Shown here one piece after another: positions 1-64,000 of a stretch of DNA of 64,000 bases (positions within the stretch are counted from its first letter, which is position 1; each line of letters begins with the position of its first letter). Origin of the DNA: Streptomyces tailanensis (GTDB lineage Bacteria > Actinomycetota > Actinomycetes > Streptomycetales > Streptomycetaceae). The notes under the pieces are model-generated. The model did not search any database. It saw only the letters and a list, made by a program, of their open reading frames with translations, and had not been told where the DNA came from. Both the position numbers and the translations under genes were made by a program. The stretch covers positions 1 through 64,000 of the forward strand of contig NZ_VTHJ01000035.1 of assembly GCF_008386495.1 (NCBI RefSeq), written 5' to 3'.

Positions 1-75
1 GCCTGTGTCGAGACGCCGAACGCGCGCAGCGCCCGACGAAGGAGGGCCGAGCACGATCGGCGTCTCGACACAGGC
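1..75. repeat. 17-bp perfect inverted repeat at window edge
   Basis: Positions 1-17 and 59-75 are exact reverse complements, separated by 41 bases. As RNA this would fold into a long stem. It may extend beyond the left edge of the window, so its full size is unknown. It lies just past the terminator of the small minus-strand gene and could end transcription from a gene outside the window. Seen directly; function inferred. Confidence 0.6.
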
Positions 76-100
76 GCGCCCCTTCGGCTCACCGAGCCAC

Positions 101-143
101 AAAAAACGGGCGGGACCCCGGACTGGATCTGCCGGGGTCCCGC
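101..143 (-). terminator. Rho-independent terminator of the small minus-strand gene
   Basis: A perfect 12-bp stem (110-121 with 132-143) encloses a 10-base loop. On the minus strand it is followed by a run of six T (complement of the A run at 101-106). It lies just downstream of the stop of the small minus-strand gene at 166, the canonical arrangement for an intrinsic terminator. Confidence 0.85.
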
Positions 144-165
144 TGTCGTGTGTATGGGCTCTGGA

Positions 166-339
166 TCAGACGCTGTACGCGCCGACCTCCACACCGTGAT
201 CGGCGGCGAGGCGGTGCAGGTCGTCGAGCTCGGCCTGCTCCACTTCGACGAGGAAGTCGTCGCCCTCGTCACGAGCCCTGGTCAGGTCGGACTCGGTCGC
301 CCTTATGCGCTGCAGAAGTCCTGCGGTGAATGCGTCCAT
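166..339 (-). CDS. Small conserved hypothetical protein (57 aa)
   Basis: This is a 57-residue acidic, helical protein starting MDAFTAGLLQRIRATESDL and ending VEVGAYSV. It is divergent to cutR. The ATG at 337-339 is preceded by a G-rich ribosome site (GAGGGGG), and the gene ends just before a strong terminator, which together support a real gene. The sequence looks like a short coiled helical pair with a charged middle. No domain was recognised and no function is proposed. Homologues beside cutRS in other Streptomyces are expected but were not checked. Confidence 0.7.
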   Translation of the reverse strand: MDAFTAGLLQRIRATESDLTRARDEGDDFLVEVEQAELDDLHRLAADHGVEVGAYSV

Positions 340-754
340 GCTGCGCCCCCTCGTCCTGGTCGTGGGTCGATGGCACGGGGGTGTGCCGTTCGGAAGGGAA
401 CGATCACGTCTCTGTGGATGCCCAGCGCCACCCGTGCTGGGCGGCGACGGTGCCGGACACCCACGCCCACTCTGCGGAAAGCGGATCGTTGCGTACCGCA
501 TGGTGGTGCGGCACAAGCAGAGCGTGATCGCGGGGTGTAAAGCCGTCCTCCCCCCGCTCTCTCGGAGGGAAACCTCAACCGGACGAAAAAATCCCGCATT
601 CCCTGCCGGGTCCCTCCCCTGGCCTCCCCGAGGTCGCCTTACAGCCGACTTACGGCTGAAAAAGGCAGGATGGAGGTCACACACCCACGAACACCCTGCC
701 CGTGTGCGCCGCCTCCGGCGCGCTACGCGGGTGGACACAGGAAGGACAAGCGAC
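340..754. other. Divergent intergenic region upstream of cutR
   Basis: This 415-base gap separates the small minus-strand gene from cutR and must hold both promoters. A short inverted repeat (642-647 with 653-658, CAGCCG/CGGCTG) followed by an A run lies about 100 bases upstream of the cutR start. It may be an operator or the base of the cutR leader. No ORF with convincing codon use was seen. Confidence 0.5.
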
Positions 755-1408
755 GTGCGCGTACTCGTCGTCGAGGACGAGCAGCTGCTCGCCGATGCGG
801 TGGCCACCGGACTGCGCCGGGAGGCCATGGCCGTCGACGTCGTGTACGACGGTGCGGCCGCCCTGGAGCGCATCGGCGTCAACGACTACGACGTGGTCGT
901 CCTCGACCGCGACCTCCCCCTCGTCCACGGCGACGACGTCTGCCGCAAGCTCGTCGAGCTGGGCCTGCCCACGCGCGTGCTGATGCTCACCGCGTCCGGC
1001 GACGTCAGCGACCGCGTCGAGGGCCTGGAGATCGGGGCCGACGACTATCTGCCCAAGCCGTTCGCGTTCAGCGAGCTCATCGCACGCGTGCGTGCCCTCG
1101 GCCGGCGTACGAGCGTGCCCCTGCCGCCCGTCCTGGAGCGCGCCGGCATCAAGCTCGACCCCAACCGCCGCGAGGTCTTCCGCGACGGCAAGGAGGTCCA
1201 GCTCGCGCCCAAGGAGTTCGCCGTCCTGGAAGTGCTGATGCGCAGCGAGGGCGCCGTCGTCTCGGCGGAGCAGCTCCTGGAGAAGGCCTGGGACGAGAAC
1301 ACCGACCCGTTCACCAACGTCGTGCGCGTGACGGTGATGACGCTGCGCCGCAAGCTGGGCGAGCCGCCGGTCATCGTCACCGTGCCCGGCTCCGGCTACC
1401 GGATCTGA
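755..1408 (+). CDS. cutR: CutR response regulator (OmpR/PhoB family)
   Basis: This is a 217-aa DNA-binding response regulator, the partner of the sensor kinase encoded 5 bases downstream. The receiver domain (about 1-115) has the acidic pair at residues 8-9, the phospho-acceptor Asp51 in VVLDRDLPL and the conserved Lys in DDYLPKPFAF. A winged-helix effector domain follows (about 125-217, ending VTVPGSGYRI). The GTG at 755 was chosen because it follows a GGAAGGA ribosome site and gives the usual family length. In Streptomyces, CutRS was first linked to copper phenotypes and to repression of antibiotic production, and later to control of the secretion/cell-envelope response. Those roles are family knowledge, not visible here. 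Confidence 0.93.
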   Translation: MRVLVVEDEQLLADAVATGLRREAMAVDVVYDGAAALERIGVNDYDVVVLDRDLPLVHGDDVCRKLVELGLPTRVLMLTASGDVSDRVEGLEIGADDYLPKPFAFSELIARVRALGRRTSVPLPPVLERAGIKLDPNRREVFRDGKEVQLAPKEFAVLEVLMRSEGAVVSAEQLLEKAWDENTDPFTNVVRVTVMTLRRKLGEPPVIVTVPGSGYRI

Positions 1409-1413
1409 CCGCC

Positions 1414-2724
1414 GTGGCCACGACCCCCGCGCCCCCCGTGGCGCCCCCGAAGCCCACCTGGGACCCCAGGAGGCCGCAGACCCCGCTGCCATGGCTGCGC
1501 CCGACCATCCGCATACGGCTCACACTGCTGTACGGCGGGATGTTCCTGATCGCCGGGATCCTGCTGCTCTCGATCATCTATCTGCTGGCCGCCCAGGCGA
1601 TCACGACGGGCAACCAGCCGCTGTTCAAGATCGTGGGAGGCACCGACATCAGTGTCTCCAGCGACAAGTGCCCGGCGGTCGACGCCGGCTCGACCGTCAA
1701 TGTGCCGCTCAGCGACTTCAACGCCGCGATCGCCGCCTGCATCGACGATCAGCGCCGTGCCGCGCTGGACACCCTGCTCAGCCGCTCGCTGCTGGCCCTG
1801 CTGGGGCTCGCCGTGATCGCGTTCGCCTTCGGGTACGCGATGGCGGGCCGGGTGCTCGCACCGCTCGGCCGGATCACCCGCACCGCGCGCGCGGTGGCCG
1901 GCTCGGACCTGTCCCGTCGTATCGAGCTGGACGGTCCGGACGACGAGCTGAAGGAGCTGGCGGACACCTTCGACGACATGCTGGAGCGGCTCCAGCGGGC
2001 CTTCACGGCGCAGCAGCGGTTCGTCGGGAACGCGTCGCACGAGCTGAGAACACCGCTCGCGATCAACCGCACGCTCCTGGAAGTGCATCTGTCCGATCCG
2101 AACGCGCCCGCGGAACTGCAGCAGCTCGGCAAGACGCTGCTGGCCACCAACGAGCGCAGCGAGCAGCTCGTCGAGGGGCTGCTGCTGCTCGCCCGCAGCG
2201 ACAACCAGATCGTCGAGCGCAAGCCCGTGGACCTCGCCGAGGTCGCCTCCCAGGCCATCGATCAGGTGCGCTCCGAGGCGGACGCCAAGAAGGTGGAGAT
2301 CCGCGGCGAGCGGGCCCCGGCGGTCGTCCAGGGCAACGGCGTCCTGCTGGAGCGGATCGCGCTGAACCTCGTCCAGAACGCCGTCCGGTACAACGTGCCG
2401 ATCGGGGAGGGGCAGCGCGAAGCGCTTCCGAACAAGGGCGGTGGTGGGCGACGGGAGGGAGGCTGGGTCGAGGTGACGACCGAGCTCCAGCACGGCCAGG
2501 CGGTCCTGGTGGTCACGAACACCGGGCCCGTGGTGCCGGCGTACGAGATCGACAACCTCTTCGAGCCGTTCCGGCGGCTGCGTACGGAACGCACGGGCAG
2601 CGACAAGGGCGTGGGTCTCGGCCTGTCGATCGCGCGGTCCGTGGCCCGCGCGCACGGCGGCCATATCGCGGCCCAGCCACGTGAGGGAGGCGGTCTCGTG
2701 ATGCGAGTGACCCTGCCCGTCTGA
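1414..2724 (+). CDS. cutS: CutS membrane sensor histidine kinase
   Basis: This 436-aa kinase is cotranscribed with cutR. A proline-rich cytoplasmic N-terminus precedes TM1 (about 37-62). A short extracytoplasmic loop carrying exactly two cysteines (Cys86, Cys109) follows, then TM2 (about 122-145), a HAMP domain, the HisKA box with His209 in GNASHELRTPL, and a HATPase domain ending in GVGLGLSIARSVARAHGGH. The Cys pair is well placed to form a disulfide that reports envelope redox or folding state. The GTG start lies five bases after the cutR stop. A low-complexity, Gly/Arg-rich insert (about residues 340-350) interrupts the ATPase domain after the N-box. The kinase otherwise looks intact. Confidence 0.92.
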   Translation: MATTPAPPVAPPKPTWDPRRPQTPLPWLRPTIRIRLTLLYGGMFLIAGILLLSIIYLLAAQAITTGNQPLFKIVGGTDISVSSDKCPAVDAGSTVNVPLSDFNAAIAACIDDQRRAALDTLLSRSLLALLGLAVIAFAFGYAMAGRVLAPLGRITRTARAVAGSDLSRRIELDGPDDELKELADTFDDMLERLQRAFTAQQRFVGNASHELRTPLAINRTLLEVHLSDPNAPAELQQLGKTLLATNERSEQLVEGLLLLARSDNQIVERKPVDLAEVASQAIDQVRSEADAKKVEIRGERAPAVVQGNGVLLERIALNLVQNAVRYNVPIGEGQREALPNKGGGGRREGGWVEVTTELQHGQAVLVVTNTGPVVPAYEIDNLFEPFRRLRTERTGSDKGVGLGLSIARSVARAHGGHIAAQPREGGGLVMRVTLPV

Positions 2725-2808
2725 GAAAATGTTCCCGGCCCCGCGTTCGTGTTCGCTTTGCGCGGAATTTTCCGGGGGCCTGATCGAAACGGTCGCGCGC
2801 GACCAATG

Positions 2809-2822
2809 TGTGATCGATCACA
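2809..2822. promoter_or_regulatory. Perfect 14-bp palindrome TGTGATCGATCACA
   Basis: This is a perfect dyad about 85 bases after the cutS stop and about 310 bases before the DUF4193 start. The half-site TGTGA resembles that of CRP/FNR-type regulators, but the spacer is 4 rather than the usual 6 bases, so it may belong to another dimeric regulator. Seen directly; regulator unknown. Confidence 0.5.
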
Positions 2823-2947
2823 TGGGCGAATTTCCAGCCATCTACTGAGCGTGATCATGGGACTGTCGTAAAGCCGGGAAAATCCGGGTTTTCGGGGGTT
2901 GGGATCACGGGAAGTACATGCTGAGGCGCCTTTGATATGCAGCCTAA

Positions 2948-2963
2948 GGACCGTGTACGGTCC
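2948..2963. promoter_or_regulatory. 16-bp palindrome GGACCGT-GT-ACGGTCC
   Basis: Two perfect 7-bp arms flank a 2-base centre, about 165 bases upstream of the DUF4193 start. Its compact size suits a dimeric repressor operator over the promoter of the 3129 gene. It is not followed by a T-run, which argues against a terminator. Confidence 0.45.
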
Positions 2964-3128
2964 CGTTCGCCATCCAAGCCGATCACTCTTGAGGAGTCCG
3001 GTTGGGTGTCGATTGAGTAACAGACCTTGATGTGAGGCAAAATCTCCGCCTCAGGTCGGGCACAAGTCCGGCCTCTCACGCGTTACGTGCGCTGGAGACA
3101 CCGCAGACACCCAGAGGGGGAGAGCGAC

Positions 3129-3425
3129 ATGGCAACGGATTACGACACCCCACGCAAGACCGACGACGACGTCGACTCGGACAGCCTGGAAGAACTCAAG
3201 GCTCGCCGGAACGACAAGTCGACCTCCGCAGTGGACGTCGACGAGTTCGAGGCCGCCGAGGGCCTGGAACTGCCCGGCGCGGACCTTTCCAACGAGGAGC
3301 TGGCCGTCCGTGTGCTGCCCAAGCAGCAGGACGAGTTCACCTGCATGAGCTGCTTCCTCGTGCACCACCGCAGTCAGCTGGCCCGCGAGAAGAACGGTCA
3401 GCCGATCTGCCGCGACTGCGACTGA
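3129..3425 (+). CDS. DUF4193 zinc-ribbon-like protein (98 aa)
   Basis: This small acidic actinobacterial protein has a disordered, Asp/Glu-rich N-terminus (MATDYDTPRKTDDDVDSDS). Its C-terminal module has two CxxC pairs, FTCMSCFLVHH and CRDCD, separated by about 20 residues, as expected for a treble-clef zinc ribbon. DUF4193 members are conserved across actinobacteria and of unknown role. The layout resembles small RNA-polymerase-binding or translation-associated zinc proteins, but that is inference. The next gene starts 13 bases downstream, so the two are probably cotranscribed. Confidence 0.88.
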   Translation: MATDYDTPRKTDDDVDSDSLEELKARRNDKSTSAVDVDEFEAAEGLELPGADLSNEELAVRVLPKQQDEFTCMSCFLVHHRSQLAREKNGQPICRDCD

Positions 3426-3438
3426 GGCAGGGTCGGCC

Positions 3439-4389
3439 GTGACTGGCTCGACCCCTCCTTGGAAGCGCCGCTTCCGCAAGGGGGCGGACCAGGAGCCGTA
3501 CGACGGCTCCGACGGCGTGCGTGACGACGAGCGGGGCTCCTCCGACCAGGGAGCGGCCTCGCTCGAACGTGCGTCTGGCACGGCGTCGGGGGGCGCCACG
3601 GATGAGCAGGGACGCCTGCCCGTACCGGTGGAGACTCCGGCGCCGGTCGCTCGACGGCGCACGGCCGTCGTCCGGGACGGCATCAAGGAGGGCCTGAAGA
3701 CCGGGGCCCGCAAGGGCGGTGACCGGGCGCGGGCGGGGCTCGCGTATCTCACCGACCGGGTCATCGAGATGGCCCCGAGGATCCCCGTACGGGACCTCGC
3801 GACGCTGCGGGCACAGTTCCCGGGGCTGGGGCCCGAGCGGATCGCCGACAAGCTCGTCGCGGGGGCCGCGAACGCGTCCTCCACGGTGGGCGCGGGCGTC
3901 GGAGCCGCCGCGATGCTGCCGGCGCCGCCCGCCATGCCCGCGGAGCTGGCCGCCGAGATCACCGGGGTCGCCGCGATCGAGCTGAAGCTCATCGCCGAGC
4001 TGCACGAGGTGTACGGGGTGCGGCCGCCCGGGAATCTGCGGCAGCGCAGTACCGCCTATCTGAACTCGTGGTCCGGTGAGCGCGGGATCGACGCGACCAA
4101 GCCGACCACGGTCAACGCCGCGCTCGGCGGGCAGCTGAAGCGGGAGCTGCGACAGCAGATCATGAAGCGCATGGTGCGGAATCTGCCGAACCTGCTGCCG
4201 TTCCTGATCGGTGCCGCGGTCGGGGCGGTCATGAACCGCCGGGACACCAAGCAGCTCGCCGAGCGGATCCGGAAGGACCTACGGCGCATTCAGGTGCCGT
4301 GGGAGGCGCTGCCGGAGCTGCCGCCGCTGGAGAAGCCGGTGGACCCACTGCCGGTGGGAGAGCCGCCGAAGGAGCTCGGCGAAGGCTGA
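3439..4389 (+). CDS. EcsC-like conserved protein (316 aa)
   Basis: The first 70 residues are a charged, disordered tail rich in Asp, Glu and Ser. The remainder resembles EcsC-type proteins, with a small-residue helix (VGAGVGAAAMLPAPPAMP) leading into helices with IELKLIAELHEVYGV, then a hydrophobic segment LLPFLIGAAVGAVMNRR and a Pro/Glu-rich tail. The small-residue helices suggest membrane association. The GTG at 3439 follows a GAGGCAGGG ribosome site and lies 13 bases after DUF4193. It is convergent with the DUF3093 gene. Function unknown; the EcsC assignment is by eye. Confidence 0.75.
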   Translation: MTGSTPPWKRRFRKGADQEPYDGSDGVRDDERGSSDQGAASLERASGTASGGATDEQGRLPVPVETPAPVARRRTAVVRDGIKEGLKTGARKGGDRARAGLAYLTDRVIEMAPRIPVRDLATLRAQFPGLGPERIADKLVAGAANASSTVGAGVGAAAMLPAPPAMPAELAAEITGVAAIELKLIAELHEVYGVRPPGNLRQRSTAYLNSWSGERGIDATKPTTVNAALGGQLKRELRQQIMKRMVRNLPNLLPFLIGAAVGAVMNRRDTKQLAERIRKDLRRIQVPWEALPELPPLEKPVDPLPVGEPPKELGEG

Positions 4390-4484
4390 CCGGAAGTTGT
4401 CGGACGCACACGTTTCGTTCCGGAAAGGAAATGCGCCGACCGCCGATAAGAGTTGGGCGAGAAACAATTCGGTGATGACGGACG

Positions 4485-4946
4485 CTACGCCTTCGTTTTC
4501 GCCGCCTCCAGGGCCGTCACCAAGCGCTCCGGTTCCCTGGTCGACAGGTACACGTAGGGCGTGGGGTCGGACGGGTCGGTGACGGGGATGCGCAGGGCGG
4601 TGGGGATGTAGGCGCGGAGGAGCATGAAGGCGTGCGGGTTGGCCTTGTGGGTGCGCCAGGCACGGGCTTCCTCGGGGTCCAGGATTTCCGGGGTGCCCAG
4701 GGCGCTCACCGGGATCTTCGCCTCACCGGCGATCAGGGCGTCGCCGACCACGCGGATGCGGACCGAGCCGTAGGAGCTGGTCACGACCGCCGCGGCCGCG
4801 GTGCCGCCGGCCAGGCCGCCCAGCAGCGGGAGCGTGCCGAAGGGCAGCAGGATCAGGGCCATGGAGACCCCGGTCAGCAAGCAGACGAGCCACCAGGTGC
4901 GGGGAGCGGTGAGGCGTTCTTCGTACGGCGAGGCGGAGAGCTGCAT
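4485..4946 (-). CDS. DUF3093 membrane protein (153 aa)
   Basis: The protein starts MQLSASPYEERLTAPRTWW, the usual beginning of actinobacterial DUF3093 proteins. Two closely packed hydrophobic segments follow (about 19-60, including LLTGVSMALILLPF), then a soluble domain with a GDALIAGEAKIPVSALG motif and the C-terminal YVYLSTREPERLVTALEAA. Upstream in-frame codons exist but would add an arginine/proline-rich stretch unlike the family. It is divergent from the thioesterase gene, with 113 bases between. Role unknown; probably a small bitopic or hairpin membrane protein with a PH-like cytosolic domain. Confidence 0.82.
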   Translation of the reverse strand: MQLSASPYEERLTAPRTWWLVCLLTGVSMALILLPFGTLPLLGGLAGGTAAAAVVTSSYGSVRIRVVGDALIAGEAKIPVSALGTPEILDPEEARAWRTHKANPHAFMLLRAYIPTALRIPVTDPSDPTPYVYLSTREPERLVTALEAAKTKA

Positions 4947-5059
4947 GACGTCAAGCTTGGCACGCAGGTCGTCCGGCTCCGGAAATGGGGGCGCCCGAGG
5001 GGAATCCCTGCCCATAGGGACGATGGCCGGACGCTGACAGGCGGGTAAGGTCTGCGGCT

Positions 5060-5644
5060 GTGAGAGGTACTTCCGCGGCCCTGCAGCCCCCGGCGGATGC
5101 CGTGGCGCCCGTACGGCACCCCGAGGCACCCGCCGCCGGTGAGTTGCTCGGCGCGCACTACGGGCAGTGTTTCGGCTGCGGTGGCGAGCAGCTCCACGGG
5201 CTGCATCTTCAGGCCCGGGCCGGTGAGGGGGTGTCTCTCACCGCCGAGTTCACGGTGAAGCCCGCGCACCAGGGGGCGCCCGGTCTGGCGCACGGTGGGA
5301 TCCTGGCCAGCGCCCTCGACGAGGCCCTCGGCTCGCTCAACTGGCTGCTGCGCACCATCGCGGTGACCGGACGGCTGGAGACCGACTTCGTGCGGCCCGT
5401 CCCCGTCGACACCGTGCTGCATCTCCAGGCCGAGGTGACGGCGGTGGCCGGGCGGAAGATCTACGCGACCGCCACCGGACGCATCGGCGGTCCCGACGGG
5501 CCTCTCGCCGTCCGCGCCGACGCGCTCTTCATCGAAGTCAAAGTTGACCACTTCATCGACCACGGTCGCCAGGAGGAGATCCAGGCGGCCATGGACGACC
5601 CGGACACCGTCCGGCGGGCTCGGGCCTTCGAGGTGAACCCGTGA
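5060..5644 (+). CDS. PaaI-type hotdog thioesterase
   Basis: This 194-aa protein is of the 4HBT/PaaI hotdog family, which hydrolyses acyl-CoA or acyl-carrier thioesters. Diagnostic features are HYGQCFGCGGEQ near residue 40 and the active-site region GLAHGGILASALDEALG, which contains the HGG turn and the acidic general base. The C-terminal 35 residues form a charged helix that extends past the fold. Its stop overlaps the dut start by four bases (GTGA), so the two are translationally coupled. The substrate cannot be read from the sequence. Confidence 0.85.
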   Translation: MRGTSAALQPPADAVAPVRHPEAPAAGELLGAHYGQCFGCGGEQLHGLHLQARAGEGVSLTAEFTVKPAHQGAPGLAHGGILASALDEALGSLNWLLRTIAVTGRLETDFVRPVPVDTVLHLQAEVTAVAGRKIYATATGRIGGPDGPLAVRADALFIEVKVDHFIDHGRQEEIQAAMDDPDTVRRARAFEVNP

Positions 5645-6192
5645 ACAGCAGCAATAGCAGCAGTGTCAGTAGTCGTAGGCCTGTCGATGTGTTGATCAGG
5701 CGCATCGACCCGGATGTTCCGCTGCCGAGTTACGCGCATCCCGGTGACGCGGGCGCCGATCTGCGCACCACCGAGAGCCGTGAACTGAAGCCGGGCGAGC
5801 GGGCCGTTCTGCCCACGGGGGTGTCCATCGCGCTCCCGGAGGGGTACGCGGCCTTCGTGCATCCTCGTTCCGGTCTCGCCGCCCGCTGCGGTGTCGCCCT
5901 GGTGAATGCCCCAGGGACGGTTGATGCCGGGTACCGTGGGGAGATCAAGGTGATCGTGGTGAACCTCGACCCGCAAGAACCCGTGCGGTTCGAGCGCTTC
6001 GACCGGATTGCCCAACTGGTCGTCCAGCAGGTCGAGAAGGTGCGCTTCCAGGAGGTGGCGGAGCTTCCCGACTCGGCGCGGGCCGAGGGGGGCTTCGGGT
6101 CCACCGGCGGTCATGCCGCCGTGGACGGAACAAGCGGCACAACGGGTGGGAATCGATACGCTTCGGTCGTATCCGACCGGGAAGGACAGTGA
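5641..6192 (+). CDS. dut: dUTP diphosphatase
   Basis: This homotrimeric dUTPase converts dUTP to dUMP and PPi, keeping uracil out of DNA and feeding thymidylate synthesis. Conserved motifs are in order: GDAGADLRT (motif 1), PRSGLAARCGV (motif 3 region), LVNAPGTVDAGYRGEI (catalytic Asp and Tyr) and the Gly-rich C-terminal arm EGGFGSTGGH that closes over the substrate. The 183 residues are slightly longer than usual because of a Ser/Asn-rich N-terminus and a roughly 25-residue tail. The GTG start overlaps the thioesterase stop. Confidence 0.95.
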   Translation: MNSSNSSSVSSRRPVDVLIRRIDPDVPLPSYAHPGDAGADLRTTESRELKPGERAVLPTGVSIALPEGYAAFVHPRSGLAARCGVALVNAPGTVDAGYRGEIKVIVVNLDPQEPVRFERFDRIAQLVVQQVEKVRFQEVAELPDSARAEGGFGSTGGHAAVDGTSGTTGGNRYASVVSDREGQ

Positions 6193-6193
6193 C

Positions 6194-6973
6194 GTGTTCG
6201 GACGTCGCAAGAAGAAGGGTTCCGCTGAGGACGCGGCGGACGCGGCGAGCGAGGCCGAGCAGGTCGACGGCGTAGCCGGAGAAGTCGACACTGAGGCGGA
6301 CGAGGTCGAGCGCGAGCGCGTGCGGCTCGAGCCCGAGCCGCGGCCGGACGGGCCGTGGGACAGCTCCGAGGTGCGCGAGCCCGGCGAGGGCCGCGTGGAC
6401 CTGGGTGGCATCTTCGTGCCCGGGGTCGACGGCATGGAGCTGCGGGTCGAGGTCGCGGGCGACGCGATCGTCGCGGCGACCGTCGTACTGCGCGACAGCG
6501 CGGTCCAGCTGCAGGCCTTCGCCGCTCCCAAGCGCGAGGGCATCTGGGGCGAGGTCCGCGAGGAGATCGCCAGCGGCATCACCCAGCAGGGCGGTGTCAT
6601 CGACGAGGTCGAGGGCCCGCTGGGCTGGGAGCTCCGCGCTCAGGTGCCGGTGCAGCTGCCGGACGGCACGGGTGGCTTCCAGGTCGTCCGGTTCGTCGGC
6701 GTGGACGGGCCCCGCTGGTTCCTGCGCGGGGTGATCTCCGGGCGGGGCGCGGTCGAGCCGCAGACGGCCGGGCTGCTGGAGCAGATCTTCCGGGACACGG
6801 TCGTCGTCCGCGGCGACGGCCCCATGGCTCCGCGCGACCCGATCGTCCTGAAGCTGCCGAACGACGCCCAGATGGTCCCCGAGGGCGTCCAGCAGGAGGA
6901 GCAGAGCGGTTCCCGCTTCTCCGGCGGCATGGGACAGCTGCAGCGCGGCCCGGAGATCACCGAGGTCCGGTAG
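6194..6973 (+). CDS. DUF3710 family protein (259 aa)
   Basis: This actinobacterial protein begins MFGRRKKKGSAEDAAD. A highly acidic disordered segment (to about residue 60) precedes a globular domain (GIFVPGVDGMELRVEV ... ITQQGGVIDEVEG ... RWFLRGVISG). DUF3710 proteins commonly follow dut in actinobacteria. Their biochemical role is unknown. The GTG start lies one base after the dut stop with a GAAGGA site in front, so it is part of the same operon. It ends just before an intrinsic terminator. Confidence 0.87.
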   Translation: MFGRRKKKGSAEDAADAASEAEQVDGVAGEVDTEADEVERERVRLEPEPRPDGPWDSSEVREPGEGRVDLGGIFVPGVDGMELRVEVAGDAIVAATVVLRDSAVQLQAFAAPKREGIWGEVREEIASGITQQGGVIDEVEGPLGWELRAQVPVQLPDGTGGFQVVRFVGVDGPRWFLRGVISGRGAVEPQTAGLLEQIFRDTVVVRGDGPMAPRDPIVLKLPNDAQMVPEGVQQEEQSGSRFSGGMGQLQRGPEITEVR

Positions 6974-6990
6974 CCGCTCCTACGCAACTG

Positions 6991-7020
6991 ATGGGCCGTA
7001 CCCCTGAGAGTGCGGCCCAT
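6991..7020 (+). terminator. Hairpin after the dut-DUF3710 operon
   Basis: A perfect 8-bp stem (ATGGGCCG at 6991-6998 with CGGCCCAT at 7013-7020) has a 14-base loop and starts 18 bases after the DUF3710 stop. There is no long T-run, as is common for Streptomyces terminators. Confidence 0.6.
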
Positions 7021-7186
7021 TGTCGTGCGCGCGGTCGGACGGGCGGCGGCAGGCGCAGGGCCGGCATCACGGGCATCAGGGTTCCGTCAAGGACGGCTTC
7101 CGGCCGGTCCCGTGTCCTCTTTGCCGTGATTGTTGGCCGTAAGGTCGACGCTGCGTAGGCAGCGGTCGCGAGAAGACAATGAGGCC

Positions 7187-9838
7187 ATGGGACGCGGGAA
7201 GCTTCGGATATACCTCGGTGCGGCACCGGGCGTCGGCAAGACGTACGCGATGCTCTCCGAGGCGCACCGCCGGGTCGAGCGGGGCACCGACTGCGTGGTC
7301 GCCTTCGTCGAACACCACAGCCGGCCGCGTACCGAGGTGATGCTGCACGGCCTGGAGCAGATCCCGCGCCGGGAGCTGGAGTACCGGGACGCGGTGTTCA
7401 CCGAGATGGATGTGGACGCCGCGCTGGCCCGGCGGCCGCAGGTGGCTCTCGTGGACGAGCTGGCGCACACCAACGTCCCCGGCTCCCGCAACGACAAGCG
7501 CTGGCAGGACGTCGACGAGCTGCTCGTGGCCGGGATCGATGTCGTGTCCACCGTCAACATCCAGCATCTGGAGTCGCTGGGTGACGTCGTCGAGTCGATC
7601 ACCGGCGTACGGCAGCGCGAGACCGTGCCCGACGAGGTGGTGCGCCGGGCCGACCAGATCGAGCTGGTCGACATGTCGCCGCAGGCGCTGCGGCGGCGGA
7701 TGGCGCACGGCAACATCTACAAGCCGGACAAGGTCGACGCCGCGCTGTCGAACTACTTCCGGCCGGGGAACCTGACCGCGCTGCGGGAGCTGGCGCTGCT
7801 GTGGGTGGCCGACCGGGTCGACGAGTATCTGAACGAGTACCGCAGCGAGCACCAGGTGTCGAGGATCTGGGGCTCGCGCGAGCGCATCGTGGTCGGGCTG
7901 ACCGGCGGGGCCGAGGGGCGGACCCTGATCCGACGAGCCGCCCGGCTGGCCGAGAAGGGCGCGGGCGGCGAGGTCATGGCCGTCTACATCGCCGGCAGCG
8001 ATGGCCTGACCTCAGCCTCCCCGAAGGAGCTGGCCGTTCAGCGCACCCTCGTCGAGGACCTGGGCGGCACCTTCCACCATGTCGTCGGGGACGACATCCC
8101 GGCCGCGCTGCTGGACTTCGCACGCGGCGTCAACGCCACCCAGATAGTGCTGGGCGTCTCGCGGCGCAAGAGTTGGCAGTACGTGTTCGGACCGGGCGTC
8201 GGGGCCACCGTGGCCCGGGACTCCGGCCCCGACCTGGACGTCCACCTGATCACACACGACGAGGTCGGCAAGGGACGCGGGCTGCCCGTCGCCCGGGGCG
8301 CACGGCTCGGCCGGGTCCGGATGAGGTGGGCCTGGCTGGTCGGGGTGGCCGGGCCCATGCTGCTGACGCTGCTCCTGACCAACGTCGCGGCCGACCTCGG
8401 CCTCGCCAACGACATGCTGCTGTTCCTGACGGTGACGGTGGCCGCGGCCCTGCTCGGCGGTCTGCTGCCCGCGCTCGCCGCCGCGCTGCTGGGCTCGCTG
8501 CTGCTCAACTGGTTCTTCACCCCGCCCGTCCACACCCTGACGGTCGACGACCCGAAGAACATCGTCGCCATCGTGGTCTTCGTCGGGGTCGCGGTGGCGG
8601 TGGCCTCCGTGGTGGACCTCGCGGCCCGCCGTACGCAGCAGGCGGCCCGGCTGCGCGCCGAGTCGGAGATCCTGTCCTTCCTCGCGGGCAGCGTGCTGCG
8701 GGGGGAGACGAGTCTGGAGGCGCTCCTCGAACGGGTCCGGGAGACCTTCGGCATGGAGTCGGTGGCTCTGCTGGAGCGCGAGAGCGACGTGGAACCGTGG
8801 ACGTGCGCGGGGAGCGTGGGCCCCCGGCGGGTGGTGGACCGCCCGGAGGACGCGGACGTGGACATGCCGGTCGGCGACCACATGGCGCTCGCCCTCACCG
8901 GGCGCGTGCTGCCCGCCGAGGACCGCCGGGTACTGGCCGCGTTCGCCGCCCAGGCCGCCGTCGTACTGGACCGCCAGCGCCTGCAGCACGAGGCGGGCCA
9001 GGCCAAGGACCTGGCCGAGGGCAACCGCATCCGCACCGCGCTGCTCGCCGCCGTCAGCCACGATCTGCGCACCCCGCTCGCCGGGATCAAGGCCGCCGTG
9101 TCGTCCCTGCGCTCCGACGACGTGGCCTGGTCGGAGCAGGACCGGGCCGAGCTGCTCGAAGGCATCGAGGAGGGCGCCGACCGGCTCGACCACCTCGTGG
9201 GCAACCTCCTCGACATGTCCCGCCTCCAGACCGGCACCGTCACCACACTGATCCGCGAGATCGACCTCGACGAGGTGGTGCCGATGGCCCTCGGCGGCGT
9301 ACCCGAGGACAGCGTGGTGCTGGAGATCCCCGAGAGCCTGCCCATGGTCGCCGTCGACCCCGGGCTGCTGGAGCGCTCGGTCGCCAACGTCGTGGAGAAC
9401 GCCGTCAAGTACAGCCCGCCCGGCGCGGCCGGCCCGACCGTCTTCGTATCCGCCAGCGCGCTCGGCGACCGCGTCGAGGTCCGCGTCACCGACCGCGGCC
9501 CCGGCGTCCCCGACCAGGCCAAGGAACGCATCTTCGAGCCCTTCCAGCGCTACGGCGACGCCCCGCGCGGGGCCGGCGTCGGCCTGGGCCTCGCGGTGGC
9601 CCGGGGCTTCGCCGAGGCCATGGGCGGCACCCTCGACGCCGAGGACACCCCCGGCGGAGGCCTCACCATGGTCCTCACGGTGCGGGCCGCGAGGACCGGC
9701 GCGGAGAGCGGCTCGGACGGCCGCCGCGAGGCCGTCCCGCCGCGCAGGCTGGATGCCGTGGTGGGAACAGCTGGTGTCAGGACGGACGCGGCCGCGTCGG
9801 AAGGTGCGGCCGCATGGGCAGAGAGGCGAACCATATGA
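7187..9838 (+). CDS. kdpD: KdpD sensor histidine kinase
   Basis: This 883-aa KdpD is close to the family's usual length. In order it has an N-terminal KdpD domain with Walker A GAAPGVGKTYAM (residues 11-22) and Walker B-like ALVDELAHTN, a universal-stress-protein-like domain (about 230-365), four transmembrane helices (about 400-490), a GAF-like domain, a HisKA box AVSHDLRTPLAGIK (phospho-His near residue 624) and a HATPase domain ending GVGLGLAVARGFAEAMGG. In other bacteria KdpD senses K+ limitation or osmotic stress and activates KdpE. The kdpFABC transporter genes are not in this window, so the regulon must lie elsewhere. Confidence 0.93.
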   Translation: MGRGKLRIYLGAAPGVGKTYAMLSEAHRRVERGTDCVVAFVEHHSRPRTEVMLHGLEQIPRRELEYRDAVFTEMDVDAALARRPQVALVDELAHTNVPGSRNDKRWQDVDELLVAGIDVVSTVNIQHLESLGDVVESITGVRQRETVPDEVVRRADQIELVDMSPQALRRRMAHGNIYKPDKVDAALSNYFRPGNLTALRELALLWVADRVDEYLNEYRSEHQVSRIWGSRERIVVGLTGGAEGRTLIRRAARLAEKGAGGEVMAVYIAGSDGLTSASPKELAVQRTLVEDLGGTFHHVVGDDIPAALLDFARGVNATQIVLGVSRRKSWQYVFGPGVGATVARDSGPDLDVHLITHDEVGKGRGLPVARGARLGRVRMRWAWLVGVAGPMLLTLLLTNVAADLGLANDMLLFLTVTVAAALLGGLLPALAAALLGSLLLNWFFTPPVHTLTVDDPKNIVAIVVFVGVAVAVASVVDLAARRTQQAARLRAESEILSFLAGSVLRGETSLEALLERVRETFGMESVALLERESDVEPWTCAGSVGPRRVVDRPEDADVDMPVGDHMALALTGRVLPAEDRRVLAAFAAQAAVVLDRQRLQHEAGQAKDLAEGNRIRTALLAAVSHDLRTPLAGIKAAVSSLRSDDVAWSEQDRAELLEGIEEGADRLDHLVGNLLDMSRLQTGTVTTLIREIDLDEVVPMALGGVPEDSVVLEIPESLPMVAVDPGLLERSVANVVENAVKYSPPGAAGPTVFVSASALGDRVEVRVTDRGPGVPDQAKERIFEPFQRYGDAPRGAGVGLGLAVARGFAEAMGGTLDAEDTPGGGLTMVLTVRAARTGAESGSDGRREAVPPRRLDAVVGTAGVRTDAAASEGAAAWAERRTI

Positions 9839-10518
9839 CCCGCGTGCTCGTGGTCGACGACGAACCGCAGATCGTACGGGCGCTCGTGATCAACCTGAAG
9901 GCGCGCAAGTACGAGGTCGACGCGGCCCACGACGGTGCCACCGCCCTCCAGCTCGCCGCCGCCCGCCACCCCGATGTCGTCGTCCTCGACCTCGGACTGC
10001 CCGACATGGACGGCGTCGAGGTGATCAAGGGGCTGCGCGGCTGGACGCGGGTACCGATCCTGGTCCTGTCGGCCCGGCACTCCTCCGACGAGAAGGTCGA
10101 GGCCCTGGACGCGGGCGCCGACGACTACGTCACCAAGCCCTTCGGCATGGACGAGCTGCTGGCCCGGCTGCGCGCCGCCGTCCGCCGCGCCGAGCCCGTC
10201 GGGGGCGACGAGGCCGACGTGATCGTGGAGACCGACGACTTCACCGTGGACCTGGCCGCGAAGAAGGTGAACCGGGGCGGCAAGGACGTACGGCTGACCC
10301 CCACGGAGTGGCACCTGCTGGAGGTCCTCGTACGCAACACCGGACGCCTGGTCGGCCAGAAACAGCTGCTCCAGGAGGTCTGGGGACCGTCGTACGGGAC
10401 TGAGACGAACTACCTCCGGGTCTACATGGCCCAGTTGCGGCGCAAGCTGGAGGGCGACCCGTCGCGTCCGCGGCACTTCATCACCGAGGCGGGGATGGGG
10501 TACCGGTTCGAGAAGTGA
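9835..10518 (+). CDS. kdpE: KdpE response regulator
   Basis: This 227-aa OmpR/PhoB-type regulator has phospho-acceptor Asp52 in VVVLDLGLPDMDG, the conserved Lys in DDYVTKPFGMDELLARLR, and a winged-helix domain with LTPTEWHLLEVLVRNTGRLV and the terminal GMGYRFEK. Its ATG overlaps the kdpD stop by four bases (ATGA), typical of coupled kinase-regulator pairs. It is expected to activate K+ uptake genes located elsewhere on the chromosome. Confidence 0.94.
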   Translation: MTRVLVVDDEPQIVRALVINLKARKYEVDAAHDGATALQLAAARHPDVVVLDLGLPDMDGVEVIKGLRGWTRVPILVLSARHSSDEKVEALDAGADDYVTKPFGMDELLARLRAAVRRAEPVGGDEADVIVETDDFTVDLAAKKVNRGGKDVRLTPTEWHLLEVLVRNTGRLVGQKQLLQEVWGPSYGTETNYLRVYMAQLRRKLEGDPSRPRHFITEAGMGYRFEK

Positions 10519-10583
10519 GCCGTTCCGGTCCGTCGGCGTACGGGGGTGCGGCAGTGTCGGCGGGCCCCGGTAGGCTTTTTGCC

Positions 10584-10982
10584 ATGAGTGCTGTTCCTCG
10601 TTCCGAGAAGCCGGCGGGCCGGTTCCGGCGCATGCTCGACCGGCTCTCCTCGTCCCAGACGGACCTGGAGTCCGAGGAGCTGCGCGAGGACGCGGACACC
10701 GCGGGCTGTACGCGCATCTGTGACTGCCATGACCGACAGATAGTGACGGTTACTGGTACCTTGCGCACGGTCACCCTGCGCCCGAGAGCCGGTGTCCCGG
10801 CTCTGGAGGCCGAGCTGTTCGACGGTTCGGCCGCTCTGGACGTGGTGTGGCTCGGCAGGCGCTCCATCGTCGGCATAGAGCCGGGGCGCAAGCTGATCGC
10901 ATCCGGTCGGATCTCGATGAGCCGGGGCCGTAGGGTGCTCTTCAACCCGAAGTACGAACTCAGACCGCTCGGACGGGAGTAG
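10584..10982 (+). CDS. OB-fold nucleic-acid-binding protein (132 aa)
   Basis: This 132-aa protein has a single OB-fold domain (about 55-130), read from the pattern VTVTGTLRTVTLRP ... AELFDGSAALDVVWLGRR ... IEPGRKLIASGRIS, which resembles tRNA-anticodon/RecG-wedge type OB folds. The N-terminal 50 residues are basic then acidic (RFRRMLDRLSSSQTDLESEE). It is conserved next to DUF3159 in Streptomyces. It starts 65 bases after kdpE and ends three bases before the DUF3159 GTG, so it is most likely cotranscribed with DUF3159. Binding target unknown. Confidence 0.82.
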   Translation: MSAVPRSEKPAGRFRRMLDRLSSSQTDLESEELREDADTAGCTRICDCHDRQIVTVTGTLRTVTLRPRAGVPALEAELFDGSAALDVVWLGRRSIVGIEPGRKLIASGRISMSRGRRVLFNPKYELRPLGRE

Positions 10983-10985
10983 CCG

Positions 10986-11753
10986 GTGACGTCGCTCGAC
11001 AAGCCGACGGAAGACGCCCAGCGCGACGTCCAGGACGCCCAAGGTGCCCAGGACGGTCCGCACGACTCCAAGGCGGTGACCGAGGCGGCCCTGTTCGAGG
11101 CGTTCGGTGGCTTGCGCGGCATGGTCGAGACCGTGCTGCCGGGTCTGCTCTTCGTCACGATCTACACGATCAACAAGGATCTGCACGCGGCGGCCATCGC
11201 GGCCCTCGGCGTCTCCGTCCTGCTGGTCGTGGTGCGGCTCGTCATGAAGGACACCGTCAAGCACGCCTTCAGCGGTGTCTTCGGGGTCGCCTTCGGTGTG
11301 GTCTTCGCGATGATGACCGGCAACGCGAAGGACTTCTATCTGCCGGGCATGCTGTACACGCTGGGCCTCGGGCTCGCGTACATCATCACGACGCTCGCGG
11401 GCGTGCCGCTGATCGGGCTGATGCTCGGCCCGGTCTTCAAGGAGAACCTCTCCTGGCGCACGCGTAACCCGGGGCGCAAGAAGGCGTATGCGAAGGCGAG
11501 TTACGCGTGGGGGGCGATCCTGCTCGCCAAGTGCGCGATTCTCTTCCCGTTGTACTGGTGGGCCGACACCGAGCAGCTCGGCTGGGTGCTCGTCGCGCTG
11601 AAGATTCCGCCGTTCCTGCTTGCGGTGTGGCTGACCTGGGTGTTCCTCGCGAAGGCGCCGGCGCCGATCGATGTCTTCGCGGAGATGGAGGCCGAGGAGC
11701 GGGCGGAGAAGGAGCGGAAGGCGGCGGAGCGGGCGGGTGCCGCCGGGGAGTGA
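10986..11753 (+). CDS. DUF3159 membrane protein
   Basis: This 255-aa polytopic protein has a charged 30-residue N-terminus, about five or six hydrophobic helices (VETVLPGLLFVTIYTI, AALGVSVLLVVVRLVM, FSGVFGVAFGVVFAMM, LYTLGLGLAYIITTLAG and two C-terminal ones) and a Glu/Ala/Arg-rich cytosolic tail. DUF3159 is an actinobacterial family of unknown function. Position beside kdpDE and the TrkA-type genes hints at ion or membrane homeostasis, but that is association only. It is convergent with the trkA pair and separated from it by a strong hairpin. Confidence 0.85.
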   Translation: MTSLDKPTEDAQRDVQDAQGAQDGPHDSKAVTEAALFEAFGGLRGMVETVLPGLLFVTIYTINKDLHAAAIAALGVSVLLVVVRLVMKDTVKHAFSGVFGVAFGVVFAMMTGNAKDFYLPGMLYTLGLGLAYIITTLAGVPLIGLMLGPVFKENLSWRTRNPGRKKAYAKASYAWGAILLAKCAILFPLYWWADTEQLGWVLVALKIPPFLLAVWLTWVFLAKAPAPIDVFAEMEAEERAEKERKAAERAGAAGE

Positions 11754-11773
11754 GTTTCGCCCCCGCCGCCCTT

Positions 11774-11820
11774 ACCCTCCCCCACTCTCGGCTTCGCTCG
11801 AGCGGGGGGGGGACCCTCAT
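11774..11820 (+). repeat. Dispersed GC-rich repeat, intergenic copy
   Basis: The sequence around ACCCTCCCCCAC...CTCGGCTTCGCTCG...GCGGGGGG recurs almost identically at 43983-44027. Here it lies between convergent genes after DUF3159. The C-run and G-run can pair, giving a GC stem typical of Streptomyces intergenic elements. The next 50 bases also hold short GC hairpins (GGGGCTGCGCCCC and CGGGGCTCCGCCCCG). Confidence 0.75.
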
Positions 11821-11884
11821 CATCCCCAGGGGCTGCGCCCCTTCGCCCCCGCCACGGGGCTCCGCCCCGGACCCCGCCAAGTTT

Positions 11885-11916
11885 CAGGGGCGCCCGGAAA
11901 TCTCCGGGCGCCCCTG
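11885..11916. terminator. Bidirectional terminator between DUF3159 and trkA genes
   Basis: A perfect 13-bp inverted repeat (11885-11897 with 11904-11916) has a 6-base loop midway between two convergent transcription units. It is very stable and symmetric, so it can serve both strands. Confidence 0.8.
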
Positions 11917-11943
11917 TCGTATGTCGGTTGTCGGTCTCCCGCG

Positions 11944-12621
11944 TCAGCTCGTCGCGTCCTCGCGTCGTACCGACAACAGGTCCTCCAGTTGTTCCTCGCG
12001 GGCCTGGGCTGCCACGAACAGGAGTTCGTCGCCCGCTTCCAGGGAGTCGTCCGGGGTGGGGGTGAGGACGCGGGTGCCGCGGATGATGGTGACGAGGGAG
12101 GTGTCCTCCGGCCACTCCACCTCGCCGACCTGGGTGCCGGCCAGGGCCGACTCCGGGGGCAGGGTCAGCTCGACGAGGTTCGCGTCGCCGTGGCTGAAGC
12201 GGAGGAGCCGGACCAGGTCGCCGACGCTCACCGCCTCTTCCACCAGGGCCGACATCAGTCGGGGGGTCGATACGGCGACGTCCACGCCCCAGGACTCGTT
12301 GAACAGCCACTCGTTCTTGGGGTTGTTGACGCGGGCGACGACGCGCGGGACGCCGTACTCCGTCTTCGCGAGCAGCGAGACGACCAGGTTGACCTTGTCG
12401 TCGCCGGTCGCGGCGATGACGACGTTGCAGCGCTGGAGCGCCGCCTCGTCCAGGGACGTGATCTCGCAGGCGTCGGCCAGCAGCCACTCCGCCTGGGGGA
12501 CGCGCTCGACCGAGATGGCGGTCGGCGCCTTGTCGACGAGAAGGACCTCGTGGCCGTTCTCCAGCAGTTCGCCCGCGATCGAGCGACCGACCGCGCCGGC
12601 TCCGGCGATGGCGACCCTCAT
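11944..12621 (-). CDS. TrkA-type K+ uptake regulator, second subunit
   Basis: This 225-aa protein has an N-terminal Rossmann RCK-N domain (VAIAGAGAVGRSIAGELLENG, the NAD-binding glycine motif, residues 3-23) with the usual IAATGDDKVNLVVSLLA segment, and a C-terminal TrkA-C/RCK-C domain (about 140-220, PPESALAGTQVGEVEWPEDTS). It resembles CeoC of mycobacteria, the partner of the TrkA-like CeoB. The ATG overlaps the stop of the upstream trkA by one base, so the pair is coupled. It gates a Trk/Ktr channel that is not encoded here. Confidence 0.88.
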   Translation of the reverse strand: MRVAIAGAGAVGRSIAGELLENGHEVLLVDKAPTAISVERVPQAEWLLADACEITSLDEAALQRCNVVIAATGDDKVNLVVSLLAKTEYGVPRVVARVNNPKNEWLFNESWGVDVAVSTPRLMSALVEEAVSVGDLVRLLRFSHGDANLVELTLPPESALAGTQVGEVEWPEDTSLVTIIRGTRVLTPTPDDSLEAGDELLFVAAQAREEQLEDLLSVRREDATS

Positions 12622-13292
12622 CAGTGACCGCCCTCCTCGTCGGGGCCCTCGGCGAAGGAGGCCTCGACCTTCTCGATGTCGTCCGTACGCATCATCACGT
12701 GCACCAGGTCGCCCTCCTGGAGCACGGTCTGGGAGGAGGGCAACATGGCCTCGCCAAGGCGGGTGAGGAAGGCGACGCGGACGCCGGTCTCCTCCTGCAA
12801 CTTGCTGATCTTGTGGCCCACCCAGGCCGAGGACGCGTGCACCTCGGCGAGCTGGACACCGCCGGTGGGATCGCGCCACAGCGGCTCGCTCCCGGAGGGC
12901 AGCAGCCGGCGGAGCATCTGGTCGGCGGTCCAGCGGACCGTGGCGACTGTGGGGATGCCCAGACGCTGGTAGACCTCGGCGCGGCGGGGGTCGTAGATCC
13001 TCGCCGCCACGTTCTCGATGCCGAACATCTCACGGGCGACGCGGGCAGCGATGATGTTCGAGTTGTCACCGCTGGAGACGGCGGCGAACGCGCCCGCCTC
13101 CTCGATGCCCGCCTCGCGCAGCGTGTCGCGGTCGAAGCCGACGCCGGTGACGCGACGGCCGCCGAATCCCGAGCCCAGACGACGGAAGGCCGTGGGGTCC
13201 TGGTCGATCACGGCGACCGTGTGCCCCTGTTGCTCCAGGGTCTGGGCGAGGGTGGAACCCACTCGCCCGCAGCCCATGATGACGATGTGCAC
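12621..13292 (-). CDS. trkA: TrkA-type K+ uptake regulator, first subunit
   Basis: This 223-aa TrkA/CeoB-type protein has a Rossmann motif IVIMGCGRVGSTLAQTLE, then FAAVSSGDNSNIIAARVARE and VAARIYDPRRAEVYQRLG, followed by an RCK-C domain with QEETGVRVAFLTR. NAD(H) or ATP binding to such proteins controls K+ channel opening. It is first in a two-gene minus-strand operon. Together with kdpDE 2 kb away it makes this a K+-homeostasis neighbourhood. Confidence 0.9.
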   Translation of the reverse strand: MHIVIMGCGRVGSTLAQTLEQQGHTVAVIDQDPTAFRRLGSGFGGRRVTGVGFDRDTLREAGIEEAGAFAAVSSGDNSNIIAARVAREMFGIENVAARIYDPRRAEVYQRLGIPTVATVRWTADQMLRRLLPSGSEPLWRDPTGGVQLAEVHASSAWVGHKISKLQEETGVRVAFLTRLGEAMLPSSQTVLQEGDLVHVMMRTDDIEKVEASFAEGPDEEGGH

Positions 13293-13418
13293 GACCGTCC
13301 TTCCGGTGTCAATAGCTACTGTTCAGCCGAAACGGCAAAACGTCAAAAACAGGGTCTCAGACCGTCGCCCAAGCTACACACACGCGGTCCGACAAGGGCA
13401 CCCCCGTGCGGATTCGGG

Positions 13419-13529
13419 TCACATCGTGGGCCGTCGTCGGCTGATCCGGCGGACGCTGATCATCGTCAGGACACCGAGGCCGACGAGTGACATCAGCGCG
13501 CCGATCAGCTCCGCGGTCGCGGCCTGCAT
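13419..13529 (-). CDS. Very small membrane protein (36 aa)
   Basis: A 36-residue single-pass protein was read directly: an N-terminal MQAATAELIGAL, a hydrophobic helix MSLVGLGVLTMISV and a basic tail RRISRRRPTM. An excellent ribosome site (CTCTGGAGG) lies six bases before the ATG. Third positions are nearly all G/C. It sits between trkA and a permease gene, oriented with trkA. Its basic C-terminus is expected inside the cell. It could be a small accessory subunit of a transporter. Too short for most gene finders; function unknown. Confidence 0.7.
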   Translation of the reverse strand: MQAATAELIGALMSLVGLGVLTMISVRRISRRRPTM

Positions 13530-13716
13530 GGAGCCTCCAGAGGGTGGGGTGGGACGGGAGCCGTCACATGGAGAGTTCGTCATATAGACATGAGGACGCC
13601 GTCCATTAGGTCGGAGGATGCGTGACTTGGCGCACTTCGCAGTGAGGGCCGCGCAGATTTCACCCCGGGGCCCGCCGGGATTTCACCCGGATGTGCCCAG
13701 AACCAGCCAGGGCGCT

Positions 13717-13732
13717 TACGATCCTCTCCGTG
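13717..13732 (+). promoter_or_regulatory. Putative -10 box for a leaderless permease mRNA
   Basis: TACGAT (13717-13722) lies seven bases before the GTG start at 13730, and there is no ribosome site between. That spacing would place the transcription start at or next to the GTG, giving a leaderless message. No convincing -35 box was seen. Confidence 0.45.
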
Positions 13733-15799
13733 TCCAAACTGACCGACGTGCCCAAACGGATTCTGATCGGGCGGGCGCTGCGCAGTGACCGGCTGGGCGA
13801 AACGCTCCTGCCGAAGCGCATCGCACTCCCCGTCTTCGCCTCCGACCCGCTCTCCTCCGTGGCGTACGCACCGGGCGAGGTGCTGCTGGTCCTCTCCATC
13901 GCGGGCGTGTCGGCGTACTACTTCAGCCCCTGGATCGCCGTCGCGGTCGTCGTGCTGATGTTCACCGTGGTGGCGTCGTACCGGCAGAACGTGCACGCGT
14001 ACCCGAGCGGCGGCGGCGACTACGAGGTGGCGAACGCCAACCTCGGCCCCAAGGCCGGTCTCACCGTCGCCAGCGCCCTCCTCGTCGACTACGTCCTCAC
14101 CGTCGCCGTGTCGATCTCCTCCGGTGTGGAGAACCTCGGCTCGGCCATCCCCTTCTTCGTCGAGAACAAGGTGCTGTGCGCGGTCGGCATCATCGTGCTG
14201 CTGACGCTGATGAACCTGCGCGGGGTGAAGGAGTCCGGGAAGCTCTTCGCGATCCCGACGTACGTCTTCGTCGTCGGCGTCTTCGCGATGATCGCGTGGG
14301 GCGCCTTCCGCGGGCTCGTCCTCGACGAGACCATGCGGGCACCCACCGCCGACCTGGAGATCAAGGCCGAGCACCAGGGACTCGCCGGCTTCGCCCTCGT
14401 CTTCCTCATGCTGCGCGCCTTCTCCTCCGGCTGTGCCGCGCTCACCGGCGTCGAGGCGATCTCCAACGGCGTACCGGCGTTCCGCAAGCCCAAGTCGAAG
14501 AACGCCGCTACCACGCTGGCCCTCATGGGCTTCTTCGCGGTGACCATGTTCTGCGGCATCATCGGCCTCGCGATGGCCACCAACGTACGGATGGCCGAGA
14601 ACCCGGCGCACGACCTGCTGCGCGACGGCTCCCCGGTCGGTGACTCCTACGTCCAGAACCCGGTGATCTCGCAGGTCGCCGCCGCCGTCTTCGGCGACGG
14701 CACGTTCTTCTTCATCCTGCTGGCCGCCGCCACCGCGCTGGTCCTCTTCCTGGCCGCGAACACCGCGTACAACGGATTCCCGCTGCTCGGCTCGATCCTC
14801 GCCCAGGACCGCTACCTCCCGCGCCAGCTGCACACCCGCGGCGACCGCCTCGCCTTCTCCAACGGCATCGTGCTCCTCGCCGGTGCCGCCATGCTCCTGG
14901 TGTGGGTCTACGGCGCCGACTCCACGCGCCTCATCCAGCTGTACATCGTCGGTGTGTTCGTCTCCTTCACTCTCAGCCAGACGGGCATGGTCCGGCACTG
15001 GAACCGCCATCTGCGCACAGAGAGGGACCCGGCCAAGCGGCGCCACATGATCCGCTCCCGCGCGATCAACACCTTCGGCGCCTTCTTCACGGGTCTGGTA
15101 CTGGTCGTCGTCCTGGTCACCAAGTTCACGCACGGTGCCTGGGTGGCCCTGCTCGGCATGGTCATCTTCTACGCGACGATGACGGCGATCCGTAAGCACT
15201 ACGACCGGGTCGCCGAGGAGATCGCGGCACCGGAAGGGCCCAGCGACGACGTCGTACGCCCCTCCCGCGTCCACTCCGTCGTGCTGATCTCGAAGATCCA
15301 CCGCCCCACGCTGCGCGCCCTCGCCTACGCCAAGCTGATGCGCTCGCACACCCTTGAGGCGCTCAGTGTCAACGTCGACCCGGCGGAGACCAAGGCGCTC
15401 CAGGAGGAGTGGAACCGGCGCGGCATCGACGTACCACTGAAGGTCCTCGACTCGCCGTACCGCGAGGTGACGCGGCCGGTGATCGAGTACGTCAAGGGCC
15501 TGCGCAAGGAGTCCCCGCGCGACGCGGTGTCGGTCATCATCCCCGAGTACGTGGTCGGCCACTGGTACGAGCACCTGCTGCACAACCAGAGCGCGCTCCG
15601 GCTCAAGGGACGGCTGCTGTTCACCCCGGGCGTCATGGTGACCTCCGTGCCGTACCAGCTGGAGTCCTCCGAGGTGGCGAAGCGACGGGCGCGCAAGCGG
15701 CAGGAGTGGAGCGCGCCGGGTTCGGTACGGCGTGGTCCGGCGGCCGAGCGGCCGAAGGAGAAGGCGTCGACGGGGGAGTCCTCGGACAGCAAGAGCTGA
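13730..15799 (+). CDS. APC superfamily permease (689 aa)
   Basis: This large amino acid/polyamine-type permease starts MSKLTDVPKRILIGRAL, continues with LPVFASDPLSSVAYAPGE, and has about 12 transmembrane helices up to residue 480. A soluble C-terminal domain of about 200 residues follows (VHSVVLISKIHRPTLRALAY ... VSVIIPEYVVGHWYEHLLHN), resembling a universal-stress/GtrA-like regulatory module common in actinobacterial APC permeases. The ending is charged (GESSDSKS). Substrate unknown; relatives have been linked to K+ or amino acid uptake. The GTG at 13730 gives the typical N-terminus. Confidence 0.88.
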   Translation: MSKLTDVPKRILIGRALRSDRLGETLLPKRIALPVFASDPLSSVAYAPGEVLLVLSIAGVSAYYFSPWIAVAVVVLMFTVVASYRQNVHAYPSGGGDYEVANANLGPKAGLTVASALLVDYVLTVAVSISSGVENLGSAIPFFVENKVLCAVGIIVLLTLMNLRGVKESGKLFAIPTYVFVVGVFAMIAWGAFRGLVLDETMRAPTADLEIKAEHQGLAGFALVFLMLRAFSSGCAALTGVEAISNGVPAFRKPKSKNAATTLALMGFFAVTMFCGIIGLAMATNVRMAENPAHDLLRDGSPVGDSYVQNPVISQVAAAVFGDGTFFFILLAAATALVLFLAANTAYNGFPLLGSILAQDRYLPRQLHTRGDRLAFSNGIVLLAGAAMLLVWVYGADSTRLIQLYIVGVFVSFTLSQTGMVRHWNRHLRTERDPAKRRHMIRSRAINTFGAFFTGLVLVVVLVTKFTHGAWVALLGMVIFYATMTAIRKHYDRVAEEIAAPEGPSDDVVRPSRVHSVVLISKIHRPTLRALAYAKLMRSHTLEALSVNVDPAETKALQEEWNRRGIDVPLKVLDSPYREVTRPVIEYVKGLRKESPRDAVSVIIPEYVVGHWYEHLLHNQSALRLKGRLLFTPGVMVTSVPYQLESSEVAKRRARKRQEWSAPGSVRRGPAAERPKEKASTGESSDSKS

Positions 15800-15831
15800 T
15801 GCTTGTGGTCACCGGCCGGACGGCACCCACG

Positions 15832-15837
15832 TAGACT
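15832..15837 (+). promoter_or_regulatory. Putative -10 box TAGACT
   Basis: A good match to the Streptomyces HrdB -10 consensus (TANNNT) lies about 50 bases upstream of the ATG at 15890. It would give a leader of about 45 bases carrying the GTGGAG ribosome site, which supports the ATG over in-frame upstream codons. Confidence 0.4.
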
Positions 15838-15889
15838 GGTGGGCTGTTGTCCGGCCATTCTCTATTCGATGTTGTGGAGTCACCCCGCC

Positions 15890-17218
15890 ATGCAGGCAGA
15901 ACCGAAGAAATCGCTGGTGGGGGAGGAGTACGAGGTCGAGATCGGCCCCGTCGCCCATGGCGGCCACTGCATCGCCCGTACGTCCGAGGGGCAGGTCCTC
16001 TTCGTACGGCACGCGCTGCCCGGTGAGCGGGTCGTGGCGCGGGTGACGGAGGGCGAGGAGGGGGCGCGCTTCCTGCGGGCGGACGCGGTGTCGGTGCTGG
16101 AGGCCTCCAAGGACCGCATCGAGGCGCCCTGCCCGTACGCCGGCCCCGGCCGCTGCGGCGGCTGCGACTGGCAGCACGCCAAGCCGGGCGCCCAGCGCCG
16201 ATTCAAGGGCGAGGTCATCGCCGAACAGTTGCAGCGCCTGGCGGGTCTCACACCCGAGGCGGTCGGCTGGGACGGCACGGTGGTGCCGGCCGAGGGCGAC
16301 AAGCTTCCGGCGGGCGAGGTTCCGGCATGGCGTACGCGCGTGCAGTACGCGGTGGACGCCTCGGGCCGGGCCGGGCTGCGCCGCCACCGCTCGCACGAGG
16401 TCGAGCCGATCGACCACTGCATGATCGCGGCGCCGGGCGTGTCCGAACTGGGCATCGAGAAGCGCGACTGGACGGGCATGGCGGCCATCGACGCGATCGC
16501 CGCGACCGGTTCGCAGGACCGTCAGGTGATCCTGACGCCGAGGCCGGGCGCGCGCCTGCCGATCGTCGAACTGGACAAGCCGGTGAGCGTGATGCGGGTG
16601 GAGGAGAAGGACGGCGGGGTCCACCGAGTCCACGGCCGCCCCTTCGTCCGCGAACGCGCCGACGACCGTACGTACCGCGTCGGCAGCGGCGGCTTCTGGC
16701 AGGTCCATCCCAAGGCCGCCGACACCCTCGTCAAGGCCGTCATGCAGGGCCTGCTACCACGCAAGGGCGACACCGCGCTCGACCTCTACTGCGGCGTAGG
16801 CCTCTTCGCCGGCGCCCTCGCCGACCGCGTCGGCGACAAGGGCGCCGTCCTCGGCATCGAGTCCGGCAAGCGAGCGGTTGAGGACGCCCGCCACAACCTC
16901 GCCGACTTCGACCGCGTCCGCATCGAACAGGGCAAGGTCGAGACGGCCCTCCCGCGCACCGGCATCACCGAGGTCGACCTCATCGTCCTGGACCCGCCCC
17001 GGGCGGGCGCCGGCCGGAAGACCGTTCAGCACCTGTCGTCACTGGGGGCACGCCGCATCGCCTACGTGGCCTGCGACCCGGCGGCTCTGGCCCGGGACTT
17101 GGGGTACTTCCGGGAGGGCGGGTATCGGGTGCGGATGCTGCGGGCGTTCGATCTGTTTCCGATGACTCATCATGTGGAGTGCGTCGCCATCCTTGAACCC
17201 GCCGCTAAGGGTTCCTGA
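15890..17218 (+). CDS. TrmA/RumA-family RNA 5-methyluridine methyltransferase
   Basis: This 442-aa SAM-dependent methyltransferase has a TRAM domain (about 8-65, VEIGPVAHGGHCIAR ... LPGERVVARV). A cysteine cluster for a 4Fe-4S centre follows (CPYAGPGRCGGCDW). The SAM-binding motif is LDLYCGVGLFAGALA. The catalytic region is VDLIVLDPPRAGAG, then VACDPAALARDLGYF with the nucleophilic Cys, and the C-terminal FPMTHHVECVAILE supplies the catalytic Glu. The family methylates C5 of uridine in 23S rRNA or tRNA; which uridine cannot be told. The gene appears complete and monocistronic. Confidence 0.93.
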   Translation: MQAEPKKSLVGEEYEVEIGPVAHGGHCIARTSEGQVLFVRHALPGERVVARVTEGEEGARFLRADAVSVLEASKDRIEAPCPYAGPGRCGGCDWQHAKPGAQRRFKGEVIAEQLQRLAGLTPEAVGWDGTVVPAEGDKLPAGEVPAWRTRVQYAVDASGRAGLRRHRSHEVEPIDHCMIAAPGVSELGIEKRDWTGMAAIDAIAATGSQDRQVILTPRPGARLPIVELDKPVSVMRVEEKDGGVHRVHGRPFVRERADDRTYRVGSGGFWQVHPKAADTLVKAVMQGLLPRKGDTALDLYCGVGLFAGALADRVGDKGAVLGIESGKRAVEDARHNLADFDRVRIEQGKVETALPRTGITEVDLIVLDPPRAGAGRKTVQHLSSLGARRIAYVACDPAALARDLGYFREGGYRVRMLRAFDLFPMTHHVECVAILEPAAKGS

Positions 17219-17262
17219 CCTGCGGTTTTGGGCGTGCGCATGCTGCTCGTCGCGTATGGGTT

Positions 17263-17745
17263 CAGGCGGTCTGCGCGCCGAAGAGGTACTGGATGCCGAT
17301 GTCGATCAGGAACGGGCCGCCGTAGGACGGGTGGCGCTTGAGGATCGCCTTCTTGTACGCCTCACCGTCCTCGTCGACAGTTCCTGCGCGTCGGCCAGGT
17401 AGCGGCGCAGTTCCCTGTACACGTTCTGGTCGGCGGGCCGGTTGATCATCAGGGCGACGGCCAGGACCCCACCGGCACGATCATCCCGGCCGGCGACATG
17501 ACCCCCACCGAGGTGATCACCGGGCACGGAGGTCATCGGCGGCGTGCCCTTCGTCTTCGAGGCGGTGTCGGGCGGCGAGGCCGCCGACACCCTCGCCGCC
17601 AACAGGAGGTACGACACGATCCTGGCCGGGCACGCTGCTTGGCGAACGTGACGACCTCGTCGGCGTAGGCCAGTGCGTACTGGGCATCGACGGCGATCAG
17701 CCGGGACGGGGTCTCTTCGGGCCGTTGAGCCGGGCTCTCGGGCAT
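17263..17745 (-). pseudogene. Mosaic gene remnant
   Basis: Three coding-like fragments with strong third-position G/C bias are stitched together. On the minus strand, 17745 down to about 17640 starts MPESPAQRPEETPSRLIAVD and breaks off. About 17460 to 17263 reads ALMINRPADQNVYRELRRY, shifts frame, and ends FLIDIGIQYLFGAQTA with a stop. Between them, about 17465-17640 has its codon bias on the plus strand (GVPFVFEAVSGGEAADTLAA). The minus-strand parts may be two ends of one gene interrupted by foreign DNA. No family was recognised. Not functional as it stands. Confidence 0.5.
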
Positions 17746-17922
17746 GGTGCGGACCCCTGTGTGGGGGAAGTTTCGTTGTTCACGTGGTCCACGCTGATGT
17801 GCCGGTTTTACGGTGACGAGATACGGCGCGCACACGAGTGGTTGTCGAGGGTGGTGCGGGACATGCTGTGCTCCTGGCCAGAGGGTGTTCAGGGGGATTC
17901 GGTGCGCGACGGTCCGGGCAGG

Positions 17923-18203
17923 TCAGACGATTTCGTAGATCCGGACCTCGGGGTCGGCGGACAGCAGCGGCTTCAGGCCGGCGACCACGTCCTTGGTGAA
18001 CAGGACGCTGTCGAGGTAGGCGCGGGCCTGGCCGACGGTGGAGAAGCCGTGCAGTACCTGGACGCCCTCGTCGCGCACGAGCAGTTCCTTGGAGATGGCG
18101 CCGGGGACCGTGTCGAGGAACGGCTGTTTTACCGCTGGTAGACATCCGCCGCCTCGACGCGCCGCGCCTTTTCCACGGTGAGGGTGATTTCCAGATAAGC
18201 CAT
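17923..18203 (-). pseudogene. Frameshifted Dabb/ABM-like small protein gene
   Basis: The ATG at 18203 starts MAYLEITLTVEKARRVEAAD then meets a stop just after VYQR. Shifting frame by one base near 18138 restores KQPFLDTVPGAISKELLV through VRIYEIV and a stop. The span of 281 bases is one short of 94 codons, so a single missing base explains the break. The reconstructed protein of about 93 residues looks like a ferredoxin-like alpha/beta barrel monomer of the antibiotic-monooxygenase/Dabb type. It could be a real frameshift or a sequencing error. Confidence 0.65.
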
Positions 18204-18337
18204 GGGGCGTCCTTTGCCGTCTCGTTTCCTGCGAGGAATCCGCAGGAATTCGGTGCGTTCGGTGCGCGCCCAACCGTAGATTTTCCGGAAGCCGTCCGGT
18301 AGAGGCTCATCTGTGATGTGGCTATAGCCGAAGCCAA

Positions 18338-19237
18338 TTACTCGCTCGGCTGTCCCAGGGTTGCGGCGGCCTTGGTGAGGGCGTCCATGAACTCCTCGAG
18401 GTCGGCGCCCGGGGGTTCTCGTGGGCCCAGACCGCCTCGTAGGAGATCTCGACGGGGGTGCCGGAGTGCACCAGCGGTCGGCAGGCGGCGTGCTGGTGGG
18501 CCACCTTGGAGCGGGGCAGGAGCGCCGCGCCCACGCCCAGGCCGGCCCATTCGTCCAGTACGCGGTGGCTGGCGGCCTCGCCGGGACAGGTGCGCAGGGC
18601 CAGGTCGTTGCTGTGGAAGAGGTCGGTGGTGAACTTGGTCAGGCCGCAGGTGTCGGGGACGAGGATGTAGGCGGCGCCGGCGGCGGCTGTGAGCTCCACC
18701 GGGCCTTCGGCGGCGGGGTCCGCGGCCGGGTCGATCACGACCACGGGTTCGCTGAGGATGACCTGGTGTCGGTAGGTCGGCATGGCCTCCACCGCGGGCA
18801 CCAGCAGGGCATCCAGCTCGCCTGCCTTCAATGAGGCGCGCAGCAGTTCCAGATCGGCTTCCCGCAGCACCAGATCGCGCGGCCGGGACAGGCCGCGGGC
18901 GGCGTCGAAGGCGCAGGCCACCAGGTCGGCCCCGATCAGGGGCGAGACGCCCATACGGATCGCGCCGGTCGCCGGGCGGGCCAGCCGCCGGGCCTCGGCC
19001 GTAAGGGAGTCCAGCGCGCCGAGGGCCTGGTCGATCATGGGCAGGAGGCGGGCGCCGTGAGCGGTGGGCTTGACGCCGCGCGGGGAGCGGTCGAAGAGTT
19101 TGACGCCGAGTTCCTGCTCCAGCCGGGCCACTCCGTTCGACAGGGCGGGCTGGGTGACGCCGTAGTCGCGCGGCCGCGGCGCTGAAGGACTTCGTCTGGG
19201 ACACGGCCTGGGCGTAGCGCAGCCCCTCGATGTTCAT
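18338..19237 (-). pseudogene. LysR-family regulator with two frameshifts
   Basis: The start MNIEGLRYAQAVSQTKSFSA is a LysR helix-turn-helix. About 23 codons in, an extra base (near 19166) shifts the frame, after which MARLEQELGVKLFDRSPRGV and the whole substrate-binding domain continue. Near 18412 a C-run one base short shifts it back, giving the expected ending EEFMDALTKAAATLGQPSE. The two changes cancel, so total length is that of an intact 299-aa gene. Homopolymer-type errors would explain both. It neighbours the mod operon but need not regulate it. Confidence 0.75.
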
Positions 19238-19327
19238 CCTGAACTCCTCTCCGTCATAACGCCAGGCTATACATTCGACATATTCCCACCTGCATTTCGG
19301 AGCGCTGGGGAATTCCTTCAGGCGTTC

Positions 19328-20416
19328 TCAGACGGGGTAGGCGTGAGTCTGTGTCGCTTTCACCGTGGCCCAGACTTCGGAGCCCGGGTGGAGGTCGAGT
19401 TCGGCGGCGGCGACGGTGGTGAGGTCGGCGGCGAGCGGGAGTTCGCCGGTGAGATCGGCGCGGATCTGGTCGCCGTGGGTCTCCAGGCCGGTGACCCGGC
19501 CGTGCCAGAGGTTGCGGGCGCTGGAGCCGGTGGGGCGGTCGCGGTGGAGGGTGACGGCGCTCGGCGGGAAGGCCACGAAGACCGGGCCGGTCAGGGCCTC
19601 GGTGGTGGTGATGTGGGGCCCGGCGTCGAGGCGGACGGTGTGACCGTCGGCCCGCCCCTGGTAGAGGTTGAGGCCGACGAGCTGGGCGATGTAGTCCGTA
19701 CGGGGGTGACGGGCGATGTGGGACGGGCCGCCCTCCTGGACGATGCGGCCGTCCTCGACGACGACCAGGCGGTCGGCCAGGACCATCGCGTCGAGCGGGT
19801 CGTGGGTGACGAGTACGGCGACGGCCTCGAAGTCGGCCAGATGACGCCGGAGTTGGGCACGTACCTCCAGACGGGTGCGGGCGTCGAGGGCGGCGAGCGG
19901 TTCGTCGAGGAGGAGGAGGCGCGGGCCGGTGGCGAGCGCGCGGGCGAGGGCGACGCGCTGGGCCTGGCCGCCGGACAGCCTGCGGGGCTTGGCGCCGGCA
20001 TGCTCGGCGAGCCCCATGCGGTCGAGCCACTCGGCGGCCCGCACGCGAGCCTCGGCCTTGGTCGCGCCATGGCAGCGGGGGCCGAAGGCGACGTTGTCGA
20101 GGGCGGTGAGGTGAGGGAAGAGCAGATAGTCCTGGAAGACCACGCCGACCGGGCGGGACTCCGTCGGCGTACGGTCCAACTCCGCGCCGTCCAGGCGCAT
20201 ATGACCGCCGGAGAGCGGGGTGAGCCCGGCGAGGGCGCGCAGGGCGGTGGTCTTGCCGGCACCGTTGGGTCCGAGGAGGGCGACCACCTCACCCGGCGCG
20301 ACGCGCAGCGCCACGTCGAGCCGGAAGGTGCCGCGCTCGACGAGGAGACGGGCGTCGAGGCCCTCCTCGGAACCGGGGCTTCCGGGGGCGGCAGCGGCGT
20401 TATGGCTCTCGCTCAT
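19328..20416 (-). CDS. modC: Molybdate ABC transporter ATPase
   Basis: This 362-aa ABC ATPase has Walker A LLGPNGAGKTTALRAL, a Q-loop in VGVVFQDYLLFPHLT, signature LSGGQAQRVALARAL, Walker B LLLLDEPLAALDA and H-loop VLVTHDPLDAM. A C-terminal TOBE-type domain (about 280-362) binds oxyanion and exerts feedback on transport. It is third in the modABC order on the minus strand, and its ATG overlaps the modB stop by four bases. It energises molybdate import; tungstate is also possible. Confidence 0.92.
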   Translation of the reverse strand: MSESHNAAAAPGSPGSEEGLDARLLVERGTFRLDVALRVAPGEVVALLGPNGAGKTTALRALAGLTPLSGGHMRLDGAELDRTPTESRPVGVVFQDYLLFPHLTALDNVAFGPRCHGATKAEARVRAAEWLDRMGLAEHAGAKPRRLSGGQAQRVALARALATGPRLLLLDEPLAALDARTRLEVRAQLRRHLADFEAVAVLVTHDPLDAMVLADRLVVVEDGRIVQEGGPSHIARHPRTDYIAQLVGLNLYQGRADGHTVRLDAGPHITTTEALTGPVFVAFPPSAVTLHRDRPTGSSARNLWHGRVTGLETHGDQIRADLTGELPLAADLTTVAAAELDLHPGSEVWATVKATQTHAYPV

Positions 20417-21318
20417 CCTGCTGTCATCCAACGGTCGCGCAGCCCGGCCAGCACCGCGATGGACACGGCCAGCAGCACCAGGCTGAGGGCGATGGCCGCC
20501 TCGGGGTCGCTCTGCAGAGCGAGGTAGACGGCCAGGGGCATGGTCTGGGTACGGCCGGGGAAGTTGCCGGCGAACGTGATCGTCGCGCCGAACTCGCCGA
20601 GGGCCCGCGCCCAGGCCAGGACGGCGCCGGCCGCGATGCCGGGCGCGATCAGCGGCAGGGTCACCCGGCGGAACGCGGTGAAGCGGGAGGCGCCCAGGGT
20701 CGTGGCGGCCTCCTCGTAGCGCGGGTCGGCGGCCCGCAGCGTGCCCTCCACGCTGATGACGAGGAACGGCATGGCGACGAACGCCTCCGCCACGATCACG
20801 CCCGCCGTGGTGAAGGGCAGCGTGATGCCGAACCAGTCGTCCAGCCACTGCCCGACGATGCCGCCCCGGCCGAGCGCCATCAGCAGCGCCACACCGCCCA
20901 CCACCGGCGGCAGGACGAGCGGGAGGGTGACCAGGGCCCGTACGAGACCACGGCCCGGGAACTCGACCCGCGCCAGCAGCCACGCCAACGGCACCCCGAT
21001 CACCAGGCTCACCCCGGTCGCCGCCGTGGCGCAGATCAGGGAGAGCTGAAGCGCCTGCCACACCTCCGCGCTGGTCAGCTGCTCGGGGAGGCTGCGCCAC
21101 GGGGTCCGTACGAGCAGGGCGATCAGCGGCACGATCAGGAACGCCAGGCCGATCAGCGCGGGCAGGAGCAGCGGCAGCGGCGCGCCCCGGCCGCCGCCCC
21201 TCCGGACGGGTCGAGGCCGACGCCGCGGCCCGCCCCCGAGGGCGTCGGGCGTGGCGGTGGACTTGTCCGGCGGGGACGGCGGGGACGGCGGGGACGACGG
21301 GGACGACGGGGAGGTCAC
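20413..21318 (-). CDS. modB: Molybdate ABC transporter permease
   Basis: This 301-aa permease has five to six transmembrane helices and the EAA-type loop EEAATTLGASRFTAFRRVTL that contacts ModC. The N-terminal 40 residues are a Ser/Pro repeat tract (from a 9-bp GC-rich DNA repeat, 21266-21310) followed by an Arg-rich segment, and are probably disordered. The GTG start overlaps the modA stop by four bases. Family: ModB/CysU-type. Confidence 0.91.
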   Translation of the reverse strand: MTSPSSPSSPPSPPSPPDKSTATPDALGGGPRRRPRPVRRGGGRGAPLPLLLPALIGLAFLIVPLIALLVRTPWRSLPEQLTSAEVWQALQLSLICATAATGVSLVIGVPLAWLLARVEFPGRGLVRALVTLPLVLPPVVGGVALLMALGRGGIVGQWLDDWFGITLPFTTAGVIVAEAFVAMPFLVISVEGTLRAADPRYEEAATTLGASRFTAFRRVTLPLIAPGIAAGAVLAWARALGEFGATITFAGNFPGRTQTMPLAVYLALQSDPEAAIALSLVLLAVSIAVLAGLRDRWMTAG

Positions 21319-22130
21319 GGCTGGAGGAACCCGTCCCCAGTCAGGACCTTCTGGCCCTCGGCGGACCGCACCAGCTCGATGAACGCCTTCGCGGCCCCGG
21401 CGTTCGGCGCCTCCTTGAGCGCGACGATCGGGTAGTCGTTGATGGCCTCGGAGGATTCGGGGAAGTCCACGCCCTCCACCTTGTCACCCGCGGCCTTCAC
21501 ATCGGTCTTGTAGACGACCGCGGCATCGGCCTCCTTCAGCTCGACCTTGGTCAGGGCGGCATTGACGTCCTGCTCGTACGACACCGGCGTGAGCTTCAGA
21601 CCGCTCGCCTCCAACGCCTTCCGGGCGGCGGCCCCGCACGGCACCTCCTCGTCGCAGAGCACGACCTTCAGGCCGGACCTGGTGAGGTCCGCGAGGGAGG
21701 AGATCCTGTCCGGGTTGCCCGGCAGAGTGGCGATCTCCAGCTGGTTGCGGACGAAGGTGGCGGGGGTGCCTGAGGCGTCGCCCGCGTCCGTGACGATCGC
21801 CATCGTCCTGGGGCTGGCGGAGGCGAACACATCCGCCGGGGCGCCACCGGTGATGCTCGCGGCGAGGGAGTCGCTGCCGCCGAAGCTGAAGGTCACCTTC
21901 GCACCGGGGTGCTCCTCCTCGAACCGCTTGCCCAGCGTCGTGAAGCTCTCCTTGAGGGAGGCGGCGGCGAAAACGGTCACCGGGCCGGAGATCTCGTCCG
22001 AGGAGGCGGCCGACGCGGACGGGTCCGACGTCGCCGATGAGGAGCAGGCGCTCAGGGCCAGCAGGGCGGCGGCTCCGGTGGCCACCACCCGCACAGTGCG
22101 GCGGGTCCGGCGCGCGGTACGAGTCATCAT
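21315..22130 (-). CDS. modA: Molybdate-binding lipoprotein
   Basis: This 271-aa periplasmic-type binding protein is anchored as a lipoprotein. It has an Arg-rich N-terminus, a hydrophobic core and the lipobox LLALSACSSS (Cys about residue 27). The mature part has VTVFAAASLKESFTTLGKRF and TFSFGGSDSLAASITGGAPADVF, the hallmark oxyanion-binding Ser residues of ModA. The ATG at 22130 was chosen; 22127 is an alternative, and codons further upstream would spoil the signal peptide. It captures molybdate for ModBC. Confidence 0.91.
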   Translation of the reverse strand: MMTRTARRTRRTVRVVATGAAALLALSACSSSATSDPSASAASSDEISGPVTVFAAASLKESFTTLGKRFEEEHPGAKVTFSFGGSDSLAASITGGAPADVFASASPRTMAIVTDAGDASGTPATFVRNQLEIATLPGNPDRISSLADLTRSGLKVVLCDEEVPCGAAARKALEASGLKLTPVSYEQDVNAALTKVELKEADAAVVYKTDVKAAGDKVEGVDFPESSEAINDYPIVALKEAPNAGAAKAFIELVRSAEGQKVLTGDGFLQP

Positions 22131-22224
22131 GCGTCGATGATAATGCCGCAGATGCGAGGAGAAAGTGTCCTGTGTCTTTGCATGAGCCGGAAGTGTGATC
22201 CAACAGGATGGCATGTGCGCCCCA

Positions 22225-22240
22225 GGCCCGGACCCGGGCC
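22225..22240 (-). terminator. Short GC hairpin after the molbindin regulator
   Basis: GGCCCGG-AC-CCGGGCC is a perfect 7-bp dyad eight bases downstream of the regulator stop, between it and modA. With only a 2-base loop and no T-run, it may be a weak attenuator or an operator rather than a terminator. Confidence 0.35.
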
Positions 22241-22247
22241 CTCCTGC

Positions 22248-22643
22248 TCAGGTCCGGTCGATGTGCACATTCGTCGACTTCACGCGCGCGGTGGCCTCCA
22301 CCCCGACTTCCAGCCCCAGCTCCTCCACGGCCTCCCGCGTCAGCAGCGACACCAGCCGGTGTGGCCCCGCCTGGATCTCCACCTGGGCCGCGACGTCGCC
22401 GAGCTTCACGGCGGTGACGATGCCGGGGAAGGCGTTGCGGACGGAGGTGTAGGAGACGTCCTCCTCGCCACCACCACTGTGGGCGAGCTCCACGGAGAAG
22501 GCGGCCAGATCCTTCCCGTCGATGAGACGCCGCCCGCTCTCGTCCCGATGGGTGGCGACCCGGCCGGCGTCCGCCCATCGCCGCGCGGTGTCGGGGCTCA
22601 CACCGAGAAGCCGCGCGGCCTGACCGATCGTGTAGGACTGCAT
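22248..22643 (-). CDS. HTH-molbindin (TOBE) regulator
   Basis: This 131-aa protein joins an excisionase/MerR-type helix-turn-helix (SYTIGQAARLLGVSPDTARR, residues 3-22) to a single Mop/TOBE domain (about 65-131, SVRNAFPGIVTAVKLGDVAAQVEI). Mop domains bind molybdate or tungstate. Lying 117 bases upstream of modABC on the same strand, it is most simply a molybdate-responsive regulator of that operon, functionally like ModE but with a different DNA-binding part. The start ATG follows a hydrophilic gap and gives the complete helix-turn-helix. Confidence 0.87.
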   Translation of the reverse strand: MQSYTIGQAARLLGVSPDTARRWADAGRVATHRDESGRRLIDGKDLAAFSVELAHSGGGEEDVSYTSVRNAFPGIVTAVKLGDVAAQVEIQAGPHRLVSLLTREAVEELGLEVGVEATARVKSTNVHIDRT

Positions 22644-22728
22644 GGAGATCACCCTAGTGAAACCGTGGCCGGAGGGCTGAAACCGCGTTGAAGCCGTTCT
22701 GAACCGGCTCGGCCGCAAGCTCTCCGGC

Positions 22729-23721
22729 ATGACGACAACGACACAGGAACTCGCGATCGCAGCCACGGGGTTGCGTAAGTCCTACGGGGGCAAGACCGTC
22801 CTCGACGGCATCGACATCCGCGTACCCGCCGGCACCGTCTTCTCGCTGCTCGGGCCGAACGGGGCGGGCAAGACCACGGCGGTCAACATCCTGTCCACGC
22901 TGCTCTCCGCCGACGGCGGACAGGCGCGGATCGCCGGGCACGATCTCGTCGCCGAGGCCCAGGCGGTGCGAGCCGCGATCGGGGTCACCGGCCAGTTCTC
23001 CGCGGTGGACGGGCTGATCACCGGCGAGGAGAACATGCTGTTGATGGCCGACCTGCACCACCTCTCCAAGCACGAGGGGCGGCGGGTCGCCGGGGGACTG
23101 CTGGAGCGGTTCGACCTGGTGGAGGCCGCGAAGAAGCCCGCCGCCACCTACTCCGGCGGTATGAAGCGCCGCCTCGACATCGCCATGACGCTGGTCGGCG
23201 ACCCGCGGATCATCTTCCTCGACGAGCCGACCACCGGCCTCGACCCGCGCTCCCGCCACAACATGTGGCAGATCATCCGTGAGCTGGTCACGGGCGGCGT
23301 CACGGTCTTCCTCACCACCCAGTACCTGGAAGAGGCCGACCAGCTCGCCGACCGCATCGGCGTGCTCAACGGCGGCAAGCTCGTCGCCGAGGGCAGCGCC
23401 GAGGAGCTCAAGCGGCTGATCCCCGGCGGGCACGTACGGCTGCGCTTCTCCGACCCGGTGGCGTACCAGAGCGCCGCCTCCGCACTGCGCGAGGCCTCCC
23501 GCGACGACGAGGCGCTCACCCTGCAGATCCCCAGCGACGGCAGCCAGCGCGAGCTGCGCGCCATCCTCGACTGGCTCGACGCCGCCGGCGTCGAGGCCGA
23601 CGAACTGTCCGTGCACACCCCCGACTTGGACGACGTGTTCTTCGCCCTGACCGGCAGCGGCCCCGTCCTCGCCCAGTCAGCCCGCTCCAGCCAGTCCACC
23701 GAGAAGGAGACCGCCCGATGA
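22729..23721 (+). CDS. DrrA-type multidrug ABC transporter ATPase
   Basis: This 330-aa ATPase is of the daunorubicin-resistance family. It has Walker A LLGPNGAGKTTAVNIL, VGVTGQ-type Q-loop sequence TGQFSAVDGLITGEENM, signature YSGGMKRRLDIAMTL, Walker B IIFLDEPTTGLDP and LTTQYLEEADQLADRI. The C-terminal 80 residues, ending near DLDDVFFALTG, are typical of DrrA. Its stop overlaps the permease start (ATGA). Such pairs export hydrophobic drugs or lipids. It is divergent from the molbindin gene with 85 bases between. Confidence 0.92.
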   Translation: MTTTTQELAIAATGLRKSYGGKTVLDGIDIRVPAGTVFSLLGPNGAGKTTAVNILSTLLSADGGQARIAGHDLVAEAQAVRAAIGVTGQFSAVDGLITGEENMLLMADLHHLSKHEGRRVAGGLLERFDLVEAAKKPAATYSGGMKRRLDIAMTLVGDPRIIFLDEPTTGLDPRSRHNMWQIIRELVTGGVTVFLTTQYLEEADQLADRIGVLNGGKLVAEGSAEELKRLIPGGHVRLRFSDPVAYQSAASALREASRDDEALTLQIPSDGSQRELRAILDWLDAAGVEADELSVHTPDLDDVFFALTGSGPVLAQSARSSQSTEKETAR

Positions 23722-24548
23722 GCGCGACGAAGACCACCACGACGGCCGCCCCCCGCCCCCGGCCCGCCAACCCTTTCCGCGACAACCTCACCATGCTGCG
23801 GCGCAACCTCCTGCACGCCCGCCGCTACCCCTCCCTCACCCTCAACCTCCTCCTCACCCCGATCATCCTGCTGCTGCTCTTCGTGTACGTCTTCGGCGAC
23901 GTGATGAGCGCCGGCATCACCGGCGGCCCCGCGGACCGTGCCGACTACGTCGCCTACCTGGTCCCCGGCATCCTTCTCCTGACCGCGGCCATGACCTCGA
24001 TGGGCACCGCGGTGTCCGTGGCCACGGACATGACCGAGGGCATCATCGCCCGGTTCCGCACCATGGCGATCTCCCGCACCTCCGTGCTGATCGGCCATGT
24101 GATCGGCAGCGTGATCCAGACGCTGATGGCCCTCGTGCTGGTGCTGGGCATCGCGCTGGCCATCGGGTTCCGGCCCGACGCGACGCCGGTGGAGTGGATC
24201 GCGGCGGCCGGACTGCTGGCCCTGTTCAGCCTCGCGCTGACGTGGCTCATGGTCGGCGTCGGCCTGGTGAGCCCCAACGCGGAGGGTGCCAGCAACCTCG
24301 GACAGCCGCTGGTGATGCTGCCGTTCCTGTCCAGCGCGTTCGTGCCGGTGGACGCCATGCCCGGCTGGTTCGGCTGGTTCGCCGAGTACCAGCCGTTCTC
24401 GCCCGCCATCGAGACCCTGCGCGGGCTGCTGCTGGGCACCGGGATCGGCACCACGAACGCCGTGCTGACCGTCGGCTGGAGCCTGGGCTTGGTCGTGCTG
24501 GGCTACCTGTGGTCGAAGGCCCAGTTCAACCGTGAACCCCGGCATTGA
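23718..24548 (+). CDS. DrrB-type ABC-2 permease
   Basis: This 276-aa ABC-2 membrane protein has six helices, starting at LNLLLTPIILLLLFVYVFG, with the family motif GIIARFRTMAISRTSVLIGHV in the central amphipathic region and the C-terminal segment PFSPAIETLRGLLLG. It pairs with the upstream ATPase. Its 3' end overlaps the convergent AfsR-like gene by 23 bases, which is unusual and leaves no room for a terminator. Confidence 0.92.
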   Translation: MSATKTTTTAAPRPRPANPFRDNLTMLRRNLLHARRYPSLTLNLLLTPIILLLLFVYVFGDVMSAGITGGPADRADYVAYLVPGILLLTAAMTSMGTAVSVATDMTEGIIARFRTMAISRTSVLIGHVIGSVIQTLMALVLVLGIALAIGFRPDATPVEWIAAAGLLALFSLALTWLMVGVGLVSPNAEGASNLGQPLVMLPFLSSAFVPVDAMPGWFGWFAEYQPFSPAIETLRGLLLGTGIGTTNAVLTVGWSLGLVVLGYLWSKAQFNREPRH

Positions 24549-27500
24549 GCTCACGCAGGGCCACCGCCCGCAGCTCCTCCCGCCCCAGGGCGGCGTACGC
24601 CGACACCGCGTCGGCGTACGCCGCCCTGTCGGCGTCCTGGGCCGCCTTCCGGGACCGGGTGAAGGACAGGGTCGGGTACTCCCGCACCGCCGGCATCCGC
24701 TCCGCCAGCGCCACCAGCCGTACGGCTGCCTCGTCGCCCCGGGCGAGCCCGGCGAAACCGAGTGCGAGCAGGACGGTGCCGTACACCGGCAGCTCCACCG
24801 GAGCCCTGTCAGCGGAGGACCCGGTGGAACCGGACAGGCCCGAGGGCCTGGACAGCATCTCCAGCAGCCGCTCCCGCAGTTGCCCGGCCAGCCCCGCCAC
24901 CGGATCGAGCCGGCCGTGCTGCGCGTGCGCGGCCAGCGTGGCCGACTGCACCTGGAGCGACCACGGATCCACGAACGGATCGTCGGCGTGCCGCAGGGTC
25001 TCCTCCCGCGTCCGCTCCGCCGCCTGCCGCCACAGCCCGAGCCCGACCTCGGTAAGCCCCCGCGCCAGCGCGATCTCCGCCCGGACCGGCAGGTCGGAAC
25101 TGAAGATCAGGGTGTCCTCCGACTGCTTCTCCGGGGCCGCGGCGAGTCCCAGCCAGTACTCCGCCTCGTCGACCTCCCCGCGCTGGAGGCAGGCCAGCAC
25201 CAGCCCCGCGTGGACGCCGATCGTGTCCGACCATGCGCCGAACTCGTCGAACGCGTCCAGCGCGGCCCGCAGATGCTCGTACGCCTCCGCGCCCCGCTCG
25301 GACTGCAGGCACAGCTCGCCGAGCCGCCCCCGGCTCAGCAGCTGCATGGCCGGATTGCCGAGCGGCACCACGGTGTCGAGCATCCGGCGGGCGTACTCCA
25401 GCGCACGCTCCACGTCGTGCTCGGCTTCCCACACATAGCTGGCGACGCACGAGGCGACGCCCGCCAGCAGCGGCTCGTCGGCGTCACAGAGCTCCCGCAG
25501 CCGCGCGTACTCCGGCGGGTGTATGCCCGGGACGGCGCACAGGACGGCGGCCAGCGCCCGCGCCAGCGTGTCCGGCGGCGCGGGCGGCAGCCGACGCAGG
25601 GTGACGAGGTGGCGTACGGCGTGCGGGCCGAGGCCCATGAAGAGGCTGGCGGTGCACACCGTCGCCGCGCTGCGGGCCGTCTCCACGTCATCCGGGTCCT
25701 CGGGGCCCGGGCGGAAGTGGGACAGCGGCCCGCCGGTCTCGGTGGCGAGGGCGGCGAGCCGGGCGTAGCTGGAGCCGGTGGCCCACATGGAGGCCAGTAC
25801 GGCGGTGAGGGCCGCGATGGTCGGTCCGTCGTCGCGGGCCAGCGCGTGCCGCAGGGCCAGGACGAGGTTGTCCTGCTCGGTCCGGATACGTGCCCAGGCG
25901 GCGGACAACAGACCGTCGCCGAACAGCACATCGTGGTGGCCGCGGCCGAAGTCCCGGGCCCAGGACAGGAACCGGTCGGTCACCGCCTCCTCCTCGCCCG
26001 CCTCGGCGCGCCGGGCGGCGCTGAACTCCCGTAGCGTCTCCAGCATGTGGAAGCGCACCCCGGAAGGGCTGTCGCCCACCTTGATCAGGGACTGGTCGGC
26101 CAGCTGTTCCAGCAGGGCCAGCGTGTCCCCGGTCGCGTCGAGCACGTACTCCGCCGAATCCTCGGTGAAGCCCCCGGGGAACACCGACAGCGCGCGGAGC
26201 GCCGCCCTGCCGTCGGGCGCCAGCAGATTCCAGCTCCACTCGACCACCGCCCGCAATGTGCGGTGCCGCTCAGGGGCGTCGCGGGCGCCGCCGCGCAGCA
26301 GCGCGAAACGGTCGCGGAGCCGGCGGGAGATGTCGGCCACGGACAGCACCCGCACCCGGGCCGCGGCGAGTTCCACGGCCAGCGGCAGCCCGTCCAGGTG
26401 CCGGCAGACCTCGGCCACCCCGTCGGCGGGCAGCTCCACGCCGGGCCGGGCCGCCCGCGCCCGCTGCTCGAAGAGCTCGACCGAGGTCGGCAGGGAAAGC
26501 TCCGGCAGCGCGTACACGGACTCCGACGTCAGTCCCAGCGGGGCCCGGCTGGTGGCCAGGACCCGCAGCTCCTTCGACCGCGACACGAGTGCCTGTACGA
26601 GATCGGCCGCGCCGCGGATCACCTGCTCGCAGTTGTCCAGCACGAGCAGTACGGGCCCGGAACCCAGGGCGGCGACGATGCCGGTCACCGGGTCGGCGCC
26701 GGCGCCGAACTGCCGTCCGTCCCCGGCGCCGACGGCCGAGGCCACCTCACCGGTCACGTCGTCGTCGGCGGTGACACCGGCCAGGGCGACGAAGTGGACC
26801 ACCGGCTGCTCGGCGGCCCGGCTCACCGCGTGGGAGAGGCGGGTCTTGCCCAGTCCGCCGGGACCGACGACGGTGACCACCCGGGCCGTACGCAACAGCC
26901 CGGCCACGGCGGCGATGTCGGCGTCCCGCCCCAGCAGCGGGTTCGGGTCGTGCGGCACACCGTGGCGGACCGGCGCCACCTCCGCGCTCAGCAACTCCTG
27001 GTACACGGACCTGAGTCCGGGACCCGGGTCGGTACCCAGCTGATCGCGCAGCCCGCGGCGGTAGGCGTCGTACCGGGTCAGCGCCGCGGCCCGGCCCGCG
27101 GTAGCGGCCTCGCAGCGCAGCAGCTCCGCCAGCACCTCCTCGTCCCGCGGCAGCTCCCGGGCCAGCTCGGTCAGGGGCGCCGCGGCCTCCTCCCGCCGCC
27201 CCAGCCGGGCGAGCGCGAGGGCCCGGGTGCGGACGAGGGCACGGAACGGCCGGGTCCGGTCGACGCGGAGGGCCACCACCGGATCGTGCAGGTCCTCGCC
27301 CGCCCCGGCGCCCACGCTCCCGTCCCACAGGGCCAGGCCCGCCTCGGCCTGTTCCAGGGCGCCCTCATGGTCCCCCGCCCGCGCGCGCCCGGCGCTCTCC
27401 GCCTCGTACAGCAGCAGCGCGGAACTGTCGACCCGCGCCTCGTCCAGCGCCAGCCGGTACCCCGTCGGTGTGCTCGCGATCAGATCGGCACCCAGCTGTC

Positions 27501-27705
27501 CCCTGAGCCGTGACACCAGGATCTGCACCGCCTTGCCCGGCCGCTCCGGCAACTCGTCCGGCCACAGCCCCTCCACCAGCCGGCCGGTGCTGCAGCCGGT
27601 GCGCGGATCCTCGGCGAGGAGCGCCAGGAGCCCGCGCAGCCGGGGTGCGGTGATCTCGCGCCCACGACAGGCGACTCGGGACAGCAGGGTCAACTCGGTG
27701 GTCAC
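24526..27705 (-). CDS. AfsR/SARP-like BTAD-NB-ARC transcriptional regulator
   Basis: This is a 1059-aa STAND-type regulator. The N-terminal winged helix (about 15-95, AVQILVSRLRGQLGADLI) and bacterial transcriptional activation domain (about 98-245, ending LRSVYQELLSAEV) are followed by an NB-ARC-type ATPase with Walker A VVGPGGLGKTRLSHAV and Walker B-like VLLVLDNCEQVI. A winged-helix region and TPR-like helices to the C-terminus complete it. Proteins of this shape control secondary metabolism or exporters. Lying convergent to drrAB, it may regulate that exporter. The GTG at 27705 gives a complete N-terminus. Confidence 0.88.
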   Translation of the reverse strand: MTTELTLLSRVACRGREITAPRLRGLLALLAEDPRTGCSTGRLVEGLWPDELPERPGKAVQILVSRLRGQLGADLIASTPTGYRLALDEARVDSSALLLYEAESAGRARAGDHEGALEQAEAGLALWDGSVGAGAGEDLHDPVVALRVDRTRPFRALVRTRALALARLGRREEAAAPLTELARELPRDEEVLAELLRCEAATAGRAAALTRYDAYRRGLRDQLGTDPGPGLRSVYQELLSAEVAPVRHGVPHDPNPLLGRDADIAAVAGLLRTARVVTVVGPGGLGKTRLSHAVSRAAEQPVVHFVALAGVTADDDVTGEVASAVGAGDGRQFGAGADPVTGIVAALGSGPVLLVLDNCEQVIRGAADLVQALVSRSKELRVLATSRAPLGLTSESVYALPELSLPTSVELFEQRARAARPGVELPADGVAEVCRHLDGLPLAVELAAARVRVLSVADISRRLRDRFALLRGGARDAPERHRTLRAVVEWSWNLLAPDGRAALRALSVFPGGFTEDSAEYVLDATGDTLALLEQLADQSLIKVGDSPSGVRFHMLETLREFSAARRAEAGEEEAVTDRFLSWARDFGRGHHDVLFGDGLLSAAWARIRTEQDNLVLALRHALARDDGPTIAALTAVLASMWATGSSYARLAALATETGGPLSHFRPGPEDPDDVETARSAATVCTASLFMGLGPHAVRHLVTLRRLPPAPPDTLARALAAVLCAVPGIHPPEYARLRELCDADEPLLAGVASCVASYVWEAEHDVERALEYARRMLDTVVPLGNPAMQLLSRGRLGELCLQSERGAEAYEHLRAALDAFDEFGAWSDTIGVHAGLVLACLQRGEVDEAEYWLGLAAAPEKQSEDTLIFSSDLPVRAEIALARGLTEVGLGLWRQAAERTREETLRHADDPFVDPWSLQVQSATLAAHAQHGRLDPVAGLAGQLRERLLEMLSRPSGLSGSTGSSADRAPVELPVYGTVLLALGFAGLARGDEAAVRLVALAERMPAVREYPTLSFTRSRKAAQDADRAAYADAVSAYAALGREELRAVALRELNAGVHG

Positions 27706-27746
27706 GCCTGAAGGTTAACCAGCTGAGCGCCGGCGGCCACCGGGTC

Positions 27747-27890
27747 TCAGCCGGTGTGGACGCGCGGCCGGCGGGCGCGGTCCGGTTCCGCCTCGCGCAG
27801 GACCTCCCGGGTGACCGGGGCGACCTCGCCCTGGCCGAAGAGGAGGAAGCGGAGGAAGTTGGCGAAGGGGTTGCCCTCGGTCCAGAGACC
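27747..27890 (-). pseudogene. C-terminal gene remnant (about 47 aa)
   Basis: A minus-strand reading frame with strong codon bias runs from about [20 protein letters not shown] to the ending [16 protein letters not shown] and a stop at 27747. Upstream the frame loses codon bias and no start exists, so only the 3' end of a gene survives. The family was not recognised with confidence. It lies between the AfsR-like gene and the broken Mrr-like gene. Confidence 0.45.
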
Positions 27891-27979
27891 TACGGCTGGA
27901 GCGGCGGCGGCACAGCCGGTGGGAGGTCGTACGCACGGCGCGGAGTCATGACGTACGGCTGACCCCGACCGAGTTACTG

Positions 27980-29140
27980 TCACTGCCGGACGCGGGCGTC
28001 GGCGTCGGCCAGCAGTTGGTGGGCGACCGCGTTGACCGGCTCGACGGCGCCCTGGCGGTCGAAGCGGAAGAGGACCGTACCGCTGGTCTGCGCCCAGGTC
28101 CGGGCCTGAGGGGTGTAGCCGGCGGCGCAGAAGAAGACACCCGTCTTGCCTTCGTGGACGGCGACGCCGTGCAGTTGCTGCACGGTGGGCCGGCCGGTGG
28201 GCTTGCCCTCCAGCTTGATCTGGGCCACGGCGCGGGCGCTGACCACATCGATGCCGCCGTCCGCGCCGACGGGCGTGACCACCGCGTCGGCGAAGCCGAG
28301 ATAACGCATCCACTCGGCGGCGATCAGCTCCGCGTCGCGGGTCTCCCGGATCAACCGCTCGGGCGGCCGGCCCGCGGGTATTGCGGCGGTGCGGCGCGAG
28401 CCGGCGGCGAGTTCACGGGCCGTCAGAGCCACGTCCAACCCGTGGTTGGAGGTGAAGAGGAAGTGGCGCGCGCCGGAGGCGAGGAGGCCGTACTCGCCGG
28501 ACTGAATCACCGGTTCCTCGTCGCGGTAGACGACGTCCCGGTCCTTCACCACCAGCGCCCGGTCCGTGACGATCGCCAGCGACCGGCCGCTGTCGGAGGG
28601 CCCCTGCTAGGGGCCGACAGCGAGTCCGAGTATCCATTCGTCGGCGGCGACATGGGCCCGGGCCAGTTTGGTGAACCGCACCGCGAGCGGCTGCGGGTCG
28701 AAGGGACGCAAGCGGACCATGCAGGCGGCGACCGCGCCCTCGATCGTCGAACCGAGCGGCGGCAACTCCTCCAGCAGCCGCTTCGCCTCCTGCGCGATGT
28801 CCCGTACCGGCGGCGTCACACCGGCCGATGAGGCTCCCTCCTCGACCGCCTGGATCGCACGCCGATCGGCGGCGGCCACCCGGGCGGCGGGGCTGAAGTC
28901 GGCCCACCACACGACCGCGCCCAGCGAGGCGAGCAGCCCCACCCACAACACCGTCCACGAAGCGAGTACGACCGCCGCCACCGGGCTGACGGCCACCGCC
29001 GCACAGCCGAGCGCGGGCGTGTTGATCGCCACGCCGCTCTCCGGCAGACACGGCCCGCCCTCCGCCCGCTCATGCCGGGCCAACCCCTGCCGGGTCGCCA
29101 TCACCTGCCGGCCACACAGCGGACAAGCCAACGTGCTCAT
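27980..29140 (-). pseudogene. Membrane-anchored Mrr-like nuclease gene split by an amber codon
   Basis: The ATG at 29140 starts a protein with a zinc-finger-like CPLCGRQV ... HERAEGGPC segment, one or two membrane helices (AVVLASWTVLWVGLLASLGA) and a helical region. It hits TAG at 28607-28609. Past that codon the same frame continues without change (SDSGRSLAIVTDRALVVKDR) into an Mrr/PD-(D/E)xK-like domain, [20 protein letters not shown], and stops at 27980. No frameshift is needed. Intact, it would be about 386 aa and could cleave DNA. The stop sits inside a small dyad (GGCCCCT-AGC-AGGGGCC). Nonsense mutation, readthrough or restart at GTG 28552 are possible. Confidence 0.7.
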
Positions 29141-29238
29141 CGCCCCCCACCCCCGCACTTCGCACGCGTCGATCCATCCCCGGCCCGGACACTAACAGCG
29201 ACCACTGACAACGCCGCAGCCAGGACAGAGATCGTGCG

Positions 29239-30485
29239 TCAGCCTTGGCGGGTGACGCTGACCTGGACGGTCATCGTGCCCTTGTTGTCCTGGGAGCAGG
29301 CCCCAGCGGTGTCGTTCATCCCCAGTTGCAGGGTGCCGTTGCCGGACGCCTTGAACGTCAGCTTCCGTTTGACGGCGTGGACGGGGAAGTCCCGCTTGCC
29401 CGTGAGACGCGCGGCCAGGGTGCCGAACGGGGACCCGGCCTTGACCTTGCAGGCTTTCGCCCCGTCGAGCACCTTGTCGGTGTTCGCGTCGTAGCCGGCC
29501 GGACCGGTCATGGGCATGATCCGGTAGTCGGCCGTCCACTTTCCCGAGATGAACCGCACGGTGACCCGGTCTCCCCGCCGGACGGAGACACCGGTCACCG
29601 ACTGCCAGCCGGCCACGGACTGGACGACCTGACTGGTGGAGGTCGTGGTCGCGGTCGTCTTCGGGTCCTGCTTGAGCGGGAGCGTCCCGGTGAGGAAGAG
29701 GCCACCCACCACGCCCGCCGCCAGCACAGCCGTACCCGCCAGCGCCCACCACACCCGCTTGCGAACCGCCGAGCGGGACCGCTGCCCGGGCGGGGGGTTG
29801 AGCGAGGCGGTGCCCAGCGCGGTCGGCACGGTCTCCACGGCCGGGACGGGCCGCCCCTGGCCGCCGGTCACCGTGTCCGCGTCGCTCAACGGAGCCGAGG
29901 GCCGGGACACGCGTACGGTCGCCGACGGCAGCGGCCCGGCGTCCGCCTCGCCCGCCGCGACGCGCGCCAGCGCGGCACGCGCACTGGCCGCCGAGGGCCG
30001 TTCGTCCGGGGACTTGCGCAGCAGCGCCTCGACGACCGGGCGCAGCGGGCCGAGCCGCTCCGGCAGGACGGGATCCCCGTATGCGACGGCGTGCAGTGTC
30101 GCGGGCCGTGCCGGTCTGCGGAACGGGGACCGGCCGCCGCAGACCGTGGCGAGGGTCGCGCCCAGGGACCACAGGTCGGAGGCCGGGCCGGCCTCCGCTC
30201 CCATCACCCGCTCGGGCGCCATGAATTCGAGGGAGCCGACCAGTTCGCCGGTGGTCGTCAGGAACTCGCCGTCGTCCAGGGCCGCGATGCCGAAGTCGGT
30301 GAGGACGGCGTTGCCGTCGCGGCGCAGCAGGACGTTGGCGGGTTTGACGTCGCGGTGCAGGGTGCCGGCCGCGTGCACAGCCTCCAGCGCGTCGAGCAGT
30401 TGCAGACCGAGGACGGCCGTGTGCCGCGGGGTGAGCGGTCCGGCCTCGGCGATCCGGTGCGCCAGCGAGGGCCCGTCGACGCCTG
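29239..30485 (-). pseudogene. Ser/Thr protein kinase lacking its N-lobe
   Basis: The frame enters a Hanks-type kinase at DGPSLAHRIAEAG and has the catalytic loop HRDVKPANVLL, DFGIAA, SLEFMAPERV and the end of the C-lobe. A Pro/Ser-rich linker, one membrane helix (VWWALAGTAVLAAGVVGGLF) and an extracellular domain with two Cys (about 150 aa, ending MTVQVSVTRQG) follow. The glycine-rich loop and ATP-binding lysine, about 90 residues, are missing. Immediately upstream, in another frame, is an arginase gene that itself lacks its C-terminus. No start codon fits. A deletion joining two genes is the simplest reading. Confidence 0.75.
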
Positions 30486-31094
30486 ACGGGTCGCCGCCTC
30501 CGCGCCGGTCGCCCGTACGGTGTCGAAGTCGATCGCGTACAACTTCCGCGGCAGCGGCTGCATCCCGGCCTCGGTGGACTCGGCGGTGTCGCGGAAGCCG
30601 AAGGCGACGACGTCCTCGTCCCGGAGCAGGGGACCGTAGCCCTCCAGGTCGGTGAGGGGCCGGGGCCCGCGGCCGGTGGCCAGGGCGAGTTCCATCGAGG
30701 CCGCCTCGCCCGTCGGCTCCGCCGACGGCTGGTAGAAGTCGGTGTGGCCGTCGAGGAACAGCAGACCGTGGCGGCCGCGGCGACGCAGGGCGAGGAGGTT
30801 GCCGAGCAGGATGCTGCAGTCGCCGCCGAGAACCACCGGAAAGCGGCCCGCGTCCAGGGCGCCGCCGACCGTGTCGGCGAGCCGGACGGAGTACTCGGCG
30901 ATGCCGACAGGGTTGAGGACACCCGTGGCGGCGTCCCGCCGCAGGTCGTACGGCGGGGCTTCGACGCGGCCGGCCCGTATCGCCCCGGGGTGATCGAGCA
31001 GACCGGCATCGATCAGGGCCGAGGGCAGGTCCTGGACACCGGACGGGCGCAGCCCGAGCACGGACGGCGCTTCGATGACCGCCGACTCTCGCAT
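30486..31094 (-). pseudogene. Arginase/agmatinase-family gene truncated at the 3' end
   Basis: The start MRESAVIEAPSVLGLRP is preceded by an AAGGGA ribosome site. The ureohydrolase motifs GRFPVVLGGDCSILLGN and LLFLDGHTDFYQP are present (metal-binding Asp/His, with Cys in place of the usual His in GGDHS). After YAIDFDTVRATGAEAA the frame loses family sequence and runs into the kinase locus, so roughly the last 80-90 residues, with the final metal ligands (SxDxDxxDP), are absent. It would not be active. Confidence 0.72.
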
Positions 31095-31150
31095 CACCCG
31101 GTCCCTTCGCCGAGTGCCGTCTCGTACGTCCATGGTGCACAGGCCACCGT

Positions 31151-31165
31151 TAAGGTCACCCGGTG
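31151..31165 (+). promoter_or_regulatory. Putative -10 box for the mannosyltransferase gene
   Basis: TAAGGT (31151-31156) lies six bases upstream of the GTG at 31163 with no ribosome site between. The spacing suggests a leaderless message. The box is only a moderate match (TANNNT). Confidence 0.35.
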
Positions 31166-32830
31166 ACGAGTAGCAGCGCGCCGCGTTCCCCAGCTCCTGA
31201 TGGCACCCGTTCGACGACGGCACCCGACGACTGGAAGGGCCGGCTGCGTCTGTTCGGATACGTCGGGCGTCCCCGGACCGACAGCCGCCGGCTCCTGGTC
31301 CCACCGTTTCCGGAGCCGTCGGCAATGGCCTGGCTCGGGCCGGTGTTCGTCGCCGTCTTAGCCGGGGCGATCCGCTTCTGGGAGCTCGGGCGTCCGCGGG
31401 CCGTCGTCTTCGACGAGACGTACTACGCCAAGGACGCCTGGTCCCTACTGCGGCTCGGCTACGAGGGCACCTGGCCGGACCGCAAGATCGCGGACCCGCA
31501 GATACTGGCGGACCCTCAGGTGATCTCGCTCTCCGACACCGGGTCGTTCGTCGCGCATCCGCCGATGGGCAAGTGGGTGATCGCCCTCGGCGAGTGGATG
31601 TTCGGCCTCAACCCGTTCGGCTGGCGCTTCATGACGGCGGTGCTGGGCACGTTGTCGGTGCTGATGCTGTGCCGAATAGGACGCCGCCTGTTCCGGTCAA
31701 CAATGCTGGGCTGTCTGGCCGGTGGGCTGATGGCGGTGGACGGTCTGCACTATGTGATGAGCCGTACCGCCCTGCTGGACCTCGTCGTCATGTTCTTCGT
31801 CCTGGCGGCGTTCGGATGCCTGCTGCTCGACCGGGACCACGCACGTGCCCGGCTCGCGGCGGCGCTCCCGGTGGACGAGGACGGCCCTGCGCGCCCGGAC
31901 CAGGTCACCGGTGAACAGGCCGGAACGGGGCTGCGTCCCTGGCGGCTCGCGGCCGCCGTCTTCCTGGGACTGGCGGCCGCGACGAAATGGAACGGCCTGT
32001 ATTTCCTCGCCTTCTTCCTGATCCTCACCGCACTGTGGGACGTCGCCTCCCGCCGCGTTGCGGGAGCGCGCCGCCCGTACCGGGCAGTGCTGCGCAAGGA
32101 CCTCGGCTGGTCGGTGCTGTCCGTCGTACCGGTCGCCGTGGTGACGTACCTGGTGACGTGGAGCGGCTGGTTCCTGTCCGACAACGGCTACGGCCGCCAC
32201 TGGGCGGACGGCCGCGGCGGCACCTGGTCGTGGATCCCGGCTCCGCTGCGCAGCCTCTGGCACTACGAGTACGGGGTGTACAAGTTCAATGTCGGACTGG
32301 ACGCCTGGCACAAGTACGAGTCCAGTCCGTGGAGTTGGCTGGTCCTCGGCCGCCCTGTGCTGTTCCACTACCAGTCACCGGAACCCGGAGAGGCCGGCTG
32401 CCACGCGATCACCGGCTGCTCGCAGGCGGTCCTCGCCCTCGGCACGCCGGTGCTGTGGTGGACGGCATGCTTCGCCCTGCTGTACCTGCTCTACCGGTGG
32501 GCGCTGCGCCGCGACTGGCGCGCCGGCGCGATCCTGTGCGCGGTGGGCGCCGGTTACCTGCCCTGGTTCCTGTACCAGGACCGCACGGCCTTCGCTTTCT
32601 ACGCGGTCGTCTTCGTGCCCTACCTGTGCCTGGCCGTCACGATGATGCTGGGAGCGCTGCTGGGCCCGCCGGGAGCGGACGAGAAGCGCCGCGTACCGGG
32701 CGCGATGGCCGTGGGCGTGATCGTGCTGCTCATCACCTGGAACTTCATCTACTTCTTCCCGATCTACGCCGGGCAGACGATCCCCTATCCCGACTGGCAG
32801 ACGAGGATGTGGCTCGACACCTGGATCTGA
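31163..32830 (+). CDS. pmt: Protein O-mannosyltransferase (Pmt)
   Basis: This 555-aa polytopic GT39 enzyme transfers mannose from polyprenyl phosphate to Ser/Thr of secreted proteins. It has a cytosolic N-terminus, then a first helix and the catalytic acidic pair in VVFDETYYAKDAW (residues about 80-90), followed by FVAHPPMGKWVIALGEWMFG. About ten further helices follow. The C-terminal module contains YFFPIYAGQTIPY and the ending MWLDTWI, characteristic of actinobacterial Pmt. In Streptomyces, Pmt glycosylates lipoproteins and serves as part of the phage phiC31 receptor pathway. The gene looks intact although its neighbour upstream is broken. Confidence 0.93.
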   Translation: MTSSSAPRSPAPDGTRSTTAPDDWKGRLRLFGYVGRPRTDSRRLLVPPFPEPSAMAWLGPVFVAVLAGAIRFWELGRPRAVVFDETYYAKDAWSLLRLGYEGTWPDRKIADPQILADPQVISLSDTGSFVAHPPMGKWVIALGEWMFGLNPFGWRFMTAVLGTLSVLMLCRIGRRLFRSTMLGCLAGGLMAVDGLHYVMSRTALLDLVVMFFVLAAFGCLLLDRDHARARLAAALPVDEDGPARPDQVTGEQAGTGLRPWRLAAAVFLGLAAATKWNGLYFLAFFLILTALWDVASRRVAGARRPYRAVLRKDLGWSVLSVVPVAVVTYLVTWSGWFLSDNGYGRHWADGRGGTWSWIPAPLRSLWHYEYGVYKFNVGLDAWHKYESSPWSWLVLGRPVLFHYQSPEPGEAGCHAITGCSQAVLALGTPVLWWTACFALLYLLYRWALRRDWRAGAILCAVGAGYLPWFLYQDRTAFAFYAVVFVPYLCLAVTMMLGALLGPPGADEKRRVPGAMAVGVIVLLITWNFIYFFPIYAGQTIPYPDWQTRMWLDTWI

Positions 32831-32920
32831 ACCCGGCTCCACCGTACGGGCGGGGGAGCCGCGTTCACCGCGCCGGCGTGAGGTCCCCGGTGAGCGGTAC
32901 GTCCGGCGTTCCTATGGCGC

Positions 32921-33070
32921 TCAGTGGTCGGAGCGGTCCACTGTGACGCAGGTGGTCCGGCTGAACACCGACACCGTCTCGTTGCCGCAGTTGTTGCTGT
33001 GGCGCGAGGCGTCGGGCGGAGGTTGGACAGGACACCGCCGCTGGGGCCCGGCTGGTCCCCGCCACCGCGA
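32921..33070 (-). pseudogene. Possible C-terminal remnant of a secreted Cys-pair protein
   Basis: On the minus strand one frame reads ASRHSNNCGNETVSVFSRTT and CVTVDRSDH before a stop at 32921, and a neighbouring frame upstream reads GGGDQPGPSGGVLSNL. This looks like the end of a small secreted protein with a disulfide pair, shifted in frame and lacking a start. The call rests on sequence flavour only. Confidence 0.3.
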
Positions 33071-33073
33071 TAT

Positions 33074-33538
33074 TCATGTGCGAGACGGTTGATCGGGTAC
33101 TCCGGCCGTGTGCACGGCGTGCTCGGCGTCGACGCGGGTCGTGACGCCCGTGTCGACGAGGGTGCGGGTGGCGTCCACCGAGGCGTAGATCCACAGGATC
33201 CGCATCGGCTCGGTGGGGGAGGCGTTGCGGAAGCGGTGGGGGGTGCCGGCGGCGACATAGGTGGTGTCGAAGCGGGTCACGTGGTGTTCGGTGCCGTCGA
33301 TCTCCACGATGGCCTCGCCTTCGAGGATGGTCACGCTCTCAGGGCAGTTGTGGGTGTGCAGCGGGATACCGGCCCCGCCCTCGAAGAGGGTCTGGCCGGT
33401 GAGGAAGACCTCCGCTCCGATCGCCCGCGTGACCAGGGGGACGGTGCGGGCGCCGCCGCCGCGGCTGAAGTCGGTCAGCTCGGCCGGGCGCAGAACGGCG
33501 GGCGGGAAGGCGGCGAAGCAGGGTTGGTCGGGGCACAT
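33074..33538 (-). CDS. Cupin-domain protein (154 aa)
   Basis: This is a single-domain cupin with the metal-binding motifs GIPLHTHNCPESVTILEGEA (motif 1, HxH and Glu) and VAAGTPHRFRNASP (motif 2 His). The N-terminal extension is MCPDQPCFAAFPPAV. The ATG at 33538 was chosen because the upstream frame runs into a broken gene. It is the last gene of the minus-strand four-carbon-acid locus, 68 bases after the otnK remnant, and is probably a sugar-acid-binding or isomerase-like accessory enzyme. Substrate unknown. Confidence 0.85.
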   Translation of the reverse strand: MCPDQPCFAAFPPAVLRPAELTDFSRGGGARTVPLVTRAIGAEVFLTGQTLFEGGAGIPLHTHNCPESVTILEGEAIVEIDGTEHHVTRFDTTYVAAGTPHRFRNASPTEPMRILWIYASVDATRTLVDTGVTTRVDAEHAVHTAGVPDQPSRT

Positions 33539-33606
33539 GTGTGTTTCTCCGTGTTGCGGTTGGCTCAGCCGGTCGGTGCGGGCGGCCGTTTCGTCGCCGT
33601 AGGGGC

Positions 33607-34249
33607 TCACCGGGTCTCCTGGAGGGCGCGGACGAACAGGTCCGGCGCGCCGAAGTTGCCCGACTTGAGCATGAGGGCGAGGTCGCCGTGTGGTGTGGCG
33701 GCGTGGGTCCAGGGGACGCCGGGGGCGGCTTCCCCTCCCACGAGTACGGTGCGGATGTTCAGGGCGGTGGTCACGGCTCGGGGACGTCTCACCGCCGGCG
33801 ACGAGGAGGCGGCGTACACCCCGGTCGACGAGGTGGACCGCGAGCGTGCCGAGCAGACCCTCCACGTAGACGGTGCGGCCGTTGGGCGGGGAGGTCGGGC
33901 AGGCCAGGGTGATGCCGGCGCCCGCCGTCTCCAGGAGGGCGTCGCCGACCGGGTCGATGTTGCCCTGGGGGGTGGAGTCGAACGTGGAGCAGTACTTGAA
34001 GTAGATCTGGGTCGCTCCCTTGGACCACAGCCACCGCTGAGCGGCGAGGGACTCCTCGGCTGCCTCCTTCGCCGGGGTGGAGCGGGACTTGAGCGCGATC
34101 ACCACTGCGTCGCAGTCGGCGGGCAGGGGTGTGGTGGCGTCGGGGACGCCGAAGACGAGCGCGGTACGCAGGCCCGCGCGCCGGAAGGCGGCCGCGACAT
34201 CGGTGCCGCCGGTGAAGTCGTCGGCTATGCAGCCGATGCGCAGGGTCAT
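33607..34249 (-). pseudogene. Four-carbon acid sugar kinase (OtnK) with internal loss and frameshift
   Basis: The start MTLRIGCIADDFTGGTDVAA is the DUF1537/OtnK N-domain, which continues normally to ACPTSPPNGRTVY. It then jumps directly to TLAVHLVDRGVRRLLVAGGE, which belongs near the C-terminus. About 200 residues are missing, including most of the nucleotide-binding domain. Near 33815 the frame shifts and the true ending, TTALNIRTVLVGGEAAPG through NFGAPDLFVRALQETR, follows. Intact enzymes phosphorylate D-threonate, D-erythronate or related acids. The gene is dead as it stands. Confidence 0.8.
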
Positions 34250-34312
34250 GGGTGGGCTCTCCTGGACGTACGGGAGGTGCGGGTGATGAGGGAGCCGTCG
34301 GTTGACGGTGAG

Positions 34313-35398
34313 TCAGCCCCGCCCGGCTCCTCCCTCGATGGCCTTGACGACGGCGGCCGTGAACTCCGTGGTGGAGGCCGAGCCGCCGAGGTCACGGGTG
34401 GAGGTCCCCGAGGCGATGGTCTGGGCGACGCCCGCCTCGATGATCTTCGCGGTGGCGGCGAGTGCCGCGTCGCCGTGCTTGGCGCCGAGCCACTCGAAGA
34501 GCATCGCCCCGGAGAGGATCATCGCGACCGGGTTGGCGATGTTCTGCCCGGCGATGTCGGGGGCGGAGCCGTGGGAGGCCTGGGCCATGGCGCGGTCGGC
34601 GGAGGCGTTGATGGACGGGGCGGTGCCGAGCGAGCCGGAGATCTCGCCGGCGAGGTCGGAGAGGATGTCGCCGAACATGTTCTCGGTGACGATGACGTCG
34701 AAGTCCTGGGCGCGGCGCACCAGATGGACGGTCATGGCGTCGATGTGGAAGTCGTCCACTGCCACGTCCGGGTACTCCTGGGCCACTTCCTGGCACACCG
34801 TGCGGAACAGACCGGTGGTGAGCTTGAGGACGTTGGCCTTGTGGACGATCGTCAGCTTCTTGCGGCGCGAGCGGGCCAGCTCGAAGGCGACCCGGGCGAC
34901 GCGCTCGGTGGCGGCGCGGGTGATGATGCCCATCGCGATGGCGACACCCTCGACGGGGCTGAACTCGCCGGTGCCGGCATAGGTGTTGCGGTCGGCGTAG
35001 AAGCCCTCGGTGTTCTCGCGGACGATCACGAGGTCGGCGTTCTCGCACACGGCTTTCGCGCCGGGGCAGCTCTTGGCCGGGCGGATGTTGGCGAAGAGCC
35101 CGAAGTGCTTGCGCAGGGTGCCCGACGGGTTGAGCGCGGACTTGTGCGGCTCCGGGTACGACACGGAGTCGTGCGGCCCCAGGTACCAGCCGTCGAGGTC
35201 GGCGAGCACGGTCCCGGTCTCGTGGGGGACCGGAGTGCCGTGCGACTCGATGGCGGTGGCGCCGAGCGGCAGCGTGACCCAGTCGATCGTCGTGCCGGTG
35301 GCGTGGGCGGCGGCGGTGGCGATCTCCACGGCGGACGGGACGATCTCGGGGCCGATGCCGTCGCCCTCCAGGACGCCGAGGCGGTAGGTGGTGCTCAT
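34313..35398 (-). CDS. Isocitrate/isopropylmalate dehydrogenase-family enzyme
   Basis: This 361-aa NAD(P)-dependent decarboxylating dehydrogenase begins LGVLEGDGIGPEIVPSAVEI. It has the substrate-binding VIVRENTEGFYADR (Arg, Tyr), the catalytic Lys in TIVHKANVLKLTTG, metal-binding Asp residues in VIVTENMFGDILSDL and the cofactor loop HGSAPDIAGQNIANPVAM. The family covers isopropylmalate, tartrate and hydroxy-acid substrates. In this locus, beside otnK and a GntR regulator, it more likely oxidises a four-carbon hydroxy acid than serves leucine synthesis. It starts 63 bases upstream of otnK on the same strand. Confidence 0.88.
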   Translation of the reverse strand: MSTTYRLGVLEGDGIGPEIVPSAVEIATAAAHATGTTIDWVTLPLGATAIESHGTPVPHETGTVLADLDGWYLGPHDSVSYPEPHKSALNPSGTLRKHFGLFANIRPAKSCPGAKAVCENADLVIVRENTEGFYADRNTYAGTGEFSPVEGVAIAMGIITRAATERVARVAFELARSRRKKLTIVHKANVLKLTTGLFRTVCQEVAQEYPDVAVDDFHIDAMTVHLVRRAQDFDVIVTENMFGDILSDLAGEISGSLGTAPSINASADRAMAQASHGSAPDIAGQNIANPVAMILSGAMLFEWLGAKHGDAALAATAKIIEAGVAQTIASGTSTRDLGGSASTTEFTAAVVKAIEGGAGRG

Positions 35399-35624
35399 GT
35401 CCGGTTCCTCTCCGGTCGGTTGGTACGGGGGAGAAGCACATCCGGAGAACCGGTCAACCGATAAACCAGATGAGGGTGCGCGGGGCTGCTCCTGCCCCCG
35501 AGGAACGTGCCCTGCCGGTGCTGCCGGTGCTGCCGGTGCTGCCGGTGGTATCGGTGGCGCCGAACGGTGGCGGTGCTGGCGATGCAGCCCCCGCCGGTGC
35601 GCCGGCCCTGTCCGCGCCGCCCCG
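35399..35624. promoter_or_regulatory. Promoter region with AACCGGT motif and a 9-bp tandem repeat
   Basis: This gap lies between the dehydrogenase start and the GntR gene. It contains AACCGGT (35448-35454), also present twice in the GntR gene's own upstream dyad, followed by CAACCGATAAACCA. Four exact copies of CTGCCGGTG lie at 35512-35547. The shared motif suggests control by the neighbouring GntR protein. Confidence 0.5.
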
Positions 35625-36341
35625 TCAGTCGCCTGTGTTCCGCTCCAGCGCCTCCCGCAAACGGCGAGTGGCGCCCCGCATGTGCTGGGCCATCGCCGCC
35701 CGGGCGGCCTGCGCGTCGCCCTTCTCGACCGCCTCGAAGATCGGCACATGGTCGTCGTAGGCGACCGCGCGGGTACGGACCGCGCCGGTGCGCTTGACCC
35801 AGCCGCGCTGGATCATCGCGCGCATCCCCTTGAGCATGTCCCGCAGCACCGAGTTGCCGGCCACCTCCGCGAGGGCGGCGTGGAAGGCGGTGTCCGCCTC
35901 GGCGAACTCCGCGTCCGGGCACTCCCGCATCGTCGCGAGCCGGGCACGCAGCAACTCCACCCCGGCCTCGTCGCGCGCTTCGGCGGCGAGGCCCGCGATG
36001 ACGACTTCGAGTTCCGCGCGCGCCTGGAGCATGTCCTTCGCGTCGCGCTCACCGAGCACCAGGCCAAGCTCGAACAGGCGGTACAGCACGTCGGAGTCGG
36101 TGCCGCGGAAGTACGTCCCGCTGGACTGCCGGATCTCCAGTAGCCCCAGGAAGCCGAGGGACTTGATGGCCTCGCGGACGGTGGGCCGGTTGACTCCGAG
36201 CATCTCGGTGAGCTGACGTTCCGAGGGGATGCGGTCGCCGGGCTGCACCGCACCGGACATCAGGTACTCGATGAGGCGGCGCGAGACCTCGGCGGCCAGC
36301 GGTTCCCGCGGCTCGACCGTGATTCTCGAGAGTTCGGCCAT
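35625..36341 (-). CDS. FadR-subfamily GntR transcriptional regulator
   Basis: This 238-aa regulator has a GntR winged helix (about 15-85) with the recognition region IPSERQLTEMLGVNRPTVRE and an all-helical FCD domain (about 95-235) with metal-binding His/Asp residues in DTAFHAALAEVAGNS and DDHVPIFEAVEKGD. The ATG at 36341 was preferred over GTG 36353 because GAGGGA lies the right distance in front of it. It probably represses the surrounding four-carbon acid genes and releases DNA on binding a sugar acid. Confidence 0.9.
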   Translation of the reverse strand: MAELSRITVEPREPLAAEVSRRLIEYLMSGAVQPGDRIPSERQLTEMLGVNRPTVREAIKSLGFLGLLEIRQSSGTYFRGTDSDVLYRLFELGLVLGERDAKDMLQARAELEVVIAGLAAEARDEAGVELLRARLATMRECPDAEFAEADTAFHAALAEVAGNSVLRDMLKGMRAMIQRGWVKRTGAVRTRAVAYDDHVPIFEAVEKGDAQAARAAMAQHMRGATRRLREALERNTGD

Positions 36342-36390
36342 GGATTCCCTCACTTCAGGTATTGACGATCAGTCGAGAGTCTAGTTTCCT

Positions 36391-36413
36391 ACCGGCCAAC
36401 CGGTAGACCGGTT
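36391..36413. promoter_or_regulatory. Operator-like dyad upstream of the GntR gene
   Basis: AACCGGT-AG-ACCGGTT (36398-36413) is a perfect palindrome, overlapped by a second one (ACCGG...CCGGT from 36391). It lies about 57 bases upstream of the GntR ATG and about 130 bases before the CitMHS remnant, placed to control both directions. The AACCGGT half-site recurs before the dehydrogenase gene. Confidence 0.6.
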
Positions 36414-36539
36414 AGCCGCTCTCGGCGGTGCCCCGGTACGGACCCCTGACCCGCCCCACACGTCCGCCCCGCCGCACGCCCGGCCATCAGCCCTGCACCG
36501 AGCCGCGCCCCGCCGCCTCCGCGCGGCGCCCGGCCCGTA

Positions 36540-37394
36540 CTACACGTCGCGGCACCCGCACCGGCCGCCCCCGACGGAGACGGCACCACCAGCTACATGA
36601 TCATCTGCTCGGCGTTCCTGCCGATCTACCGGCGCCTCGGCATGAACCCGCTCGTGCTCGCCGCCATCGCGACCATGGCCCTGGGCTGCATATCCGGTAC
36701 GACCCCCTGGGGTGGCGCCGCCACCCGCGGTATCAGCGTCCTGCACCTGGACGCCGGCGAGTACTTCGTCCACATGATCGGCCCCATGGCCCTCACCAGC
36801 CTGGCCATCGTCGCCGTCTCCTACTGGTTGGACCTGCGCGAACGAGCCAAGCTTGACCCAGAGAAGCTACAGGCCTACCAACTCGAGGTCGCCTCCGGCG
36901 AGGCCATTCCCAAGGGCGAGGTCACCTGGCGCATATGGGCCAACGCTGCCCTCACCCTCGCCCTGATGGTCCTGCTCATCCTCGAAGTCGCCGACTTCGT
37001 CGTGCTGTTCATGGTCGCCTTCGTCATCGCCCTGCTCCTCAACATCCGCACCATCGAGGAACAGCAGGAACTCATCAAGCGTCAGGCCGCCAACGCCGTG
37101 CCCGTCATGATGCTCGTACTCGCCGCCGGCATCTTCACCGGGATCATGACCGACGCCGGAATGATCAAGGCGATGGCGAACGCCGGCGTCCACGCCGACG
37201 AGATCGCCCGCGCCGGCGCCATCGGCCAGATCCTCCACAGCGTGGGCCCCGCCTCCGCACCCCTGTGGGTCCTCCTCGGCCGCGTCAAAGCCGACCTCGG
37301 CGACTTCCAGAAAACGGCCCCCCGCTGGGGCATCCCCGCCTCCTTCGCCTGCATCGCCTTCGCGCTCCTCACGGGGGCGATCACTGTCACCTAG
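36540..37394 (+). pseudogene. CitMHS-family transporter, truncated at the 5' end and internally
   Basis: Family sequence begins abruptly at DGDGTTSYMIICSAFLPIYR, which lies well inside a normal CitMHS protein of about 430-450 aa. No start is available before it except ATG 36597. Helices TPWGGAATRGISVLHLDAGE and beyond are present, but after AAGIFTGIMTDAGMIKAMAN the sequence jumps to DEIARAGAIGQILHSVGPAS. The conserved segment around NDAFYFGxLP is gone. CitMHS proteins import metal-complexed citrate or related acids. Two missing transport regions make activity very unlikely. Confidence 0.72.
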
Positions 37395-37514
37395 GGGATG
37401 GCCCGGCGCCATGGGGTTGTGGGTGGGGCCGGACCGATCTTATGTTTGGGGCCAAATGAAAGCCGAAAATGATCCTGGGTCTTCCTGCTGCCCGGGAAAT
37501 GAAGGATGCCGACG

Positions 37515-38456
37515 ATGACCCACACGCCACGCATGCTGCTCGTGCTCAGCGAGAACTGGACCCTGACCGGCGGTCGGGCCGACCTGCCCGCCGCAGTGCG
37601 GTGGGCTCGTGAGGCCGAGGAAGCGGGCTTCGACGCGGTCATGGTCAGCGAGCACATCGTTCTCGGCCCCGACGCGGCGGCCGCCGGGATCATGGGCAAT
37701 CCGCGTGACTATGCGCTCCCCGGGAATCAGGATCCCTGCACCCCCTGGCCCAACTCGCTGATCCTGCTGGCCGCCATCGCCGCCGTCACCGAGCGCCTGC
37801 GGCTGGCTGCGGCCGCCGTTCTGGCGCCGTTGCGGCATCCGCTGCTGATGGCCCGGGAGTTGGGCACGCTCGATCTGATCAGCGAGGGGCGGCTGGTGGT
37901 GCAGCCCACGGTGAGCTGGAGCAAGGACGAGTACGACGCACTGGGCGTGCCCTTCGGCAAGCGGGGGCGGCTGCTGGACGAGCACCTGGAGGTCTGGGCG
38001 AAGGCGTGGGGGCCGTCCCCGATCTCCCACGACAGCGAGCACTACCCCTTCCGGGACGTCTACTTCGAGCCCAAGGCGTACCGTCCGGAAGGCCCCCGGC
38101 TGTGGTTCGGAGGGCAACGTCTGCACGGTCCCGTCCTGCGCCGGCTAGTGAAGTACGGCGCCGGCTTCCATCCCCTGGGCAGCCCCGCGCCGGAGGACGT
38201 ACACCTGCTCAAGGACGCCCTGGCCGCCGCCGGACGGGATGTCGCCGACCTGGAGATGATCGGTGGTACCCAGGCCGAATTCCCCGACGACCGTTCGCCG
38301 GCCGACCTCGGTGCCGCGCTCGCGTCGATCCCGGAACAGATGGAGCAGGGTTTCACGACCTTCTGCGTCAAGCCGAACCAGTTCATCGACGACCCGGACG
38401 GCGTGGGCGCGTTCTGTCGTGAGGTGATGCGCCGGGTTGAAGCGCAGGCCGGGTGA
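37515..38456 (+). CDS. LLM-class F420-dependent oxidoreductase (313 aa)
   Basis: This luciferase-like TIM-barrel flavin/F420 enzyme has RMLLVLSENWTLTGGRADLP at the start, then AREAEEAGFDAVMVSEHIV, AAIAAVTERLRLAAAAVLAP, ARELGTLDLISEGRLVVQPT and PEGPRLWFGGQRLHGPVLRR. The ATG at 37515 was chosen because AAGGA lies eight bases in front; an ATG at 37506 overlaps that site. It stands alone, convergent with the sigma-factor operon. Substrate unknown. Confidence 0.88.
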   Translation: MTHTPRMLLVLSENWTLTGGRADLPAAVRWAREAEEAGFDAVMVSEHIVLGPDAAAAGIMGNPRDYALPGNQDPCTPWPNSLILLAAIAAVTERLRLAAAAVLAPLRHPLLMARELGTLDLISEGRLVVQPTVSWSKDEYDALGVPFGKRGRLLDEHLEVWAKAWGPSPISHDSEHYPFRDVYFEPKAYRPEGPRLWFGGQRLHGPVLRRLVKYGAGFHPLGSPAPEDVHLLKDALAAAGRDVADLEMIGGTQAEFPDDRSPADLGAALASIPEQMEQGFTTFCVKPNQFIDDPDGVGAFCREVMRRVEAQAG

Positions 38457-38463
38457 GTCCTGC

Positions 38464-38907
38464 CTACCACATAGCCCGTGCGACCGGGGGTGCCGTCGGG
38501 GTGAGGGACGGCATGGGGGTGCCGGTGGAGGTGGCCGACTCGGTGGGTGCGGGTTCCTCGGTGGGGTGGGACGGAACGGGCGAGGGAGTCACGGTCCCGG
38601 GACTCTCTGCGGGCTCGGAAGGGATGGGCGAGGGCGGTGTCGAGGGGCTGATCGGCGGGGGTGGGGCTGAAGGCGGCGTCGGGGAGGAGGGTCGGGAGAG
38701 GTACACGGGGACCGCGATGAGAGCTGCCGCGGCGCAGGTGGCTGCGGCTCCGGCCGCCGTGCGGAGCAGGCGGCGGCGGGCTGCGGCGCGGCGGACCGCT
38801 TCGTAGCGGCCGGGCGGTGGGCCGAGGCGGTCGGAAGGCGGTCGCAGGATGACGGCGAGGGGGTCGTCGGGCTCGAACTCCGGGCCGTCGTCAGAGTGTG
38901 TGATCAA
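38464..38907 (-). CDS. Single-pass membrane protein downstream of an ECF sigma gene
   Basis: This 147-aa protein has a short cytosolic N-terminus (MITHSDDGPEFEPDDPL), an Arg-rich stretch, one helix LLRTAAGAAATCAAAALIAV and then an extracytoplasmic Pro/Ser/Thr-rich tail (PSSPTPPSAPPPPISPSTPP and onward), which would be a good target for protein mannosylation. Its TTG start overlaps the sigma gene by 17 bases. It is in the place of an anti-sigma factor but has no recognisable zinc anti-sigma motif; that role is inferred from position. Confidence 0.7.
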   Translation of the reverse strand: MITHSDDGPEFEPDDPLAVILRPPSDRLGPPPGRYEAVRRAAARRRLLRTAAGAAATCAAAALIAVPVYLSRPSSPTPPSAPPPPISPSTPPSPIPSEPAESPGTVTPSPVPSHPTEEPAPTESATSTGTPMPSLTPTAPPVARAMW

Positions 38908-39391
38908 GGCTTCTCCTCAGGTGGGCGCGGAGCAGTTCGCGGGCCGCGTGGAGGTCGGCCTTGACGGTTCCTTCCTTGCGTCCGGTCAGCACGGACACCT
39001 CCCGGATCGGCATGTCAGCGTAGTAGTGCAGCAGGATCGGTACGCGCAGCCGTTCCGGCAGCGACTGCACCAGCAGCCGTACCGAGGGATCGTTCTGTTC
39101 GGTGTGGTCGGCCGGAGGGCGGACCGCCGCTTCGGCCGTCGCGCGGTGCATCGCCTTGCGCTCGCGTTCGAGCTTGCGCCAGTGGTCCCGTACGAGGTTG
39201 GCCGCGGTGACGTAGAGGAAACCGTGGGGCTCCGACACGGACGTCCAGCGGGCCCACAGGCGGGTGAACGCCTCCGACGCGATCTCGTGGGCCGTCTCGT
39301 CGTCGTCGACGAGACGGCGGCACCAGCCGGCGAGGCGCGGATAGAGGGCGGCGAACAGTTCGGACGCGGCCTTCTCGCGGGACCGTTTCAA
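38891..39391 (-). CDS. ECF RNA polymerase sigma factor
   Basis: This 166-aa protein has sigma region 2 (about 10-75, AHEIASEAFTRLWARW and FLYVTAANLVRDHWRK) and region 4 (about 105-160, LPERLRVPILLHYYADMPIR and EVSVLTGRKEGTVKADLHAA). No regions 1 or 3 are present, as in ECF factors. The TTG start overlaps the sortase gene stop (TTGA); no better start was found. It lies in a four-gene minus-strand operon with a secreted protein, a sortase and a membrane protein, so it may direct envelope genes. Confidence 0.87.
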   Translation of the reverse strand: MKRSREKAASELFAALYPRLAGWCRRLVDDDETAHEIASEAFTRLWARWTSVSEPHGFLYVTAANLVRDHWRKLERERKAMHRATAEAAVRPPADHTEQNDPSVRLLVQSLPERLRVPILLHYYADMPIREVSVLTGRKEGTVKADLHAARELLRAHLRRSLDHTL

Positions 39392-40097
39392 CGCTCTCCA
39401 GGGTCGTGCTGTCGTGATGTCGTCGTGCCGCGATGGCGTGATGCCGTCGTGTCGCGATGCCGTGCCGTCGTCCCGCCGCGCCGGCTCAGCGTGGCGAAGA
39501 CGATCACGTTGTCGCGGTACTCGTCGCCGTCCCCGGTGCGAGGGCCGCCACAGGTGATGAGACGCAGTTCGGGGCGGTCCACGTTTCCGTAGACCGCGTC
39601 CGTCGGGAACTCGGCCTTGGCGACCGTCCGTACGGTGTCGACGGTGAACACCGCGGTCGTGCCGTTCTCCAGGCGCGCCTCGATCCGCTCGCCCCGCCGA
39701 AGCCGCGCGAGATGGCGGAAGACGCCGTCCCCGTACGCGCCGACCGTGACATGGCCGAGGATCACCGACGGCCCGGTCTGCCCGGGCGCCGGCGAGTGCT
39801 CGTACCAGCCCGCCCGGTCGTTCGCCGTGACCGGCGGCACCTGCACACTGCCGTCGGGGGCCAGTCCCAGCCGGATGACCGGGGTGTCGACACCGACGGC
39901 CGGGATCCGCAACCGGACCGGCACGGAACGGCCCACCGGACGCCCGGAGCCGGCAGAGGCGCGCGGAGACGGGCTCGTGGTGATGCGGTGTCGGGATCGG
40001 TCGGGGCCGGGGCGCCGCCGGTCCGCCCGCCGGCGCAGCCCACGAGCAGTGCGGCGCCGGCAGCGGAGGCGAAGGCGCGCCTGGAGAGGGAGGTCAT
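39388..40097 (-). pseudogene. Class E/F-type sortase gene with a frameshift
   Basis: The ATG at 40097 starts MTSLSRRAFASAAGAALLVG followed by CAGG, a signal sequence. Within the Pro-rich linker (about 39960-40030) the frame must shift by one base to enter the catalytic domain, RLRIPAVGVDTPVIRLGLAP. That domain has the catalytic His in SVILGHVTVG, Cys in LRLITCGGP and Arg in EYRDNVIVFA. The length, 710 bases, is one base short of a whole number of codons. The tail is encoded by a degenerate GC-rich repeat (39405-39480). If the frameshift is an error, this is a working sortase. Confidence 0.75.
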
Positions 40098-40504
40098 GCC
40101 TCGTTCGCCCGCCGGCGCCGTACGAGAACGACCGCCGCGCCGCCCCCGACGAGCGCCACGGCGGCACCCGCCCCGGCGAGTACGCCCCCGGCCCCGGACT
40201 CCGCCGACGTCGGCGCCGCACCGGTGTCGGGCGCGCCGCTGGGGACGACGGGGACCTGACTCGGCACCGGGGTCGCGGCGCTGCCGCCGGCGTCCTCCGT
40301 GGGCATGGCCGTCGGCGGGGCCTCGGAGGGCTCGGTGGTGGGCGTGTCTTCGGCCGGGGCGGTGGCGGACGGGGCCGGGCTCGGGGTCTTGGTGGCCGAC
40401 ACGGGCGAGGGGACCGGGCTCGCCCCGTCGGCGAAGGCGGGCAGCGCGCTCGCCAGCACGGCGGTGCAGGCAAGTGCCGTCGCACTCAGGACAGTTCGGC
40501 GCAT
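40094..40504 (-). CDS. Secreted Pro/Thr-rich protein with sortase-like sorting region
   Basis: This 136-aa protein has a signal peptide (MRRTVLSATALACTAVLASA with cleavage after LPAFA) and a long Pro/Ser/Thr/Ala linker. Its C-terminal region has PDTGA, a hydrophobic helix (GVLAGAGAAVALVGGGAAVV) and a basic tail RRRRANEA. That order matches a cell-wall sorting signal with a non-canonical xPDTG box in place of LPxTG. The stop overlaps the sortase start by four bases (ATGA), so the protein is the likely dedicated substrate. Confidence 0.8.
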   Translation of the reverse strand: MRRTVLSATALACTAVLASALPAFADGASPVPSPVSATKTPSPAPSATAPAEDTPTTEPSEAPPTAMPTEDAGGSAATPVPSQVPVVPSGAPDTGAAPTSAESGAGGVLAGAGAAVALVGGGAAVVLVRRRRANEA

Positions 40505-40651
40505 GAGTCGCTCTCTCTCGTCTGTCCGCCCACCGGGTGACCCGGCGGGGCGGTGGCGTTGCAGATCGCACGGAGAGACGAGACGGCCACGGGGTCAGTT
40601 GTAAAGAGATGGCAAAGCCCCCGGGTTCGGGGGGAGTTGGCCCGGCGCGGT

Positions 40652-40667
40652 TACGATCTTCCGCATG
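40652..40667 (+). promoter_or_regulatory. Putative -10 box for a leaderless message
   Basis: TACGAT (40652-40657) lies seven bases before the ATG at 40665, the same arrangement as at 13717-13730. There is no ribosome site in the gap. Confidence 0.45.
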
Positions 40668-41342
40668 GACGGAGTGGAGCGGGGGGCGGTCAATGGCGTC
40701 GATGGTGTGGATGGCGAGGACGTACGTCGTGTCGTCGCCCTCGCGGTCGACACCCTGAGGAAGGCGGCTCCCCGGGCGGGGAACAGCGACCCGTGGGACG
40801 CCAAGGCGGGCACCCTCGACTGGACGTGCTGGGAAACGCTCGAACATCTCGCCGACGACCTGTTCACCTACGCCGCGAGGTTCGGGCTCGCGCAGCCGCC
40901 GCTGTCCGGGTTGCTGCCGTTCCGGACGAGCAGCGACCGAAGCGGCGGCCCCGCGAACGTGTTCTTCGTCGAACGTACGGCCGGTCCCCAGGGGCTCCTG
41001 ACCGTCGTGGAGGCGTGCGGCGGTCTGCTCACCGCCGCCCTGGCCGCCGCCCCCTCGACCACCACCGCCTACCACGTCTTCGGCCCCTCGGACCCCGAGG
41101 GCTTCGCCGCCATGGCCGTCGTCGAGACCGCCGTCCACACCCACGACATCACCCAGGGACTTGGTCTGGAGTGGTCGCCGCCCAGGGAGTTGTGCGAACG
41201 GGTCCTCAAGCGGCTCTTCCCCCATGTCGCCCCCGACCGCGACCCCTGGGAGACCTTGCTGTGGGCCACCGGCCGAGCCGCCCTCCCCGGCCGCCCACGC
41301 CTCACCGAGTGGCGCTGGTACGGCAGCACGCGGGACGCGTGA
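40665..41342 (+). CDS. DinB/maleylpyruvate-isomerase-like protein
   Basis: This 225-aa protein resembles the mycothiol-dependent maleylpyruvate isomerase N-terminal (DinB) superfamily: a four-helix bundle with conserved His in WTCWETLEHLADDLFTYAAR and AVVETAVHTHDITQGLGLEW, which would bind a metal. The C-terminal end ALPGRPRLTEWRWYGSTRDA is typical of the actinobacterial branch. Members act in thiol-dependent detoxification, but the substrate cannot be read here. It stands alone. Confidence 0.78.
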   Translation: MDGVERGAVNGVDGVDGEDVRRVVALAVDTLRKAAPRAGNSDPWDAKAGTLDWTCWETLEHLADDLFTYAARFGLAQPPLSGLLPFRTSSDRSGGPANVFFVERTAGPQGLLTVVEACGGLLTAALAAAPSTTTAYHVFGPSDPEGFAAMAVVETAVHTHDITQGLGLEWSPPRELCERVLKRLFPHVAPDRDPWETLLWATGRAALPGRPRLTEWRWYGSTRDA

Positions 41343-41393
41343 CTCGTACGCCCGTCCGGCACCCGGTGATCCCGGCGCCGGACGGAGTGTTCC

Positions 41394-41993
41394 TCACACG
41401 AAGAACAGCAACTCCACGCCGACCATCACGTCCACGACCGCGCACCACTCGGCGAAGGTGGGGGCCACGATTCCGTTGAGCCCGCGTATCCGCAGGTGGG
41501 CGAAGTCCCAGACGCCGTGGAAGAACCAGCCGGCGGCCACCAGGTAACGGCCCAGGTCCGGATCCAGCACCAACCCCGTGACGGCGAGCGCGCCGAACAC
41601 GACGGCACCCGCGGCCTGGATCCCGAAGACGGTCCGCCCGTGCGGAGTTCCCCGGAACGCGCCCCACAGCAACACCGCCAGCGCGACCGCCACCATGACG
41701 CCCGCCGACGAGACGATCTCCAGGACCTGGAGGCCGAACGCGACCGACGCCCCCACGACGAGTACCGGCCAGGTCACCCTGGGGCTTCCGGCCTGGTGGC
41801 TGACCACGTACAGGAGGGGGAGGAGGGGGAGGAACTCGGCGTAGCCGTTGACGGTGTCGGACAGTTCCCCCGAGGTGCCGAGGACCAGTCCCGGGACCGT
41901 GATCGCAAGGCCGAACGCCGTGGGCCAGCGGCGCAGCAGTGCCTTGACCGGTCGCCGCTCTTCGGGCGCGCTGTTGGAGGTCGTGGCGGATAT
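41394..41993 (-). CDS. Six-helix membrane protein with a possible AUA start
   Basis: This 199-aa membrane protein has about six helices (TAFGLAITVPGLVLGTSGEL, AEFLPLLPLLYVVSHQ, WPVLVVGASVAFGLQVLEIV and three more) and ends AEWCAVVDVMVGVELLFFV. No ATG, GTG or TTG precedes the first helix in frame. However, a perfect AGGAG lies seven bases upstream of an in-frame ATA codon (41991-41993), followed by SATTSNSAPEERRP, so ATA is either a rare start or a mutated ATG. Function unknown; it pairs with the next membrane gene on the same strand. Confidence 0.7.
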   Translation of the reverse strand: MSATTSNSAPEERRPVKALLRRWPTAFGLAITVPGLVLGTSGELSDTVNGYAEFLPLLPLLYVVSHQAGSPRVTWPVLVVGASVAFGLQVLEIVSSAGVMVAVALAVLLWGAFRGTPHGRTVFGIQAAGAVVFGALAVTGLVLDPDLGRYLVAAGWFFHGVWDFAHLRIRGLNGIVAPTFAEWCAVVDVMVGVELLFFV

Positions 41994-42046
41994 GGCGGAT
42001 CTCCTGAGGTGTGAGTGAGAACAGGGGCGTACGGGGGCGGGGCGGG

Positions 42047-42451
42047 TCAGGCGCCGTACTCGTGGCGGCGGCGCAGCATGACCAGGAACATCAGCGGGAG
42101 CATCAGGACGTGCTCCAGCAACATCGAGGAGTCCGGGCCGATCATGTCCAGCCGGAGCAGCGGGACGAGCGCGAGCGCCGGGGCGAACATCGCGCCGCAC
42201 ATCTCCAAGGCGCTCGGCCAGGAGTGACCACGCAGGCGCATCCAGACCGTCATGCCGACCGACATGTCGAACGCCATCTCCAGGAGGGCGAGTTCGGGAT
42301 GGCGGGCCGCGGAGAACTCCACGCCCATCAGCGTCAGGACGCCGTGCGTGACCGTGCCGAGGACCAGCATCCCGACGACCATGGCCACCACCATCTCCAG
42401 GTAGTGACGGGCGAAGTGCCACCAGTTCGTCGTGCCCTGACGTGTCCGCAT
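42047..42451 (-). CDS. Small membrane protein (134 aa)
   Basis: This four-helix protein is rich in Met and Leu. It starts MRTRQGTTNWWHFARHYLEM and has helices VVAMVVGMLVLGTVTHGVLT, LALLEMAFDMSVGMTVWM and EHVLMLPLMFLVMLRRRHEY. A clear GAGGAG site precedes the ATG. It begins the two-gene minus-strand membrane operon, 53 bases before its partner. No family was recognised. Confidence 0.75.
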   Translation of the reverse strand: MRTRQGTTNWWHFARHYLEMVVAMVVGMLVLGTVTHGVLTLMGVEFSAARHPELALLEMAFDMSVGMTVWMRLRGHSWPSALEMCGAMFAPALALVPLLRLDMIGPDSSMLLEHVLMLPLMFLVMLRRRHEYGA

Positions 42452-42556
42452 GACGGTCTCCTCAAGTACCGGGGTGGGGTATCTCTGGATGTCCCTCAGC
42501 CTGCTCGTGGAGAAGCGCCGTCAGTAGTGCCGTGTCCGCACGTCCGTGTGTGGCGG

Positions 42557-42611
42557 TGTCATGTCTCCGTATGACATCTGTCATGCGGGGAACGCCCGTA
42601 CGGGCGACAAT
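42557..42611 (+). promoter_or_regulatory. Operator-like TGTCAT repeats and -10 box upstream of the kinase
   Basis: TGTCAT (42557), ATGACA (42571) and TGTCAT (42579) form two overlapping dyads, one with an 8-base and one with a 2-base spacer. GACAAT (42606-42611) is a plausible -10 box six bases before the GTG at 42618. The dyads fall around the expected -35 position, a usual place for an activator or autoregulator. Confidence 0.5.
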
Positions 42612-42617
42612 GGCCGC

Positions 42618-43432
42618 GTGCGGGACGGGGCGAGCGAGCGCGGGGCAGGGCTGACGAGCTTCCGTCGGTTCACGTGGTGGACCGTGCCGGGGACCACCGT
42701 GTTCCTGCTGGTGGTGTTCTTCGGCGAGTGGATCCTGGACACGGACGTGCCCGCCTGGGCCCGTATACCCGCCGCCGCGGCCCTCGTGGTCGACACGGTG
42801 GCGAGCGCGGTGCTGCTGGGCGGCTGGCTGACGCTGTCGGCGGCGGCCGACGGCTCACGTCCCGTATGGCCGCCGAGGACTTGGCTGTTCGCCGCGATCG
42901 CCGCCACCGTCGTGCTCGCGGTGCTGCCGCTGGCCCGGCGCGACTACGGGCTGTGGGCGGTCGCGCCCGCTGTCACCGTGGCGATCTGCGCCACCTATCT
43001 CGGGCCGCGCCGCCGCCGTTCGCTGATCGTCGGCGCGGTGCTGCTCGCCCCGCTGCCGGGCGCCGCCGTCAGTCTCGCCGCCGGGGACGGGAAGTTGGCG
43101 TACGCCGCGCTCTTCCCGGCCGGGCTGGTCTGCTGGGCCTGGTCATGCGGGAGGCAACGACGAACGTGCTCCGCCACAGCCGGGCCCGCTACGCCGAGGT
43201 CGACTACCGGGTCACCGACGGTCGCGCCCGGCTGCGGGTGACCAACGACGGCGCCGACGAACCTCCCGGCTCCGGTGACGGGACGGGGCTGACCGCCCTG
43301 GCCGAGCGACTACGGGCGGCCGGAGGCGAGTTGACGTGGCACCGCGACGGCGACCGCTTCATGGTCACGGCCTCGCTGCCGCTGGGCTCGACGGGCACGA
43401 CAACCGATCACGTGAAGGAAGTGGCCCGATGA
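42618..43432 (+). pseudogene. NarL-type sensor kinase with the central domain deleted
   Basis: The start and membrane domain are intact: four to five helices (VPGTTVFLLVVFFGEWILDT ... AGLVCW). Near 43135 the frame changes and sequence resumes as GLVMREATTNVLRHSRARY, the N-box of a HisKA_3-type HATPase domain, and ends SLPLGSTGTTTDHVKEVAR. Everything between, including the phospho-acceptor His and dimerisation helices, is missing (about 150-200 residues by comparison with family architecture). It cannot autophosphorylate as drawn. Its stop overlaps the regulator start by ATGA, so the pair was an operon. Confidence 0.75.
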
Positions 43433-44066
43433 TCCGGCTCCTCATCGCCGACGACGAGGACCTCCTCAGAAGCGCCCTGGCCGCCCTGCTCGCGCTGGAG
43501 GACGACCTGACCGTGGTGGCCGAGGCGGCCACCTCCACCGACGCCGTACGGCTCGCCCGCGAACACCGCCCCGACATCGCCGTACTGGACCTGGAGATGC
43601 CGCCCACGGACGGGCTGCGCGCGGCCGAGGAGATCGGGGCGAACTGCCCACCCGGACCATCATGGTCACCCGGCACGCCCGCCCCGCGGTGCTGCGCCGG
43701 GCCCTGGCCGCCGGAGTACGCGGCTTCGTGCCCAAGACCACCCCGGCCGCCCGGCTGGCGGAGATCATCCGCGACATCGCAGCCGGAAGCCGCTATGTCG
43801 ACCCTTTCATCGTCGCGTCCGCGCTGACCGAGGACGACTGCCCGCTCAGCGACCGCGAGTTGCAGGTCCTACGAGCCGCCCGCACCGGCGCCTCGGTGGC
43901 CGAGATCGCCACCGAGGTCCACCTGGCCCAGGGCACCGTCCGCAACTACCTCTCCGCCGCGATGTCGAAACTGGGCGCCCCGACCCTCCCCCACGCTCGG
44001 CTTCGCTCGCGCGGGGGGACCCCCATCGCGGCCGCCCACCACGCCTGGCAGCAGGGCTGGATCTGA
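43429..44066 (+). pseudogene. NarL/FixJ response regulator with a frameshift and a repeat in its HTH
   Basis: The receiver starts MIRLLIADDEDLLRSALAAL, with phospho-Asp in IAVLDLEMPPTDGL. Near 43650 one base is missing; the other frame then continues RTIMVTRHARPAVLRRALAA, KTTPAARLAEIIRDIAAGSR and the LuxR helix-turn-helix LSDRELQVLRAARTGASVAE. Just before the C-terminal AAAHHAWQQGWI a 45-base dispersed repeat is inserted in frame (encoding about TLPHARLRSRGGTP). Length 638 bases is one short of a codon multiple. Confidence 0.75.
43983..44027 (+). repeat. Dispersed GC-rich repeat, copy inside a regulator gene
   Basis: This copy nearly matches 11774-11820 (ACCCTCCCCCACGCTCGGCT then TCGCTCGCGCGGGGGGACCC). 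It lies in the coding region of the response regulator near the 3' end, between the recognition helix and the last helix, and keeps the frame open. Confidence 0.8.
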
Positions 44067-44092
44067 ACCCTGACCCTCCGAGGGCGCGTGGC

Positions 44093-47000
44093 TCAATACA
44101 CGTCCCGCACGTACCGTTTCTCGCTCGCCAGCTGCTTCACGTACGCGGCCGCCTCGGCCTCGCTCAGCCCTCCATGGGTGATCGCGATGTCCCGCAGTGC
44201 CTGGTCGACATCCTTCGCCATGCGGGCGGCGTCGCCGCAGACGTAGAAGCGGGCGCCGTCCTGGAGCCAGTGCCACAGCTCGGGGCCGTGCTCGCGCATC
44301 CGGTCCTGGACGTAGACCTTGGCGCGCTGGTCGCGGGAGAAGGCGGTGTCCAACCGGCTGAGTACGCCCCCCTGCTGAAGTTCCGTCAGTTCATCCTCGT
44401 AGTAGAAGTCCGTGGCCCGGTGCTGTTCGCCGAAGAACAGCCAGTTGGGCGCCCGGTGGCCGAGGGCCTGTCGCTCCTGGAGGAAGCCGATGAAGGGGGC
44501 GACGCCGGTGCCGGGGCCGACCATGACCATCGGGGTCGTGGGGTCCGACGGCGGCCGGAAGTGCGGCGAGCGCTGCACGAACACCGGCACCTCCATGTCC
44601 TGCTCGCCGTCCGCGAGGAAGGGCGAGCAGACCCCGCCGCGCGGGCGCCCGTGGAGGTTCTCGTACCGCACGACGGAGACCGTCAGCGAGATGTGCCGCG
44701 GATCGACGAGCGGGCTCGACGAGATCGAGTACAGCCGGGGCTGGAGCCGTTTGAACACCCCGGCCCACTCCTGCGCGGAGGCCCGTACGGCGAACTCGGC
44801 CACCACGTCCACGGCCTGCCGCCCCCACGACCACTTCGCCAGCCCGTCTTTGTTGTCCGGGCGCATCAGTTTCTTCAACTCCCGGTTGTCACGCGTCCGT
44901 TCGGAGACGAAGCGCAGCAGGTCCGAGGTGATCCGCGTGATGTCGAGATGCCTGTGCAACGCCTCGGCGAAGGGCAGCTCACCGACACCGGCGACCTCCA
45001 CGGCGGTCGAGCCGTCCAGGCCGGTCGCCGCCAGCCATTCCGTCACCAGGCCGAGCGAGTTGACCGGCCGTACGCCGAGCGCGTCGCCCGCCTCGTACGA
45101 CAGTCCCGTCCCGCTTGTGTCGAACGTGAACCGGCGCACCTCCTTCCCCGCCCCGGGCCGGCTGAGCAGCCGGTTGCCGATGAGCCGCGCGTTGGCGGGC
45201 GCGGGCTTGGCGGAACGGGGGGCGGGGGCGGGTACGGCCGTGGGGGCCGTTGACGGCTTGGCTTCCGTCTCCGTCCCCGTACCGAGCGCGGTGATGACCT
45301 GGTCGAGCCAGGCGTCCGCCGACGGCTCGTAGTCCGGCTCGCAGTCCGTACGCGGGGCCAGCCGCACCGCGCCCAGCTCGTCGAGCCGTGCGTCGAGGCG
45401 TCGGCCGTGCCCGCAGAAGTCGTCGTACGAGGAGTCCCCGAAGGCCAGCACGGCATAGCGCACGCCGTCCAGGCGCGGGGCCTCCCGGTGGGCGAGGGCC
45501 TCCCAGAACCCGGAGCCGTTGTCGGGCGCGTCGCCGTCGCCGAAGGTGCTGGTGATGAGCAACAGGTCGGCGCCGTGCGGCAGTTGACCCGGCTCGGTCT
45601 CGTCCATGCCGATCAACGTCGCCCGGTGCCCGGCGGCCCCCAGATGCTCGGCGGCCGCCACCGCGAACTCCTCCGCGGTCCCCGTCTGCGAGGCCCACAG
45701 CACGACCACCTCACGCCCGGCGGGCTCGACGACGACGGGAGCCGCGACGCTCGGAGCCGCCGCTCGCGAGTACATCCCGGCGAGCACCCCGTTCACCCAC
45801 AACGCGTGCTCAGGACTGAACGGCGCGTCCGCCGGCAACACGGGCACGCCCTGCACACCGGGGCCGAGTCCCGCGAGGAACCCGGTGAGGTACTGGCGCT
45901 CCTGAGCGGAGAGGACGGGCGGGGGAGCAGGCTCCAGCCCGAGCACGGCCATGGTGGCGCCGGGACTGGGCACGGCCATGGTGGCTCCGGGCGAGGACAC
46001 GTCGGTGCTGTAGGACACGTCGGTACTGGGGATGGACCCCATACCTGGCGGGGCCATCCCAGCCCCGGCCGGCACCAACTCAGCTCGTCCGGCGTTTGAG
46101 GACGAGCCCGAAGGGCGATCAGCCCCCCACCCACCCGCAGACGACCCACCCACCCGCTCGGCGGAGCCCAGCCGTGGGGGCGAGGAAACTCTGGTCACCC
46201 CCACCGCACACACCTTCAACTCCGGCTGGAACGACAACGGATCCACCGCGTCACTCGTCACCGCGTTGATGCTCAGATACTCCCCGAACAGATCGTTCCA
46301 GTGGAACGGCGCGAACAGACACCCCGGCCGCACCCGATCCGTCACGACAGCCGGCAGCACGGCCCGCCCTCGCCGCGACGCGACCTCGACGGAGTCGCCC
46401 TCAGCGATCCCCAGCCGCTCGGCGTCCTCCGGATGCACCTCCACGAACGGCCCGGGGTTCAGTTTGTTGAGCTTGGCGACCTTGCCCGTCTTCGTCAGCG
46501 TGTGCCACTGATGCTGCAACCGCCCGGTGTTGAGCACGAACGGATAGTCGTCGTCCGGCATCTCGGCGGCCGGCATGTGCGGCCGCGCATGGAACACGGC
46601 CCGCCCACTGGCCGTGGGGAAGGTGAGCCCTCCGTCCTCGTCCACATACCGAATGGGATTCCGCGCAGGACCGTCCTCCTCAGCCAAAGGCCACTGCACA
46701 GTGGTGGACCCCAGCCGCTCGTACGTCACCCCCCGCAGATCCCACCCGGTCTTCGGGTTCCACGCCTGCTTGATCTCCTCGAAGACCTGCTCGGCACTGT
46801 CGTACGAGAACCCCTTCTCGAACCCCATCTCCCGGGCGACGGCCGCGACGATTCGCCAGTCGGCCATCGCCTCACCGGGCGGATCGGCGGCGGGGGCCGC
46901 GAGCGTCAGATTCCGCTCGCTGTTGATGAGGACGCCCTCGGACTCGGTCCACAGCGCACCCGGCAGTACGACATCGGCGTACGCGTTGGTCTCGGTGTCG

Positions 47001-48334
47001 GCGAAGACGTCCTGCGTGACGACGAACTCGGCGGCCTCAAGACCCTCGATCACGGTCTTCCGATTGGCGACGGACGCCACAGGATTCGTGCAGATGATCC
47101 AGCAGGCCTTGATCTGCCCCTCGGCCATCTTCTGGAACATCTCGACCGTGCCCTTGCCGACGCCGTCCTTCCGTAGCGTCTCCGGCGCCAGCCCCCACAG
47201 CTCCTCGACGAACGCCCGCTCCTCGTCCACGAGCACGGACCGTTGCCCAGGCAGCCCGGGCCCCATGTACCCCATCTCGCGCCCGCCCATGGCGTTGGGC
47301 TGCCCGGTGAGCGAGAAGGGGCCGCTGCCCGGACGGCAGATGGCACCGGTGGAGAGGTGCAGATTGACGAGGGCGTTGGTGTTCCAGGTGCCGTGCGTGG
47401 ACTGGTTGAGCCCCATCGTCCAGCAGCTCGTCCACTCCGCCGCCTCGCCGATCAGCCGCGCGGCCTCCCGGATGTCTTCCTCCGCGAGCCCTGTGATCCC
47501 GGCGACGACGTCCGGCGGATACTCGGCGAGGAAGTCGGGCATCGCCTCCCAGCCCTCGGTGTACGCGGCGATGAACTCGGGGTCGGTGTGTCCGTCGACG
47601 TGCAGCAGATGCAGCAGCCCATTGAGCAGCGCGAGATCCGTACCGGGACGTATCTGCAGGAACAGATCGGCCTTCTCGGCGGTCGCCGTACGCCGCGGGT
47701 CGACGACGATCAGCTTCGCCCCCGCCTTCACCCGCTCCATCATCCGCAGGAACAGAATCGGGTGGCAGTCCGCCATGTTCGAGCCGATGACGAGGAAGAC
47801 GTCCGCCTTGTCGAGATCCTCGTACGAGCCGGGCGGCCCGTCGGCGCCCAGCGAGAGCTTGTAGCCGGTGCCGGCGCTGGCCATGCACAGCCGGGAGTTC
47901 GACTCGATCTGGTTGGTGCGGATGAAGCCCTTGGCCAGCTTGTTCGCCAGGTACTGCGCTTCGAGGCTCATCTGGCCGGAGACATAGAAGGCGAACGCGT
48001 CGGGCCCGTGCTCGTCGATGATCGCGCGCAGCCGCCGGGCGGTCTCGGCGATCGCGTCGGCGACGGGCGCGGGGACCGGCTCGTCGCCCCGGTCGTCCCG
48101 CACGAGGGCGGTGGTGAGCCGGCCCGGTGCCGCGAGCATGTCGGCGGTGGTCGCGCCCTTGGTGCACAGGCGGCCGAAGTTCGCCGGGTGGGACTTGTCA
48201 CCGGTCGCCTTCAGGACCGTACGCCGTCCGTCGGGACCCATCCCGACGTCCAGGAGCATGCCGCAGCCGACACCGCAGTACGAGCACACGGTCCGCACCT
48301 GGGTCGTGGTGCTCGGCGGGCCCTGTGCGGCCAC
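44093..48334 (-). CDS. nasA: Assimilatory nitrate reductase fused to a flavoprotein reductase
   Basis: This is a single 1413-aa protein. Residues 1-690 form a Mo-bis-MGD reductase: the Fe-S site CSYCGVGC (Cys17, 20, 24) plus Cys56, [12 protein letters not shown], and the C-terminal molybdopterin domain [19 protein letters not shown] disordered linker (about 695-850) contains a dispersed repeat. A flavodoxin domain (about 872-1010, [23 protein letters not shown]), then an FAD domain ([13 protein letters not shown]) and NADPH-binding domain ([14 protein letters not shown], ending YVRDVY), complete a CysJ/P450-reductase-like module. Electrons would flow NADPH-FAD-FMN-FeS-Mo to nitrate without a separate reductase. 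The GTG start has a GAGAGGGG site. Confidence 0.93.
46081..46122. repeat. Dispersed hairpin repeat inside the nitrate reductase linker
   Basis: CTCGTCC (46084-46090) and GGACGAG (46100-46106) pair around GGCGTTTGA. It resembles a short element that recurs between Streptomyces genes. Here it is in frame within the linker of the 1413-aa protein, encoding roughly residues 738-751 ([10 protein letters not shown]). Confidence 0.7.
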
Positions 48335-48674
48335 GGGCGGCCCCTCTCTGTCGGTGTCCGGTCGGTCTCCGGTACGGCTGCCGGCCAGTGACTGCTCAGT
48401 ATCCGAGTCGATGTCCGGCAGGCCCGATCGTACGAATTGCCCGTTACGCCGATGTCACATGGCCTGATCATGAGGGGTTACGCCCGCCACACACGGCCCG
48501 GCGGGGAGCTGTGAGGGCGGGAACCAGTCGATGTACCGGCCGATCTACCGGCCCATGTGGCGGCCGATGTGACAGGTGAGGGTGTCGCGGTCCGTGTCGC
48601 TGTTGGGCCGAACGGGTGACCATGCGTAAGAATTGGCCGATGCAGTCAGTCAGTGCGAGCCAGGGGGAAGGCCG
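48335..48674. other. 340-base divergent promoter region, nasA and SepF-like genes
   Basis: The region separates the nitrate reductase fusion (minus) from the SepF-like gene (plus). It contains the GlnR-like site described separately and the ribosome site GGGGGAAGG before the plus-strand gene. No additional coding frame is convincing. Confidence 0.6.
48443..48458 (-). promoter_or_regulatory. GlnR-box-like site upstream of nasA
   Basis: Read toward nasA the sequence is GTGAC-n6-GTAAC, close to the actinobacterial GlnR half-site pair gTnAC-n6-GaAAC, 109 bases before the GTG. A second GTAAC begins about 20 bases further upstream. GlnR activates nitrate assimilation genes in Streptomyces under nitrogen limitation, which fits. 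Confidence 0.55.
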
Positions 48675-49073
48675 GTGAACAGGGTGAACAGCCACGATGT
48701 CACCGACGAACAGTGGGAGGGGCTCGCTCAGGTCGTGCCGCTGCGGGGCCGGGACGCATGGCCGTCCGCGGTCGGCCACCGGGCCATACCGGAGGCCGAG
48801 ACCGAGGCCAGACGCCGTTTCGTCGTCCTGCGCGTCAATGTCTTCGCGGACGCCCGCGAGGTCGCCGAGACGCTGATGGCGGGCGTTCCGGTGCTCCTCG
48901 ACCTGTCCGGCGCGGAGACGGACGTCGCCAAGCGCGTACTGGACTTCAGTACGGGTGTCGTCTTCGGACTCGCCAGCGGAATGCACCGCGTCGACCGGAA
49001 CGTGTTCCTCCTCACACCGCCGGGAACCGAGGTGCGAGGGCTGATGGAGGGGGCGGGGGTGCCGGGGGTGTGA
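48675..49073 (+). CDS. SepF-family protein (132 aa)
   Basis: This protein is of the SepF fold, whose founding member anchors FtsZ filaments to the membrane. Its core is RRFVVLRVNVFADAREVAET, VPVLLDLSGAETDVAKRVLD and FSTGVVFGLASGMHRVDRNV, ending FLLTPPGTEVRG. The N-terminal amphipathic membrane helix of true division SepF is not evident; it starts MNRVNSHDVTDEQWEGLAQV instead. Streptomyces carry several SepF paralogues, and this is probably one of the SepF-like ones rather than the gene beside ftsZ. Confidence 0.82.
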   Translation: MNRVNSHDVTDEQWEGLAQVVPLRGRDAWPSAVGHRAIPEAETEARRRFVVLRVNVFADAREVAETLMAGVPVLLDLSGAETDVAKRVLDFSTGVVFGLASGMHRVDRNVFLLTPPGTEVRGLMEGAGVPGV

Positions 49074-49181
49074 GGCCCCGCGCGGGCGCTCCCCGGGGCT
49101 GGTCGGGGGCGCTCCCTCGATCGTAGGAAGATCGGCCGGACGGAACGGTTTGCCGGACAAGCGGACCATTACTGTCCGCAT

Positions 49182-50456
49182 ATGACCGCGTCACCCCTGT
49201 CACCGGCGCCACCCTTGTCATCGGCGTCGCCCTTGTCGCCGACGTCACTGACGCCACCGGCATCGCCGTCGTCGTCGCCGCCGTCGGTGCGCGACGAGCA
49301 GCGCGTCGCCGAAGTGCGCCCGGACCGGCCCGGCGTCACCGAACTGCGGCTCTCCGCCTTCGCCGGGCACCGCGGTGCCGTCCTCCCGCTGGGGCCGCTG
49401 ACCCTGCTTGCGGGGCACAGCGGCAGCGGCAAGTCGACCGCGCTCCGGGCGTACGAGGCGCTGGCGCGGCTCGGCGGTGGCGCCCGGCTCGGCGAGGCGT
49501 TCCGGGACCCGGCGGGCTGTGTGCCCGAGCGGGCCCGCCCGGACGCCCAGCGGCGACGCGGCTTCCGTATCGGCTGCACCACCGACGGCCCCGAGGGACC
49601 GGTACGACTCGACGTCGCCGTCCAGGCCGAGCCCGAACTCCGCATCGTGGGCGAGCGGTTGACGGCAGGCGGGCTCACCCTGCTGCAGACGGCACTGGTC
49701 GACCCGTCCCGCCCCGTCGTCCAGGCATCCTGGCACACGGCGGGCTCGACCCCTGTCACCCGTGGCCCCCTCCCCGACGACCGGCTCGGCACCGTCCTGC
49801 TCCCGCTGCGCGTCGCGGGCCGGACGGACGGCCAGCGGCGGGTGCTCGCCGCCGCCGAGCAGACGGTGGTCGCGCTGCGCTCGGTCTTCGCCTGCGACCC
49901 TCGCCCCGGCCGCATGCGCGAGGCCGTACCCCTCGGCTCCGGACGGCTCCTGCCGGGCTGCGACAACCTCGCCGACGTGCTGTGGCGTACGCGGACGGAG
50001 TGCGGCCGCCGCCACGCGCAACTCGTCGCGGCGGTCCGGGACGGCTGCGCGGGCCCGGTGGCGGACCTGCTTGCCGAACCACTGCGGGACGGCCTGGTAC
50101 GGGATGGTCTGGTGCGGGCGGTGCTGGACCGGGGTGACGGCGTACGGACGGCCCTCGGCCTGCTCGGCGACGGCGAGTTGAGGTATCTGGCGCTGGCCCT
50201 GGTGCTGTTCACCGGGCCCGGGGTGCTGGAGGTCGACCCGGTCGCGGAAGTACCGGCGGCCCTGCAGACCCTCACGGTTCTCGCCGACGGTTTCGACCGC
50301 TCCCTGGACCCCCGCCAGGCGCTGGAGTTGGTGCGGCTGGCGGCCCGGATGTGCGGGCGCGGCCATATCCGGCTGGTGGGCGCGGTGAGTGACGCGTCCT
50401 GGGCCACCGGGGTGCCAGGGGCGATGGTGGTACACCTGAACCGTGAAAGATCCTGA
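49182..50456 (+). CDS. AAA/ABC-type ATP-binding protein (424 aa)
   Basis: The first 35 residues are a Ser/Pro/Leu repeat from a degenerate DNA tandem repeat. They are followed by a P-loop NTPase with Walker A LLAGHSGSGKSTALRAYEAL near residue 80 and a C-terminal GDGELRYLALALVLFTGPGV, resembling the signature/Walker B part of SMC-like or AAA_21 ATPases, then TVLADGFDRSLDPRQALELV. The end overlaps the MazG-like gene by 14 bases. It is conserved in Streptomyces; the role is unknown. Confidence 0.72.
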   Translation: MTASPLSPAPPLSSASPLSPTSLTPPASPSSSPPSVRDEQRVAEVRPDRPGVTELRLSAFAGHRGAVLPLGPLTLLAGHSGSGKSTALRAYEALARLGGGARLGEAFRDPAGCVPERARPDAQRRRGFRIGCTTDGPEGPVRLDVAVQAEPELRIVGERLTAGGLTLLQTALVDPSRPVVQASWHTAGSTPVTRGPLPDDRLGTVLLPLRVAGRTDGQRRVLAAAEQTVVALRSVFACDPRPGRMREAVPLGSGRLLPGCDNLADVLWRTRTECGRRHAQLVAAVRDGCAGPVADLLAEPLRDGLVRDGLVRAVLDRGDGVRTALGLLGDGELRYLALALVLFTGPGVLEVDPVAEVPAALQTLTVLADGFDRSLDPRQALELVRLAARMCGRGHIRLVGAVSDASWATGVPGAMVVHLNRERS

Positions 50457-50805
50457 ATCCGCGGGGAAACCGGACCTGCCGGCACTCCAGCGCCGACTCG
50501 CCGAGTTCGCCGCCGCGCGTCACTGGCAGCCGTACCACACCCCCAAAAACCTCGTCTCGGCCCTCAGTGTCGAGGCCGCCGAACTCGTCGAGATCTTCCA
50601 GTGGTTGACGCCGGGGGAGTCGTCCCGCGTGATGGAGGACCAGGCGACGGCCGCCAGGGTGACGGACGAAGTCGCCGACGTCCTCGCCTACTTGCTCCAG
50701 CTCTGCGAAGTCCTCGGCATCGATCCACTGTCGGCGCTGGATGCGAAGATCGACCGCAACGAGCGGAGATTTCCGGCGCCGGGGCGCCATGACGACAAGC
50801 CCTGA
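50443..50805 (+). CDS. MazG-like nucleotide pyrophosphohydrolase
   Basis: This 120-aa protein is of the all-alpha NTP-PPase superfamily (MazG/RS21-C6 type). Metal-binding acidic motifs are SVEAAELVEIFQWL (ExxE) and VTDEVADVLAYLLQLCEVLG (ExxD). Such house-cleaning enzymes hydrolyse non-canonical dNTPs such as modified dCTP. The GTG start overlaps the ATPase gene. The last codons are built from the first units of the 13-bp tandem repeat. Confidence 0.86.
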   Translation: MKDPESAGKPDLPALQRRLAEFAAARHWQPYHTPKNLVSALSVEAAELVEIFQWLTPGESSRVMEDQATAARVTDEVADVLAYLLQLCEVLGIDPLSALDAKIDRNERRFPAPGRHDDKP

Positions 50806-50915
50806 CGACGCGCCATGACGACGTGCCATGACGACGTGCCATGACGACGTGCCATGACGACGTGCCATGACGACGCGCCATGACGACGCGCCATGACGAC
50901 GCGCCTTGACGATGA
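50786..50915 (+). repeat. 13-bp tandem repeat, ten units
   Basis: Ten head-to-tail units of GCCATGACGACGT (with C or T last, and variant first two and final units) run without gaps. The array begins inside the last codons of the MazG-like gene and ends about 40 bases before the DnaA boxes. The unit length is not a multiple of three, so copy-number change would shift frames if translated past the stop. Confidence 0.95.
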
Positions 50916-50953
50916 GGACACCAATCCACTTGTCACTCTCCGGAGTTGAAAAG

Positions 50954-50980
50954 TTGTCCACAGTCGACTTGTTATCCACA
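50954..50980 (+). promoter_or_regulatory. Two DnaA boxes
   Basis: TTGTCCACA (50954-50962), the form favoured in Streptomyces oriC, and TTATCCACA (50972-50980), the perfect classical DnaA box, lie in the same orientation with starts 18 bases apart. This is a non-coding, relatively A/T-rich spot far from any visible dnaA or dnaN gene. They could titrate DnaA or regulate the 51092 gene. Confidence 0.75.
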
Positions 50981-51091
50981 GATTTCAGGCTTCCTCTGGC
51001 TTTCTGTCTCACCGACCCTCACTGTGGGTAATGGACAGACAAGAGTTCGGGCGGACGTGTGAGAGCGCGTCGGGACAGTCGGGAGCAGCGC

Positions 51092-51568
51092 ATGGATGCG
51101 GTGCGGCTTATCTTGGCGAGCAGGCGTGCTCTGGCGGGCACCGTCGAAGGGCCTCGGATCATGGCGGAGGCGTGGCAGGCGTACGCCCTCGCCCAGGCGA
51201 TCGGCAGCCGCCTCGCCGTCTCGGGCCCACCCGAACTGCGCGGCGAGGCCCTGGGGTTGACCGAGCTGGCCGGCAGCGGCTGCGGCATACTCGGCGCCCC
51301 GCCCCTCGGCGTAGGCGATTTACGTGCCGCCCAGCTCACCGAGTTGGGCGACGCCCACGACTCCCTCGACCGCCTCGGCGCTCTCCTCGGCGAGGTCGGC
51401 ATCGCCCTCGTCGGCCTCGCCAGCGCGGCCGACGACGAAGCGACCTACTGGCAGTGCATGGAGGCCATCGACGCGGCGGACGAGGCCCGCGACCGAGTCC
51501 TGGAAATGATCCGCAGACTGGCAGCAAGAGACAAGGTCCTGTCAGAACGGGACGCGTCACCGGGCTGA
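51092..51568 (+). CDS. Conserved Streptomyces protein, DUF6099-like (158 aa)
   Basis: This helical protein starts MDAVRLILASRRALAGTVEG, with IMAEAWQAYALAQAIGSRLA, AAQLTELGDAHDSLDRLGAL and ATYWQCMEAIDAADEARDRV. The ATG at 51092 follows GGGAGC; a GTG at 51059 is also in frame. It resembles DUF6099 proteins by eye. No catalytic motif was seen. It lies 111 bases after the DnaA boxes, which sit in its promoter region. Confidence 0.68.
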   Translation: MDAVRLILASRRALAGTVEGPRIMAEAWQAYALAQAIGSRLAVSGPPELRGEALGLTELAGSGCGILGAPPLGVGDLRAAQLTELGDAHDSLDRLGALLGEVGIALVGLASAADDEATYWQCMEAIDAADEARDRVLEMIRRLAARDKVLSERDASPG

Positions 51569-51793
51569 GGGTGATGAGGGGGGCGGGCTGGGTCGGTGGG
51601 GTCAGGCTGAGCCTTTCGCAGCCAGGGGCCGACCTACTAGGGCCCGGGGATGTATCGATATGTGGCTCCGCCGCGTGGGCGCGACCACCTTCGGCCGGAA
51701 ACATCATCGAGACCGGCACGGAGTCCTACCGGCTCGCCGGTACCAGGGCGGCCCGAGCGTAGGATCCCGCGGCGGGCTGAGTGCTGACCTTGA

Positions 51794-52270
51794 TCAGGAC
51801 TGGCCGGCGCTTTCCAGACGTTCCGTCGGCCCGCCGAAAGGCAGGACGAGGGTCCGTGTCGCCAGGAGCCAGGTGCCGTCGATCTTGCGGAAGGTGTCCT
51901 GGTAGTGGCCGATGTTCGCCGGCAACCGGGGCGCCACCAGCGTGCCCTCGGCATAACCGTCGACTCGGTACGTCGCGAAATAGGTGGTCGCTGCCGCAGT
52001 GTCCGGAGAGTCGACGGTTACCAGGATGTTCGTGCACATGCGCCGGGACAAACGATCCACCGGTCGAGAGCCGAAGTACTTCCGCAAAGCCTCCCGGCCT
52101 TCAATCCGCCGCTGGTCATACGGCCAATCCCAGACACCGTCGGGAGTGAAGAGGTCGGAGACCGTACTCGGCTCACCGAGGTCGAGCCGACGGACGAGCT
52201 CCAAGATCACACGTTCGCAGGCGCGTTCCGCGAGGAGACGCTCAATCGGGTCAAGATCGCTAGTGGTCAT
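51794..52270 (-). CDS. SnoaL-like / NTF2-fold protein (158 aa)
   Basis: This protein has an NTF2-like cone fold of the bile-acid-dehydratase/SnoaL_4 type: ERACERVILELVRRLDLGEP, VSDLFTPDGVWDWPYDQRRI, REALRKYFGSRPVDRLSRRM and GHYQDTFRKIDGTWLLATRT. Members are dehydratases, cyclases or ring-hydroxylating small subunits. ATG 52270 was preferred over GTG 52276 because AGGAAG is five bases in front. It stands alone; substrate unknown. Confidence 0.8.
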   Translation of the reverse strand: MTTSDLDPIERLLAERACERVILELVRRLDLGEPSTVSDLFTPDGVWDWPYDQRRIEGREALRKYFGSRPVDRLSRRMCTNILVTVDSPDTAAATTYFATYRVDGYAEGTLVAPRLPANIGHYQDTFRKIDGTWLLATRTLVLPFGGPTERLESAGQS

Positions 52271-53214
52271 CTCCACTTCCTACCAGTCCTCTTCATGCGT
52301 CCACACCGCAGCCGGGGGAGCCGTCCGATCCCGCCCGCCATCTGATCACGCGCCGCGCTCCGGGCGGCGAGGACCGGCCGCTCGGCTTCCAGGAGGCCCT
52401 GGAGGACTGGACGACCCGTATCAAGAACGCTCCTTCGTACATGGACGACAGGATGATGCGGCCCGGCTTCTGGGTCATCATTCCTTCGGGATGGCGCTGG
52501 CTCTGCGAGTTCGCGGTGTCGGAGCTCGCCGACCGGCTGGCTCCTGGCATGCCTCCGGTGACCATAGGCCCCGAGGCCGAGCGGTTGAGCAAGCTGGCCC
52601 AGGAGGCGGTCACCGCCCTACGCACTCCCCTGGACATTTCAGTGCCCACGCCCCACGTGCCGTGGATCGCCCAGACACCCCGCCGTGTCAGCGACACACC
52701 GGATCTGCCGGTACGGCTGAGGGAGCTGCGCGCGGCGGCCTGGCGGGCCGCCGAGGTCATACCGTCCCCCGAGGAATTGAAGGCCGACAACGACTTCTCC
52801 CTGACGATGGATATCGCGGTCGCCGCGTCCGGCGTTCGCGCGATGCTCACAGGCCGCCCCGCGCCGGCCTGGCGTGACGACCCCGAGGAGATCGATCCGT
52901 CCCGCCACCTCGTGTCGAGGACATTTGCGGCCGACGGTTCGAAGCGGCCGACACCTTTCGCCGAGGAAGCCGACCGCTGGGGCGCCCGGCTCGCGAAGTC
53001 ACCCGCGCCCTGGACACCCACGGAGCACCGACTGCCGCCCGACCCCGACCGCGGCGACACCGACCGCGACCTCTCGGTCACCCAGGCAGGCATTCTCGCC
53101 GGGATACTCGACGAACTTGCAGTCCGCCTCCGCCCCGGATTCCACAGCGGAGTGATCCACTACAGCGCCTACGACCTGGCCCGCTTCCTCGCCCGGCCGT
53201 TCCGATTCGTCTGA
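52264..53214 (+). CDS. Hypothetical protein, 5' end unclear
   Basis: The first in-frame ATG is 52441 (MDDRMMRPGFWVIIPSGWRW), giving 257 aa. However, the 30 codons before it keep full Streptomyces codon bias and read sensibly (PLGFQEALEDWTTRIKNAPS), back to about 52291, with no usual start codon before the stop at 52261. Either a rare start is used or the 5' end is lost. The product has no recognised domain; the C-terminal half reads VTQAGILAGILDELAVRLRP. It follows the SnoaL-like gene head to head. Confidence 0.55.
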   Translation, partial: WSSPLPTSPLHASTPQPGEPSDPARHLITRRAPGGEDRPLGFQEALEDWTTRIKNAPSYMDDRMMRPGFWVIIPSGWRWLCEFAVSELADRLAPGMPPVTIGPEAERLSKLAQEAVTALRTPLDISVPTPHVPWIAQTPRRVSDTPDLPVRLRELRAAAWRAAEVIPSPEELKADNDFSLTMDIAVAASGVRAMLTGRPAPAWRDDPEEIDPSRHLVSRTFAADGSKRPTPFAEEADRWGARLAKSPAPWTPTEHRLPPDPDRGDTDRDLSVTQAGILAGILDELAVRLRPGFHSGVIHYSAYDLARFLARPFRFV

Positions 53215-53218
53215 GAGA

Positions 53219-53452
53219 AGCTTGCCGCTGTGGCGGGCGATGCCACGCGCTGCTCCAGATCGTCGACGACGCTTTCGCCGAGTGGCTGGTTGTTGCGCAC
53301 CCACGTCTGCGCGATTGGCCCGGGCCGACAGCCCCTCGCCCGCTTCGTGCGGGTCCGAAGCAAACCCGGAGACCCGCTGAGGCAGCGGCGCAGACGACGA
53401 ACGCCCGGCCGAAGCAGGGGCGGCCGGGCGCAGTCGGGGCAACTCGGGAAGG
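53219..53452 (+). other. Gap with a short coding-like fragment
   Basis: About 53250-53330 on the plus strand reads LLQIVDDAFAEWLVVAHPRL with good codon bias but no start or stop of its own. It may be a remnant of a longer gene. The rest of the gap shows nothing recognisable. Confidence 0.3.
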
Positions 53453-53617
53453 TCAGGCCGTGTCGTTCTCCTCCGCGGCAGCGCCCCGAGCCGAAAGGTC
53501 CGCGTCGAGCTGGGACAGGTCCGCGTTCAGGGCAGCCATCAACTCCTCCATCTGCTGGAGCAGACCCTTGGGCTGCGCAGGCACGGTGACCTGCTCCGGC
53601 ACGGCTTCCTGGGACAT
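53453..53617 (-). CDS. Small acidic peptide (54 aa)
   Basis: This is a 54-aa peptide, MSQEAVPEQVTVPAQPKGLL through ADLSQLDADLSARGAAAEEN. A strong GAGGAGG ribosome site lies six bases before the ATG. The middle is an amphipathic helix (QQMEELMAALNADLSQL). It has no Cys and only one Ser-rich spot, so a lanthipeptide precursor is unlikely. Function unknown. Confidence 0.62.
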   Translation of the reverse strand: MSQEAVPEQVTVPAQPKGLLQQMEELMAALNADLSQLDADLSARGAAAEENDTA

Positions 53618-53859
53618 GTGACGGCCTCCTCGGCCCTCGCCCCCCGTGGGGGCACGTATGGCAGACGTCCCGGCAGCGGCCGCCGGCGACGGGTGCCGGG
53701 CGGTCCGGCTCCTCCCGAGCAACGATCTCCGTTCCCGCCGGTCACTGGCCAAGTCCCGTCCGCTACACAGGATTGACGGATTTTCACCCGACCGGGGACC
53801 GGTGGTAGCGGCCGGGACCGGTGAGGTTGACCGGTGTGCGAGCGTGCAGGATGGGAGAC

Positions 53860-54783
53860 ATGGATCTGCGAATCTTCACCGAGCCCCAGCAGGGGGCGAC
53901 CTATGACACCCTCCTCACCGTCGCCAAGGCCACCGAGGACCTCGGCTTCGACGCCTTTTTCCGCTCCGACCACTATCTCCGTATGGGTTCGGTGGACGGT
54001 CTGCCCGGGCCCACCGACGCCTGGATCACCCTGGCCGGCCTCGCCCGCGAGACCAAGCGCATCCGGCTCGGCACACTGATGACCGCAGGAACCTTCCGCC
54101 TGCCCGGCGTGCTCGCGATCCAGGTCGCGCAGATCGACCAGATGTCCGGCGGCCGGGTCGAACTCGGCCTGGGCGCGGGCTGGTTCGAGGAGGAGCACAA
54201 GGCGTACGGCATTCCGTTCCCCAAGGACAAGTTCGCCCGCCTGGAAGAGCAGCTGGCCATCGTCACCGGCCTGTGGGCCACGGAGGTCGGCAAGACCTTC
54301 TCGTACGAGGGCACCTATTACCAGCTGACCGACTCGCCCGCGCTGCCCAAGCCCGCGCAGGCGAAGGTGCCGGTGCTCATCGGCGGCCACGGCGCGAGCC
54401 GCACTCCGCGCCTCGCAGGGCAGTACGCTGACGAGTTCAATATGCCGTTCGCCGGGATCGAGGACACTGAGCGCCAGTTCGGCCGGGTGCGTAAGGCCGC
54501 CGAGGCGGCCGGCCGCAAGGCTGACGACCTGGTGTACTCGAACGCGATGGTCGTCTGCGTGGGCAAGGACGACGCCGAGGTGGTCCGCCGCGCCGCCGCC
54601 ATCGGCCGCGAGGTCGACGAACTCAAGGCCAACGGCCTCGCCGGCTCCCCGGCGGAGGTCGTCGACAAGATCGGCCGCTACCAGGCGATCGGCTCCCAGC
54701 GGATCTATCTCCAGATCCTGGACCTCGACGACCTGGACCACCTGGAGCTGATCTCGGCGCAGGTGCAGTCGCAGCTGTCGTAG
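53860..54783 (+). CDS. LLM-class F420-dependent oxidoreductase (307 aa)
   Basis: This is a TIM-barrel flavin/F420 enzyme of the TIGR03560-like group. It starts MDLRIFTEPQQGATYDTLLT, then ATEDLGFDAFFRSDHYLRMG, RIRLGTLMTAGTFRLPGVLA, QIDQMSGGRVELGLGAGWFE and VPVLIGGHGASRTPRLAGQY. The ATG at 53860 follows GGGAG and gives the family N-terminus. A clear terminator follows. It is unrelated in detail to the LLM protein at 37.5 kb. Substrate unknown. Confidence 0.9.
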   Translation: MDLRIFTEPQQGATYDTLLTVAKATEDLGFDAFFRSDHYLRMGSVDGLPGPTDAWITLAGLARETKRIRLGTLMTAGTFRLPGVLAIQVAQIDQMSGGRVELGLGAGWFEEEHKAYGIPFPKDKFARLEEQLAIVTGLWATEVGKTFSYEGTYYQLTDSPALPKPAQAKVPVLIGGHGASRTPRLAGQYADEFNMPFAGIEDTERQFGRVRKAAEAAGRKADDLVYSNAMVVCVGKDDAEVVRRAAAIGREVDELKANGLAGSPAEVVDKIGRYQAIGSQRIYLQILDLDDLDHLELISAQVQSQLS

Positions 54784-54795
54784 CGAACGACACGG

Positions 54796-54826
54796 CAGCC
54801 CCGCGCCCCACCGGGACGCGGGGCTG
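54796..54826 (+). terminator. Terminator after the LLM gene
   Basis: A perfect 10-bp stem (CAGCCCCGCG with CGCGGGGCTG) has an 11-base loop, 12 bases after the stop. It separates the LLM gene from the conflict-system operon. Confidence 0.75.
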
Positions 54827-54977
54827 TGTCGATCCGCGGCCCCACCACGTGGGCGTCCCTTCCGGCCCTTGTCGCGGAAGCCGCGGTGTGAGCGTTGTGG
54901 AAGTCCCCCGTGCGCAGGGGCATGCGGATGGGGACGAAGGGGTATCGAGATATCCCGATGATCGGCGAGGGGGAAGC

Positions 54978-55358
54978 GTGCCGAATTTCAGCGAGTTGCA
55001 GCTGTCCGACGGTACGGCCGTGCGAGTGGAGCTCAGCCAGGGGGACGGGACCCCGGTCGCTGCGGAGCCGGTCGAGGATCTTCCGGAGGGCATGGGACGG
55101 ACCGTGCCGGTGTCCCGGGGCGGTCAGGCCGTCGCCTCGTTCGCGCTGGAGACGCTGCGCAGCACACTGCGCCCGCTCGGGCCGTTCCTCCAAGAGGTGC
55201 ACGACGCGGTCGTGGACTCGGGGCGCCCGCCGCAGGAGGTGAACGTCACCTTCGGTGTGCAGGTCGGGCAGGACCTGAAGCTCGGCATCGTGGGCGGCAG
55301 CGGCCAGGCCCTGCTGACGATTTCTGCGACCTGGCAGCCGACGCCGACCACGGGCTGA
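54978..55358 (+). CDS. Trypco1-like (CU044_2847 family) protein
   Basis: This 126-aa protein starts MPNFSELQLSDGTAVRVELS and has SFALETLRSTLRPLGPFLQE and PQEVNVTFGVQVGQDLKLGI, then ILTISATW-like strands at the end. It matches by eye the small 'trypsin-co-occurring' beta-rich family found next to VMAP/trypsin effectors. It ends three bases before the protease gene, so it is the first gene of the operon. The GTG at 54978 follows GGGGGAAG. It is probably an adaptor, inhibitor or substrate of the protease. Confidence 0.78.
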   Translation: MPNFSELQLSDGTAVRVELSQGDGTPVAAEPVEDLPEGMGRTVPVSRGGQAVASFALETLRSTLRPLGPFLQEVHDAVVDSGRPPQEVNVTFGVQVGQDLKLGIVGGSGQALLTISATWQPTPTTG

Positions 55359-55361
55359 CGC

Positions 55362-57515
55362 ATGGGCTGGTTCCTCAAGGCCGCCCGGTCGGCCTCGGCG
55401 GACCCGAGGTACAGCGTCGTCTCCGTACTGGGCGCCGCCGGGACGAGCGTCGGAGGGGGCGTGCTGCTGGCCCCCGACCAGCTGCTCACCTGCGCGCACG
55501 TCGTCAACGACGCCCTCGGCAGAGCCCCGTTCGACACCCGGCATCCCGTCGGCCGGAGCATCCCCGTCGCGCTGCACGGCCCCTCCGGCACAGCCCGCCA
55601 CACCACCCGGGTCTCCTACTGGGTGCCCGCCCGCCGCCGTGACGGGGTGCCCGGTGTGCGGGAGAACAGGGACCACGAGTGGCTCGGCGACCTGGCGGTC
55701 CTGCAGTTGGAGGCGATGCCCGCGAGACCCGTGCCCCTGCCGGAGTGGCAGCCCATGGAGCCGGGCCAGTCTCTGCGCGCCTGGCACGGAACCGGGTTGA
55801 GCAGTTCGTTCGCCGACGTACGGGTCAAGACGTGCGACGGGGTCATCGCCTACATGGACGGCGATGCGACCGGCATGGCCATCGCGCCCGCGTACAGCGG
55901 CGGTCCGCTGTGGGCGGTCAGCCGGAACGCCGTCGTCGGGATCGTCGCCGCGCACATCATGCCGCCCACCCATCCGACGACCGGTCTGCCCGAGCCGTTC
56001 CACTCCCAGAACGTCGCGCGGCGCAGCTGGGGAATCCCCTGGCAGCGCATCGAGAACGAGCTGCGTGCCGTTGGCGCCGCCGCGCTGTTCGACCTGCCTG
56101 AGCCCGACCCGGAGGATCCGGCCCTGCCGCTCTTGACGGACCTGCTGGACCGATGCATGCCCTCCCCGTCACTGCGGGGCGACCACGCCAGGGCCGTGGC
56201 CGAACGCTGCGGATACGGATACGCCGACCAGGAGACCGCCCCCACCACGGAGGAGTTCGCGCGGCTGCTGCTCACCGAACCGCGGGCACTGGCCACGCTC
56301 GTCGAGGTGCTCCAAAGACGCGATCCCGCCGCCGTACCGGAACTCCTGGCGGCCGGCCGGCTCTCCGAGATCCCGAAACTGCTGTCCCCAAGGGAACACC
56401 GCAGGCTCATGCACCTCCTGGGCCTGCTGCCCGCACCCATCAAGGCCCGCCTGACGGAAGCGGTCCGGGCCGCGCTGCCGCTGGCCGCCGCCTTCCCCGG
56501 CGACGACAGCCCGGAGGCACTGCTGGACCACCTGGAGTGCCTGCCGGGGGACAGCCGCACCGAGGCGGACGGCCTGCGGGTGCCCGGCCTGCTGCGGGTG
56601 ATCGAGTACGTGGCTGTCCTGTGCACGCCCGCGCAGCGCGCCGACCTTCGGCTGTGGTGCAACAGCGTCGTCGACCGCCTGGGCATTCCCCGCCCCTCCC
56701 TCGCCGAACGCCGCTCGGACGCCGAGGACTGGGCCCGTGCCCAACGCCGACGGACCGCTCCCTCACGCGTACTGGCGCGGATCACCCGCGCAGCCGCCGA
56801 CCGCTACCGGCTGCGGATGTGGTGCGACGAGGGCGAGGGCCCCCGCCAGGCCTCCACGGACGGCGACACCACCTACAGCGGAGCGGAGGCGGCGGGCGAA
56901 CTGCTGAGGGTGCTTCAAGCCCTGTACCGGGCGGCCCCCGACGGCCGCCGTCCGCTGCTGGAGGCCCATGTCGACCGGGAAGGACTGAACCTGCCGATCG
57001 ACGAGTGGAACAGCTCCGCCCCCGACGACCTGGTGCCGGGGGTGCTCGGCGCCGAATACCCACTGGTGGTCATCTGCCCGGAACTCCTGTACCGGTACGA
57101 GCGTTTTCTACCCGACTGGCGCCACCGCTGGAGACATCTCGACACGGACGCGTCGCTGTACTTCGGCGACGCGGCCCAGGGCCGGGTCGAGGTCTATGGC
57201 GCCCTGTTGGAGAACAAGGACGCCGTCCGTGTCTTCGTGGATGTCCCCCCACGCACCCGTGACGAGATCGTGCAGACCTGTTTGATGATGGGGGTGCCCG
57301 TGGTGGTGTGGGACCGTGGCCGACAACCCAGATCGCACGCCGTCGAGCGCATGACGGCGGTGACCGCCCGCGAACTGCCGGAAGGCGTACGGGCCTACCG
57401 CGCGAAGACGATCAACCGCCCGCAGGAGTACACCGGACACCCGGTGCTCGCCTGGGCGGACGCGGACCGGGCCGTTCCCCGGCTGCAGCTGTCGGAGCCC
57501 TGGGAGAGCATATGA
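55362..57515 (+). CDS. Trypsin-like protease-VMAP protein (717 aa)
   Basis: Residues 1-225 form a chymotrypsin-fold protease without a signal peptide: His46 in LLTCAHVVND, Asp110 in WLGDLAVLQLE and Ser179 in APAYSGGPLW. A small helical domain (about 245-320) and a helical stretch lead to the VMAP C-terminal domain (about 460-717, RLRMWCDEGEGPRQ, LNLPIDEWNS, YPLVVICPELLYRY, MGVPVVVWDR). VMAP proteins are the third partner in vWA-MoxR-VMAP systems, which are predicted conflict or stress-response complexes. The protease is the likely effector. Its stop overlaps the MoxR start by ATGA. Confidence 0.85.
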   Translation: MGWFLKAARSASADPRYSVVSVLGAAGTSVGGGVLLAPDQLLTCAHVVNDALGRAPFDTRHPVGRSIPVALHGPSGTARHTTRVSYWVPARRRDGVPGVRENRDHEWLGDLAVLQLEAMPARPVPLPEWQPMEPGQSLRAWHGTGLSSSFADVRVKTCDGVIAYMDGDATGMAIAPAYSGGPLWAVSRNAVVGIVAAHIMPPTHPTTGLPEPFHSQNVARRSWGIPWQRIENELRAVGAAALFDLPEPDPEDPALPLLTDLLDRCMPSPSLRGDHARAVAERCGYGYADQETAPTTEEFARLLLTEPRALATLVEVLQRRDPAAVPELLAAGRLSEIPKLLSPREHRRLMHLLGLLPAPIKARLTEAVRAALPLAAAFPGDDSPEALLDHLECLPGDSRTEADGLRVPGLLRVIEYVAVLCTPAQRADLRLWCNSVVDRLGIPRPSLAERRSDAEDWARAQRRRTAPSRVLARITRAAADRYRLRMWCDEGEGPRQASTDGDTTYSGAEAAGELLRVLQALYRAAPDGRRPLLEAHVDREGLNLPIDEWNSSAPDDLVPGVLGAEYPLVVICPELLYRYERFLPDWRHRWRHLDTDASLYFGDAAQGRVEVYGALLENKDAVRVFVDVPPRTRDEIVQTCLMMGVPVVVWDRGRQPRSHAVERMTAVTARELPEGVRAYRAKTINRPQEYTGHPVLAWADADRAVPRLQLSEPWESI

Positions 57516-58462
57516 GCACCTCGACAAACGGCAGTTGGCGGATCTTCCGCGGCGACGGCGTACCCCGGTCCGTCACCATGCCGCCCGCTCCGCCCTGGCG
57601 CCGCTTCAGATCACCGGGGCGTCCTCCCGCGCCCCTGCCGTATCTGATCGCCCCGGAGCACGCGGACATCGTCAACGCCGCTCTCCATCTGCGCAGGCCC
57701 CTGCTGGTGACGGGCCCCGCCGGCACCGGCAAGTCCTCGCTCGCACGGGCCGTCGCCCATGAGCTCAACCTCGGCGAGGTGCTGCGCTGGCCGGTCAACA
57801 GCCGCTCCGGAGTGCACGACGCGCTCTACCGGTACGACGCCATCGGCAGGCTCCGGGAGACCACGCTCAGCCGGGACCGGGGCGAGGCGGAACCCTCCAT
57901 CGGCACGTTCATCCGGCTCGGCCCGCTCGGCACGGCGCTCGCCCCCCACGACATCCCGCGGGCCCTGCTGATCGACGAGATGGACAAGGGGGACGTGGAC
58001 CTTCCGAACGACCTGCTGACGGTCTTCGAGGAGGGCGTCTTCGAGATCCCCGAACTGGCCCGGCTGCCCGAGGACATGGCGGACGTCGAAGTGCTCACCG
58101 CCGACCACAGAGGCTCCACCACCGTCCACGCGGGCCAGGTCCAGTGCACCGAGTTCCCCGTCGTCGTCATCACCAGCAACGGCGAACGGGACTTCCCGCC
58201 GGCGTTCCTGCGGCGCTGCATACGCCTGGACCTCCCGGCGCCCGACGAGGGACGGCTGCGCGAGATCGTCGCCGCACACCTGGGGCCGCAGGTGCTGTCG
58301 GAGGTCGAGGACCTGCTGCAGGCCTTCCTCCAGCGCCGGGCTCCCGGCGAACTCGCCACCGACCAACTGCTCAACGCCGTGTTCCTGCGGCTCGGCGGAG
58401 TGGACCTCGACGCCGACAGCCTGCTGGACGCCGTGCTCCACCGGCTCACGGGGACGGTCTGA
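57512..58462 (+). CDS. MoxR-type AAA+ ATPase
   Basis: This 316-aa ATPase has Walker A LLVTGPAGTGKSSLARAVAH, Walker B ALLIDEMDKGDVDLPNDLLT, sensor 1 VVITSNGERDFPPAFLRR (with the arginine finger pair) and a C-terminal lid. It is typical of the MoxR group, chaperones that act on vWA-domain partners. Translation is coupled to the gene before (ATGA), and the next gene starts two bases after its stop. It likely remodels the trypsin-VMAP/vWA complex using ATP. Confidence 0.9.
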   Translation: MSTSTNGSWRIFRGDGVPRSVTMPPAPPWRRFRSPGRPPAPLPYLIAPEHADIVNAALHLRRPLLVTGPAGTGKSSLARAVAHELNLGEVLRWPVNSRSGVHDALYRYDAIGRLRETTLSRDRGEAEPSIGTFIRLGPLGTALAPHDIPRALLIDEMDKGDVDLPNDLLTVFEEGVFEIPELARLPEDMADVEVLTADHRGSTTVHAGQVQCTEFPVVVITSNGERDFPPAFLRRCIRLDLPAPDEGRLREIVAAHLGPQVLSEVEDLLQAFLQRRAPGELATDQLLNAVFLRLGGVDLDADSLLDAVLHRLTGTV

Positions 58463-58464
58463 CC

Positions 58465-61400
58465 ATGTCGCGGGGGACGGAACTGCTGGGCGAGGTCCTC
58501 GGCGTGCTCAAGGGAGCGGGCCACGACCTCGACCCGCAGGAGGTCCTCGACACCCTCTGGCTGGCGAGCCGCCTGTCGCCCGACACCGACGACGAACTGC
58601 CGCTTCAGCGGGTCCTGCGGCCCACCGCGTCCGCCGCTGTCGCCCCCGTCCAGGAGCAGCCGACCGCCCCCGAGGACGAACGGGAAGAGCCCGACGGCCT
58701 GCCCTCGGAATCCGATCTGCCCAGCCTCACCCACCCCGAACTGCACGCCGCACCGCTGCCGCCCCTCCTGCCGGACACGCCGCTCGCCACCCTCCTGAAC
58801 CGGGGCAGACCGGCCCTGCCCGTGCTCGTCCCCGAGGAGAAGGCGCTCCGCGACGAACTGGTGGTCGGCCGGGCCCTGCGCCCGCTGAAACAGAAACGGC
58901 CCAGCCCCTGGCGCGAGGAACTCGACGAGACGGCCACGGCGGCCCTGCTGGCCGAGACCCGGCTCCCCGACGTCGTGATGGGCCCGACGCGCGAGCGCTG
59001 GCTGCACCTCGTCGTGCTGGTCGACGACGGCCTGTCGATGCTGCTGTGGCACCGCCTCACCTCCGAACTCCTGACCGCCATGCGGCGCCTCGGGGCCTTC
59101 CGGTCGATCGTGGTCCGCGGCATCGACACCCGCTCCGCCCGCGCACCGGCCCTGCACGGAAAGCCCTTCGACACCAGCAGTTCCACCCTGTCCCCTGCCA
59201 CCCTCCGCGACCCCTCCGGACAGACCCTCGTCCTCCTCGTCAGCGACGGCATGGGCGCGGCCTGGCGGCACGGCGCCGTGCACGACCTCCTGCTGGACTG
59301 GGCGACCCGCGGCCCGGTCGCCGTGCTGCACACCCTGCCTCCCGATCTGTGGGCCGGCTCCGGCATCCAGGCCGACCGCTGGCAGGCCACCACCCGCCGC
59401 CCCGGCGGCGCCAACACATCCTGGGAGATCAGCGACCGCGTGCTGCCCCGGAAACTGGCCCGGTTCACCGGCGTTCCGGTACCCGTCCTGGAGCCCACCC
59501 CGGAATCCCTCGGCGCCTGGACGAGGCTCCTGACCTCGCCCGGCATCACCGTCGAACTCCCCTTGCTGGCCCGCCCCGGGCGGCAGGCGCCGGTCACCGC
59601 GTCACGCGAGGTCGGCAGCCTCCAGCACTTCCGGGACGCCGCGTCACCCCAGGCATACCGCCTCGCCGCCCATCTGGCCGCGGTGTCCCCCGTCTCCGTA
59701 CCGGTGATGCGCCTGGTGCAGTCGGCGGTCCCATGGCAGGCCCGGACCGATCATCTGGCGGAGGTGTTCCTCGGCGGGCTCATCCATCCCTTCCCGGCAC
59801 CGGTGCCCGGACCGCTGCCGGCCAAGCACCGGATCTTCGACTTCACCGAGGAGTGCAAGAGCGCTCTCCTCGACTCCGTGCCCAGCGGCGAACTGCTGCG
59901 TACCAGTCGTCGCATCGGGCGCCGCCTCGAACAACTGGCGGGCAGGTCCCCGGACTTCCCCGCCTGGCTGGCCCACCCGGAGGGAGCGGACCGGCTGCCC
60001 GCCGCGTTCCCGTCCTTCACCACGGTCGAACGGCGGCTGATGGCACGCTTCGGCGTCACCGTGCCGGCCCCCACCGTCCCGACGCCGTCCGCCCCCCAGG
60101 TCCCACGGCCGCAGATCTGGCACCCCCTGGCCCCCCAGGACCCCGCCAACCTGGGCCCCTACGCCCTGCGCGGCCGACGGCAGGGCGGCCGCACCATCGT
60201 CTATCTGGCCCTGGACGACCAGGGCCAGGAGGTGGCGCTGCGCACCGTCCGCCCCGAGCTGCCGGCGTCCACCGCACGGCTGCTGGCGACCGAGGCCGAG
60301 GCGCTGCGCCGGATGAACGGCCGCTATGCCCCGGCCCTGCTCGCCACGGACCTGGACGGACGGCCCCCGTGGATCGCCATGCAGCTCTTCCCGTCGACCC
60401 ACGGCTCCAACGCCCAGCCGCCCCGGCTCGGGGAACTGCTCGACACAGGCCCTTACAGCACCGGCCCCTTCGACATCCTCATCAGCTTCGTACTGGCCTG
60501 GCACCTCGCCACCGCGCTGGGCCTCTGTCACCTCAACGGCCTGGCACCGACCGACCTCTCCCCGGACTCCGTCGTCGTCCTGGAGCGTTCCGTGCTCCTC
60601 ACCGGGCTGTCGGACTGCTCGGTCGACGGCGATTACCACGGCTCCGGCGCCCCACCGACCCCGCAGGACAACATCCTGGCCCTCGGCCGGCTGCTGCAGC
60701 TCATCAGCAGCCGGCCGCGCAAGCCGCTGCGGGGAGTGCCCGACAGCATGCACCTGTGGCAGGGCGACACCTGGCAGCCGCTGCGGGAACTCGTCCTGAA
60801 GTGCCTCTCACAGGACCCGGCCGACCGCCCCACGGCCACCGAGGTGGCCGACAGAATGGCGCGCTACATCGCCATCGCCCAGGCCATGCGGGGCGGTGGC
60901 CCGGCCCCGAGGACGCACGCCCCGGCGCCGGCCCACTGGAAGGCGTCCCTTCCGCCGCTCGAGCCCCGAGCACCGCGTGACACCCCCGAGCCGCGCCTCG
61001 GCCGCCGCCCGTTGCTGCGCCCGGCGGGCAACGCCGCCCGCGTGGCACGCGACGCCCTCCGGGCCGCCGTCCGCCGCCCTCTCACGCACAGCAGACGCGT
61101 CACCCTGCTCGGTGCCCACCCGAACTGCGGCCGGTCGACGGTCACCGTGGTGCTGGGGGCGATACTCACCGCCGTACGCGGCGAGCCGATCCTGGCCCTG
61201 GACGGGGCGCCGACGATGGGCGACCTACACACACATCTCACCCGGCGGGGCTCGCCCCCACGCGGGCTGAGCACGCTGCCGCCGGACGCCGACTACGAGG
61301 AGATACGCCGCCACACCAGCCTCACCTCCGCCGGGCTGGAGGTACTGGCCTACCGTCCCCTGCAGTTCACGCCCAGCCTGGCGTACGCGGACGAGTACCG

Positions 61401-61830
61401 GTGGGCCCTCTCGCTGGCGGCCAGGCATTACCCGGTGGTGCTGACCGACCTGTCCGCGACCCGCGTCGACGAGTCGGCGGACGTGGTGCTGGAGCTGACG
61501 GACCGCCTGGTCGTGTGCTGCACGACCGACGAGGAGTCCGTGGACGCGACGGTACGGCTCCTGGCCGGACTGCGCGAACTGGGCCGGGGCACCCTCGCGG
61601 ACGAGGCCGTCGCCGTGGTGACCGGCCTCGGCGGCGCCAAGCAGCCGACGCCGGACCACGCCAGGTACGGAGCACTCCGGCAGGCGTGCGCGGCGACCGT
61701 CTTCATCCCCTTCGACCCGCATCTCTTCGAGCACCGGAGGATCGATCTCGCCCGGCTCAGGGAACGCACCGTCGACTCCTACCTGGACCTCGCCGCGCGT
61801 GTGGTGAGCGAGCAGAGTCACGCCGACTGA
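58465..61830 (+). CDS. vWA-pseudokinase-ParA-like protein (1121 aa)
   Basis: In order it has a short helical N-terminus (SAV_2336 N-like), a disordered Pro-rich segment, and a vWA-like domain (about 175-370) with VDDGLSM at the MIDAS position. A helical domain follows, then a kinase-like fold (about 562-800), then a ParA/MinD-like domain (about 877-1115, LLGAHPNCGRSTVTVVLGAI). The kinase part lacks the ATP lysine (VALRTV), the HRD Asp context (GLAPTDLSPDS) and DFG (LSDCS), so it is a pseudokinase. The P-loop has GRST rather than GKST. It forms the third component of the system with MoxR and VMAP. Confidence 0.87.
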   Translation: MSRGTELLGEVLGVLKGAGHDLDPQEVLDTLWLASRLSPDTDDELPLQRVLRPTASAAVAPVQEQPTAPEDEREEPDGLPSESDLPSLTHPELHAAPLPPLLPDTPLATLLNRGRPALPVLVPEEKALRDELVVGRALRPLKQKRPSPWREELDETATAALLAETRLPDVVMGPTRERWLHLVVLVDDGLSMLLWHRLTSELLTAMRRLGAFRSIVVRGIDTRSARAPALHGKPFDTSSSTLSPATLRDPSGQTLVLLVSDGMGAAWRHGAVHDLLLDWATRGPVAVLHTLPPDLWAGSGIQADRWQATTRRPGGANTSWEISDRVLPRKLARFTGVPVPVLEPTPESLGAWTRLLTSPGITVELPLLARPGRQAPVTASREVGSLQHFRDAASPQAYRLAAHLAAVSPVSVPVMRLVQSAVPWQARTDHLAEVFLGGLIHPFPAPVPGPLPAKHRIFDFTEECKSALLDSVPSGELLRTSRRIGRRLEQLAGRSPDFPAWLAHPEGADRLPAAFPSFTTVERRLMARFGVTVPAPTVPTPSAPQVPRPQIWHPLAPQDPANLGPYALRGRRQGGRTIVYLALDDQGQEVALRTVRPELPASTARLLATEAEALRRMNGRYAPALLATDLDGRPPWIAMQLFPSTHGSNAQPPRLGELLDTGPYSTGPFDILISFVLAWHLATALGLCHLNGLAPTDLSPDSVVVLERSVLLTGLSDCSVDGDYHGSGAPPTPQDNILALGRLLQLISSRPRKPLRGVPDSMHLWQGDTWQPLRELVLKCLSQDPADRPTATEVADRMARYIAIAQAMRGGGPAPRTHAPAPAHWKASLPPLEPRAPRDTPEPRLGRRPLLRPAGNAARVARDALRAAVRRPLTHSRRVTLLGAHPNCGRSTVTVVLGAILTAVRGEPILALDGAPTMGDLHTHLTRRGSPPRGLSTLPPDADYEEIRRHTSLTSAGLEVLAYRPLQFTPSLAYADEYRWALSLAARHYPVVLTDLSATRVDESADVVLELTDRLVVCCTTDEESVDATVRLLAGLRELGRGTLADEAVAVVTGLGGAKQPTPDHARYGALRQACAATVFIPFDPHLFEHRRIDLARLRERTVDSYLDLAARVVSEQSHAD

Positions 61831-61839
61831 GCGGACTGA

Positions 61840-62577
61840 GTGGTCGCGGCGCGCGGCTGCGATGTGCTGCGCGCCCCGGTGGCGGGCGAGTGCTCGGTGC
61901 CGGCCGGGCGGGACATCTTGGTGGAGGACGGTGTCATCGCGGAGGTGCGACCCGCCGAGGGCTCCCCGTGGGAGGGGGAGGCGATCGACGGGCGCGGGCT
62001 GCCGGCCGTTCCCGGGCTGGTCAACGCGCACACGCACAGCCCCATGGTGCTGATGCGCGTCAGACATGCGGCGGTCGGCGGTCTCACCGCCTCCGCCCTC
62101 CTCGGCGGCCTCGTCCTCGCCGGTGGCTTCGCGGCCGATGTCGCGCCCGAGGCGGACGGTGCCAATGGACCGCCGCACCGGCGAGGCGGAGGCCGAGCAC
62201 GTCTACGAGGTCGACCGGATCTCGGCCGCGCCCACCGCCCCGCTGCCGGCCCCCGTCAGCACGTACGCGGCGGACCGGGGCGTCACCGAGATCCTCGCGA
62301 TCAACAAGACCGACTACCTCACCGTGGAGCGCTCCTTCGCTTCCGGCGTCGGCTTCGCGATCCGCCTGTACTGGACCACCACCCGCGGCGCGACGGACGT
62401 ACGCGGCGCGGACAAGCTGTCCGGCGCGGAGCGCCCGATGCCGAAGCGGCTCCTGTACGACTTCACCCTCTCCGGCACCGAGGCCGACAACGTCGAGGGC
62501 ATCACCTGGGGCCAAGTTCCACCTGCTGTCCCTCCGCCCGGGCCTCCTGACCGACCACGGCCTTTCGAGCCCTTCCT
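61840..62577 (+). pseudogene. Chimera of an amidohydrolase start and a phytase-like esterase
   Basis: From GTG 61840 the frame reads an amidohydrolase N-terminus, DILVEDGVIAEVRPAEG and LPAVPGLVNAHTHSPMVLM (metal-binding HxH). At the ATG at 62053 it continues in frame into what looks like a secretion signal (RVRHAAVGGLTASALLGGLV). After about 62150 the frame shifts to pieces of an esterase-like phytase protein (EHVYEVDRISAAPTAPLPAP, GTEADNVEGITWG) and ends near LLSLRPGLLTDHG. Two genes are cut and joined, each incomplete. Confidence 0.65.
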
Positions 62578-62596
62578 GACCGCCACGATCCAGAGG

Positions 62597-63337
62597 TCAG
62601 GACGGGGCGAGGACGCAGAACTCGTGGCCCTCCGGGTCGGCCAGGCACGTCCACGGGACGTCTCCCTGGCCGAGGTCGAGGTCGGTGGCGCCGAGTGCCC
62701 GCAGCCGGGCCACCTCCGCTGCTTTGTCGTCACCGGGGTACGGCAGCAGGTCAAGATGGACTCGGTCCGGCACGGTCTTCGCGCCGGGCGTGCGGAGGAA
62801 CTCGAGATACGGGCCGACACCCTTGGCGGAGCGCAACACCGCCTGATCGTCGGTCACCTCGTGCAGGGTCCAATCCATCGCCTCACCCCAGAACCGGGCC
62901 ATGGTCCGCGGCTCCGCGCAGTCGACCACCACCGCGGCGATCGGCCCGGTGTCCCGGTAGATCTCCCGAGGCTCCAGCACACAGAACTCGTTGCCCTCCG
63001 GATCGGCGAGGACCGTCCACGGCACATTGCCCTGGCCCACGTGGCCGGGCGTCGCACCGAGGCCCTGGAGGCGCGTGACCAACTCCGCCTGATGGGCCGC
63101 AGAGGTGGTGGCGAGATCGAGGTGCACACGGTTCTTTGATGGTGTCTTGGGCTCCGGAACGGGAACGACGTCGATGCCGACGGCGACCGGGTCCGGCCAA
63201 ACGAGGCCGCCGGCGGGTCCGACGTAGGTGGTCACGCCGGGGCTGTAGGCACTCCAGCCGAGCGCCTCCGCCCAGAACCGCCCGACCGCCGAGGCATCAA
63301 GAGCCTTTACGTTCACATGAACAGGTCGCAGTGCCAT
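62597..63337 (-). CDS. Double VOC (glyoxalase-fold) protein
   Basis: This 246-aa protein has two tandem vicinal-oxygen-chelate domains, each with FWAEALGW-/FWGEAMDW-type motifs, RVHLDL strands and the characteristic GQGNVPWTVLADPEGNEFCV and GQGDVPWTCLADPEGHEFCV endings. The ATG at 63337 gives MALRPVHVNVKALDASAVGR. Such tandem proteins often bind small antibiotics or serve as lyases and dioxygenases; the ligand is not evident. It is convergent with the chimera. Confidence 0.87.
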   Translation of the reverse strand: MALRPVHVNVKALDASAVGRFWAEALGWSAYSPGVTTYVGPAGGLVWPDPVAVGIDVVPVPEPKTPSKNRVHLDLATTSAAHQAELVTRLQGLGATPGHVGQGNVPWTVLADPEGNEFCVLEPREIYRDTGPIAAVVVDCAEPRTMARFWGEAMDWTLHEVTDDQAVLRSAKGVGPYLEFLRTPGAKTVPDRVHLDLLPYPGDDKAAEVARLRALGATDLDLGQGDVPWTCLADPEGHEFCVLAPS

Positions 63338-63834
63338 GCCGACGATCCTATGCACCCGCTCTGCAACGACATCCGCACCGTCGCCACCATGCTCCTGGGT
63401 CCTGAGTACCTGCGCGTGTCGCGGTACAGATCTGGACGTGAGCGCTCCACCAGGGAGCAGCATGGCGTCGCTTCGGCGCCGGGCGCACTGCAAGGCGCAG
63501 TATTCCGGCGCCCCTTCGGCGGTTTCCGGCCCGCGCTGAAGCACACGGGCCTGCATCCGACGCATCGTCAGTACAAAGCCACAGTCGAAACCTTCTGGCA
63601 CATGACGACCGCTGGAGACAACCCCTTGCGCGCGAGAGGCGACCAGGGCGACGCCTGAGCGCCCCTGCTACGTGAGCGAGGGCCGTAGTCGGGGGCGCCT
63701 TGCTGTGCCACCGCCGTGAAGCTCACAGATGATTGCCGGAGTCCGGCATTGCTGCCCGCAACGATTCCTGTGATCATGCATGCGTCCCGGTCGGGGCGCC
63801 CCTGATGCTCCGCTCGCAGTTCGGAGGGAGACCC
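63338..63834. other. 497-base region without a convincing gene
   Basis: Open frames here lack Streptomyces codon bias and have no recognisable product (for example a plus-strand frame to 63658). GC content is lower than in flanking genes. It must contain the promoters of the VOC gene and of the membrane gene at the right edge. GGAGGGAG just before 63835 is the ribosome site of the latter. Confidence 0.5.
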
Positions 63835-64000
63835 ATGGAATGGGTCGTTGGAGTTGGCTTGTTCCTGGGCCTACTGATCTTCGCCCTGGGCGCGGCTTCG
63901 ATACGTACGGGGTGGACGTTGCCGTGGGCGCGCCGCCACGTCAGGCACCCCCGTGTCTACGGGACTGGAGCACTCTTGGTGGGAACGTCTTGCGTACTGC
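63835..64000 (+). CDS. Membrane protein, 5' part only
   Basis: The ATG at 63835 follows a strong GGAGGGAG site. The first 55 residues begin MEWVVGVGLFLGLLIFALGA and continue SIRTGWTLPWARRHVRHP and then GTGALLVGTSCVL, so at least two hydrophobic segments flank a basic loop. The gene runs off the window, so its length and family are unknown. Confidence 0.7.
   Translation, partial: MEWVVGVGLFLGLLIFALGAASIRTGWTLPWARRHVRHPRVYGTGALLVGTSCVL

Follow-up and report, generated by a model that had tools for sequence, protein, structure and literature searches.

Organization of the locus

The analysis was performed on a window of 64,000 nucleotides, located on contig C113 of a Streptomyces genome (G000) that comprises 10.0 Mb in 183 contigs. 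The nearest named relatives at the locus are S. ipomoeae, S. stelliscabiei, S. torulosus, S. caniscabiei and others. The features of the region, in order of position, are as follows:

50443-50805, + strand: MazG-like gene (Pfam PF12643, 9.6e-13), the upstream neighbour of the conserved module
50784-50912: 13-bp tandem array, 9.9 copies with 92% matches, outside the module
50933-50948: op1, palindrome of the TCACT-N6-AGTGA type; TCACTCTCCGGAGTTG in the window, with 3 of 5 arm pairs
50954-50962, + strand: box 1, TTGTCCACA, of the form TTRTCCACA
50972-50980, + strand: box 2, TTATCCACA, of the form TTRTCCACA, overlapping the start of the core
50973-51005, + strand: core, TRTCC..AGATTTC.G..TTCCYCTGGCTTTT, defined by alignment columns and starting inside box 2
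51019-51034: op2, second palindrome of the TCACT-N6-AGTGA type; TCACTGTGGGTAATGG in the window, with 3 of 5 arm pairs
51092-51568, + strand: DUF6099 gene (Pfam PF19594, 3.6e-63), the likely target of the module

An initial annotation of the window had placed a pair of DnaA boxes in a non-coding gap beside a MazG-like gene and a 13-bp repeat array. This description holds: the Pfam match lies upstream of the gap, the next gene lies downstream of it, and the array was recovered by repeat analysis. The downstream boundary depends on the start of the DUF6099 gene. The program-listed ORF (51059-51568) opens at a GTG codon at 51059, while its Pfam match runs from residue 12 and the protein alignment of the family (35 sequences) starts at the ATG at 51092. 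Judged by this homology, the listed start is too early and translation of DUF6099 is predicted to begin at ATG 51092; because the Pfam match and the family alignment agree on this start, positions 50806-51091 were taken as non-coding. Downstream of op2, the leader of DUF6099 (51040-51091) can form hairpins according to a folding prediction.

Of 126 relatives, 107 have a MazG-type C-terminal motif upstream of DUF6099 (30/30 where 700 nt of upstream DNA were examined, and 77/96 where 330 nt were examined). MazG-like genes are common in this upstream position, and the one in the window is not likely to be the target of the module; it was rejected as such on its upstream position and because it stops before the module begins. 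The 13-bp array starts within the 3′-terminal part of the MazG-like gene and has the appearance of expanded final codons of that gene. A few genes further upstream, an ORF (48633-49073) encodes a SepF-like cell-division protein (PF04472, 1.7e-18).

The pair of DnaA boxes

Box 1 and box 2 both fit the DnaA-box consensus of the genus, and in PMC4285127 TTGTCCACA is given as the high-affinity DnaA box of S. coelicolor. Both 9-mers were confirmed at the positions and in the common orientation originally assigned to them, and the distance of 18 bases in the initial annotation is correct as a start-to-start distance, with 9 bases between the boxes. Boxes of the host repertoire are thus found here in non-coding DNA upstream of a gene. 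A third, weaker match (TTACCCACA, 51023-51031, - strand, one mismatch) is part of op2.

In the 10.0-Mb genome, TTRTCCACA occurs 83 times and the reversed control pattern 30 times. At this density, 0.010 pairs on the same strand with 0-29 bases between the boxes are expected in the genome, and 4 were seen; the control pattern formed no such pair. The view that two such 9-mers are unlikely to meet by chance is borne out by these numbers. In the eight nearest relatives, box 2 was exact in all eight, while box 1 was exact in only one, had one mismatch in three and was gone in four. Absence of the boxes from close relatives, which the initial annotation had named as evidence against its proposal, was therefore not observed for box 2 and was observed in part for box 1. 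The poor record of box 1 in these relatives is what could be said for a chance co-occurrence of the two 9-mers; given the excess of pairs over expectation and the recurrence of the same offset in distant species, we regard chance as extremely improbable.

Of 121 Streptomyces genomes searched, 69 contain TTRTCCACA-N10-TRTCCACA, and the control gave no match. Only 5 of the 30 pairs with the 18-bp spacing that were retrieved lie at DUF6099 and 25 lie elsewhere, so that such pairs are spread more widely in the genus than this one locus.

A conserved module upstream of DUF6099

The first alignment was built from the upstream DNA of the best 80 relatives, with one masked row dropped. The genus alignment comprised 127 copies of the DUF6099 gene, obtained by even sampling across the order. 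In the latter, a block of about 100 bp, from 50933 to approximately 51035, is conserved upstream of DUF6099 and carries a TCACT-N6-AGTGA-type palindrome at either end. All 5 arm pairs of op1 are present in 52/127 copies, and its commonest form is TCACTCTTCGGAGTGA (34/127). At op2, 5/5 arm pairs are present in 40/127 copies and 4 pairs in 71/127, with TCACTCTGGGTAGTGA and TCACTCTGGGTAGTGG tied as the commonest forms (38/127 each). The two palindromes lie 86 bp apart, start to start, in 116 of the 127 copies. The module, its conservation, its fixed geometry and its place before DUF6099 are established. That the boxes are embedded in this larger unit had gone unnoticed in the initial annotation.

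The core is a possible promoter or protein site, judging from the alignment. A pattern made from its columns 50973-51000, with at most three mismatches, matched once in each of 48 genomes out of 61 and not at all in 13, and the control had 0 matches in the 61; these are genome-wide counts, taken regardless of where the match lies. For TCACTCTNNGNAGTGA, 51 matches were found across 38/61 genomes, with none for the control, and 27 of the 30 loci retrieved with it are at DUF6099; the genome under study holds no exact copy of TCACTCTNNGNAGTGA. A scan for the sigma-70 consensus, which is blind to other promoter types, found 0 promoters at the module. An ordinary sigma-70 promoter was set aside on this result and on the single copy of the core.

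In two divergent Streptomyces (L243 and L244), both palindromes are kept and the boxes are unrecognisable, as would be expected if the module had started from its palindromes. A third divergent locus (L248) shows the opposite, with TTTTCCACA and TTATCCACC present and the palindromes unrecognisable.

The palindromes were also compared with known operators. TCACTCNNNNNRGTGA occurs 7-35 times per genome (palindromes being counted on both strands) and its reversed control 0-5 times; by eye, the neighbours at 20 retrieved places are mixed genes, so that the arms name no regulator, and assignment to a known operator family was abandoned. The portions of the literature on XRE and WhiJ regulators that were consulted contained no such operator letters. 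A regulon of op2 was rejected as well, since the 15-mer TCACTSTGGGTARTG with two mismatches allowed gave 15 matches in the genome under study and 23 for the control. Within that genome, only op2 itself matches at 0 mismatches, and there is no match at 1.

Another candidate for this region is BldD, the c-di-GMP-dependent developmental repressor, in which case the DnaA boxes would be incidental. The BldD box is given as TNAC-N5-GTNA in PMC4151990, and op2 of the window fits it (TCACTGTGGGTAA) as BldD targets do. However, an exact fit is found in only 30/127 copies at op2 and 3/127 at op1, and the shared palindrome TCACT-N6-AGTGA is centred elsewhere than the BldD box. BldD was set aside as the main explanation on the missing fit of op1 and the different dyad centre, and we consider it unlikely that the module is a BldD target.

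Conservation of the boxes across the genus

The two boxes are conserved to different degrees. Against TTRTCCACA, box 2 is exact in 35/127 copies and within one mismatch in 107/127, and box 1 is exact in 20/127 and within one mismatch in 46/127. Both boxes are within one mismatch in 41/127 copies, and at least one is exact in 53/127. No other + strand offset in the 127 copies carries a box, even with one mismatch, and the spacing between the boxes is 18 in 124 of the 127 aligned rows. Box 1 is recognisable (at most two mismatches) in 57/127 rows and unrecognisable in 70/127. The first alignment had given the impression that box 1 is a novelty of this clade, and this was overturned by the genus sample.

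Binding by DnaA was compared with the possibility that no DnaA is involved, in which another protein or RNA polymerase would occupy the stretch from TRTCC to CTGGCTTTT. The 5′ edge of the core would then spell a DnaA box by coincidence, and box 1 would be a second, weaker half-site, directly repeated 18 bp upstream. The pattern of conservation at box 2 speaks for this possibility: T50973, T50975, C50976 and C50977 are invariant or nearly so (125-127 of the 127 copies) and conservation runs on through 50986, while box 2 position 7 is kept in 98/127 and position 8 in 106/127. Because conservation crosses box 2 and extends into the core, with variation at positions 7 and 8 of the box, this is the strongest rival to DnaA binding, and another protein could explain such conservation. 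Box 1, which lies outside the core, is harder to account for in this way. In the 57 rows selected as recognisable, T4, C6 and C8 are kept in 57/57, with variation mostly at positions 1-3 and less at 5 and 7, and the commonest form of box 1 is TTATCCACA (15/127), the same 9-mer as box 2 of the window.

The boxes in Streptomyces origins were used as a yardstick. The 596 one-mismatch boxes collected from 50 Streptomyces oriCs always have C at position 6, and have A (565) or C (31) but never G at position 7. The forms of box 2 that are usual beside box 1, GTGTCCACA and CTGTCCACA, have 32 and 28 uses in the 50 oriCs. When an oriC-type box is defined as a 9-mer seen at least twice in these oriCs, plus the two consensus forms, the module carries two oriC-type boxes in 35/127 genomes, one in 60/127 and neither in 32/127; at least one is present in 95/127. 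In 22 genomes box 2 is TTGTCCGCA or TTGTCCGAA, which are absent from the oriC-type set, and position 7 of box 2 is G in 28/127. The S. violaceoruber locus (L078) carries TTGTCCGAA as its box 2.

A second yardstick was the gap between pheA and serS in the same genome (L004; G000:C164:17549-20570; genes identified by eye), which holds 3 exact boxes and was aligned over the most similar 30 of 55 matching genomes. One of its boxes is invariant in 30/30 and a second in 26/26 (4 gapped); TTGTCCCCA varies at one position in 2/30, and the outermost box is looser. By this comparison, the box pair of the module is under less tight constraint than the two invariant pheA-serS boxes. Two points speak against DnaA as the constant function of the module: box 2 tolerates a G7 that is absent from the oriC boxes, and two of the pheA-serS boxes are invariant, which the module boxes are not. 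The pheA-serS comparison, together with the 32 genomes without an oriC-type box, also counts in favour of a site without DnaA. On balance, we regard such a site as a serious but doubtful explanation.

A7 of box 2 is present in 57/57 rows with box 1 and in 41/70 rows without it (Fisher p 2e-9, with kinship disregarded). When 110 rows were placed on a gene tree, just 4 independent pairs were usable, which is too few to tell, and shared descent may therefore explain the association. Co-loss of the boxes was accordingly not accepted as proof of function, since the p value ignores kinship.

On the - strand, TTACCCACA overlaps op2 in 18/127 rows, and TTGTCCACT lies over the right arm of op2 in 15/127, 3 of these 15 having a recognisable box 1. 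In these 15 rows the right arm of op2 (at 51030-51038) runs into AGTGGACAA, an inverted DnaA box with one mismatch. A turnover of boxes is possible at this place.

Titration of DnaA, an unlikely role

The initial annotation had also suggested that the pair could titrate DnaA, and it might serve as a reservoir in the manner of datA or of the Streptomyces clusters near oriC. Its boxes are perfect, close-set and non-coding, and lie away from oriC, as do the boxes of these clusters, which are reported as analogues of datA in PMC10950094. This role is nevertheless very unlikely. The pair offers two exact boxes, short of the three or more looked for in a titration site, with neither box of oriC type in 32/127 genomes and box 1 recognisable in 57/127 the boxes are not strictly conserved, and the boxes lie within a conserved gene-control block. 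Moreover, the locus is 1.94-2.54 Mb from oriC in 15 relatives; nearness to oriC is a property that we take to be typical of the Streptomyces titration clusters. The proposal of titration was therefore not upheld.

In the genome under study, the box pair and oriC are on different contigs. Its box clusters include the pheA-serS gap described above and a rhomboid-crgA gap with 4 exact boxes (L003; G000:C118:90662-93683; genes identified by eye). The rhomboid-crgA and pheA-serS clusters are presumably the known H69 and D78 clusters, respectively; compared with the 4 and 3 exact boxes of these likely counterparts, the pair has 2. Streptomyces DnaA-box clusters H69, H24 and D78 near oriC were reportedly described by Smulczyk-Krawczyszyn et al. 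in 2006.

A proposed accessory DnaA input to DUF6099 control

The explanation that we favour, to which we give slightly less than an even chance, is that DUF6099 is controlled by a cis-regulatory module found across the genus, to which the DnaA-box pair contributes an accessory input. Both TCACT-N6-AGTGA elements, whose separation of 86 bp corresponds to about eight helical turns, would be bound by a dimeric regulator. DnaA would bind the direct box pair between the palindromes, next to or over the promoter, which the core is predicted to be. We infer that DnaA binding modulates DUF6099 transcription with the replication state, and likewise the sign of this effect. In lineages that lack box 1 and have G7 in box 2, the module persists but has probably lost its DnaA input.

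The pair may thus tune DUF6099 rather than soak up DnaA. Coupling of transcription to replication, the other role raised in the initial annotation, may apply here. A DnaA input is plausible in this genome and in part of the genus, but it is not what keeps the module. Against such an input, the module stays although 32/127 copies are without an oriC-type box and box 1 is unrecognisable in 70/127. The G7 of box 2, the imperfect palindromes of the window, the lack of an exact TCACTCTNNGNAGTGA in this genome, the pairs of equal spacing at other loci and the negative sigma-70 scan also count against this explanation.

According to PMC8203912, DnaA works as a transcription factor in bacteria outside this genus, and in S. 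lividans it does so on dnaA. As in the DnaA-regulated promoters described there (dnaA autoregulation in S. lividans), the boxes lie in non-coding DNA directly upstream of a gene. Unlike in those promoters, the boxes at DUF6099 sit between two palindromes and are missing from some lineages of the genus, and DnaA binding to them and its effect are predictions. PMC3411110, PMC13121528, PMC12565409, PMC10364602 and PMC10294661 were also consulted. Among the papers listed in a literature search on Streptomyces and DnaA ChIP, no study of the DUF6099 locus was seen.

Because the boxes persist in only some lineages, species that have them and species that lack them form a natural experiment on whether DnaA regulates transcription there. 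Streptomyces grow as multigenomic hyphae. The uncharacterised DUF6099 gene also gains a likely regulatory context.

DUF6099 and a similar element in oriC

The sample contained 132 Streptomyces genomes, the one under study among them, of which 127 yielded DUF6099, and 15 genomes from other genera of the order, of which 0 did. Within this sampling, the gene is Streptomyces-restricted. Its protein is confidently modelled as a helical bundle (mean pLDDT 88.5). A structure search of the PDB with this model returned nothing at E 0.001, and the weak matches (best from E 0.11, mostly Dps/ferritin-like) were left unused. In the literature collection searched, no paper mentions DUF6099.

The oriC of the genome under study lies at G000:C118:62694-63181, and in one of the loci retrieved oriC was seen by eye between dnaN and dnaA. 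The Streptomyces oriCs share their box repertoire with the module, and their spacer carries an element whose 16-bp frame is that of op1 and op2. They differ in having many boxes, with 11 within one mismatch in 1.1 kb of the oriC of this genome. The spacer element reads TTTCACTC-N4-CGGTGA, and TCACTC-N5-RGTGA is present in 47 of 50 oriCs.

It is conceivable, although fairly unlikely, that DUF6099 is a Streptomyces-specific replication-control effector whose expression is governed by the proteins that act at oriC, namely DnaA and a dimeric protein binding TCACT-N6-RGTGA in the oriC spacer and at both edges of the module. If this were true, the module would be a promoter-sized copy of the oriC logic that links replication initiation to DUF6099. 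A protein shared by oriC and the module is offered as a hypothesis only, because the looser pattern occurs 7-35 times per genome beside mixed genes. The full TCACT-N6-AGTGA palindrome is present in the oriC spacer of 7/50 oriCs. TTCAC-N8-GTGA is present in 5/5 oriCs of the Streptomyces without DUF6099, and a comparison with 8 loci of other genera, whose similarity is partial, did not reveal it there.
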